This document shows positions 1 to 42,014 of a DNA stretch of 42,014 nucleotides, piece after piece; within the stretch, counting starts at the first letter, position 1; each line of letters starts with the position of its first letter. The stretch is from positions 1 through 42,014 of the forward strand of contig CALCKX010000062.1 in NCBI GenBank assembly GCA_937966115.1, given 5' to 3'. Under the pieces are notes generated by a model. The model had not been told where the DNA came from and made no database searches. It saw only the letters and a list, made by a program, of their open reading frames with translations. The DNA is from an uncultured Chloracidobacterium sp. (GTDB lineage Bacteria > Acidobacteriota > Blastocatellia > Chloracidobacteriales > Chloracidobacteriaceae). The position numbers were made by a program, and so were the translations under genes.

Positions 1-198
<198 letters not shown>

Positions 199-249
199 CG
201 CGCCCGGCCCGGTCTCGCCCGCCTGTCTCGCCTGGCCGAGCCGCGCCCG

Positions 250-1470
250 CTAGTTCACCAGGTAAAGGTGAAAGCCGCCGTAGATGGCAAAGCGATCCTC
301 GGCGAAGAGTTCAAGCGAGCGCTCCCGCTCATACCGGACGCGCGCCCGCAAGTCCGGCGGCAAGGCGGCCTCCACCGGCGAGGTCTCCGGGGCTGTGCGG
401 AAAATGACCCGCGCGCCCGACGGCGCGACCCGGACGACTTCGCGCCATAGCGCGGCAATTTCTTCATCCTTCATCCAATCCTGCGCATCGAGGAACACAA
501 AGCGGTCGTAAGCTCCGGCCGGCTGCTGGCGCAAGTGCGCGGTCAACGAAGCGACTTCCGTCGTCACTCGCGAGATGTTGGCGCGCAGCGTCTCGAAGTT
601 TTCCGCCTTCAGATACTCAGGGATGGCCCGGCGATGCTCGGTGTCGTAGCGGCGCGTCAGCGCCTGCCAGGCAAAGTAGTTCTCCTCGATGGGAAAATCG
701 CAGACGAAGCGCCGCACGCGCCGCCGATACATAGCGAGGATGTTTTCCGGCGTTTCGCGGCGCATGGCCTCGTACTGACGGGGCGGGATGCCGAGTCCGA
801 AAACGATGAACGGCAACTTCGAGAGGGCCCGCACCAGCCAGTGATCGAAATAAACGCCAATGGTTTCGTCGAACGCTCGCCCACGCTCGACCGGGTCGGT
901 CAGCCGCGTCAAGCGGTCGGGATAAATGCCCATCAGATGGGCGAGCTTTTCCAAAAAGCGGAGATAGAACCCGTTGCGCGCGTGGTCGTAGAGATTGTCC
1001 GCGAAGAAGTGTATGCGTCGCTTTCCGAACATTGTCAGACCTTCCCAAAAGGCGCGGGTCGCGCTGTCCAGATGCGCGCTCAAATAGGCGTCGTAAGCCT
1101 CGACGTTGCGCAGGTCGTTGGCCTCGCCAAACATCCGAAAGAATGACTCGTAATCCGGCAGGCGCCGCACAGCGGCGAGCTTCAGCCGCAACAGCGCGAG
1201 ATGGTAGCGGTTCAGGTCAACGGCCGTGATGTGCGCCGGGCTGCGCGCAAGGTAATTCAGAACGTTACAGCCGCCGGAGGAAATGGTCAGAATCCGACTC
1301 GCTGGCGTCAGCTCCAGCGCGGCCAGGTCAACCCGCGGGTCTTCCCAAATCTGGTTATAGACGAAAGCATCGAAGTAAACCGTGAAGAGGCGCTCCAGAA
1401 GCCCTTGCCTCGAGGTGATTGGGCTTTGGTGAACCGCCGCGCGGAGAAGTTGGGCTGTATCAGTGGCCAC
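250..1470 (-). CDS. btaA: BtaA-like S-adenosylmethionine:diacylglycerol 3-amino-3-carboxypropyltransferase (DUF3419)
   Basis: The family transfers the 3-amino-3-carboxypropyl group of S-adenosylmethionine to diacylglycerol, giving diacylglyceryl-homoserine, the first step to the betaine lipid DGTS. The 406-residue length suits the family. The N-terminal region has the family-typical VYNQIWEDPRVD (about 37-48), an SAM-binding ISSGGCNVLNYL (63-74) and AVDLNRYH (83-90). The GTG start has GCGAGG about 10 nt upstream. The gene lies 24 bp after a methyltransferase of BtaB type on the same strand, which is the classic two-gene partner and supports the call. I have not aligned it; the family call rests on motif recognition. 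Confidence 0.87.
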   Translation of the reverse strand: MATDTAQLLRAAVHQSPITSRQGLLERLFTVYFDAFVYNQIWEDPRVDLAALELTPASRILTISSGGCNVLNYLARSPAHITAVDLNRYHLALLRLKLAAVRRLPDYESFFRMFGEANDLRNVEAYDAYLSAHLDSATRAFWEGLTMFGKRRIHFFADNLYDHARNGFYLRFLEKLAHLMGIYPDRLTRLTDPVERGRAFDETIGVYFDHWLVRALSKLPFIVFGLGIPPRQYEAMRRETPENILAMYRRRVRRFVCDFPIEENYFAWQALTRRYDTEHRRAIPEYLKAENFETLRANISRVTTEVASLTAHLRQQPAGAYDRFVFLDAQDWMKDEEIAALWREVVRVAPSGARVIFRTAPETSPVEAALPPDLRARVRYERERSLELFAEDRFAIYGGFHLYLVN

Positions 1471-1494
1471 AGCGATGTGCCTCGCAAAAAGCGT

Positions 1495-2205
1495 TCAAGA
1501 TGCGCGCCCCAGGGCGTCCGGCGCCGGCGTTTCGAAAAGCGCGATGAAAGCGTAGCGCCCGCCCACCGCTTCGACTGTGAGCTTTCCCTCGCCCCGATCG
1601 CGGCGGGCCGCGAGATCATCGAGGATTTCCGGGCGCGGCGTCACGTCAAAGCGCCGAACCCAAGCGCCCAATAGCTTTTCAAACCAGGTCGGCAGCTCTT
1701 TCTGATCCCAGAAATCCACCATTGCCAGGCAGCCGCCGGGGCCGAGATTGGACAGGGCGGCGGCGATAGCCGTTCGCCAGTCAGGAATCATGGAGAGCGA
1801 GTAGGAAAAAAACGCGATGTCGAAAGGCGCGTCCAGCCCGAAAATCGCCTGGTGATCAAGCGCTTCGGCGGCGGCGACGGCAACGGCGACATTCTCCAGT
1901 CGGCGGCGACGGATGTTGGCGCGCGACGAGATGAGCATCTCGCTGGAGATATCCACCCCATAAAACTGCGCCTGCGGGTAGCGACTCCCCAGAATAACCA
2001 GGTTGCGCGCCGTGCCGCAGCCAATTTCCACGACGCGCGCCGCCGGGCGAACCGGCAGGCGCTCCAGCAAGGTGTCGCGCCCAAACAAGAAGTACTTTCG
2101 AGATAGGTCATAGATGTATCGCTGCCGCCGATACATCGCGTCCATTTTCGCGGCGTGGCTGTTCTTCATAAGGCAATGGGGAGCGAGGCGCTTAGCAAGC
2201 CGCAT
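1495..2205 (-). CDS. btaB: BtaB-like S-adenosylmethionine-dependent N-methyltransferase for DGTS synthesis
   Basis: This is a class I methyltransferase of 236 residues with a clear SAM-binding motif I, VVEIGCGTARN (58-68), and a later LSNLGPGGCLAMVDFW strand. BtaB enzymes methylate diacylglyceryl-homoserine three times to form diacylglyceryl-N,N,N-trimethylhomoserine (DGTS) at the membrane. The specific assignment depends on the neighbour: it is the upstream gene of a two-gene unit with btaA. Starts are possible at 2205 or at the internal ATG at 2169; neither has a strong ribosome-binding site, and I keep the longer form. DGTS has, as I recall, been reported in lipids of Chloracidobacterium thermophilum, consistent with this pair. 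Confidence 0.82.
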   Translation of the reverse strand: MRLAKRLAPHCLMKNSHAAKMDAMYRRQRYIYDLSRKYFLFGRDTLLERLPVRPAARVVEIGCGTARNLVILGSRYPQAQFYGVDISSEMLISSRANIRRRRLENVAVAVAAAEALDHQAIFGLDAPFDIAFFSYSLSMIPDWRTAIAAALSNLGPGGCLAMVDFWDQKELPTWFEKLLGAWVRRFDVTPRPEILDDLAARRDRGEGKLTVEAVGGRYAFIALFETPAPDALGRAS

Positions 2206-2629
2206 GTTCCAGCTTAGCGCGTCGCCAGCGAAGGTGTTGGCGCAACTTAGTCGGAGCGACGCGCTTCAGTCAAACCGCAACTGGTTTCCGGGCGCTTTCT
2301 TGCGTCCAAAGGAAGCTCAGGTCAGGGCCCGCGGCTCAGGTCGCCGCCCGCGGCGCCCCAGATGTCTCGATTAGAGCGATGTCTCGGCGAGCGATGCGCG
2401 AGAAAGCCCGCCTCTGCGCTGAAAGCTCGACCCCGCTAAAAGCTCGACCCCGAGCCTGGGCGGCGGGAGCGCCCCTCGCGCGCGCCGACCTATGGCGGCG
2501 CAGGCTCTTTCAGCCGCTCGCCGGTCGCGTCGGCCCGATGAAAAGCCCGCGTCGCAGATAAGGTCCGAGCGACGCGGGCGAAAAGGCTTTCAGGCGCTGC
2601 CCCCGAACCCGCGCGCGGTAACGCGGCGA
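2206..2629. other. Intergenic region between btaB and a radical SAM gene
   Basis: No convincing gene lies here; the open frames are short, arginine-rich and lack ribosome-binding sites. The left part would hold the btaB promoter. The stretch 2422-2452 contains the 14-base unit AAAGCTCGACCCCG twice, 17 bases apart. The right end carries the terminator hairpin annotated separately. Otherwise I see nothing recognisable. Confidence 0.5.
2541..2579 (-). terminator. Rho-independent terminator of the bacteriochlorophyll/radical SAM operon
   Basis: On the minus strand GCCCGCGTCGC (2579-2569) pairs perfectly with GCGACGCGGGC (2555-2545), an 11-bp GC-rich stem with a 13-base loop, followed by TTTTC. 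It sits 50 bases after the stop codon of the radical SAM gene that ends at 2630. The position is right for ending the long minus-strand bch transcript. Confidence 0.75.
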
Positions 2630-4048
2630 TTAGGCGTAAGCCGGGCGAGCCTGGCGGGCGCTGCGCAGGAAGTCCGGCGGCAGCGGTTCCGGGAAGCGAT
2701 GCTTGATGATGCTGCGGAAGCGCAGGTTGGAGATGGTCGCCAGCAGCTTTCGCTGCGCATGCGAGCGCGGCGACAAGACGCGCTTGTAAATGGACGGGAC
2801 GGAATAAAACCGCTCAAAGGCGAGCTGAAGCAAGCGGCGAGTCTCTTCGGCGTCCGTGCCCTCGCGCGCCCAGACGACTTCCTCGCCGGTGTAGCGGTCC
2901 CAGTCCAGGTGCAGCAGCTTGTCCTTGGTGCGATTGTAGAGCGCCGTGCCGGGAAACGGGGTCATCACGGAGAAGATCGCCGTCTCGACGTTGCATCGCT
3001 TCAACTCCTCGATGGTCTGGAGCGTGCTTTCGATTGTCTCGTCCTCGAAGCCAAAGAGGATGCCAACGTCCACGGCGATGCCATTCCGATGGAACAGCCG
3101 AATGAGATCGTCGTACTTTTCCGGTCGATTGAACTTTTTGTTCACCGTGGCGAGTTCATTCGGGTGAATGCTTTCAATACCGAGAAAAGCGCGGCGACAG
3201 CCCGATTTGGCCGCCAGCTCGACCAGCTCCGGGCGCTTGAGCGTCTGGGTGTCGAAAAAGCCAAACCAACTGAGCTTGCGCTTGGCCAACGTCTTGAACA
3301 GATCGGCGGCGGCATCCGGGTTGACGATGAGGTTGTCATCGGCGATGGAGAAAAACTCCGCTCCGTAAGCGTCAATCTCGCGCAGCAGATGCGCCGGATC
3401 GCGGTAACGCATCTTGCCGCCGGCAAAGACCGGCACGGTGCAGAAGTCACACTTGTGCGGACACCCGCGCGAGGTCTGGATGCTCATAATCGGCATCTTG
3501 AGCGTCGGAATGGGTTTGAAATAGCGCTCCAGCTTGAGGAGATCCCAGCGCGGCACCGGCAACTCATTCAGGTCCTGCGACTGCCCGCCCTGATAAACCG
3601 GCTTGAGGTCGTCATTCTGCACATCGTTGAGGATGGTCGGCCACAGCGCCTCGCCTTCGCCCGAGACCACCGCGTCGCAGTGCTGAAGCGCCTCCTCAAT
3701 CATAAAGCTGACGTGAATGCCGCCCATGATCACCGGGATGTTGCGCGAGCGGCAGTCATCCGCAATCTGGTAGCCGCGCTGTACATTTCGAGTGTAAGCC
3801 GTGATGGCGACCAAGTCAGTGTCATCTGGAATATGCAGCGGCTCGACGTTTTCGTCCAAAATCGTCACCTTATGCGGCGGCGGCGTAATCGCCGCCAGCG
3901 TCGGCAAAACGATATTCGGGAAAATCATGAACGGCTTATGGCGCTGTCCTTTTTCCGGGTTGTAGTACCGGGGCAAAACCAGCAGGATATTCAGAGGACG
4001 ATGCTGACCGAGCTTCTTGCGACGCTTGATTTGAACGACGACAGGCAT
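2630..4048 (-). CDS. B12-binding-domain radical SAM protein, candidate BChl c side-chain methyltransferase
   Basis: A 472-residue protein with an N-terminal cobalamin-binding Rossmann domain (about 20-150, including GGIHVSF and the typical SGEGE) and a radical SAM core with RGCPHKCDFC (cysteines about 196, 200, 203). This is the class B architecture shared by BchE, BchQ, BchR and many other enzymes. The reading frame is open to a TTG at 4093, but the ATG at 4048 has AAGGAG 12 nt upstream and is preferred. It is the last gene of a minus-strand bch cluster, so a role as BchQ (C-8) or BchR (C-12) methylase is plausible, but this is inferred from context; the sequence alone does not fix the substrate. 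Confidence 0.82.
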   Translation of the reverse strand: MPVVVQIKRRKKLGQHRPLNILLVLPRYYNPEKGQRHKPFMIFPNIVLPTLAAITPPPHKVTILDENVEPLHIPDDTDLVAITAYTRNVQRGYQIADDCRSRNIPVIMGGIHVSFMIEEALQHCDAVVSGEGEALWPTILNDVQNDDLKPVYQGGQSQDLNELPVPRWDLLKLERYFKPIPTLKMPIMSIQTSRGCPHKCDFCTVPVFAGGKMRYRDPAHLLREIDAYGAEFFSIADDNLIVNPDAAADLFKTLAKRKLSWFGFFDTQTLKRPELVELAAKSGCRRAFLGIESIHPNELATVNKKFNRPEKYDDLIRLFHRNGIAVDVGILFGFEDETIESTLQTIEELKRCNVETAIFSVMTPFPGTALYNRTKDKLLHLDWDRYTGEEVVWAREGTDAEETRRLLQLAFERFYSVPSIYKRVLSPRSHAQRKLLATISNLRFRSIIKHRFPEPLPPDFLRSARQARPAYA

Positions 4049-4122
4049 GGAACGAGGGGTCTCCTTCAAGTATGCAGAAACTTTGAAAGTCAAGAAGATC
4101 GAGCGCCTTGTCAGTTAAGAAA

Positions 4123-5508
4123 TCAGCAAGCCGCCGGCTTCGCCACGGGCGTCGGCGTCTTCCCGAAAAACAAGCGCGGCAGATTTTCCATAAGGTACTT
4201 CGGGCGCGTGTAATACATCGCCGTCATCGCTTTGCGCGTGACCTCAATTTCCCACGCCTCAAGGTGATCCAGCTTGAAGGTTACGTGCGAAATGTCATAA
4301 TCCTCCCAAGACAAATTCGGCAGTAACCGCCCAGATTGAATGAATTCCCGCCGCATGGTCGTCCCCACGTATGGTGTCAGAATATTAATCCAAAGCATTT
4401 CGGGATTCAGATCGCACATGTACTTCATCGTCGCTTGCAGCGATTCGCGGGTTTCCTTTGGATGCCCGATGATGATCGAGGCCATGGAAGCGATGCCGTT
4501 TTTCTTGAGCAAGCGAATGCACTGCGCGTTGTCGTCGCTGGTCGCGGTTTTGTTGTAATCCTTGAGCGTCTCTGGATCCATGGATTCAATGCCCATGATG
4601 ACGCCCATGCAACCGGCCGCGGCCATGACTTCGACAACTTCAGGAAACTTGACAAAAATGTTCGTCACGCACTGAGCGGTCCATTTGATTTTGTCGGCAA
4701 GACCAGCGTCGATAATGGCTTGCGAAATGGCCATGGCGCGCTTCGGGCTGGCGTTGAAAATGTCGTCAGTGAAGAAAAACGTGCGATAGTTATACTTGTA
4801 GAAGCCTTCCTCGATCTCCTGCATGATCGAGTCCACCGAGCGATAGCGCCACTTCGCGCCATAGTTGGCGGTCACAATGCAGAACGAGCAATCATAAGGG
4901 CATCCCCGCGATCCGGAAATGTTGTAAACCGGATCGGCGAACTTGCCGAGCCAGGAGCGGGTTTGCTGCCAGTAACGGGGCACATCAAGCAACTCGCGGT
5001 TCGGAATTGGCAGGCTATCCAAGTCCTTGATGAACGGCATGGCCGGATTGCGGATGAAGGCGTCGCCATCCAGCCAGGCCACGCCCTTGATGGTTGAGGG
5101 ATCGACCTTGCCGTTGGCTTCAAACTGCCTGACGATTTCCAGCATTTGATATTCGCCCTCGCTCCGAACCACGACATCCACATAGCCGGAGCGCAGCGTG
5201 GCTTCATCATCAAATGTCGGGTGCGTGCCGCCCATGACGACATATTTCCCTGCCGCTTTGGCCGCCTTGGCGACGCGCATGCCAACGGTGTATTTCACCG
5301 TGTCGCACGAAATCCCCACGATGTCAATGTCGTCGCCAAAAACTGGCTGCTGACCAGCGTTCATGTCACACAGCTCGACTTCATAGCCCTGCGACTGAAT
5401 GAAAGTCCCAATGTAAAGAATCGCCAATGGCATGCTTATGAAGCTGAAGCGCTCGGCGACCTTTTCTATGACGGGGGGATTGACGAATAGACACTTGGGC
5501 TTTTTCAT
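4123..5508 (-). CDS. B12-binding-domain radical SAM protein, second candidate BChl c methyltransferase
   Basis: A 461-residue protein starting with CLFVNPPVIEKVAERFSF, a B12-binding domain in the first 150 residues (VMGGTHPTF 91-99, RSEGEY 115-120) and a radical SAM core with the cluster motif GCPYDCSFC (C203, C207, C210). A C-terminal helical extension follows. AGGAG stands about 10 nt before the ATG. It is clearly a different protein from the next radical SAM gene downstream, 75 bp away, rather than a recent duplicate. Green sulfur bacteria use two such enzymes, BchQ and BchR, for C-8(2) and C-12(1) methylation, so the two neighbouring genes here fit in number and place, but that pairing is inference. 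Confidence 0.82.
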   Translation of the reverse strand: MKKPKCLFVNPPVIEKVAERFSFISMPLAILYIGTFIQSQGYEVELCDMNAGQQPVFGDDIDIVGISCDTVKYTVGMRVAKAAKAAGKYVVMGGTHPTFDDEATLRSGYVDVVVRSEGEYQMLEIVRQFEANGKVDPSTIKGVAWLDGDAFIRNPAMPFIKDLDSLPIPNRELLDVPRYWQQTRSWLGKFADPVYNISGSRGCPYDCSFCIVTANYGAKWRYRSVDSIMQEIEEGFYKYNYRTFFFTDDIFNASPKRAMAISQAIIDAGLADKIKWTAQCVTNIFVKFPEVVEVMAAAGCMGVIMGIESMDPETLKDYNKTATSDDNAQCIRLLKKNGIASMASIIIGHPKETRESLQATMKYMCDLNPEMLWINILTPYVGTTMRREFIQSGRLLPNLSWEDYDISHVTFKLDHLEAWEIEVTRKAMTAMYYTRPKYLMENLPRLFFGKTPTPVAKPAAC

Positions 5509-5608
5509 AGGGCTGTCTTCTCCTGGCGCGTTCGCGCCATGCGATTTACGATTGGGCTAAGCTAAATCATTGGCGACTTTGAGCGCGGATTGCCGATTGC
5601 CTCTTTTT

Positions 5609-6316
5609 TTAAGAAGTAACACCGGAAGCGCTCGGAGCAAAGCGAAAAATCCGCGGACGCACGCGGAGCATCAATACCGTATCCACAATGGCGTGGAAAA
5701 TCACGACGCTCCAAAAATCTTCAAAGACGTAAAACGTCAGACACCAGGAAAGTGAAAGCGCGCTTTCCGACCAAAGGCGGAACTTGCGAATTTTGCGCGC
5801 CCGCTCATCTTCTCGGAAATGAGGCGGAAAAATGCGCATCCAAAAAAGCCCGTGAATGGCACCCCCATAAATCAGGAACGCGAAGAACCCGCTGCCAAAA
5901 ATAACCCAGTGCGACAAGCCTCCGGTCAAGCCCAGGAGCTGCGCGCTCCAGCCCCCGATAAAAGCCCCTAGCCTGAAGACCAGCAAAAACGCCAGCGTTT
6001 CGCCAAGGCTGTTGCCGATGATGAAAATCGGCGTGCCGATCAGATTGAGCGGCCGCTCCTCGTGAATGGCGACTTGCGCGTAAAGCCACTGGGAAAAAGC
6101 CAGCGTCGCGATTAGCAGGGCGATGCCCCAAACCGAGGCCACGGTTTGGGCGACATTGAAGGCGAACGGCTCTGGGAGACGCAGCAGTAGCGTCAGCGCG
6201 AGCGCGCCCAGCCAATAGAGCGCGATTGCGCCCTCGCGCCCCCAGCTTGGCGTGTCGGTATCCGTCCCGCCAGGGGCGTAGCGTTCCAATCGTTCAACGG
6301 CTTGTAGCACTGGCAT
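5609..6316 (-). CDS. Polytopic membrane protein of unknown function in the bch cluster
   Basis: I do not recognise the family with confidence. From the ATG at 6316 the protein has about 235 residues with roughly five or six hydrophobic helices, among them ALYWLGALALTLLL, IALLIATLAFSQWLY and VIFGSGFFAFLIYGGAIHG. Polar residues in helices (NSLGETLAF, AIHGLFW, FEDFW, FHAIVDTV) recall the buried Glu/His pattern of CPBP-type intramembrane proteases, but the canonical EExxxR is absent. The frame also has a GTG start at 6361 overlapping the end of bchF by 13 bases. Its position between bchF and two radical SAM genes suggests a link to pigment or chlorosome assembly. Confidence 0.7.
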   Translation of the reverse strand: MPVLQAVERLERYAPGGTDTDTPSWGREGAIALYWLGALALTLLLRLPEPFAFNVAQTVASVWGIALLIATLAFSQWLYAQVAIHEERPLNLIGTPIFIIGNSLGETLAFLLVFRLGAFIGGWSAQLLGLTGGLSHWVIFGSGFFAFLIYGGAIHGLFWMRIFPPHFREDERARKIRKFRLWSESALSLSWCLTFYVFEDFWSVVIFHAIVDTVLMLRVRPRIFRFAPSASGVTS

Positions 6317-6348
6317 AGGCAACGGACCCTTCTCGTCAGCGACAGCGT

Positions 6349-6834
6349 TCAGGAAGCCCACGGGACGTCGCCCGCAATGGTGTAGCCATGGCTTTTCAGC
6401 TCGCGCCGATTGATGACGTATTTACGCACGAACTGATAGGCGTTGACGCAGTAGGTGAGATAGGCGACAAGGGCGATGTAGGCCAGCGTCATCTCCTCCC
6501 ACTTCAAGAAAAAGCCAATGACATAAAGCGTGTGCGAAATCAGCACGAAGGTCGAGAAGAAATCTTCCCACCAAAACTCCTTGGCGAAAGCGTAATGCCC
6601 AAAGACATCCTTCTCCCAAAAGGCGCCGGTCACAGCCATCACCCACAGCACGAAAACCTTGACCATCACGCTGATATTGGCAATCCAAAATCCGTTGCCG
6701 GTCATAATGAAGTAGATGATGAGCGCCAAGCTAAAGAAAAAAATCACGAACTGCACCGGGGCCAGAAACGCCTGCACTGGCATCCACTTGCTTTTCTGAC
6801 GGCGGAGCATCTGCTCCTGGGTGTAGGTCGACAC
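6349..6834 (-). CDS. bchF: 3-vinyl bacteriochlorophyllide hydratase (BchF/BchV)
   Basis: BchF/BchV hydrates the C-3 vinyl group to 1-hydroxyethyl during bacteriochlorophyll synthesis. The 161-residue size and sequence fit the family: an N-terminal YTQEQMLRRQKSKW, then APVQFVIFFFSLALI, then VTGAFWEKDVFGHYAF, then FFWEDFFS-like and YLTYCVNAYQF segments. Four transmembrane helices are apparent. The start is a GTG with GGGAGG 5 nt upstream, an excellent ribosome-binding site. It lies 39 bp after bciB in the cluster. Whether it acts as BchF or as the BChl c-specific paralogue BchV cannot be decided from this window. Confidence 0.92.
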   Translation of the reverse strand: MSTYTQEQMLRRQKSKWMPVQAFLAPVQFVIFFFSLALIIYFIMTGNGFWIANISVMVKVFVLWVMAVTGAFWEKDVFGHYAFAKEFWWEDFFSTFVLISHTLYVIGFFLKWEEMTLAYIALVAYLTYCVNAYQFVRKYVINRRELKSHGYTIAGDVPWAS

Positions 6835-6873
6835 GGCTACCTCCCGATTGGCGTATGCTAATAATGCCTCCCC

Positions 6874-8157
6874 TCAGCCAATGCTGACTGGGTCTAGGGC
6901 TTTTGCAGTCTGGCTCGCTGTCGCGCGCCGTCCGGGACGCTTCGCGGCCGGCGGCGCTGGCGGGCGGGTTTCGCCCGGCAGAACGTATTTTTCAAGGGGC
7001 GCGTAGGCGTAACGCGGCACCAGCAGCGATTCGCGGTGGGCGGCTTTCCGACGCACGGTGAACAGCCCCTCGGCCAGCTTCATTTCAATCCGCGTCCGGG
7101 CAAACTCCAGCCCGCGCGGCCCGATGCGTCGCTGAAGAAACGCGATGAGCTTCTTGACCGGCCGCGGGGCGCCCTTCGTGTAGGGCTTGCCAAGCTGGCT
7201 CAGGAAGCCTTTCATCGCGAGCGCCCGGTTGCCGCTTTCCGTCGGCTCGGTCAGCTCCACGTCGTCGCGGATTAGGTCCAGCAGGCGCCATCCCTTGGCG
7301 TTGCGGATAAGCAGCCACTGGATGTCCGGCAGCCCCCCGCCCATGTAGCCCACCGATAAATCGGCCAGCGAGTTCGTGTAGTTGAAACACACTCGACACG
7401 ACGGCGCGATGAGGTCCGGGCCGATTTCATGCATCGGAATCTCGACAAAGTTGAGCTTCTCGATGTCGCCGTTGACATGCCGCATCCAGAGCCGAAAGTC
7501 GGGCATGAACTCCATGTGCACAACCGTCTCCGGCGACCGACTCACCGACCTGAGAAACGTCTGGTAGTTCTCATGCGTCGTGTTATCGCTGCACAGAATG
7601 CCCAGACACCACAGGTCGTCAAAGGGGAGCGTCGGCTCGATGACGCGCAGGGCGTGAAACTGACAGGGCGTGCCCACGACCATGACGCGCTTGAGGCCGG
7701 CGGCGACCGCGTCATCAATCTTTTCAAGCGTCGGCGAGAGTCCGAACTTGTTGCCCCGGCAGGCCAGGACCTCCTCCGGCGTCCGCGCCAAGACCGGCAT
7801 CGGCTTGTTGAGCGTCCCTGGTTCCGTCCCGGCGAGAATCACGCCCTCGACCAGCCCGCGCTCGAGCGCCCGCATGGCGACCGTCGTCACGACGCCCGTC
7901 CACTGAGCGCCGGCAATCGGGCGCTGCCGCCGAACGCGAAAAATTTTCTCGTATGGTCCGAAGTACAGCTCATCCGTCCCCGTCTGGCGGGCGTGACCCT
8001 GAACGGCGATTTCCAGCTCGTCGTACTTCTGCACCAGAAAGGCGCAGGCCTCCTTGACATGCGGGCGCAAGCTGGACGTGCAGATGCCGCAGTCGCTGCA
8101 AATCCTCGAAAAGCGCTCGGCGGGGTCTGGCTTCGCGATGGGCAGTGGGGTTGCCAT
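6874..8157 (-). CDS. bciB: Ferredoxin-dependent divinyl chlorophyllide 8-vinyl reductase BciB
   Basis: BciB reduces the C-8 vinyl group using reduced ferredoxin, with FAD and Fe-S clusters, and belongs to the F420-hydrogenase beta-subunit family. The 427-residue protein has an N-terminal cysteine group C20-x2-C23-x2-C26 (SRICSDCGIC), a central CRGNKFGLSPTLEKI, VVGTPCQFHALR, GILCSDNTTHENY, and a second cysteine pair in APSCRVCFNYTNSLADLSVGYMG. The frame extends to 8220, but the ATG at 8157 has TTAGGA about 9 nt before it. Its place directly after bchL in a bch cluster separates it from general coenzyme F420 hydrogenase subunits. Confidence 0.92.
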   Translation of the reverse strand: MATPLPIAKPDPAERFSRICSDCGICTSSLRPHVKEACAFLVQKYDELEIAVQGHARQTGTDELYFGPYEKIFRVRRQRPIAGAQWTGVVTTVAMRALERGLVEGVILAGTEPGTLNKPMPVLARTPEEVLACRGNKFGLSPTLEKIDDAVAAGLKRVMVVGTPCQFHALRVIEPTLPFDDLWCLGILCSDNTTHENYQTFLRSVSRSPETVVHMEFMPDFRLWMRHVNGDIEKLNFVEIPMHEIGPDLIAPSCRVCFNYTNSLADLSVGYMGGGLPDIQWLLIRNAKGWRLLDLIRDDVELTEPTESGNRALAMKGFLSQLGKPYTKGAPRPVKKLIAFLQRRIGPRGLEFARTRIEMKLAEGLFTVRRKAAHRESLLVPRYAYAPLEKYVLPGETRPPAPPAAKRPGRRATASQTAKALDPVSIG

Positions 8158-8280
8158 AATGTTTTTCCTAAGCTGGCGGCTGCCTGAAGGCGGGCGCGCC
8201 CGGGCCGGTGTAGCCGCCAAAGCGTTCCCGGCGCGCGCGCAAGCGCGGACGCGAGCATCGCGAGCGCCTTGACGACTCGA

Positions 8281-9159
8281 TCAACTCAAGGCCAAGCAGG
8301 AGGGATCCTCAAGCAATTCGAGGTCTTCCGCGTTGAAGCGCTGGACGCTGATGTTGATGTACTCGCTGCGCAGGTGCTCAAACACCTCGCGGTCGGACAG
8401 CGGCTTCACCTTCAGGGCTTCCGGCTCGGACAGCAGGTAGTCGGCAATTTCGAGATACCGATCCTGCGCCAAGGCGATGCCGCCGATGCGCTTCATCTCG
8501 AAGATCGAGACGCCGGCCAGGCGCGACCGCCGAATCTCGTCAATCTGCGGGACGTGACCGACGATGCGCGCCCCGGTGCGGTCGCAGAATCGCTCGACGT
8601 GGTCGGTGTCGGGGCAGCGGTTCACAATCAGCCCGGCGATGTAGATTGGATAGTTCTTGGTCTTGGCCATCACCGCCGCGCAGATGCGGTTGGCGGCGAA
8701 GAGCGAATCGAAATCGTTGGCCGTTACGACGCAGGCGAAGTCGGAGTGATTGAGCGGCGTAGCGAAGCCGCCGCACACCACGTCGCCTAGCACGTCGAAG
8801 ATCACCACGTCGTATTCATCCATGAGCTTGTGGTCGCGCAAGAACTTCACGGCCTCGCCCGTGACATAGCCGCCGCAGCCGGCCCCGGCCGCTGGCCCGC
8901 CCGACTCCATGGCGTCCACGCCCATCTTGCCCTTGAAGATCACGTCCGATGGCTCGATTTCCTCGTGGTGGTAGTCGAACTCCTCCAGAATTTCGACCAG
9001 CGTCGGGATCATGCGCTTGGTGATGGTAAAGGTTGAATCGTGCTTGGGGTCGCAGCCGACTTGGAGAACGCGCGCGCCGCGCTTCGCCATGGCAATCGCG
9101 ATATTGGAGGACGTCGTGGATTTGCCGATGCCGCCCTTGCCGTAGATTGAAACGATCAT
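8281..9159 (-). CDS. bchL: Light-independent protochlorophyllide reductase iron-sulfur ATP-binding protein BchL
   Basis: BchL is the NifH-like homodimer that feeds electrons, with ATP hydrolysis, to BchNB for the dark reduction of protochlorophyllide ring D. The 292-residue protein has the P-loop GKGGIGKST (7-15), VGCDPKHDSTFT, and the two cluster cysteines in AGAGCGGYV (C95) and DVVCGGFATPLN (C129). DYHHEEIEPSDVIFKG and FAANRICAAV are typical of BchL/ChlL rather than BchX, which carries the P-loop deeper in the chain and a different switch region. GAGG lies 8 nt before the ATG. bchN and bchB are not in the window. Confidence 0.96.
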   Translation of the reverse strand: MIVSIYGKGGIGKSTTSSNIAIAMAKRGARVLQVGCDPKHDSTFTITKRMIPTLVEILEEFDYHHEEIEPSDVIFKGKMGVDAMESGGPAAGAGCGGYVTGEAVKFLRDHKLMDEYDVVIFDVLGDVVCGGFATPLNHSDFACVVTANDFDSLFAANRICAAVMAKTKNYPIYIAGLIVNRCPDTDHVERFCDRTGARIVGHVPQIDEIRRSRLAGVSIFEMKRIGGIALAQDRYLEIADYLLSEPEALKVKPLSDREVFEHLRSEYINISVQRFNAEDLELLEDPSCLALS

Positions 9160-9245
9160 GTGTCAAACCTCGCCTTGGGTTGGAATGATAAGGAAAGCCT
9201 TGGGGGACGAAGGGCCGCTTCCAACCCTCCATCGCGGACTGAGTC

Positions 9246-10559
9246 TCAAGCTGAGCGCGCCAATCGCGCTCGCTGGACTTGAAAGCCGCTGACACGGACT
9301 TCAAGCCCGAAGGTTTCGCACAGACGACTCTGCTCGCCCTGCGCCGCCGACTCGCGGATGTTTTCGATGAGCGGATGCGCGAACTTGCGCAGAATCGAAG
9401 TAATGATGACCTCGCGCACATAGCGCTCGACTTCAGGCGACATGCCGCCTAGGCGCTCGATCCGCTTGCGATGCCGCTCGTATTCCGCCTGGGCGAGTTC
9501 CGCCAAATGGGCATTGAGCGCCGCGATGAAGGGGGCGGCGGCCATGGCGCGCCATTCAGCGACAAAGGCGGCTAGCTCTTCTTCAACGATATTGCTGGCG
9601 CGCTCAGCTTCGAGCTTCCGCTCGCGCAGGTTACCCTCGACGACCGACTGGAGATCGTCCACGTCATAGACGAACACCTGCTCCAGGTCATTGATGGACG
9701 GATCGACGTTGCGCGGAACCGAAATATCGATAATGAACATCGGGCGGTGGCGCCGCCGCTCCATCGCCGTCGCCACATCGGCGACGCGAACGACGAAATG
9801 CGGCGCGGCAGTGGCGAAAATCAAGATGTCCGCTTCTGGCAGGCGCTCCCGAAAGCGGTCGAAAATGACGGCCGAGCCATTGAATTTGGTCGCCAGTTGC
9901 ACGGCTTTCTCATACGACCGACTCGCCACCACGATGCGACTCGCGCCCGCATTCATCAGGTGCGTCGCCGCCAGCTCGGCCATTTCGCCGGCCCCGACCA
10001 GCATGACGGTCTGCCCTTCGAGGCTGGTGAAAATGCGTCGCGCCAGCTCGACGGCGGCGTAGCTGACGGAAATGGCGTTGGCGCCGATTTTCGTCTCAGT
10101 GCGAACGCGCTTGGCGACATTGAACGCCTTGTGCATGAGCTTATTGAGCAGCGTCCCCGTCTTGTTGAGCGACTGCGCCGTGGCGTAAGCGTCCTTGACC
10201 TGACCGAGAATTTGCGGCTCGCCAAGGATCATCGAGTCGAGGCTTGACGCGACCCGAAACACATGACGCGCGACATCCTGATCCGTGTAGTAATAGAGGT
10301 GCTCGTCATAGCCATCGCACTTCTGATGAATCGCCTTGAGGAAATTCTTGACGCAGTTGATCGCCTCCGCCCCCTCGCGCGGAGTGACGGCAAGCAACTC
10401 GACGCGGTTACAGGTGGATAAGATCATGCCCTCGACGATGTTTTGACCATCCACGAAGAGGTTGAGCGCTTCCGGCAGATAGTGCTTGCTGAAAGCGAAA
10501 CGTTCGCGTACGGCGACAGGCGCGGTGTGGTGATTGAGTCCGACAAGTACAAACTTCAT
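9246..10559 (-). CDS. hemA: Glutamyl-tRNA reductase
   Basis: HemA reduces glutamyl-tRNA to glutamate-1-semialdehyde, the first committed step of tetrapyrrole synthesis by the C5 route. The 437-residue length is normal. Visible motifs are GLNHHTAPVAVRER (7-20), the catalytic cysteine in STCNRVEL (C50), SLDSMILGEPQILGQ (106-120), the NADPH site VMLVGAGEMAE (185-195) and the C-terminal dimerisation helix region. Being between bchH and bchL, it couples precursor supply to bacteriochlorophyll synthesis. The presence of HemA shows the C5 rather than the Shemin route. Confidence 0.97.
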   Translation of the reverse strand: MKFVLVGLNHHTAPVAVRERFAFSKHYLPEALNLFVDGQNIVEGMILSTCNRVELLAVTPREGAEAINCVKNFLKAIHQKCDGYDEHLYYYTDQDVARHVFRVASSLDSMILGEPQILGQVKDAYATAQSLNKTGTLLNKLMHKAFNVAKRVRTETKIGANAISVSYAAVELARRIFTSLEGQTVMLVGAGEMAELAATHLMNAGASRIVVASRSYEKAVQLATKFNGSAVIFDRFRERLPEADILIFATAAPHFVVRVADVATAMERRRHRPMFIIDISVPRNVDPSINDLEQVFVYDVDDLQSVVEGNLRERKLEAERASNIVEEELAAFVAEWRAMAAAPFIAALNAHLAELAQAEYERHRKRIERLGGMSPEVERYVREVIITSILRKFAHPLIENIRESAAQGEQSRLCETFGLEVRVSGFQVQRARLARSA

Positions 10560-10607
10560 GGTGGTCAGTCCCAGGGAAGTCAGGGTTCGCCAACTGACGA
10601 ACGCGCG

Positions 10608-13600
10608 TCACAAGGTCACGTTTTCGAGGGCGTCTTCCATTTGGGCGTAGGCCTCACGCAGTTGCTCGAGCGTCGCCTCGTCCGTCTTCCACAAGCCGCG
10701 CCCGTTGGCTTCGAGCAACCGGCGGGTTAGCTTCGACAAGCTGCTTGGATTGAGCCGCTGCAAGCGCGCGCGCATGGCTTCGTCGAGGACATAAGTCTGC
10801 GCGACGCCGTCATACACCCAGTCGTCCACGGCTTGGCAGGTGGCGCTCCAGCCAAAGGTATTGGAAACCTGCCGCTCTATCTGGCTGACGCCGGCGTAGC
10901 CGCTTGCCAGCATGGCCTCATACCACTTGGGGTTCAGGAGCTTTGTCCGGGATTCGAGGCGTACCGCTTCCTCGAGGCTGCGCACTTTGGCTTCCGCGCC
11001 CGTGGCGTCGGCCAGCAGCACCGCCGGCGCGGACGCTTCGCCGCGGAGATGCTTGACGGCGCTGGCGACGCCGCCGAGATACTCGTAGTAGTGGTCAATG
11101 TCGGCGATGTTCATCTCGGTGGAGTCCACGTTTTGGAACGCCAGCGTGACGCCGCCCAGGACGCGCTCATAATCGGCGCGCGCCTCGACGAACTGCCCGC
11201 TCGCGTCATAGGCGAACCCCTTGCGCGCAAGGAACGTCTGGGCGATTTCGCCGTCGCTTTCCCAAGTCGCCGAGTCCACGAGATGATTCACATTCGCCCC
11301 GTAGCTGCCCGCGGCGTTTGAGAAAATCCGCCGGACGGCGTCCTCGAAGGCGACGCCTTGCCGGAGCATCTCCTGCACATGCGCCCGAACGAAGTTCCGC
11401 TCTGGCGGCTCATCCGCCTGCGCCGCCAGCCGAACGGCGCGGTCCAGAAGCCGCATTTGCTGCGGGAGCACATCGCGGAAGATGCCGGACAGCGTCAGCA
11501 CTACATCGATGCGCGGGCGGCCCAGCTCGGCGAGCGAAACCAGCTCCACATTGGCGATGCGCCCCATTTCGTCGGCGGTCGCCCGGGCGCCCAGCAGCCA
11601 CAGCGCCTGCGCGACGCCCACGCCGCCGCTTTTCAGGTTGTCCGTGCCCCACAGGACCAGGGCGACGCTGCTCGGCAGCGCCCCGGCATGCTCGCGCGCG
11701 TAGCGGTCAAGCAACTGCTCCACGGCGGCCTGCGCCTCGCGGGTCGCGGCGCAGGTCGGCATCCGATAGGGGTCAATGGCGTGCAAGTTACGCCCGGTGG
11801 GAAGAATGCTGGGGTCGCGCACGACATCCCCGCCCGCGACCGGCTCGATGTAGCGGCCATCCAACGCCCGCAAAATGGCGTCCAGCTCGGCGTTTGCGCG
11901 GAGCTTCTCATGCAGGTCGAATAAAAACTCGAAGTGCGCCTCGAACGCGCTGCGCTTGGCTTGACAGAGCTTGGCGAGGAGCGCCGCCCCGGCTTTCGCC
12001 GAGCGCTTCTGGCGCATCTCCGCGATTGCCTCGCCGATAAAATGCTTGGCTTGTCGCTCAAGCTCGACGGCTCGCGAGAAAGCGGCCAAATCGGCGCCCG
12101 CCGATGCCGCGAAGCCCGGAATGGCGCCCGCCGCTCGTTGCGTCCAGTGCGCGATGACAGTTTTGGTCAGGCTGGGCAGGCGGCGCTCAGCCACTGGGAA
12201 ATCGGCCACGACGCGCAGCATGCCGAGCAGCTCGGACTCGTCCAGACCATCATCCATCGTATGGAGACCGGTCGGAATCAGGCTGTATTCCAGCTCCAGC
12301 AGGTCGGCATAGAGCTTCTGAAAGCGCTCCGTCGTCAGCTCCTCGTCCCGGAAGTCGTGATCGAGCAGGCTCAGGCTGCGGGCTTTCTCGACGATGCCTG
12401 GAACGTAAGCCGGGCGTCGCCCCGGCTCATTGCGGAAGCCGTCCATCATCTCCTTAAGCGTCACGAAGTCCTTGTAAAGACCGGCGGCTTCAATCGGCGG
12501 GCTAAGGTAGCTGACGAGCGTCGCGTAGCCGCGGCGCTTGGCAATCAGCCCCTCCGACGGATTGTTGGCGCAGTAGGCGTAAATGTTCGGCAGGTCGCCG
12601 ATAAGGCGGTCGCTCCAGCAGTGGCGGCTGAGACCGACTTGCTTGCCGGGCATGAATTCCGTCGCGCCGTGCGTGCCGAAGTGCAGCAGCGCATCCGCCC
12701 CCCAGACGCGATTGAGATAGGCGTAAAAAGCCGCGAAGCCGTGGCTCGGCGTGGCGTCCTGCGAGAACAACAGCCGCATCGGGTCATCCTCGAACCCAAA
12801 GCTTGGCTGGACGAACACGCCCACGTTGCCAAACGCCCGCCCCATGATGGCAAAGTCGCCGCCATAGACATTCTTCTCGCCGGGCGCCGGACCCCACTCG
12901 CGCTCGATTTCGCGGTAGGCCGGCGCCAGCCGCTCGTACTCGCGGCGCGGGAACAAATCGCACACATTGGCCGGCTGGCCATACTGAGCGGCATTGCCCT
13001 GAACGATGCTGTCGCGCAGCTCATCCGCCGTGGCGGGCGCGTCTTCGACGCCGTAGCCCGCCTGTTTCATCTTGGCGAGCAGGCGGTGCAGACTCGTCCA
13101 GACATCGAGGTACGCCGCCGTCCCGACATTGCCCTGGCTGGGCGGGAAGTTGAACAAGACAATCCCGACGCGCCGCTTGGCCGGCGGCAGGCGGCGCGCC
13201 CGCGCGCGGGCCAGCACGCGCCCGGTCAGCCGCTCCACGCGGTCGGGAATCGGCTCCAGCAGCCGCGAAGCGCCCGATTTACCGGCGAAGACGACCTGGT
13301 CGGTCGCGCCGTCCAGCTCGGGAATGGAAACCATCAAGGTTGCCTGGAGGCGGTTGAGACCCTGCGTGTCGGCCAGCCACTCCTCGATCGTCTGAAACTC
13401 CAGCGAGGGCGCGCACACGTAAGGCACGTCGAGCTGCTTGAGCAGTCGCTCGGCGGCCTGAGCGTCGTTGTAGGCCGGCCCGCCCACCAGCGAGAAGCCG
13501 GTCAGCGACAGCACCGCGTCCACGGCGGGGCGGCCGCGCTCCAGGAAGTACTTCTCCACCGCCGGGCGGCCGTCCAGCCCAAAGGCGTAGGCTGGAATGA

Positions 13601-14444
13601 CATTCGCGCCGCGCTCCTCGAGCGCCTCGATGACCGCCGCGTAGTGAGCGCGATTGCCGGAAAGCAGGTATGACCGCAGCATCAGCACGCCAATCGTCGG
13701 GGCGTTCGGACGCATCGGGGCGTGGGCGCGGAACTCCTTCAGCGACTCGACAATGCGCCCCTCGCGCGGATGAAACAGCCCCACGTCGGGATATTCAATT
13801 GGCGGCTTCGGGCTAAAGCGCCCTTTGTAGGGCGCGGCATAGCGCGTCAGCAGAAACAGCAGAAACTGCTCCAGGTTGTCCGCCGAGGCGTTGAGCCAGT
13901 ACTGGATGCTCATCATGTAGGCGTGAATGTCCTGCGCCGTGCCGGGGATATATTTCATGATCTTCCCGGCGTTTTTGAGCATCGTGAGCATCGTCCGTCC
14001 CGGCGGCTGGGCGCCTTTTGGCTCCTCCGCCGGATCGTCGGCTTTCTTGAAGGAATCCTTGACGGCGCGAATCATGCGCAGCGGCGAGTACCACGGCGTT
14101 TCGCCTTCGTCCTTCTGGGCGAGGACGAACCGGCCAAGGCGCGTCTCGCGGATGAGCGACGGCGCGCACATCACGCAGATGACCGCTTCATAGCGGGCGG
14201 CATGGCGGCGGAGCAGCTCGCGAATGAGGGCGACCTTTTCATCGTCAAACTGGTGGACGACAAAAACCAGGTCGGCTTCGGCCGCGTCGGCCCGGAGCTT
14301 TTCGACCGCTTCAGCGCGGTCAAGCTCGGCGGCGATGTGGAAGGCGACGCGCAGATCGACGCCATGCCGCTCGCGCACCCGTTCGGCGGCGACGGCAAGA
14401 GCCAGGTCGGCCTGGCCATCCAATGCAATGAAAAGAAACTTCAT
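10608..14444 (-). CDS. bchH: Magnesium chelatase subunit H
   Basis: The large catalytic subunit binds protoporphyrin IX and inserts Mg2+ together with BchI and BchD, at the branch to bacteriochlorophyll. At 1278 residues it matches the family. Recognisable segments are VLMLRSYLLSGNRAHY, VGIVLFNFPPSQGNVGTAAYLD, FGTHGATEFMPGKQVGLS, YCANNPSEGLIAKRRGYATLVSYL and the C-terminal YDGVAQTYVLDEAMRARLQRLNP. It is the first gene of the minus-strand bch cluster, 48 bp before hemA. Green sulfur bacteria have paralogues BchS and BchT of similar length; which one this corresponds to cannot be decided without alignment, but the general function is firm. Confidence 0.96.
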   Translation of the reverse strand: MKFLFIALDGQADLALAVAAERVRERHGVDLRVAFHIAAELDRAEAVEKLRADAAEADLVFVVHQFDDEKVALIRELLRRHAARYEAVICVMCAPSLIRETRLGRFVLAQKDEGETPWYSPLRMIRAVKDSFKKADDPAEEPKGAQPPGRTMLTMLKNAGKIMKYIPGTAQDIHAYMMSIQYWLNASADNLEQFLLFLLTRYAAPYKGRFSPKPPIEYPDVGLFHPREGRIVESLKEFRAHAPMRPNAPTIGVLMLRSYLLSGNRAHYAAVIEALEERGANVIPAYAFGLDGRPAVEKYFLERGRPAVDAVLSLTGFSLVGGPAYNDAQAAERLLKQLDVPYVCAPSLEFQTIEEWLADTQGLNRLQATLMVSIPELDGATDQVVFAGKSGASRLLEPIPDRVERLTGRVLARARARRLPPAKRRVGIVLFNFPPSQGNVGTAAYLDVWTSLHRLLAKMKQAGYGVEDAPATADELRDSIVQGNAAQYGQPANVCDLFPRREYERLAPAYREIEREWGPAPGEKNVYGGDFAIMGRAFGNVGVFVQPSFGFEDDPMRLLFSQDATPSHGFAAFYAYLNRVWGADALLHFGTHGATEFMPGKQVGLSRHCWSDRLIGDLPNIYAYCANNPSEGLIAKRRGYATLVSYLSPPIEAAGLYKDFVTLKEMMDGFRNEPGRRPAYVPGIVEKARSLSLLDHDFRDEELTTERFQKLYADLLELEYSLIPTGLHTMDDGLDESELLGMLRVVADFPVAERRLPSLTKTVIAHWTQRAAGAIPGFAASAGADLAAFSRAVELERQAKHFIGEAIAEMRQKRSAKAGAALLAKLCQAKRSAFEAHFEFLFDLHEKLRANAELDAILRALDGRYIEPVAGGDVVRDPSILPTGRNLHAIDPYRMPTCAATREAQAAVEQLLDRYAREHAGALPSSVALVLWGTDNLKSGGVGVAQALWLLGARATADEMGRIANVELVSLAELGRPRIDVVLTLSGIFRDVLPQQMRLLDRAVRLAAQADEPPERNFVRAHVQEMLRQGVAFEDAVRRIFSNAAGSYGANVNHLVDSATWESDGEIAQTFLARKGFAYDASGQFVEARADYERVLGGVTLAFQNVDSTEMNIADIDHYYEYLGGVASAVKHLRGEASAPAVLLADATGAEAKVRSLEEAVRLESRTKLLNPKWYEAMLASGYAGVSQIERQVSNTFGWSATCQAVDDWVYDGVAQTYVLDEAMRARLQRLNPSSLSKLTRRLLEANGRGLWKTDEATLEQLREAYAQMEDALENVTL

Positions 14445-14642
14445 ACCCGAAGACGCTCTTGTGAATCCAAAAAACGCTTTTCCGCCGGAATGCGGTCATA
14501 GGGGAGGTAACACTGGGACTCACGCGATTCGGGGACGCTCGCCTTCCGTCTCTCAGCCGAGAACCGTCAGCCGGGAAGGTCGCAGTGGGGGGTGAGCCTG
14601 AAACCAAGCTATAGAACGATTTAGGGAGCCGCAAAAAAATCT

Positions 14643-15680
14643 TCAAAGCTCTTCCGTATTCCGCCGCGCGGGCGGCGGCGCGGGAGCGGGCGCCTTGGGG
14701 GGCGCTTCCAATCGCCAGCGGCAGCGCGCTTCGGGCAGGCGCGCCGCAACGGCCAGGGCGAGGAACCCGACCGTCCACCGGGCGTTGATTTCGAGCAGCG
14801 GGCGCCATCCGCCGGCGTGCTCGAGCGCGTCGCAGCCCCAGGGGCCGCGGTAGCCTGCGGCCGCCAGGCGGGCCCCGACTTGCGCTCCGACGCGCCAGAC
14901 GATTTCCGGCGCGGGCGCCGGCGTCAGCTCATAGCCGATTAGCGTCCCGGCCCCATTCATGACGGGGCGGCTGACGCCGAGCAGCGTCGCCGCGCCGGCG
15001 GCGTCAATCAGGCCGCACACGCCATACTCCCGAACGGCAGGTCGCCACGGCTCGAACAAGAGAGCGTCGCCGGCGGCAAAGCGCCGCCGACACCAGGCGG
15101 CCGCGGCCGGCGGCGCTACCGGCCCGCGCCCCAGCGCCCGCTCGCGTCCCGCAACGCCGTACGGGTGCTTCACGACCCAGAGATCGTCCGCCCGCGGGCA
15201 GGCCTGCGCGAGTTGCGCCGCCAGCTCGCCCTCCGAGGCGACCAGTCGGGCGCGGGCGTCGGCAATCCCCAGCTCGCGTTCCAGCGCGTGGCTATAAGCC
15301 TTGGAATTGACGCGCCCCACGACGTCCAGCGGCGGCGGCGACAGCTTGGCTCCGGCGCGCGCGCCGACCGCCAGGACCGTCGGCGTCCAGCCCCAGGGCG
15401 TGAACAGCCGCGCCGATTGGTCACCGGGGCGGTCGAGCGGCACCAGCTCGACGCCGGCGGCGACCGCCGTCGCGGCCAAGCTCGGGAACCAGCCGCGCGG
15501 CGTCAGCAGCCCATCGCCAGGACGCAGCAGGTATTTCAGCAGGTTGTACGCCAGGAGATGGCTGCGGGCCGCGAAGCGCTCGGCGGGCGCGTAGCGGCGC
15601 CCGCGGGCAAGCGCCGCCCATTCGGCTTCAAAGTCAGCGTTGACGTGCCACAAGCGCGGCCCGCCCGCAACGTCGAACAT
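14643..15680 (-). CDS. ATP-grasp family protein of unknown substrate
   Basis: A 345-residue protein from the ATG at 15680 (MFDVAGGPRLWHVNADFE). The frame is open up to 15758 but that would leave almost no room before the divergent gene. ATP-grasp features are the nucleotide-binding strand DLWVVKHPYGVAGRERALG, an acceptor strand ALLFEPWRPAVREYGVCG, and the metal-binding end GPWGCDALEHAGGWRPLLEINARWT with the Glu-x-Asn pair. ATP-grasp enzymes join a carboxylate to an amine or thiol through an acyl phosphate. The N-terminal third resembles no domain I can name. It lies 198 bp before bchH on the same strand, so co-transcription is possible. The tail is proline- and alanine-rich. Confidence 0.75.
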   Translation of the reverse strand: MFDVAGGPRLWHVNADFEAEWAALARGRRYAPAERFAARSHLLAYNLLKYLLRPGDGLLTPRGWFPSLAATAVAAGVELVPLDRPGDQSARLFTPWGWTPTVLAVGARAGAKLSPPPLDVVGRVNSKAYSHALERELGIADARARLVASEGELAAQLAQACPRADDLWVVKHPYGVAGRERALGRGPVAPPAAAAWCRRRFAAGDALLFEPWRPAVREYGVCGLIDAAGAATLLGVSRPVMNGAGTLIGYELTPAPAPEIVWRVGAQVGARLAAAGYRGPWGCDALEHAGGWRPLLEINARWTVGFLALAVAARLPEARCRWRLEAPPKAPAPAPPPARRNTEEL

Positions 15681-15767
15681 CGCCTGGCTTGGACTTGCTT
15701 GGATCAGAACTTGACGCGAAGATGCCGGCGAACGACTGTGCGCCCCCCAGCCTCGCACGATTCTCGA

Positions 15768-16232
15768 ATGACGCTCGAAAACCCGATGATCAAGTTTTAT
15801 TCCAAAGAATGGCTCGATGAAATGGCGCGGCGGATGGAAACCGACCCGCGCTTCCTGGCGGACGGCAAAAAGCTCAACGGCACGTTTGTCTTCCGCATCT
15901 ACGACGGCCCGGACAGGAAAGACCGCCGGACGCAGTGGACATTCAAGCAGGGCAAGGCGCTGGAGTGGAAGTATGAAGATCAGCCCGCCCCCTGGCAGGC
16001 GCTCCGCGAGGAGCCGTTTAGCGCCAACTTTGTCTCGCGGACGACCACGACCTTTGAAAAAGCCGCTCGCCTCAATCGCGGCGAGATCACGGTTCAGCGG
16101 GCGCTGTCATCGCCGGACTACAAGATTGAAGGCAACATGAGCCTGGTCATGGCGATGATGAAGTCGTTCAACGCCTGGAATCTCATCGCTTCTGAAATTC
16201 CGGTCGCGTATGATCTCGCCGCCGAAAGCTAG
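15768..16232 (+). CDS. SCP2-like sterol-carrier domain protein
   Basis: A 154-residue protein with one compact domain: the pattern FVFRIYDGPDRKDRRTQWTF, GKALEWKYEDQ, LNRGEITVQRALSSPDYKIEGNMSLVMAMM resembles SCP2-family proteins that bind lipids in a hydrophobic pocket and end with a helix over it. No signal peptide or membrane helix. Starts at 15768 or 15786 are both possible and neither has a clear ribosome-binding site; the longer one is given. It is divergent from the ATP-grasp gene and convergent with an SDR gene. Ligand unknown. Confidence 0.72.
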   Translation: MTLENPMIKFYSKEWLDEMARRMETDPRFLADGKKLNGTFVFRIYDGPDRKDRRTQWTFKQGKALEWKYEDQPAPWQALREEPFSANFVSRTTTTFEKAARLNRGEITVQRALSSPDYKIEGNMSLVMAMMKSFNAWNLIASEIPVAYDLAAES

Positions 16233-16289
16233 CGCTACAAGCGGCCCGCCCGGCGCTGGCGCCCGCCAGGCGGCGCGCGCGGCAGGCGC

Positions 16290-16997
16290 CTACCCGCCGA
16301 CCGGCAGACTTGCCCCATTGATGCCGCGCGCGGCATCGGACAGCAAAAAGACCAGCGCGTCGGCAACGGCGTCCGGCGCGACCCAGGTCGAGCGGTCAGC
16401 GTCGGGCAGGGCGGCGCGGTTGGCCGGCGTATCAATCATGCCCGGCAGAATGACGTTGACGCGAATCCCGAACGGGGCGGCCTCGGCAGCCAGAGTTTCG
16501 GTCAGGCGAATGACCGCCGCCTTAGACGCGGCGTAGCCGGCGTGACCGGCCGTTCCGCGCAGCGCGCCGAGCGAGGAGACATTGACGATGCTCCCGCGGC
16601 GGCGGGGCTGCATGGCGCGCAACGCGGCGCGACTGCCGAGAAAGGCCGTCCGCGCGTTGAGCGCGAACATGGCCTCGAAGTCGGCGAGCGTCACTTCCGT
16701 CGCCGGCGCGCCGCCCGCGTAGCCGCCGGCGAGGTTGAGCCAGCCGTCCAGGCCGCCCTGCGCTTGCAAGGCGGCCTGCGCCAGGGCTTCGGCGGCGGCT
16801 TCATCGGTCAGATCGGCCGCCACAAGCTGGAGCCGCTCCGCGGCCACGCCAAGCTGGGCGCTGAAAGCGTTCCGGTCTAGCCCTCCGCGATGGGCGGCGA
16901 CCACCCGGGCGCCGGCCAGCAAGCAAGACCGCGTGACCGCTTGCCCCAACCCGCCGGCGGCGCCGGTAATGACAACGACTCGTTCTTGAAGCGGCAT
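16290..16997 (-). CDS. Short-chain dehydrogenase/reductase
   Basis: A classical SDR of 235 residues: cofactor motif TGAAGGLGQ (11-19), ADLTDE, NLAGGYAGG (88-96), catalytic Ser in NVSSLGALRG (about 142), and YAASK with Y155 and K159. The acidic or basic residue after the second strand (AAHRGG) hints at NADP(H), weakly. Sequence resembles the FabG branch, but the C-terminus ends soon after GASLPVGG and the substrate cannot be assigned. It is convergent with the SCP2-like gene and divergent from rpmE, so it appears to be transcribed alone. Confidence 0.85.
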   Translation of the reverse strand: MPLQERVVVITGAAGGLGQAVTRSCLLAGARVVAAHRGGLDRNAFSAQLGVAAERLQLVAADLTDEAAAEALAQAALQAQGGLDGWLNLAGGYAGGAPATEVTLADFEAMFALNARTAFLGSRAALRAMQPRRRGSIVNVSSLGALRGTAGHAGYAASKAAVIRLTETLAAEAAPFGIRVNVILPGMIDTPANRAALPDADRSTWVAPDAVADALVFLLSDAARGINGASLPVGG

Positions 16998-17051
16998 AGG
17001 CTCATCGCTTTCGCTCGTCGCCTTCAGCCGCCGGCGCCCGGCGGCGACTCG

Positions 17052-17103
17052 ATCAAGCTTGATGAATTTGCGCTTGGCGAGCGAGGCGCCTTCAGTGTAT
17101 GAT
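17052..17103 (+). promoter_or_regulatory. Putative promoter with upstream palindrome for rpmE-rpsN
   Basis: TTGGCG (17074-17079) and TATGAT (17098-17103) are spaced by 18 bases and make a plausible sigma-70 promoter about 110 bases before the L31 start. Just upstream lies the perfect 12-base palindrome ATCAAGCTTGAT (17052-17063), a possible repressor site. It does not match a Zur box that I could quote with certainty. Confidence 0.4.
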
Positions 17104-17211
17104 TGGCGTTTCGCCTTGGCGTTCGTCCTGCGCGCCAGCGAAGACAGTTTCGGCTAAGACCGGATGCGGCGTCCAGCGAAAGTCGCGGCGCGTCCGGCGG
17201 GGAGGCGAGTC

Positions 17212-17496
17212 ATGAAAAAAGGCATTCATCCTGCAAATTACCGAACGGTCGTGTTTCGCGACGAGTCGGCGGATGTGAACTACATCGTGCGCTCAACGGT
17301 CAAAACCAATAAAACCATCACGATTGACGGGCAAGAATACCCGCTGGCGCTGCTTGACATCTCGGCGGCGTCGCACCCGTTTTTCACCGGGAAGCAAAAG
17401 TTCGTGGATACCGCCGGGCGCGTGGATCGCTTCAACCGGCGCTACGCCAAGAACGCGACCGGCGCAGCCGGCTCCAGGGCCAACAAGCCAAAGTAA
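17212..17496 (+). CDS. rpmE2: Ribosomal protein L31, type B (no zinc-binding cysteines)
   Basis: A 94-residue 50S subunit protein starting [17 protein letters not shown]. It has the type B features [32 protein letters not shown] and no CxxC pairs, so it belongs to the zinc-independent (C-minus) form. The ATG at 17212 has a strong GGAGG 6 nt upstream; the frame open from 17164 is 5' extension only. The gene is followed 97 bp later by rpsN. C-minus L31 paralogues are commonly induced when zinc is short, but they can also be the only L31; that cannot be judged here. Confidence 0.95.
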
Positions 17497-17593
17497 CAGC
17501 CAACGTAAAGCATGGGATCGGCCCGCGCCTGGCGCGGCGTTGACGCGGGCGAGCCGAACCGAGACCAAGCAAGCAATTGATAGAGAGCAACCG

Positions 17594-17899
17594 ATGGCCA
17601 AGAAGAGTCGCATCGCCAAAGCCGAGAAAATCAAGCGCCTTGTCGCCAAGTATGCCGAAAAGCGCGCCAAGCTGAAGGAAATCATCCGCAACCCCAACTC
17701 GACCTATGATGAGCGCGAGGAGGCGCAGTATAAGTTGCAAGACCTGCCGCGCAACTCGTCGCCGACGCGCGTTCGCAATCGCTGCTCGCTGACTGGCCGG
17801 CCGCGCGGCTACCTGCGCAAGTTCGGGCTATCGCGCATCATGTTCCGCGAGTTGGCCCTGCGGGGCGAGATTCCAGGCGTCAAGAAAGCGAGCTGGTAG
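17594..17899 (+). CDS. rpsN: Ribosomal protein S14 (long, non-zinc form)
   Basis: A 101-residue 30S subunit protein beginning [20 protein letters not shown] and ending with [41 protein letters not shown]-type sequence, the diagnostic C-terminal block of S14. It is the long form without the CxxC-x12-CxxC zinc site; only a single Cys (RCSLTG) remains. GAGAG stands shortly before the ATG. It sits away from the usual ribosomal spc operon, paired with L31 type B, an arrangement often seen for zinc-sparing ribosomal paralogues. Confidence 0.95.
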
Positions 17900-17951
17900 C
17901 CTCTCCGGGCGCGTCTTGCGCGACCGGCCAGCAAGCGCCTCTGGCCTTTCA

Positions 17952-17981
17952 GCTCGCCGTCGGCTTCCGCTGGCGGCGAGC
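17952..17981. terminator. Hairpin terminator between rpsN and cruF
   Basis: GCTCGCCG (17952-17959) pairs perfectly with CGGCGAGC (17974-17981), 8 bp with a 14-base loop, followed on the plus strand by CGTTCTTGTCTTTC. It lies between the convergent rpsN and cruF genes and most likely ends the rpsN transcript. The T-run is poor. Confidence 0.5.
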
Positions 17982-18033
17982 CGTTCTTGTCTTTCGGGCG
18001 CCCGCTTGGATGGCGCGAGCGGGGGCCGAAGCC

Positions 18034-18837
18034 TCAGGCGCGCGCGCCATCTAAGCGCCGGTAGGGCGATACGGCGTGCTGGAAGAACATCCAGCCGATT
18101 AGAAAGGCGATGAAGACCCCCGCCCAGCCCATCGTGGCTTCGCCAATCCAGAACGCGATGGCGATGTTGAAGGCGAAGATCCCAAAGTAAACGCCCAGCG
18201 GAGCGACCGGCTGGAACGGAAACGCGAAAGCGCCGCGCCGCGCGACGTTCCGCAGCGCAGTCGCGTCGAGCAGCCGGAAGCTGGTCGTGATCAACACGCT
18301 CACGACGAACCATCCTAGGTAGTTCTCAATCGTGACCCCGAAGTGCGGCCCGCCACTGGGGTAATCATACAGCTTCCCCAGAAACCACCGCTCGCCCTGG
18401 AGCGTCACGGGGTCAATCACGATGTCGAGAAACATCATCAGGAGTCCGGCGTAAAGGATGGTCAGCCACGACTGCCGAGCGGCGGCGTCATCGGAAGCCG
18501 CCCGCCCTGAAGCCCACGGCGTTCGCAGGATGACGGCCGCCTCGAAGCTGACGAAGGACAGAAAGGCGAATGACAGCGAATCGAAAAACGGCACGCCGGC
18601 CACCCACAGCTCGCGGTCGCTCGTGTGGTCGAAGTAGCGATACAGCCCGAAGGGAAATCCGTTGCGGACGGAGTTCCACTCGCAGGCGAAGGCGATGAAG
18701 TAAGCCAAAGCCGTCCAGACGACCGTCCGCGCCCACCCCATCCGCGCCACCGCCAGAAAAAGATAGGCCAGCAAAAAGACAAAGACATAGGGACGCATCA
18801 TCAGCGTCCCCGCCAGCAGTTGCGGCAAGTTGGTCAT
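18034..18837 (-). CDS. cruF: CruF-type carotenoid 1',2'-hydratase (DUF422 membrane protein)
   Basis: CruF adds water to the psi end of gamma-carotene-type carotenoids, making hydroxy derivatives that are then glycosylated. The 267-residue protein has about seven hydrophobic helices and the DUF422 hallmarks NGFPFGLYRYFD, LDIVIDPVTLQGERWF and GPHFGVTIENYLGWFVVS. Its ATG overlaps the TGA of the preceding selenoprotein-like gene as ATGA, so translation is probably coupled. OH-gamma-carotene derivatives are known from Chloracidobacterium, as I recall. C50 carotenoid hydratases of the same superfamily are the alternative. Confidence 0.88.
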   Translation of the reverse strand: MTNLPQLLAGTLMMRPYVFVFLLAYLFLAVARMGWARTVVWTALAYFIAFACEWNSVRNGFPFGLYRYFDHTSDRELWVAGVPFFDSLSFAFLSFVSFEAAVILRTPWASGRAASDDAAARQSWLTILYAGLLMMFLDIVIDPVTLQGERWFLGKLYDYPSGGPHFGVTIENYLGWFVVSVLITTSFRLLDATALRNVARRGAFAFPFQPVAPLGVYFGIFAFNIAIAFWIGEATMGWAGVFIAFLIGWMFFQHAVSPYRRLDGARA

Positions 18838-19565
18838 GGTCGGAAGTCGCGCGCGAGCGGCAGCGGCTCATCCGTCGTCAGCAACGCCAGCGCCGCCAGG
18901 ATGACGCGCCGCTGGAGCGCCGGATCGTTTGGCGCGCCCAGCGGGTAGCCCAGCGGGAACGGGACGCAGAGCGCGCGCGGCGGGCGGACTCTCTCGGTGA
19001 CGAAGCGATAGAGCGAGATTGAAACCGTCACGATGCCTTCGTTTTCGAATGCGGCTTGAATCAGTCCGACCGACTGATTGCACATGGGTCAGACAGGGGT
19101 GAGCAGGGCGACATCCACCCCGTCGGCCCGCGCTTGGCGGGCGGCCTCCGGCGCGGTGTGGCTGATGAGCGCGCCCGGCTTGGCAATCGAGCCGCAGAAC
19201 GACCAGGCCCGCCCGTTCAGCCTTCCAATCGCGCCCTCGGACGCCAGCTCCCGAAAGCGGCTCGTCGGCAGGGCCAAATTGGGGTCGCGCTCGATGCCCG
19301 TATGGTCAAACGAAGGGCTGACGTGCCCGACCCTGAGCGTCGCCAAGTCAACCTCGGTCGGAATGACGCGAAACGACGGATCGCCCGCCAGCTTGAGCTC
19401 GAAGCCCGGCTGCGTCGGCAGGTGAAATGCCGCCGTCGTGACGAGACCGACATTGCACTCGGCAAGCGGCTTGGTCAGGCGCGCGGGCTGCCAGCTCGAT
19501 ACCGTATAGCGATACGCCCGCATAAACGACCGCACGAGCAGGCTGGCGTCGGAAAGCTCCGCCAT
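18834..19565 (-). CDS. GrdB/PrdB-like selenoprotein (putative Sec at UGA 19089-19091)
   Basis: Two open frames in the same phase, split by one TGA, make a single 243-residue protein of the glycine/sarcosine/D-proline reductase selenoprotein B-like family. The start ATG at 19565 has AAGGAG 9 nt upstream. The N-terminal half runs MAELSDASLLVRSFMRAY, CNVGLVTTAAFHLP, GHVSPSFDHTGIERDPNLALP and VDVALLTPV. TGA is residue 159, followed by PMCNQSVGLIQAAFENEGI, so the redox motif reads U-P-M-C. Cysteine homologues in other bacteria, as I recall, read CPVCH/NQ at this place. A SECIS-like hairpin follows. Function is likely a thiol/selenol oxidoreductase of unknown substrate. Alternatives are a pseudogene or a sequencing error, both less likely given the hairpin. 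Confidence 0.82.
19059..19091 (-). promoter_or_regulatory. Putative bacterial SECIS element after in-frame UGA
   Basis: On the minus strand the UGA (19091-19089) is followed by nine bases and then AAUCAGUC (19079-19072), loop GGUCG (19071-19067) and GACUGAUU (19066-19059). The stem is 8 bp and perfect; the apical loop has the GGUC seen in the E. coli fdhF SECIS, and starts 18 bases after UGA, almost the same distance as in fdhF. Such a hairpin binds SelB and recruits Sec-tRNA. Candidate status rests on structure and position only. Confidence 0.78.
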
Positions 19566-19644
19566 GGGCAAACGCTCCTTCCTCAGGATCGGGCTTGGTC
19601 GGGGCCAGGGCGGCCCGGCCGCGCCCAAGCCAAACACTACACGC

Positions 19645-21057
19645 TCAGGCCAGATTTTCAACCAACCGGGCGTGCAACTGCCGCACCGCGGCCGGGGCGT
19701 CCGCCTCGGCCATCAGAAACAGCCGCGAGCAGGGCGACGGATGCGGCAGCAAAGGCGTGACCCGGAAATCGGCCAGCGCCTCGCTCACCGTCGGGTGCAG
19801 CTCGGTGGCTTCATCGCCAAAGTTGCCGACCACGCAGAGCAGCGCCCGCTGGGTCGCCACCTGGACTTCGCCCGCCCCGCGCAGGTCGCGGCAAGCGGCG
19901 GCCACCCCCTCGCTATCCTCCACGGTCGCGGCAAGGCCCATGCGCGAGGCGGCGAGGTGTTCCACGATAACGCCGTGGGCGTTGAGCGTCCGGGCGAGAT
20001 CATCCAACGCGGCGGCGGCCCGCCAAGCGCCTGACGGGCGAACGTGGACGGCGGCCATCCCGGCCCGGTGGGTGACCGCCAGAATCGCTCCCGGCGGCGC
20101 GCCGGAATCCGGCGTGATCACCGAGTAGCCATCCTCCGGGGCATAGGAGTTGCGTATGCTGACCGGAATCCGCAGCCGCTCGACCGGCTCGATGGTTCGC
20201 GGATGGAGCACCTTGGCGCCATAGAGCGCCAAATCCGTCGCTTCCCCGTAGGCCAGGCTTTCCAGCCGGCGCGCGTTCGGAGCCAGGCGCGGGTCGGCGG
20301 AGTAAATGCCGGCCACATCAGTCCAAATCTGGACTTCGCGCGCCTGGAGCGCCGCGCCGATGAGGGTCGCCGAGTAGTCCGAGCCGCCGCGCCCCAGCGT
20401 GGTGGTCGCGCCGTCGAGCGTCGCGCCGATGAAGCCTCCCAGCGTCGGAATGACATCTTCCGCCAGCGCCGCCTGGAGCGTCTGGCGCGTCCGCGCGACC
20501 GTGTCTTCCCAGCGGGGACGCGCGCGGCCGTAAACATCGTCCGTCACGATGCAGGCCCGCGCATCCATGGCCCGCCCCGGCAAGCCGTCGTTGACCAAAA
20601 TGGCGGCCATCAGCGTCGCCGATAACCGCTCGCCATAGGCGACGACCTCATCCCGTAGGGGCGGGATTGTCCCGGGATAGCGACGCATGGTGTCGAAAGC
20701 GCGTGTCAAGCTCTCGCGGGCGGCATAGAGAAACCGGACGAAATCGCCATAGGCCGCGCCGCCGGCGAGCTGCTCCGCGACTTCGCTGTAACGCCCGAAG
20801 TGCGACTCCAGCCAGTCAAGGGCGGTCGGCGTGTCCGCTTCGAGCGCGAGCTTGATGGCCGCCAGCAGGGCGTCGGTCATGCCGGCCATCGCCGACACGA
20901 CCACTACCGGCCGCTGCGGTCGCTGGCGGCGGACGATGGCGGCGACGCGGGCGAAGGCGGCGGCGTCCTGAACCGACGTGCCGCCGAACTTCATGACGGT
21001 CGGGCGCCGTTCAGCGCCCGCCGACGCTGAGGAATCGGGATAGTCGCTAGGGTTCAT
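19645..21057 (-). CDS. lysC: Aspartokinase
   Basis: Aspartokinase phosphorylates aspartate, the entry to lysine, threonine and methionine synthesis. The 470-residue protein has the kinase signature VMKFGGTSVQDAAAF (about 21-35), VVVVSAMAGMTD, TLGRGGSDYSATLIGAAL and YGAKVLHPRTIEPV, followed by two ACT-type regulatory domains (about 310-470). Length is that of a monofunctional enzyme with no homoserine dehydrogenase attached. Its ATG overlaps the TGA of metX (ATGA), so translation is coupled. Placement after metY and metX suggests that here it supplies the methionine branch and is under the same leader control. Confidence 0.95.
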   Translation of the reverse strand: MNPSDYPDSSASAGAERRPTVMKFGGTSVQDAAAFARVAAIVRRQRPQRPVVVVSAMAGMTDALLAAIKLALEADTPTALDWLESHFGRYSEVAEQLAGGAAYGDFVRFLYAARESLTRAFDTMRRYPGTIPPLRDEVVAYGERLSATLMAAILVNDGLPGRAMDARACIVTDDVYGRARPRWEDTVARTRQTLQAALAEDVIPTLGGFIGATLDGATTTLGRGGSDYSATLIGAALQAREVQIWTDVAGIYSADPRLAPNARRLESLAYGEATDLALYGAKVLHPRTIEPVERLRIPVSIRNSYAPEDGYSVITPDSGAPPGAILAVTHRAGMAAVHVRPSGAWRAAAALDDLARTLNAHGVIVEHLAASRMGLAATVEDSEGVAAACRDLRGAGEVQVATQRALLCVVGNFGDEATELHPTVSEALADFRVTPLLPHPSPCSRLFLMAEADAPAAVRQLHARLVENLA

Positions 21058-22226
21058 GAACGTATGCTTTCAAGCGCCGCCCGCAGGAGCGGGGCGACCG
21101 CATCGGGTTCGGCCAGAAAGCCGTCGTGGCCGTGGTCAGTGACGATTTCATCGTATCGAGCCGACGCGTTGACCGCCCGCAGCCGCGCGGCCAGCGCGCG
21201 GACGCCCGCTGCCGGGAACAGCCAGTCAGAGGACAGCCCGACGAGATGCGCGCGCGCGCGCACGCGCGCCAGGTCGGCATCGCTGAGGTCGAAGGTGTCC
21301 ATGGCCTTGCTGAGCGCAAGGTAGCTGTTGGCGTCGAAGCGACGAAAGAACTTCTCGCCCTGATGGTCAAGGTAGCCGGCCACATCGTAGCGCCCGGTCA
21401 GCGCACGCCGCGGGTCTTCGCCTGACCGATTCGGGCGGCGACCAAAGCGCTGGTCAAAGAGCGCGGCCGACTTATAGCTGCACATCGCGATGGCGCGCGC
21501 CAGCGCGAGTCCGGCCGCCGGCTGCGCGGCGTAGTCGCCGCCCTGCCAGGTTGGGTCCTGCATAATGGCTCGCCGCTGAAGATGGTTGAGGGCAAGGCCC
21601 AGGGCCGGAAGCGGCGTCGCGCCAATGGCGACGCACAGATCGAGGTCGTCGGGAAAGTCTGTCGCCCAGCGCAACGCCTGCATGCCGCCGATGGAGCCGC
21701 CAATGACGGCTGTCAGGCGCGCGATACCCAGCGCCCGCAAAGCGAGCCGCTGCGCCCGCGTCATGTCGCCAATCGTGACCAGCGGAAACCGCGCGCCATA
21801 CGGGCGCCCGGTCGCCGGATTGACGGCGCTCGGGCCGGTCGAGCCATAGCACGAGCCGAGGACATTGACGCCGATGATGGCGTAGCGCGCCGGGTCGAGC
21901 GGACGCCCCGGACCAAGCAGACCTCCCCACCAGTCGGCGACGCGGGCCGAGCCGGTCAGGGCATGACAGACCAGAACCGCCCCGCCAGGCGCGCTTTCCG
22001 GGCAGCCGTAAAGCGCGCACCGGAGCGTGACCTCCGGCAGTTCGCCACCCGCTTCCAAGCGGAAGGGGCGCTCATCCAGCGTTATGTCCCGCTCGCTGGC
22101 GGGTTCAAGCACATCCATGAAATGGGCGCTGCGGTATCCGGCCGGCCGCAAGCGAAACGGCCGGATACGCCAAATCATCGCCGACGCGAGGCGCTCAGAC
22201 GGAAATCTCTCAGCCCGAACCGTCAT
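21054..22226 (-). CDS. metX: Homoserine O-acetyltransferase (MetX)
   Basis: MetX acylates homoserine for direct sulfhydrylation. It is an alpha/beta-hydrolase-fold enzyme: HALTGSARVADWWGGLLGPG, NVLGSCYGSTGPSAVNPATG, the nucleophile elbow GGSIGGMQALRW (Ser178), NSYLALSKAMDTFDL and the C-terminal VTDHGHDGFL with the catalytic His. The acyl donor, acetyl- or succinyl-CoA, is set by few residues and not certain. Starts at 22226, 22178 and 22118 are possible; family proteins usually start close to the last one (MDVLEPASERD), but none has a good ribosome-binding site. It lies 36 bp after metY. Confidence 0.94.
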   Translation of the reverse strand: MTVRAERFPSERLASAMIWRIRPFRLRPAGYRSAHFMDVLEPASERDITLDERPFRLEAGGELPEVTLRCALYGCPESAPGGAVLVCHALTGSARVADWWGGLLGPGRPLDPARYAIIGVNVLGSCYGSTGPSAVNPATGRPYGARFPLVTIGDMTRAQRLALRALGIARLTAVIGGSIGGMQALRWATDFPDDLDLCVAIGATPLPALGLALNHLQRRAIMQDPTWQGGDYAAQPAAGLALARAIAMCSYKSAALFDQRFGRRPNRSGEDPRRALTGRYDVAGYLDHQGEKFFRRFDANSYLALSKAMDTFDLSDADLARVRARAHLVGLSSDWLFPAAGVRALAARLRAVNASARYDEIVTDHGHDGFLAEPDAVAPLLRAALESIRS

Positions 22227-22261
22227 CGAGGAGCGCCCCTGCCGACGAAGCTCGCAGCCGC

Positions 22262-23729
<1,468 letters not shown>

Positions 23730-23868
23730 AGGTTGTCAAGATCATCCGTTATGACGGACGAATCCTGCAAGATGACGGAGAGCCTTGTCAATCCATGGAC
23801 GCGCCAGCGCGCGGCAAGCGGGGAAACGCCTGGTTTCCGGCGCAAGATGGCTTACGGGGCTTGGCTCT

Positions 23869-25482
23869 TCAGGGCTGACTCGGCGATGCGGCCTTGCGGC
23901 GCGCCGGGCCGGAGGGAAGCCGCCCGCCAATGATGACCAGCCGCGCGCCGTGGGGCGGCACGAGCGCCGCGAAGACTTGGTCGAACGCGCCGACGTCGCG
24001 CCGCTGCCATACATCGCGGACGGCGCGGCGGCCCGTCAGGCCCAGGTCGCTCCACTTGGCCGTGACCGTCTGCATGTCCTCGCCGCGGTTGAACAAGCCG
24101 ACGGCCAGCCGGCCATCGGCCAGCGGACGCGCCCAGACCTCGGTTCCATCGGCGGCGGCGTCCCGGCGCGTCGCCGCGACGCCCAGCTCGTCCTGATCAA
24201 TGGCGATGACTTCCGGGTTGGTCAGCAGGCGGCGCGTGAACTCGTTGAGGCGCGTCAGGTCACAGCCGAGCATCAGGGGCGCGGCCAGCAGCGCCCACAG
24301 CGTCATGTGCGTGATTTGCTCATCTGGCGTCAGGCGCGTCGGGCGCGGCGGCTCGCCCCAGCCAAGCGCGCCGACCACCAGCATGTCCGGATCGTTCCAG
24401 CCGCCAGGGCCGGCAAACGCGGCCAGGGGGGAGTGCCGAAATCCGATTTCGGAAACGCTTGCCCAGGTGTCTTCAATGTCGCCGGTCGTGCGCCAGAGGT
24501 TGCCGCCAATCGCTGGCTTGCGCGCCCAGGTCCAAACCTCGCCCAGGCCGTATTGACAGATGGCATAAACCATATCGCGGTCGGTTTTGTCGAGCGCCGC
24601 CCGCATCACCGCGTAGGGCTGCTGCAACGCCTCCAGCGTCTTTAGGCGGGCGATGCCATCGTAAGAGCACCAGTCATGCTTGAGGTAATCCACGCCCCAG
24701 CTTGCGTAAAGCTGCGCGTCCGCCTCCTCGCGCCGCCAACTGCCAATGTAGCGTCCGCAGGTGAAGGGTCCCGGCGAGGTGTAGGCGCCGAACAACAATC
24801 CCTTGGCGTGCAGGAAGTCGCCCAGCGCCTTCATGTCTGGGAAGCGCTCGTTGGGCTGCATCGTCCCATCTGGCGCGCGCCGCCCCTGCCAGCCATCGTC
24901 AATGCACACGTAGCGATACCCGCAGGCGGCCAGCCCGGTTTGCTCGAGGGCTTCCGCCGCCGCGCGTATCTTCTCATCGGAAACCGCCGTCCCCCAAACG
25001 TTCCAGGAGTTCCAGCCCATTGGCGGCGTCAGCGCCAGCTGACGCTTCCCGGCGATGATACGGATGGTCGCCCGCGCCGCGCCCTGGCGATTTCGCGCCG
25101 TGATCACAACCGGCGTCGCGCCTTCCCTTTCGACCCGGCCGCGAATGATGCCGGTCGCGGCGTCGAAGCTCAGGCCCGGTGGCAGGTTTGTCACGGCATA
25201 GGTCAGCGGCGGCGCGCCGGTGACCGGAAGGCGGTAGATGAACTCGCGGCCAGGCGTCGTTCCAATCACGCGCGGGCCGTTGATACGCGGCGTCGGCTCG
25301 TCATTGGCCGCCAAGTCGGGATAGCTCGGCTCGACGATGGCGCGGGACGGCCGATCGGTCGCCGCGACCCCGCCCAGCGCGGCCTTTGCCCGCGGCTCCG
25401 CGAGCCACGGCGCGCCGCCCACGCCAAGCCAAAGCGAGCCAAGCAGGAGAAACAGCTTCTTCACGGGCAAAACCTTCCGCAT
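23869..25482 (-). CDS. Secreted GH27 alpha-galactosidase with N-terminal Ig-like (putative Ig) domain
   Basis: A 537-residue protein with a signal peptide (MRKVLPVKKLFLLLGSLWLG), a linker, a putative-Ig domain (about 65-145, with LTYAVTNLPPGLSFDAATG and IIRGRV) and a GH27 catalytic barrel starting LALTPPMGWNSWNVWG. YVCIDDGWQG (191-200), nucleophile D270 in YLKHDWCSYD and acid/base D335 in RTTGDIEDTW are present. A C-terminal beta domain follows (about 445-520). It should release alpha-linked galactose from oligosaccharides or galactomannans in the periplasm or outside. A GTG seven codons in, preceded by AAGG, is an alternative start. The gene ends 287 bp before metY and appears to be unrelated to it. 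Confidence 0.92.
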   Translation of the reverse strand: MRKVLPVKKLFLLLGSLWLGVGGAPWLAEPRAKAALGGVAATDRPSRAIVEPSYPDLAANDEPTPRINGPRVIGTTPGREFIYRLPVTGAPPLTYAVTNLPPGLSFDAATGIIRGRVEREGATPVVITARNRQGAARATIRIIAGKRQLALTPPMGWNSWNVWGTAVSDEKIRAAAEALEQTGLAACGYRYVCIDDGWQGRRAPDGTMQPNERFPDMKALGDFLHAKGLLFGAYTSPGPFTCGRYIGSWRREEADAQLYASWGVDYLKHDWCSYDGIARLKTLEALQQPYAVMRAALDKTDRDMVYAICQYGLGEVWTWARKPAIGGNLWRTTGDIEDTWASVSEIGFRHSPLAAFAGPGGWNDPDMLVVGALGWGEPPRPTRLTPDEQITHMTLWALLAAPLMLGCDLTRLNEFTRRLLTNPEVIAIDQDELGVAATRRDAAADGTEVWARPLADGRLAVGLFNRGEDMQTVTAKWSDLGLTGRRAVRDVWQRRDVGAFDQVFAALVPPHGARLVIIGGRLPSGPARRKAASPSQP

Positions 25483-25636
25483 CGCCAGAAAAATCTTGAC
25501 GCCGGAGACTTTACCTACGCGAAGGGCGCCGCGCCAAGTCGTCAGCTCGCCAAGCCCGCCTGCCCGGACGGCCGGCGATCATCCCCGCCAGCGCCACCCC
25601 ATAGAGTCGCCTTTGGAAGGCGCGCCAAGGGATGCG

Positions 25637-26179
25637 CTAAGCGGATTGGCGCGCCTTCCAGGCGGCTTCGAGTTGACCTTTGGCATAAAAAATGATCGCC
25701 AGCACCAGCAACGTGGTGGCGAGACTCTCGACCGCAACGGCGACCGCCGCGATAGGGAAGGAAGCCCCTTCCAAAATGTCAAGCTGGATGGCAAACCACT
25801 GCTGGGTCACTCCGGCGGTGACGCGAGCCAGCGCCAGAAAGACGATGCCGGAAACGAGCGTGCCAAAACAAAACTGCGCCACCTGCGCCCAGTTGCCGGC
25901 GAAGCGACCATTGAAATCCCCATGCGTCATCGTGCCGGCCTGCGGGCGAATGAGGTTTGAGACGACCCCGATCAGATTGCCGATCGCCAGCGCCGCGCCC
26001 ATATAGACGCCAAACCAAAGCAGCAGGTGATGAACGTTGATGACGAACGTCCACTGCGGGCGAGCGACGGCAAACGCTGTCAGACACATGAAGAAATAGG
26101 CGATGGCCCAAAACCCGGTGAAAACCGAGAAGCGCATGATAATATCGCTGAATCCGGTAGCGACTTTCGGTTGCTGCAT
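25637..26179 (-). CDS. Small membrane protein of unknown function
   Basis: A 180-residue protein that I do not recognise. It has four clear transmembrane segments: VFTGFWAIAYFFMCLTAFAV, LLLWFGVYMGAALAIGNLIG, FCFGTLVSGIVFLALARV and VESLATTLLVLAIIFYAKG. A conserved-looking cytoplasmic loop holds TMTHGDFNGRFAGNW. A short basic C-terminus (EAAWKARQSA) follows. It stands alone, 154 bp upstream of the alpha-galactosidase start on the same strand and divergent from the coiled-coil gene. No cofactor-binding motif is evident. Confidence 0.65.
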   Translation of the reverse strand: MQQPKVATGFSDIIMRFSVFTGFWAIAYFFMCLTAFAVARPQWTFVINVHHLLLWFGVYMGAALAIGNLIGVVSNLIRPQAGTMTHGDFNGRFAGNWAQVAQFCFGTLVSGIVFLALARVTAGVTQQWFAIQLDILEGASFPIAAVAVAVESLATTLLVLAIIFYAKGQLEAAWKARQSA

Positions 26180-26390
26180 GGCGTGAATCGCTGCTGGGCG
26201 GCAGGATGGGCGGGGCTGACGCGATTATGCGCCTTTGCGCCTGATTGAAGCGTGATACAGCGCACGCCCCGGCTCGCCCCTGCCCTAAAGCGACTTGTGC
26301 GGCGCGCAGCTTTCCACCACAATAAGCGGGCCCGCGAGAGTATAGTTGATTTGGACGCGCCCTAGCCCCCTAGGACGCTACGAGGCACCT

Positions 26391-27077
26391 ATGAGCAACG
26401 GAACTGGCATGCTCGGCAGAATTTTTGGCTCAAAGCCGGAAAACAACCGCGAGGAACGCGACCGTCGCCCCCAGGACGAGCGTCCCCAGGAACCACCCTC
26501 GCCTTCTGAAGACAGCGCGCCGCCGCACCTGCGAAGCTTCGATGCCATCTACCGCAGCGCCCGCCTGCCTGTCTCCCCCTGCGGCGTCGATGAGTTGGAG
26601 AAGATGATCGCCAACCCCATCATCGCCAACGCGCCGCCTGAAACGCGCGTCATCGCGCTCAAATTCGCTCTCGACCGCGAAGGGCACACCATTGAAGAGC
26701 CGAAAAGCGACGCCGCCCGCAAGGTCAAGGCCCTAGACGCCTACCACGGCACGCTGCTCAACCGAGCGGATAGCCTTGAGCGCCGCAATGCCGAGCGGTT
26801 CAAGGAAATGGAAGCCGAGCGACTGGAATTCATCCGACGGCAGGAGGAAGAGCGGGATCGCCTAGTGCAAGAGGCGCAGGAAGCCGAGCAACAGGCGCGG
26901 GCGTTTGAAGCCCGACTCAATGCCGAGCGCCAGCGCCTGTCAGAGCTTTTGCAGCCGTTTGTCGGCGAGCTGGACTTCACCGAGTCGGACGTGGACTCCG
27001 TCCTGTCGGAGGTGACGCCGCCGGAAGCTCTGCCGACGTCGCCCGCTTCGATTATGGTTGACCCAAGCGTGCGCTGA
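26391..27077 (+). CDS. Cytoplasmic coiled-coil protein of unknown function
   Basis: A 228-residue protein from the ATG at 26391, which has GAGG 5 nt upstream (the frame stays open from 26346). Layout: a basic, disordered N-terminus (about 15-45, rich in Arg, Glu, Pro), a small folded segment with RLPVSPCGVDELEKMIANP and ETRVIALKFALD (about 55-110), then a long highly charged coiled coil (about 115-190: RADSLERRNAERFKEMEAER, EEERDRLVQEAQEAEQQARA) and an acidic tail. It may be a scaffold or filament-like protein. No enzymatic motif. It is monocistronic and faces korB. Confidence 0.7.
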   Translation: MSNGTGMLGRIFGSKPENNREERDRRPQDERPQEPPSPSEDSAPPHLRSFDAIYRSARLPVSPCGVDELEKMIANPIIANAPPETRVIALKFALDREGHTIEEPKSDAARKVKALDAYHGTLLNRADSLERRNAERFKEMEAERLEFIRRQEEERDRLVQEAQEAEQQARAFEARLNAERQRLSELLQPFVGELDFTESDVDSVLSEVTPPEALPTSPASIMVDPSVR

Positions 27078-27187
27078 CCGCCCGCCAAGCCCGCGCTTGG
27101 AAAGCCTTGCTGGCAGGAAAAGCCTTGGCTGCGGCAATCTGAGCCAGCCCGCCTTTGCCAAACGCGAGGCTTTCGCGCAAGGCAGAC

Positions 27188-27234
27188 CAAAAGCGACGAG
27201 CGAAAGGGATAACCCCTTTCGCTCGTCGCTTTTG
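27188..27234. terminator. Strong bidirectional terminator between the coiled-coil gene and korB
   Basis: A perfect 21-bp inverted repeat: CAAAAGCGACGAGCGAAAGG(G) on the left (27188-27208) and its complement on the right (27214-27234), with a 5-base loop ATAAC. The outer AAAA/TTTT gives a U-tract on both strands, so it can end transcripts from both convergent genes. Confidence 0.9.
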
Positions 27235-27275
27235 CCTCGTCTTTGCCGCTCTAAGCCGCCATCGGGCCTCGGCGG

Positions 27276-28319
<1,044 letters not shown>

Positions 28320-28383
28320 GATCGTGTCGCCTTATGCGCGCCGCGCCGGAGGCGGCGGCGCTCGATGAAGTCAAATGCCAGAG

Positions 28384-30237
28384 TCATAGCAAGGCTTTGC
28401 AGCGCGCGATGAGCTCCGAGATCTTGAACGGCTTGCCCGCCACCTTGTTGATGCTCACCGTGTCCGTCAGAAAGGCGCTTCGGATGAGCAGGTTGAGCTG
28501 ACCTAAATTGAGTTCGGCCACGGCCACGCGCTTGAAACGCTTGAGAGCATCGCCCAGGTTGCGCGGGAAAGGGTTGAGGTAGCGCAAGTGCGCGTTGGAA
28601 ACGCGATACCCCTGCCGGCGCAACTCTTCCGTCGCCGTGGCGATGGCCCCATACGTCCCGCCCCAGCCCAGAATCAGCAAGTCGCCCTCAGGATCGCCCT
28701 CCACCGTCAAGTCAGGGATGTGGTTGGCAATTCGGGCGATCTTCTCGGCGCGCAGCCGCACCATGAAATCGTGGTTGGCTGGGTCATAGCTCACGTTACC
28801 GGTGCGATGCTGCTTTTCCAGCCCGCCGATGCGGTGCTCTAGTCCCGGCGTGCCCGGCACAGCCCACGGGCGGGACAGGGTTTGCTCATCGCGCTCGTAA
28901 GGCAGAAAGCCGGTCGGGTCTTGGCGCAAGGCTTGCCTCATCGCCGGCAGCTCGGATAGCTGCGGAATCTTCCACGGCTCGGCCCCGTTGGCGATATAGC
29001 CATCCGACAGATAAAAGACTGGCGTCATAAAGGTGACGGCCAGCCGGACCGCCTCAACCGCCATGTGGAAACAGTCGCTGGGCGACGCGGGCGCGACCAC
29101 GGCGACCGGGCACTCGCCATTGCGACCATAAAGCGCCTGGAGCAGGTCCGCCTGCTCGGTCTTGGTCGGCAGCCCGGTCGAGGGGCCGCCGCGCTGGACA
29201 TTGACGATGACGACCGGCAGCTCGGTCATCACCGCCAAGCCGATGGCTTCGCTCTTCAGGCACACGCCCGGGCCGCTGGTTCCCGTCAGCCCGATGTGCC
29301 CGGCAAAGGCCGCGCCAATGGCCGCGCCCATGGCGGCGATTTCATCCTCGGCCTGAAAGGACTTGACGCCAAAATTTTTGAGCCGCGATAGCTCATGCAG
29401 GATATCGGAGGCTGGCGTAATAGGATAGCTGCCGTAAAACAGCGGGCGCCCAGTTAGCTCCGCCGCCGCGACAAAGCCCAGCGCGGTCGCCTCGTTGCCG
29501 GTGATTTTACGGTACTTGCCCGGCGGCAGGCTGGCTTTCCGCACCCGGTAGTGGGTGGTGAAAATCTCAGTGGTGTCGGCGTAGTCATAGCCCGCCTTGA
29601 GCGTTCGCCGGTTGGCTTCGGCAATTTCGGGCTTGGCGCCAAACTTTTGGTCAATCCACCGGTAGGTCGGCTCCAGCGGGCGGTCGAAGAGCGCGAAAAC
29701 AATGCCGAGCGCAAAGAAGTTTTTGCAGCGCTCCTTGTTGCGCTTGGTCATCTCGATTTCGGTCAGCGCGTTGTAGGTCAGATCGGTGATGGGAATCGAG
29801 ATCAGCCGGTAGCCCTTGAGCGAGCCGTCCGTCAGCGGGTTCGAGACGTAGCCCGCCTTGTCGAGATTAGACTTGATGAACTCGTTCTCATTGACAATCA
29901 GGATGCCGCCCTCATGCAGGTCCGGCAGATTGACCTTGAGCGCCGCCGGGTTCATGGCTACCAGGACATCCGGCTCATCCCCCGGCGTGCGAATGTCCAG
30001 GCTTGAAAAGTTGACCTGAAAGCCTGACACGCCGGGCAGGCTGCCCTGCGGCGCGCGGATTTCAGCCGGGAAATCAGGCAGCGTGCTGATGTCGTTGCCA
30101 AGGAGCGCGGCCGTGTTAGTGAACTGCGTGCCGGTCAACTGCATGCCGTCGCCCGAATCGCCCGCGAAGCGAATGGTGACGGAGGTCACTTCCTGAATCT
30201 TTTCTTCGGCATTGCCAAGAATGGCTGTGGATGACAT
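28384..30237 (-). CDS. korA: 2-oxoacid (2-oxoglutarate):ferredoxin oxidoreductase, fused gamma-alpha subunit
   Basis: A 617-residue protein with an N-terminal gamma domain ([20 protein letters not shown], about 20-39, to about 200) joined to the alpha pyrimidine-binding domain ([38 protein letters not shown] region, [39 protein letters not shown]) and a C-terminal transketolase-like domain ([20 protein letters not shown]). GGAG is 9 nt before the ATG. 64 bp separate it from korB. The order korA-korB and domain fusion match KorAB of bacteria and archaea. Confidence 0.93.
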
Positions 30238-30329
30238 CGGGTTATGCTCCGAGCGTTTTCAAGGGGTTTCCGGGCGTCGCGCAGACCGCGACGGGTCGGC
30301 GCGGGAAGGCCGTCTCTGGACGGCGCCGC

Positions 30330-30827
30330 TCAACCGCCCTCGACCGTGAGGCTCTTCTGATCCAGTTTCGGCGGGAGGTTGACGACATCCTGCGGGAAAT
30401 GCTCGACAATGAAGCTAATGATATGCCGCGTGGAAATCACGCCGAGAATGCCGCCGTCCATGTCGAGCACCGGCAAGTGGCGGTAGTTGCCGGCATCCAT
30501 CAGGCGCATGGCGTCCACAATGGCGGCGTCCTCGTGAATGGCGATCGGGTTCGGCGTCATCACGTCTTTCACCGGCGTGTCATAACTGACGTCGAGACCG
30601 ATGACTTTGAGCAGGTAATCCCGCTCCGTCACGATGCCCGCCAGTCGCCCTTCGACGCACACAAAGGCGTAGCCGGCGCGCTCCTCCATCATGGCCTTAA
30701 TGGCTTCGGCCAGCGACGTTTCCGGGGCGATAATCACCGGGCGCGAGGGTTCCAAGTGACGCACTTTCCAATTACGAATAATGTGTTCGAGAGGCATGTT
30801 CGCAGCGTCCGGCGCGGCCTTGGGCAT
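30330..30827 (-). CDS. Two-CBS-domain protein
   Basis: A 165-residue protein made of a tandem CBS pair (about 30-85 and 90-148): SLAEAIKAMMEERAGYAFV, GRLAGIVTERDYLLKVIG, VKDVMTPNPIAIHEDAAIVD and YRHLPVLDMDGGILGVISTR. Such Bateman modules bind adenine nucleotides and act as energy sensors. No other domain is attached. The ATG at 30827 has GGAG 8 nt before it; an ATG at 30797 is an alternative. It sits 92 bp upstream of korA on the same strand, so it may share the transcript and modulate the ferredoxin oxidoreductase; that link is only positional. Confidence 0.88.
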   Translation of the reverse strand: MPKAAPDAANMPLEHIIRNWKVRHLEPSRPVIIAPETSLAEAIKAMMEERAGYAFVCVEGRLAGIVTERDYLLKVIGLDVSYDTPVKDVMTPNPIAIHEDAAIVDAMRLMDAGNYRHLPVLDMDGGILGVISTRHIISFIVEHFPQDVVNLPPKLDQKSLTVEGG

Positions 30828-30994
30828 CCGCCGCGCTCCAGGGTGGGATGGCGCAGATCTGAGCGACCGGCGATGCGCGTCGCTGGGCGCAGGCGGATGC
30901 TATGTGAGAAATATCACCCTTGGCAATCCTTGCCTTTCAAGGCGCCGCGGACAACCGGCGCGCCGTGACTTAGCCAAGCCTGACCAAGCGCGGA

Positions 30995-31528
30995 TTACGC
31001 CGTGGCGGTCTCGTTCCGGGCGGCGGCCGGCGCCAGCTCGCGCGCAAGCCCGTCGCCCAGCAGCGTCGCGTTCAGATGCGTCGCCAGCGAGGACGCTTCG
31101 TCGGCGTCGAGACCGGTCAACAGCGATAACTCCTCGCCGCCCTGCCGAATGCCAATCACGCCCCACGCGCCGAAGAAGCGCGTCGCGGACGCATCATAGG
31201 CTTCGCCAAAAACATACAGGCGGTCGCCCGAGCGCTCGACCACCAGCTCCGGCAGGCCGGCGATGGCGCCCATCGCCCGGCGGAAAAGCAACCAGGTCGT
31301 GTAAAGCCCAGCCGCGCCCGCTACGAGAAAGATCAGCCTGTCCGGCGAAAATCCCTGCGCCAACCCGGCCGCCGCCGCCATCGTCGTGACAAAGGAAATC
31401 ACCGCGAAGCCAACGGCAATGAGCGATTTCAGAACATCCATCAGCTCGCCGGCGCGCGTCAGCCAGAGCTTGCGGTCGGTGAAGATGATGCCGCGACCAT
31501 TAGATAGCAAGTATGATTCGCGTTTCAT
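30995..31528 (-). CDS. Small two-helix membrane protein of unknown function
   Basis: A 177-residue protein from the ATG at 31528, with GAGG 6 nt upstream (the frame is open to 31579). It begins MKRESYLLSNGRGIIFTDRK, then has two hydrophobic hairpin helices (SLIAVGFAVISFVTTMAAAA and RLIFLVAGAAGLYTTWLLF), then a soluble C-terminal domain with LPELVVERSGDRLYVFGEAY, which looks like a beta-rich PH-like fold, though I cannot confirm it. I do not recognise the family. It lies between a CBS gene and another unknown gene on the same strand. Confidence 0.65.
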   Translation of the reverse strand: MKRESYLLSNGRGIIFTDRKLWLTRAGELMDVLKSLIAVGFAVISFVTTMAAAAGLAQGFSPDRLIFLVAGAAGLYTTWLLFRRAMGAIAGLPELVVERSGDRLYVFGEAYDASATRFFGAWGVIGIRQGGEELSLLTGLDADEASSLATHLNATLLGDGLARELAPAAARNETATA

Positions 31529-31653
31529 GATAATCCTCGCGAGACGGTATCGCGGCGCGGCTTCCAGCAAGCGCCGCATCCGGGACGCCTTTAGTTGTGC
31601 GCCTGCAAGCCGGCAAAGTCAATGTTTTTCAACGACCTTCCGCCGCGCGCCAG

Positions 31654-32727
31654 TCAGCGCAAGGTTAGCGCGAGGTAGTCAATGTAAGCGCGGTCGCCCG
31701 GCGCGACGCCGCGCGGGCGGCGCAGGGTTTGCAAGCAGGCCTCGAGAGCGCGGATCACGATGGCGGCGTCCATCTCGCGCTCGACGTTCTCCCGATGGAT
31801 TTGCCTGCATAGCGCCACCGCCTCGTCAATCGCCTGGAGAATGAACGCCACCGCGACAGCATCGGCTTCGAGCGGAATGTCAGCTCCCTGCGCCGTCGCC
31901 GCCAGCGCTGCCGTCAGCGCCTGCTCGACATCGGCGTCCGTCATGGCGGGATTGGGAACGGCGGCGTCGGCGACGTGGCGCTCGATGGAAAACGTCGTTC
32001 CGCGCGTCAAATCCTGCGTCATCGCCAGCCCGACGGCATCCTCGATGCCGTCGAGCCGGATGGCGCGCACCGGCGCGTCCCATCCAGGCGGACACAGGGT
32101 CAAGCGGTCTGACTCCATGAGCGCCGTCCGGTATCGGACATGGGCCGGCAGCGCGTAGCGCGGGTGGCGAGCGCCAAGCTGCTTTTTCTGCGCTCGGTCG
32201 GAAATGTAATAGGCGTCCAGGCCGCCCAGCGCGTTTTTCTTGATTTGCTCCGCGTAAGCGCTGGGCAGCGGATCGTCCGACACCGGGCAGAAAAACGCCC
32301 CCGGCGGCAGCGACACGGCGGGCAAGTCGTCAAACCGAGACACAAAGGCGGCGAAATCATCGGGCGGCGGCTTCTCAATGTATTCATTGATACGCTTGCC
32401 GTAGGCGAGCACGCGGGCTGCCTGAGCCAGGTCGGCCGGCAGCCAGCGAAAGGGCGCTTCATCCAGGCGCCGGCTGAGTTCATCCGTCGTCAACCGCTCG
32501 AAAAAGACCTTGATGATGCCATCGCGAAGCTCGTCAATGCAAAGCAGGGCGACATCCAGCAGGTCATTCTCGCTCGGCGTCGCATGGAGCAGAAAGCGCA
32601 GGCCCGCGTGGCGTCCCCAGGCCAGGCGGGGCGCGCTCGGATTAGGGGTCGGGTTGGTCAGCGCCCGTTCCCGAGTCGCCAGGCGCTGCTGCGCGCGAAG
32701 TTTTTGAGCTTTGGTTTTCTTGGGCAT
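31654..32727 (-). CDS. Conserved-looking hypothetical protein
   Basis: I do not recognise this 357-residue soluble protein. It starts at the ATG at 32727 (MPKKTKAQKLRAQQRLATRE), with a strongly basic N-terminal 30 residues that could bind nucleic acid; the frame continues to 32778. The rest is a mixed alpha/beta chain without obvious motif: LLDVALLCIDELRDGIIKVF, RWLPADLAQAARVLAYGKRI, ARHPRYALPAHVRYRTALME, and an all-helical C-terminus (about 255-350) rich in alanine. No signal peptide or membrane helix. Same strand as its neighbours. Confidence 0.65.
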   Translation of the reverse strand: MPKKTKAQKLRAQQRLATRERALTNPTPNPSAPRLAWGRHAGLRFLLHATPSENDLLDVALLCIDELRDGIIKVFFERLTTDELSRRLDEAPFRWLPADLAQAARVLAYGKRINEYIEKPPPDDFAAFVSRFDDLPAVSLPPGAFFCPVSDDPLPSAYAEQIKKNALGGLDAYYISDRAQKKQLGARHPRYALPAHVRYRTALMESDRLTLCPPGWDAPVRAIRLDGIEDAVGLAMTQDLTRGTTFSIERHVADAAVPNPAMTDADVEQALTAALAATAQGADIPLEADAVAVAFILQAIDEAVALCRQIHRENVEREMDAAIVIRALEACLQTLRRPRGVAPGDRAYIDYLALTLR

Positions 32728-32838
32728 AAAGCGAATGCGCAGGGGCGAGCGCGCGCGCCGGGCGCCGGCGGGCGGCAAGCGCCCCGTCCAGCGGCAACCC
32801 GCCTTGAAAACTGGGAAAGCGGCGTCTTGAGGCGCGCC

Positions 32839-33303
32839 TCAGAGGATGGGCGGCGGGGCCGGGCGATTCAGCACGGCGATGGTGAGGCGACTGACGCACG
32901 TCAGCCGCCCATCGTCATCGCGGATTTTGATGTCCCAGACATGGGTGCTTGACCCAATATGCAGCGCCGTCACCGTACCCTGAACATAGCCCTCGCGGAC
33001 GGCGCGGGTATGGTTGGCGTTGATCTCCAACCCGACAATCAGGCGCTCCGGCGCGACAAGATGCGACGCGACGCTGCCGAGCGTTTCCGCCAGCGCGACG
33101 GAAGCGCCGCCATGGAGGATGCCAAAGGGCTGCTTCGTCCGGTCGTCCACCGGCATGCGCGCCTGCAGGAACGTCGTCGTCGCTTCAGTGAACTCAATTC
33201 CCAGACAGGCCGCCAAGCCGAACCGCGTCGAGTTGAGCGATGCCGGGTCAATGCCAGCGGGAAAGACAGCGGGAAAGCCAGACGATGGTTGTGACTCGCT
33301 CAT
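32839..33303 (-). CDS. PaaI/YbdB-like hotdog-fold acyl-CoA thioesterase
   Basis: A 154-residue hotdog protein starting MSESQPSSGFPAVFPAG. The diagnostic FGILHGGASVALAETLGSVA (HGG with the catalytic acidic residue in the following helix) and LEINANHTRAVREGYVQGTV are typical of 4HBT/PaaI thioesterases that hydrolyse acyl- or aryl-CoA. The frame is open to 33588 in this phase but the upstream part overlaps HMG-CoA reductase and is a shadow. It follows that gene by 128 bp on the same strand. Substrate unknown; 1,4-dihydroxy-2-naphthoyl-CoA hydrolase (menaquinone synthesis) is one possibility in this family. Confidence 0.86.
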   Translation of the reverse strand: MSESQPSSGFPAVFPAGIDPASLNSTRFGLAACLGIEFTEATTTFLQARMPVDDRTKQPFGILHGGASVALAETLGSVASHLVAPERLIVGLEINANHTRAVREGYVQGTVTALHIGSSTHVWDIKIRDDDGRLTCVSRLTIAVLNRPAPPPIL

Positions 33304-33431
33304 AGAAAGCTTGCTAACGGCTTGACGGTTGCGGGAGTCGCGGCGCGAGCGCTCGGGCCGCGACTCGCCGGGTCTAAAGGGCGCGCCAGCCGCCAAGGCT
33401 GACAGCCAGCTGACAGCCAGCGGCTGACCGG

Positions 33432-34601
33432 TTATCGGTTGCGCCCGTATTGCTCGTGGCTTGACACCCAATCGTGGGAGCTGATGGCCGAGGCCAGCGA
33501 AAGCTCGCCCGCCAAGACGACCGCCGCCACGATTTCGGCAAGCCTGTTGACATTGCCAGGACCATCGCAGCCAAGCAGCTTCAGGCACTCCTTCTGGGTC
33601 GGCAGCGAGGTGCCGCCGCCATAGGTCGCGACGATGAGCGACGGGATCGTGATCGAGAGGTAGAGCGCGTCTTCCGGAGTTCGCTCGCAGTATAGAATGG
33701 CGGCCGACGACTCCGACACATTGGCGACGTCCTGCCCCGTCGCGATGAACATCGCGGTCACGCCATTGGCCGAATGGGCGCCATTGTTATTGACGCCCGA
33801 CATGAAGCCGCCGATGGACTGCACCTGGAAGTGATAGTGCAGCGACTCCGGCGAGGTGCGCATCACCTGCCGCAGCAGGTCGCCGGGAATTGTCGCTTCC
33901 GCCGTAACCCGCTTGCCCCGCGTCATGATGCTGTTGATTTGCGAGGCTTTTTTGTCCGTGGCGAAGTTCGACTCCAAAAACCACCGGACGACCTTGCCGT
34001 GATTTTGCACAATCCACTGACAGGCGACGTAGGTCGCGCGGCCCACCATGTTTTGCCCGGCGGCGTCGCCGGTCGCGTAATTGAAGCGCGTGTAAAGAAA
34101 CTTGTTCGACTGATAAAACTCGATATTGAGCAGCTTGCCAATCCGAGTCGTGGATTCAGCCGCCGCCTTGACCTGGTCGAAGTTCTCGCGCAGCCACTTG
34201 GCGAAATCGCGGGCGTCGCGGGCGTTTTGGAAAATGAACACCGGCGCGCGCTGCATTTGGTCCGCCGAGACCGTGCAGGTCACGCCGCCGGACATGGTCA
34301 GCGCCTTCATGCCGCGGTTGTAGCTCGCCACGAGCGTTCCTTCCGAAGTCGCCAGCGGCACGAGAAACTCGCCCTGCGCATGCTCGCCGTGAATGAGAAT
34401 TGGCCCGGCCAGCCCAATTGGCACCTGCGCGACGCCAATGAAGCTCTCGATGTTGCCGCGACATATGTGCGGATCGAATGAGTAATGGCTGACGTGCCGG
34501 AGCGGCTCGCCTATCCGCTGCTGAACCAGGTCCTGCCGCTGCCGAATGATTTCCTCGGCATAGTCATCTTCTTTACTGTATGGAACGCGCACAGAGGCCA
34601 T
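33432..34601 (-). CDS. Hydroxymethylglutaryl-CoA reductase (class I type)
   Basis: HMG-CoA reductase makes mevalonate from HMG-CoA. The 389-residue protein is the catalytic domain only, without membrane helices. Visible are GPILIHGEHAQGEFLVPLAT, catalytic Glu in ATSEGTLVASYNRG (E87), TGDAAGQNMVGRAT (177-190), catalytic Lys in NFATDKK (K217 or K218), Asp in ATGQDVANVSESSA (D291), the Gly-rich YGGGTSLPTQ and a C-terminal His in AISSHDW (H376). The GQD-x-AN and DKK spacing suits class I (NADPH, eukaryote/archaea-like) rather than class II, tentatively. AGGAG stands before the ATG. No other mevalonate-pathway gene is in the window. Confidence 0.92.
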   Translation of the reverse strand: MASVRVPYSKEDDYAEEIIRQRQDLVQQRIGEPLRHVSHYSFDPHICRGNIESFIGVAQVPIGLAGPILIHGEHAQGEFLVPLATSEGTLVASYNRGMKALTMSGGVTCTVSADQMQRAPVFIFQNARDARDFAKWLRENFDQVKAAAESTTRIGKLLNIEFYQSNKFLYTRFNYATGDAAGQNMVGRATYVACQWIVQNHGKVVRWFLESNFATDKKASQINSIMTRGKRVTAEATIPGDLLRQVMRTSPESLHYHFQVQSIGGFMSGVNNNGAHSANGVTAMFIATGQDVANVSESSAAILYCERTPEDALYLSITIPSLIVATYGGGTSLPTQKECLKLLGCDGPGNVNRLAEIVAAVVLAGELSLASAISSHDWVSSHEQYGRNR

Positions 34602-34919
34602 AGTTAGTTCTCCTTGGGATCAAGAATGCAAGGTCGAGGAGCGCAGACGTGAACAGCGCGCGTTATACATCACCGCCGTCGCGCGTCAACCCCGATTTAT
34701 CGGCGCGCGGGGACGCGGGTCTCGGGCTGTCACTTTCGCACTTTGACCGGCGTTTGACAAACCCAAGCCCGCTTGTCAGCATCAGAGCTTCGTCGAATTT
34801 CTGGTATCGGCTGTCTCCAGACACTCCTGGCCCGGTTGAGCCGGGAGCGTCGTCGAGTCCAAACAACGCGGCCGGCCCGCGCCCTACCCACTGAACCACT
34901 CTAGGAGAGCTTATTTGCC
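34602..34919. other. Intergenic region between divergent HMG-CoA reductase and TPR-like gene
   Basis: 318 bases without a believable gene. The left edge holds the ribosome-binding site of HMG-CoA reductase, and the right edge AGGAG 11 bases before the next start. An imperfect hairpin CTCCTGGC...GCCGGGAG lies at about 34824-34847 with no T-run. Promoters for both divergent genes must be here, but I could not fix them. Confidence 0.45.
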
Positions 34920-35906
34920 ATGAAGACCGTTTCGATTGCCGTCCTGAGCCTTGCGCTGACCGTGGGGCCGCTTGGTTCCGCCGCTATCGCTCGCACAGCC
35001 CGGGCGGCGCAGGAACAAGACAACGCCGCCAAGCAGCGAAAAGAGTACGACGAATATAAGAAGATCGAAGCCGAGCAGGATCCGGTCAGAAAGCTCGAGA
35101 TGGCGCGCGCCTTCTTCGAGGCTGACCCGACGCCGACCTATGTCAAATACGTCCAGGGACAGGTCAATGCCGCTCGTTACGCGCTTTTCACCCGCTACAA
35201 GGAAGCTGGCGATCTGCCCAATGCCGCCAAGATTGCCGACGAGTATGTGGCGTCGGTGCCCGAAACCGACCTTTTCTTCGCCTTTCAACTGACAACCCTG
35301 GCCGAAAGCAAAGCCCTTAAGAAGGGCGTTTCGGCGGCGGCAGCGGGGGATTGGGCCGAAGCCGCCAAGCATGCCGCCAAGTCGCTCAAGCTGGTGGTCG
35401 AGGAAAACAAGAGCGAGGCCATGCTTTATGACGCCAAGACCACGACGTGGGACAAGGTCAAGCCAGGCTTCGTCGCCTACTTCCATCGCCTTCAGGCGCT
35501 CGCCCACTTCACGGCCAAGCGCAACGAGGAGGCTGAAAAGGAGCTTCTCGCCTCCATCGCGGCGAAGTGCGACGCCTACCCGGATGTGTACTTTCTGCTC
35601 GGGCAAATCCACAACGCCCGGTATGACGAGAAGGCGGAAGCGTTCAACAAGCTGGACGCGGAGGCCCAAGCCGGCGAGAAAGGACAGCAGCTTTTGCAGA
35701 CGGCCAAGGATGAGGCCAAGAAAGCGTCTGAATTTTTCGCCCGCGGCATCCTCATTGCCGAGGCGTCGCCAAACAAGGACGCTTACAAGACGGTTGTCGC
35801 CAACGCCCGCAAGGAGCTTGAGGAAGCCTACGAAATTTGGAACGATGGCAAAAAGGACGGGCTGGACGACTACTCGATGAGCTTCAAGTCGAGCTGCCAG
35901 CCATAG
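34920..35906 (+). CDS. Exported TPR-like repeat protein of unknown function
   Basis: A 328-residue protein with a signal peptide (MKTVSIAVLSLALTVGPLGS, cleavage likely after AARA-like ARTARA) and an all-helical mature part rich in Ala, Lys and Glu. Helical pairs such as AEAAKHAAKSLKLVVEENKS, LQALAHFTAKRNEEAEKELL and YFLLGQIHNARYDEKAEAFN look like degenerate tetratricopeptide repeats. AGGAG precedes the ATG. Proteins like this are common in acidobacterial periplasm and act as scaffolds for protein interaction. It leads a plus-strand group with rnc downstream (45 bp). Confidence 0.75.
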   Translation: MKTVSIAVLSLALTVGPLGSAAIARTARAAQEQDNAAKQRKEYDEYKKIEAEQDPVRKLEMARAFFEADPTPTYVKYVQGQVNAARYALFTRYKEAGDLPNAAKIADEYVASVPETDLFFAFQLTTLAESKALKKGVSAAAAGDWAEAAKHAAKSLKLVVEENKSEAMLYDAKTTTWDKVKPGFVAYFHRLQALAHFTAKRNEEAEKELLASIAAKCDAYPDVYFLLGQIHNARYDEKAEAFNKLDAEAQAGEKGQQLLQTAKDEAKKASEFFARGILIAEASPNKDAYKTVVANARKELEEAYEIWNDGKKDGLDDYSMSFKSSCQP

Positions 35907-35951
35907 CGCCGGGGCGGGTGGCCGGTTGCCGCTCATGACGGGTTACGACCG

Positions 35952-36686
35952 ATGAAGCGTGGCAGCAAAGCTTTCGACGATCAGATGGCCCAGCTTGAAG
36001 CCAGGCTGGGCCATTCGTTTGCCCGGCGCGAGCTGCTGGCGGAAGCCATCACGCACCGCTCATACGCCGCGGAACACCCGCCGACCCCGCACAATGAGCG
36101 CCTCGAATTTCTCGGCGACGCCGTGCTGGGGTTCATTCTTTGCGCCTGGCTCGTCGAGCAGTTCCCGCGCGCGAGCGAAGGCGAGCTGGCCAAGGCCAAG
36201 GGACACCTGGCGGCATCCGCCCAGCTAGCCCGCGCCGCGGAGCGGATTGGGCTAGGGGACGCCCTCCGCATGGGACGCAACGAGGAGCGGCAGGGCGGGC
36301 GCCTCAAGCAAACCATTCTCGAAAACGCCTTTGAAGCCGTCATCGCGGCCCTTTATCTCGACGGGGGCATCGCTGTCGCCACGCAGGCGGCGCGGCGGAT
36401 TTTCGCCGCGGACATCGCCGCGCTCGATTTTGCGCGCATCGCCGCGCTCGACGCCAAAACCGCGCTCCAGGACTGGCTGCGTCTCCAGCGGCGGCCGCTG
36501 CCCGCTTACGAGACCATCGCCATTGAAGGGCAGTCGCACCAGCCGACCTTTCACGTCACCATAGCCATTGAGGGCCGCCGGCTTGGCGAAGGGCGCGGCT
36601 CCAGTCGCAAGGCGGCGGAACAGGTCGCCGCCGCCATGGCCCTTGAGCGACTCAAGTCCGAGGTCGGAGACCATGACAGCCGCTGA
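35952..36686 (+). CDS. rnc: Ribonuclease III
   Basis: RNase III cleaves double-stranded RNA in rRNA maturation and mRNA decay. 244 residues with the nuclease signature NERLEFLGDAVL (48-59), the second metal-binding region ENAFEAVIAALYLDGG, and a C-terminal double-stranded RNA-binding domain (about 165-240) with DAKTALQDWLRLQ, PTFHVTIAIEGRRLGEGRGSSRKAAEQ. Order and length are normal. Its 3' end overlaps the start of the next gene by 14 bases. An alternative ATG is at 35985 but the longer start retains the N-terminal helix normal in the family. Confidence 0.96.
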   Translation: MKRGSKAFDDQMAQLEARLGHSFARRELLAEAITHRSYAAEHPPTPHNERLEFLGDAVLGFILCAWLVEQFPRASEGELAKAKGHLAASAQLARAAERIGLGDALRMGRNEERQGGRLKQTILENAFEAVIAALYLDGGIAVATQAARRIFAADIAALDFARIAALDAKTALQDWLRLQRRPLPAYETIAIEGQSHQPTFHVTIAIEGRRLGEGRGSSRKAAEQVAAAMALERLKSEVGDHDSR

Positions 36687-38007
36687 GGCGCCGCCCCCGG
36701 CTTCCAGGTCGCGCCGCTGGCGGCGGCTGGCGCTGGTCGGCGCGGCCGTCCCGACGCTATCGCTTCTCCTCCTCTTCGCCGCGCCGCGGCTCATCCCGAG
36801 CGGCTGGCTCATCCCGCGCCTAGAGAGCCTGCTGAGTCGGGCGCTCGGCGTTCCAGTTCGCATCGCCGACGCGCAGGCGACCTCATTTCTTCCGCTCACG
36901 ATTGAAGTTCGGGATGTCACGCTTGGGCAAAACCGCCCCGCGGACCGGCTGGCCGGCGCCATCCGGCGCGCCGAGTTTGGCATCGGCTGGCTCGACCTTT
37001 TCCGCCGGCGCCCGACCTTCACGCACTTGACGCTGACGGAAGCCGACCTCCGACTAGCCAGCGGCGCGGCGACCAGCGCGCCGGCGGCGCAGCGGTCGCC
37101 ACGGGCCCGACCGACGGCCTGGCCGGCTGCCCTGTGGCTGCGCGCCGCCGCGCCGGCTGACGAAGGCAGCGAAGCCTTCGCCATCGAGCGGCTCAGGGTG
37201 CGCAACAGCCGCTTGCAGTGGATGAGCGCCCCGTTGGCCTTTGAGCGCCTGGAAACGGAAGGGCGCGTTCAGGGGCGCGAAGTCGCGCTCGGGCGCTCGA
37301 CCGCCGCCTGGCTGGGCGGCGCGCTGGAGGCTAGCGCCATTCGCCTGACCTTCGAGCCGACGCGACTCCGCTTCGCTGTCACGGGACGACTCGCGGACAT
37401 CGCGGTTGAAAAGCTGACGACTCCGCCGGAAACGCCCGCCGTGATCGGCGTCGGGACCTTTCGAATGGATGTCGCGGGACAGTACGCCTACGCGACCCAG
37501 TCCTTTGAAAGCCTCGACGGCTCGGGCGACGCGGCGCTGCGCGATGGCCGCCTGACCCGCATTCGACCGGGGGCTATCGGGCGAACGATGACGCCCCCTT
37601 CGCTCCCCGCGCAAATTGGCGGCTTCGACCTGAGTCCGCTGCGCGAGCGATGGCTGGGCGCGCCGCCGCCCGCCTCCGAGGCGCCGTCCCAGGCGGCGCC
37701 GGCGACGGATGAAGGGCTGGCGTTTCAGCAACTAGCGTTTCGCTTCGCGCTGGAAGGCGCGACCGTCAAGCTCGACGGGCTGACCTGCGACATCGAGGGA
37801 GGACGGCAGGTCACGGGCCGCGGCGCGATTTCGCTCGCCGAGCGTCCATCCCGGATTGACTTCGACCTCCAGTTTCCATTGACATTTCTTACCGGCGGCG
37901 GGACGCTGCCGGTATTGGATGCGCTCGGCGAGCGCCAGCTCGTTCCGGTTCGCGTCACCGGAACGCTCGAGCGTCCGACGGTTGAAATCCTGGGCTTGCG
38001 AAGGTAG
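36673..38007 (+). CDS. AsmA-like membrane-anchored protein
   Basis: A 444-residue protein with one N-terminal transmembrane anchor (WRRLALVGAAVPTLSLLLLF, about 16-35) and a long periplasmic beta-rich domain. The text LESLLSRALGVPVRIADAQA, FLPLTIEVRDVTLGQ and FGIGWLDLFRRRPTFTHLTL is typical of AsmA/YhdP-type proteins, which may form bridges for lipid transfer between membranes; the C-terminus (GRGAISLAERPSRIDFDLQF, VRVTGTLERPTVEILG) is AsmA-like as well. The ATG at 36673 lies within the rnc end and gives translational overlap; the frame extends further up without a start signal. Confidence 0.75.
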   Translation: MTAAEAPPPASRSRRWRRLALVGAAVPTLSLLLLFAAPRLIPSGWLIPRLESLLSRALGVPVRIADAQATSFLPLTIEVRDVTLGQNRPADRLAGAIRRAEFGIGWLDLFRRRPTFTHLTLTEADLRLASGAATSAPAAQRSPRARPTAWPAALWLRAAAPADEGSEAFAIERLRVRNSRLQWMSAPLAFERLETEGRVQGREVALGRSTAAWLGGALEASAIRLTFEPTRLRFAVTGRLADIAVEKLTTPPETPAVIGVGTFRMDVAGQYAYATQSFESLDGSGDAALRDGRLTRIRPGAIGRTMTPPSLPAQIGGFDLSPLRERWLGAPPPASEAPSQAAPATDEGLAFQQLAFRFALEGATVKLDGLTCDIEGGRQVTGRGAISLAERPSRIDFDLQFPLTFLTGGGTLPVLDALGERQLVPVRVTGTLERPTVEILGLRR

Positions 38008-38012
38008 GCGCT

Positions 38013-38636
38013 ATGCTCGACGTCACGCAGTTGCCGCCGGAAGCGTTTCGGCGCTTGGACGAAACGCCGGACGCCTGGTTTTACGCCGCGCCGCGCTTCG
38101 TCACGCACATCGATGCCGGGGCGACAGCCGCCGTCACGCAGCTTTACCGCGAGTTTTTCCCGCCCGGCGGCGACATTCTCGATGTCTGCTCAAGCTGGGT
38201 CAGTCATTTGCCCGAAGAAGTCACCTACCGCGAAGTGATTGGCGTCGGGATGAACGCCGCCGAGCTAGCCGCCAATCCCCGCCTGACCCGGCGGCTCGCG
38301 CATGACCTCAACGCCGACCCGCGCTTGCCCCTCGCCGACGCCTGCCTGGACGCGGCCGGGCTGTGCGTCTCGGTGGATTACCTGACCAATCCGGTCGCCG
38401 TCCTGCGCGACATCGGGCGCGCGCTGCGCCCCGGCGGGCCGCTCGTCATCAGCTTTTCCAATCGCTGTTTCCCAACCAAGGCCATTGCCATCTGGCTGGC
38501 GCTCGATGACCGTCAGCGCTGTCAGTTAGTCGCCGGCTTCCTTCAGGCCGCCGGCGTCTGGCGCGACATCCAGACGCTTGACCGCAGCCCCGGCGGGGGC
38601 GATCCGCTCTACGCCGTTGTCGGGAAACGCGCATGA
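38013..38636 (+). CDS. SAM-dependent class I methyltransferase
   Basis: A 207-residue methyltransferase. The motif I region is GGDILDVCSSWVSHLP (about 52-67), a variant in which the usual DxGxGxG reads DVCSSW, and motifs II-III are VIGVGMNAAELAANP and LPLADACLDAAGLCVSVDYL; RALRPGGPLVISFSNRCFPT fits motif V. The substrate is not known. It starts 5 bp after the AsmA-like gene and its stop overlaps the start of the epimerase gene (ATGA), so the group is one operon. The altered motif I is seen in a family of small plant/bacterial methyltransferases of unknown role. Confidence 0.82.
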   Translation: MLDVTQLPPEAFRRLDETPDAWFYAAPRFVTHIDAGATAAVTQLYREFFPPGGDILDVCSSWVSHLPEEVTYREVIGVGMNAAELAANPRLTRRLAHDLNADPRLPLADACLDAAGLCVSVDYLTNPVAVLRDIGRALRPGGPLVISFSNRCFPTKAIAIWLALDDRQRCQLVAGFLQAAGVWRDIQTLDRSPGGGDPLYAVVGKRA

Positions 38637-39565
38637 GCGTCAGATGTCTCGTGACGGGCGGCGCCGGCTTCATTGGGAGCCACCTCGCGGAACGGCTCGT
38701 CCGCGACGGACACCGGGTTCGCGTGGCGGATAACCTGAGCACCGGCTTTCGCCGCAATTTAGCGCCCGTCGCCCAGGACATCGAGTTTATCGAGGGCGCG
38801 CTGGAGAACCCAGCCATCGCGGCGCGCGCCGTGGCCGGCGTCGAGGTCATTTTTCACCAGGCGGCGCTGCCGAGCGTGCCGCGCTCGGTGCTCGACCCGC
38901 TGGCGTCGCAGCGGTGTGGCGAAGTGGCGACGCTGACGCTGCTCCAGGCGGCGGCGCGCGCCGGGGCGCGGCGCGTTATTTACGCTTCATCGTCGAGCAT
39001 CTACGGGGATACGCCGACCCTGCCCAAGGCGGAAACGATGCCGCCGCGCCCCCTGAGCCCCTATGCGGCGACCAAGCTGGCGGGCGAGGGCTACATGACA
39101 GCTTACGCGGCGTTGTCCGGCATGGATACGCTGTGCCTGCGCTACTTCAACGTGTTCGGGCCGCGGCAGGACCCGACCAATCAGTACGCCGGCGTCATCG
39201 CCAAATTCGTCGCCGTCATGACGCGCGGCGAGCGCCCGACGATTTACGGCGATGGGACGGCGACGCGCGATTTCACGCCCGTCGCCAACGCCGTCGCGGC
39301 TAACCTGCTGGCGATGACCAGCCCGGGAAGCTTCCAGGGCGAGCCGTTCAACATCGCCTGCGGTCGCCAGATTTCAATCGCCAGGCTCGCCCAGCAGCTT
39401 AACCAACTGCTCGGAACTAGCCTCGAGCCAATCCATGCCCCGCCCCGGTCGGGCGACATCGCCCACTCGCTGGCCGACATTGACAAGGCCAAGCGCGTCT
39501 TGGGCTATGCCCCGACCGTGACGTTTGAAGAGGGCTTGAGCGAGCTGGTCGCTATGCATCGTTGA
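38633..39565 (+). CDS. NAD-dependent sugar-nucleotide epimerase/dehydratase
   Basis: An extended SDR of 310 residues: VTGGAGFIGSHLAERL (7-22) for NAD binding, DNLSTGFRRNL, FHQAALPSVPRSV, ASSSSIYGD and the catalytic YAATK (Y144, K148), then RYFNVFGPRQDPTNQYAGVI and RDFTPVANAVAANLLA. SVPRSVxDP and the rest fit UDP-N-acetylglucosamine/UDP-glucose 4-epimerase-like enzymes of the WbpP/GalE class, used for cell-surface polysaccharides. Start is coupled to the methyltransferase stop. The last 14 bases overlap the end of the convergent di-iron protein gene. Confidence 0.9.
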   Translation: MSVRCLVTGGAGFIGSHLAERLVRDGHRVRVADNLSTGFRRNLAPVAQDIEFIEGALENPAIAARAVAGVEVIFHQAALPSVPRSVLDPLASQRCGEVATLTLLQAAARAGARRVIYASSSSIYGDTPTLPKAETMPPRPLSPYAATKLAGEGYMTAYAALSGMDTLCLRYFNVFGPRQDPTNQYAGVIAKFVAVMTRGERPTIYGDGTATRDFTPVANAVAANLLAMTSPGSFQGEPFNIACGRQISIARLAQQLNQLLGTSLEPIHAPPRSGDIAHSLADIDKAKRVLGYAPTVTFEEGLSELVAMHR

Positions 39566-40724
39566 GCAGGTCCTGCGCGGTGAGTTCCGGCGCGGCGCGC
39601 TCGTTTTCAAAAGCCAGCAAGCCAAGCTGCGCGTAATGCGGGCGGATGCGGTCGCTGAGCAAGCCGATGCGCTTCAGATTCGGGATGATGCGCCGGAACA
39701 TTGTCCGCCGGAACATCGCCATCATGTCCGAGTGAAGCACCAGCCGGTTCCATTGCGAGCGGCGAATCCGATGGGCGAAATGCTCGTCATAGATTTCATG
39801 GAGCAGAAAGCGGTTGCGCAGCAGCACGGCCATTTCAAAGGCCCAGTCCTCGCGGTCGCGGCGCTCGCGCTCGCTGACTTCCTTCAGATAAAACTCGCCG
39901 AGCGCCAAGACGCCAAAGTGTACATGGCGGGCTTCGTCGGTGATGACCATTTTGAGCAAGTCGCGCAGCAGCGGCTCGCCCGAAAGCTGGCGCAGCGTGG
40001 TAAAGGCCCCCAGCGCCAAGCCCTCGATCATGATTTGCATGCCCAAGAACTTCACGTCCCAGCGCGAGTCGGTCATGAGGGCGTCAATGACGACGTAGAG
40101 GTTGTCGTTGATGTCGTAGAGCTTTTCGAGCTTCGTCGTCAGGTAGGCATGAAAGGCTTCGACGTGCCGGCTTTCGTCCATCACCTGCGTCCCGCCGTAG
40201 AGCTTGGCGTCGAGCCAGGGAACGGCCGTCGTCGTCAGGGCGGCGGCGTAGAGCGCCCCTTGCTCGCCGTGTAAGAACTGGCTTAGCAGCCAACTGGTCA
40301 GCGCGTGAACTTGCTCGTGGCGCTCGCGCTCGGTCAGCTTCGACCACAACGGTAACCAGTAGGCCGGATGGAACTTTTCGGGAAGCAGCTCCGTCGCCGG
40401 ATCATGCGGGTCAACCGGCTGGCGCCAGTTCAAGTCAGTGGTCGCGTTCCACTGGGCGGTCTTGGCGGCTTCCGTAAGCCGCCGAATTTCGGGCTGATTG
40501 CGCTCATAGCGCCAATCGAAATTAGCCGGGTAGCCAACCGGCAGCGACGTGGCATCCTCGCGCTTGCCGCGCTTTTGAATCAAGCCGCGGTACGCCGGGC
40601 CAAGCAAGCCGGCCAAAACGCGGACGTTCCCGTTGGCGGTGGCCTGGTAAAGCATCGCGCCCTGTTGCACGAGGGCGTCCAGCTCGGACAAAACGTGTTC
40701 TCGCGTGGGCAGCAGACGAAGCAT
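39552..40724 (-). CDS. Ferritin-like di-iron oxygenase-type protein
   Basis: A 390-residue helical protein with two metal half-sites as in ferritin-like oxygenases: E154 (FLHGEQGALY) with E184-x2-H187 (MDESRHVEAF), and E234 (MIEGLALGAF) with E264-x2-H267 (TDEARHVHFG). It is not AcsF, whose motifs differ. Similar proteins are annotated as AurF-like or ferritin-like domain proteins. The frame begins at 40733, but AAGGAGG is only 1 nt from that ATG; the ATG at 40724 (MLRLLPTREH) has 10 nt spacing and is preferred. It is divergent from bchE, raising a link to pigment or oxygen metabolism. Substrate unknown. Confidence 0.83.
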   Translation of the reverse strand: MLRLLPTREHVLSELDALVQQGAMLYQATANGNVRVLAGLLGPAYRGLIQKRGKREDATSLPVGYPANFDWRYERNQPEIRRLTEAAKTAQWNATTDLNWRQPVDPHDPATELLPEKFHPAYWLPLWSKLTERERHEQVHALTSWLLSQFLHGEQGALYAAALTTTAVPWLDAKLYGGTQVMDESRHVEAFHAYLTTKLEKLYDINDNLYVVIDALMTDSRWDVKFLGMQIMIEGLALGAFTTLRQLSGEPLLRDLLKMVITDEARHVHFGVLALGEFYLKEVSERERRDREDWAFEMAVLLRNRFLLHEIYDEHFAHRIRRSQWNRLVLHSDMMAMFRRTMFRRIIPNLKRIGLLSDRIRPHYAQLGLLAFENERAAPELTAQDLLNDA

Positions 40725-41039
40725 CAACGACATGCCTCCTTGTAGCGGACGGCGCGATGGGGGTCGTCACGCTTGCCTAAAGGTACGCCGATGGAAGGCG
40801 TCTGAAAAGCGCTCCCGCCCTGCGGACTGAAGCCGCGCGCTCGTCCGGCGACAATCGCCTGCGCCCTGCGCAGACGCGTCCAGAAACCTGAACCCGACTC
40901 GAAAATTCCTCTAGCTAGAAACCGCCCGCGATGTACCTTGGGAAAAGAACGGAATCTGTGACGGTCCACAGTCCCCGCCCTTCGCTTTCCGGCTCAATCC
41001 GCTTTTTTGCCATTGCTTTTCCTACGAGGTGGGCGCGCC
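40725..41039. other. Divergent promoter region between the di-iron protein gene and bchE
   Basis: 315 bases with no plausible gene. It must hold promoters for both sides. The palindrome CTAGCTAG (40911-40918) and the inverted repeat annotated separately at 40956-40971 are the only notable elements. I could not place -35/-10 boxes with confidence. Confidence 0.45.
40956..40971. promoter_or_regulatory. Inverted repeat CTGTG-N6-CACAG upstream of bchE
   Basis: CTGTGACGGTCCACAG has perfect 5-bp arms and lies about 70 bases before the bchE start. A CRP/FNR-family protein would prefer a wider spacing (TGTGA-N6-TCACA), so the cognate regulator is unknown, but the location suits an operator governing oxygen- or light-dependent bchE expression. 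Confidence 0.35.
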
Positions 41040-42014
41040 ATGAAAATTCTCCTGATCCAACCCAACTATCACTGCGGCGGGGCTGAAATTGCCGGCAACT
41101 GGCCGCCGAGCTGGTCAGCTTACATCGGCGGGGCGCTCAAGCATGCCGGATACACAAACTACCGCTTCGTGGACGCCATGGCGCTCGACCTTTCCGACGC
41201 GGCGCTCGCGGATCTCATTCGCGCCAACCAGCCCGACATCGTCATGGCAACGGCCATTACGCCGATGATTTACAAGGCGCAGTCCACCCTCAAGCTGGTC
41301 AAGGACATCAATCCGGCGACCATCGCCATTCTGGGCGGCATTCACCCAAGCTTCATGTATGGGCAGGTGCTGGCGGAAGCCCCGTGGATTGACTACATCG
41401 TGCGCGGCGAAGGCGAGGAAATCATCGTTAACCTGCTGCGCGCCATCGAAGCCGGCGACGACCGCCGCGCGCGCCACGAAATTCGCGGGCTGGCGTTTCT
41501 GAGCGACGAGGGGAATGTCATCGCCACGCCGGCCCATCCGCCGATTGCCGATCTCGATTCCCTGACGCCCGACTGGAGCGCGCTGGACTGGAGCCAGTAC
41601 ATCTACATTCCGCTCAACGTCCGCGTCGCCGTGCCGAATTTCGCCCGCGGCTGCCCGTTCACCTGCCGCTTCTGCTCGCAGTGGAAGTTCTGGCGCAAGT
41701 ACCGGACGCGCTCGCCGGAAAAGTTCGTGGACGAGATCGAGACGCTGGTCAAGGACCATCAGGTTGGCTTTTTCATCCTGGCCGACGAGGAGCCGACCAT
41801 CAATCAGAAGAAGTTCGTGGCGCTGTGCGAGGCGCTGATCGCCCGCAAGCTGGACGTTCACTGGGGGATCAATACGCGCGTGACCGACATCCTGCGCGAC
41901 GAGCATCTCCTGCCGCTCTATCGCAAGGCGGGTCTGGTTCACGTCTCGCTCGGCACGGAAGCCGCCACCCAGATGAACCTCAACCGCTTCCGCAAGGAAA
42001 CCACCATTCAGGAA
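41040..42014 (+). CDS. bchE: Anaerobic Mg-protoporphyrin IX monomethyl ester oxidative cyclase BchE (N-terminal part)
   Basis: BchE forms ring E of bacteriochlorophyll without oxygen, using a radical SAM cluster and cobalamin. The first 325 residues are present and the gene runs off the window. The start [20 protein letters not shown], then [20 protein letters not shown] and [11 protein letters not shown] is the BchE hallmark; a B12-binding domain (about 1-140, with GGIHPSF and VRGEGEE) is followed by the cluster motif [10 protein letters not shown] (C205, C209, C212) and [20 protein letters not shown] precedes the ATG. BchQ/BchR are the closest alternatives, but the NYHxGGAE-GNWPP start is typical of BchE. 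Confidence 0.93.

Follow-up and report, generated by a model that had tools for sequence, protein, structure and literature searches.

A gene of an uncultured Chloracidobacterium sp., seemingly interrupted by a stop codon, almost certainly codes as a single unit for a selenium-containing redox protein related to PrdB, a subunit of bacterial proline reductase. It was found in the window, that is, the whole stretch of 42,014 nucleotides analyzed here, and is coded on the minus strand, running from 19565 to 18834; the original prediction gave no strand. As had been predicted, two frames of one phase were separated by a single TGA (19089-19091), which is codon 159 of 243. Translation with TGA as U gave the predicted full length of 243 residues with no other internal TGA, and the expected U-P-M-C motif was present in the context LLTPV-U-P-M-C-NQSVGLIQAAF. 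The features of the gene are listed in Table 1.

We consider it highly probable that the product is one PrdB/GrdB-related selenoprotein of 243 residues with hairpin-directed selenocysteine (Sec), likely stand-alone and probably not a reductase subunit. In the proposed mechanism, SelB with Sec-tRNA(Sec), steered by the hairpin after codon 159, would insert selenocysteine at the UGA; the gene for SelB itself would fall in an assembly gap. Judging from its U-x-x-C motif, the protein most likely acts alone, as a thiol/selenol oxidoreductase or as an enzyme of reductive cleavage that draws on a cellular thiol, and in Chloracidobacterium it probably does not serve as a subunit in a complex for D-proline or glycine reduction.

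Table 1. Features of the selenoprotein locus, with positions in the window.
Feature	Position	Strand	Basis and remarks
PrdB-like selenoprotein gene	18834..19565	minus	243 codons and TGA stop, Sec at codon 159; frame, PrdB profile match, homologues
In-frame UGA, predicted selenocysteine codon (U159 in U-P-M-C)	19089..19091	minus	Conserved TGA in homologues
Likely ribosome-binding site AGGAAGGAG	19575..19583	minus	9 nt before ATG; direct reading of the sequence
Predicted bacterial SECIS hairpin	19059..19079	minus	8-bp stem, loop GGUCG at 19071-19067
Downstream carotenoid biosynthesis gene (PF04240)	18034..18837	minus	Pfam 70.7 bits (cut-off 25); probable operon partner

PrdB selenoproteins with a UxxC motif and their Sec decoding are already known, and the window gene adds a well-supported member. 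PMC13188914 counts PrdB among the known selenoprotein families with UxxC. The marine metagenome studies report PrdB genes with Sec in U-x-x-C, 42 of them in the Sargasso data (PMC1088965); for GOS the figure is 235 PrdB selenoprotein sequences, with 110 Cys homologues in addition (PMC2398784). By description alone, these Sec-containing U-x-x-C proteins are perhaps the nearest described group; the GOS set includes Cys homologues, whereas TGA was found in all 80 loci kept here. For Acidobacteria, a 2006 count gave three families and four selenoproteins (PMC1794560), and the available part of the deep-Sep paper contains one acidobacterium and no mention of PrdB. Among the literature matches listed, judged from the listings, none linked Chloracidobacterium to selenoproteins, and a search for literature on Poribacteria with a selenoprotein returned none. 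The present gene gives the light-using acidobacterium Chloracidobacterium a selenoprotein with comparatively good support, and an annotation ending at the UGA would drop its likely active site.

Gene organization

The stop codon of the selenoprotein gene overlaps the start of the PF04240 gene as ATGA in the window and in all five genus-mates fetched. In one genus-mate (G005) this pair was kept, and the other annotated window neighbors tested were not found in the 19.5 kb fetched. Adjacent genes that were scanned differed between lineages, including RecX, an EF-P domain protein, peptidase M1, a permease, MsrB, and others. Since PF04240 was seen in the genus alone and the neighbors elsewhere varied, the link between the two genes is local.

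The overlap is also what would be expected if the UGA served as a selenium switch, with low selenium causing termination at the UGA and either the short product or a weaker coupling to the carotenoid gene being functional; decoding of UGA is generally known to depend on selenium supply. The PF04240 gene was not found, however, in six stretches outside the genus (L159-L164), and no sign of regulation was seen. A switch of this kind is unlikely.

Protein family and predicted function

The best NCBIfam match of the protein was PrdB (TIGR04483; E 2e-34), covering residues 28-230 across the UGA and including the U-x-x-C motif, with a score of 119 bits that lies below the equivalog cut-off of 300. 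The protein resembles PrdB in length (243 residues vs 238 model positions) and in the U-x-x-C motif common to both; it differs in scoring far below the PrdB cut-off and in that the partner subunit was not found in the genus. Two GrdB profiles matched with their C-terminal portions, Pfam GRDB (PF07355; 20.4 bits vs cut-off 22, residues 81-156) and TIGR01918 (32.1 bits vs cut-off 65.45, residues 84-232). Unlike GrdB, the protein is shorter than the 431-position model, falls below both cut-offs, and has no PF09338 gene accompanying it in the genus.

A search for PrdA with TIGR04480 found none in the source genome, in a run in which no positive control scored. For this reason PF09338, which we take to cover PrdA and which was positive in two relatives, was used for the PrdA/GrdE-type partner subunit. 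PF09338 was found in none of the seven genomes of the genus and in two of 39 genomes overall (G016 and G028). No prd genes were found among the neighbors scanned or compared. With scores below the curated cut-offs and no Grd/Prd partner in the genus, the name "proline reductase" is unsupported; the originally proposed kinship with GrdB/PrdB is supported, and the enzyme name should not be transferred to this protein. The PrdB profile as top match and the U-x-x-C motif would also suit a true PrdB subunit of D-proline reductase, or a GrdB-type subunit, but given the shortfall in score, the lack of a PF09338 match in the genus, and the lack of prd genes among the neighbors scanned or compared, such a subunit is very unlikely here.

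A confident AlphaFold model of the protein showed an alpha/beta fold (pLDDT 89.9) with a strand (152-156) and a helix (160-175) around U159-C162, so that Sec is located where the helix begins, following the beta strand. A helix start after a strand is a usual place for a redox motif. A PDB search by sequence matched no chain, and a fold search matched none with an E of 0.001 or lower. The protein is most likely a stand-alone UxxC thiol/selenol oxidoreductase. A more specific reading, to which we give even chances, is that it represents a stand-alone, perhaps Sec-only PrdB/GrdB branch with a new selenol-based reductive activity, on neither proline nor glycine and with no pyruvoyl partner; such a branch would extend over Acidobacteriota, the phototrophic genus included, and Poribacteria.

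Conservation of the in-frame UGA

A TGA was found at the same place in all six genus-mates (85-90% identity), and each of the next 10 homology matches (45-58% identity) contained exactly one in-frame TGA. A search of genome_contigs matched 144 stretches, 108 of which encoded relatives, and 80 loci were kept, mostly from Acidobacteriota and Poribacteria records. Nine of these were genes already in the set of genus-mates and next matches, and 71 were additional. All 80 carried TGA at the Sec place, even though Cys codons were required by one of the two patterns used for the search. In a survey of the phylum, 100 of 396 genomes matched at 1e-30 or better. The best 57 of 120 listed matches all contained in-frame TGA (one in 56, two in one), and among the other 63 listed, 17 had TGA and 46 had none; these survey figures refer to TGA in frame, with its position confirmed just in the loci read individually, the 80 genome_contigs loci among them. 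Where relatives lacking TGA were read, Ser occupied the Sec place in seven and Cys in one. In view of the TGA in every genome_contigs locus read and the lack of a reductase partner in the genus, it is doubtful whether such genes should be labeled "proline reductase".

In a comparison of six genus members, the codons that precede the UGA had a pN/pS of 0.167 and those that follow it one of 0.101. Purifying selection past the UGA implies that the downstream part is translated in the same frame. Comparison strongly supports selenocysteine at the UGA, as the original prediction had proposed, in that the TGA column is conserved, homologues extend past it, both halves are under selection, and the stem of the hairpin covaries (see below).

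An ATG is located 3 bases past the UGA in the window gene, as a scheme with two products, termination at the UGA followed by restart at this ATG, would need. The residue at the ATG place, however, was Met in 55 of the 80 loci and Leu, Val, Thr, Ile, or Phe in the others, while the UGA was kept in all 80, and the PrdB profile match spans the UGA; two separate products are highly improbable. The source assembly is a draft of 2.8 Mb in 151 contigs and 85% complete, so that a sequencing error, the true codon being TGC or TGT, might be suspected, or else a recent pseudogene with a dead second half. Both are scarcely credible beside the same TGA in the genus-mates and genome_contigs loci, whose conservation shows that it is not a local sequence error, and beside the low pN/pS after it.

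Selenocysteine machinery

Chloracidobacterium is a phototrophic acidobacterium, and its use of selenocysteine, proposed from the window, gained support from the rest of the source genome. A gene for tRNA-Sec (selC) was identified with 64.7 bits (cut-off 47) and an ARAGORN anticodon of tca, and selA (512 bits) and selD (383 bits) were above their cut-offs. No selB over cut-off was found in this 85%-complete assembly, so that three of the four predicted sel genes were located there and the fourth was recovered only from relatives, including all six genus-mates. Overall, selB over cut-off was present in 36 of 39 genomes. By this cut-off it was missing from three genomes, each of which carries the UGA gene: the source genome, G012, where a piece of selB occurs, and G030. 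As selB is near-universal among the 39 genomes, its presence alone does not single out those with the UGA gene.

The genus-mate G002, with 90% identity, shares its match coordinates with NKPT01000015.1 of Chloracidobacterium sp. CP2_5A. The DNA beside selB in G002 matched contig C70 of the source assembly, with an inverted block (392-2707) and collinearity from 2768 on. Provided that the inversion is limited to this block, selB would be expected outside C70, past its start. The source assembly breaks near this expected site, at the C70 start, and at the end of contig C122, where a gene broken after 38 residues is presumably EF-Tu, named from its sequence start. As selB is missing here and present in all six genus-mates, an assembly gap is likely; it is the simple reading and no proof. 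Reading of the UGA as another residue such as Trp, through a changed code or general suppression, would likewise let the frame continue, but it is practically negligible, given that the window gene and the six genus-mates themselves terminate in TGA, that the TGA-less relatives read never have Trp at the Sec place, and that tRNA-Sec, selA, and selD occur in the source genome.

Predicted SECIS hairpin

The hairpin of the original prediction was present in all its parts: the UGA is followed by 9 bases and then by AAUCAGUC-GGUCG-GACUGAUU, which forms a perfect 8-bp stem with a 5-base loop, at a distance of 17 nt from UGA to loop. It was likened there to the SECIS of E. coli fdhF, which we take to be similar in the sequence of its loop and in its spacing from the UGA; compared with the fdhF element, the loop sequence is variable across the PrdB-like family studied here. 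Published limits for bacterial SECIS elements are a loop of 3-9 nt, an upper stem of 4-16 bp, G within the first two positions of the loop, a spacing of 16-37 nt between UGA and loop, and an MFE at or below -7.5 (PMC13188914, section 5). The window hairpin falls within all four limits (5-nt loop with 8 bp, GG, 17 nt, and -13.0 kcal/mol over 52 nt), and its stem is kept and covaries in homologues, in agreement with the predicted SECIS function.

Folding of the window sequence by itself is weak evidence, and comparison decides. Of 200 dinucleotide shuffles, 29 were equally stable (z -1.19), and among 2000 synonymous recodings of the window gene 1.65% were equally stable and 2.55% had an equally long stem. 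When the UxxC homologues (L019-L035, n = 17) were tested against synonymous recoding, 15 of 17 reached 5% or better by energy; for L031 and L033 none of 2000 recodings reached the hairpin energy, and the two that missed the level were L030 (10.8%) and L034 (5.8%). By stem length alone, seven of the 17 reached 5%.

Covariation of the stem was tested with 500 shuffles on 16 aligned rows, among which 15 sequences were distinct. Pairing was kept in 90.8% of pair cells, two-sided change was seen in 13 cells, and a covariation score of 0.337 was obtained; none of the 500 shuffles equaled any of these values. Sliding the stem partners reduced pairing to 42.5% or lower. The number of pairs with two-sided change (three; 283 of 500 shuffles as high) and of further pair types (six; 450 of 500 as high) was not above the shuffles in this alignment. 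Three of the eight stem pairs were invariant, and the outermost pair failed in nine of the 15 sequences. Among the six genus members, pS in the hairpin region (codons 163-173) was 0.27, compared with 0.54 in codons 174-243, and the RNA seems to be under extra constraint at the SECIS.

Of the 8 stem pairs, between 6 and 8 were kept in 73 of the genome_contigs loci (mean 7.07), and the loops tallied in these loci were all N-G-U-N-N; the remaining seven loci kept 6 or 7 pairs. G was found within the first two loop places in all 80. The -7.5 kcal/mol limit was reached by 58 of the 80 loci and missed by 22 when the 30-nt hairpin was folded, and was reached by 79 of the 80 over 51 nt. Four more distant UGA homologues (L036, L045, L046, and L048) did not show the hairpin, and another (L047) had a 7-bp stem in a shifted register (5.3% in the synonymous test). 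Rfam gave no match at gathering scores over the whole window, and at a loose threshold on the gene only it gave one chance-level match, with no SECIS family.

Relatives and their gene neighborhoods

In a tree of 46 rows, the Chloracidobacterium copies were placed together with Bryobacterales and further rows in a group of 14 (support 97/94), apart from the other UxxC rows of their own class, a placement that suggests transfer or old paralogy. The seven Ser-type rows (L037-L043; family f4 of the class), in which Ser stands at the Sec position and the second Cys is kept (A-S-R-L-C), formed one supported group in this tree. A PrdB-like homologue with two in-frame TGA codons (L036; G017:C91:14965-15570) reads U-P-I-U, a UxxU motif that apparently contains two selenocysteines. 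In G016 and G028, two relatives in the class, GrdB-like genes with in-frame TGA (L047, L149-L152) were found beside PF09338 genes, and these look like true Grd/Prd-type loci in acidobacteria.

One gene family flanked 40 of the 80 genome_contigs loci (for example L108, 4963-5988), and its scanned member was a GFO/IDH/MocA oxidoreductase. Genes of this family often lay on both sides of the selenoprotein gene and on the same strand (79 of 79 members), and the members shown were from Poribacteria records. In a locus from a record labeled Candidatus Brocadia (L129, 6001-7319), an MsrB gene with a SelR domain was found within about 10 nt after the selenoprotein gene. This adjacency is a possible hint at a thiol-repair role, in a bin whose label may be wrong.
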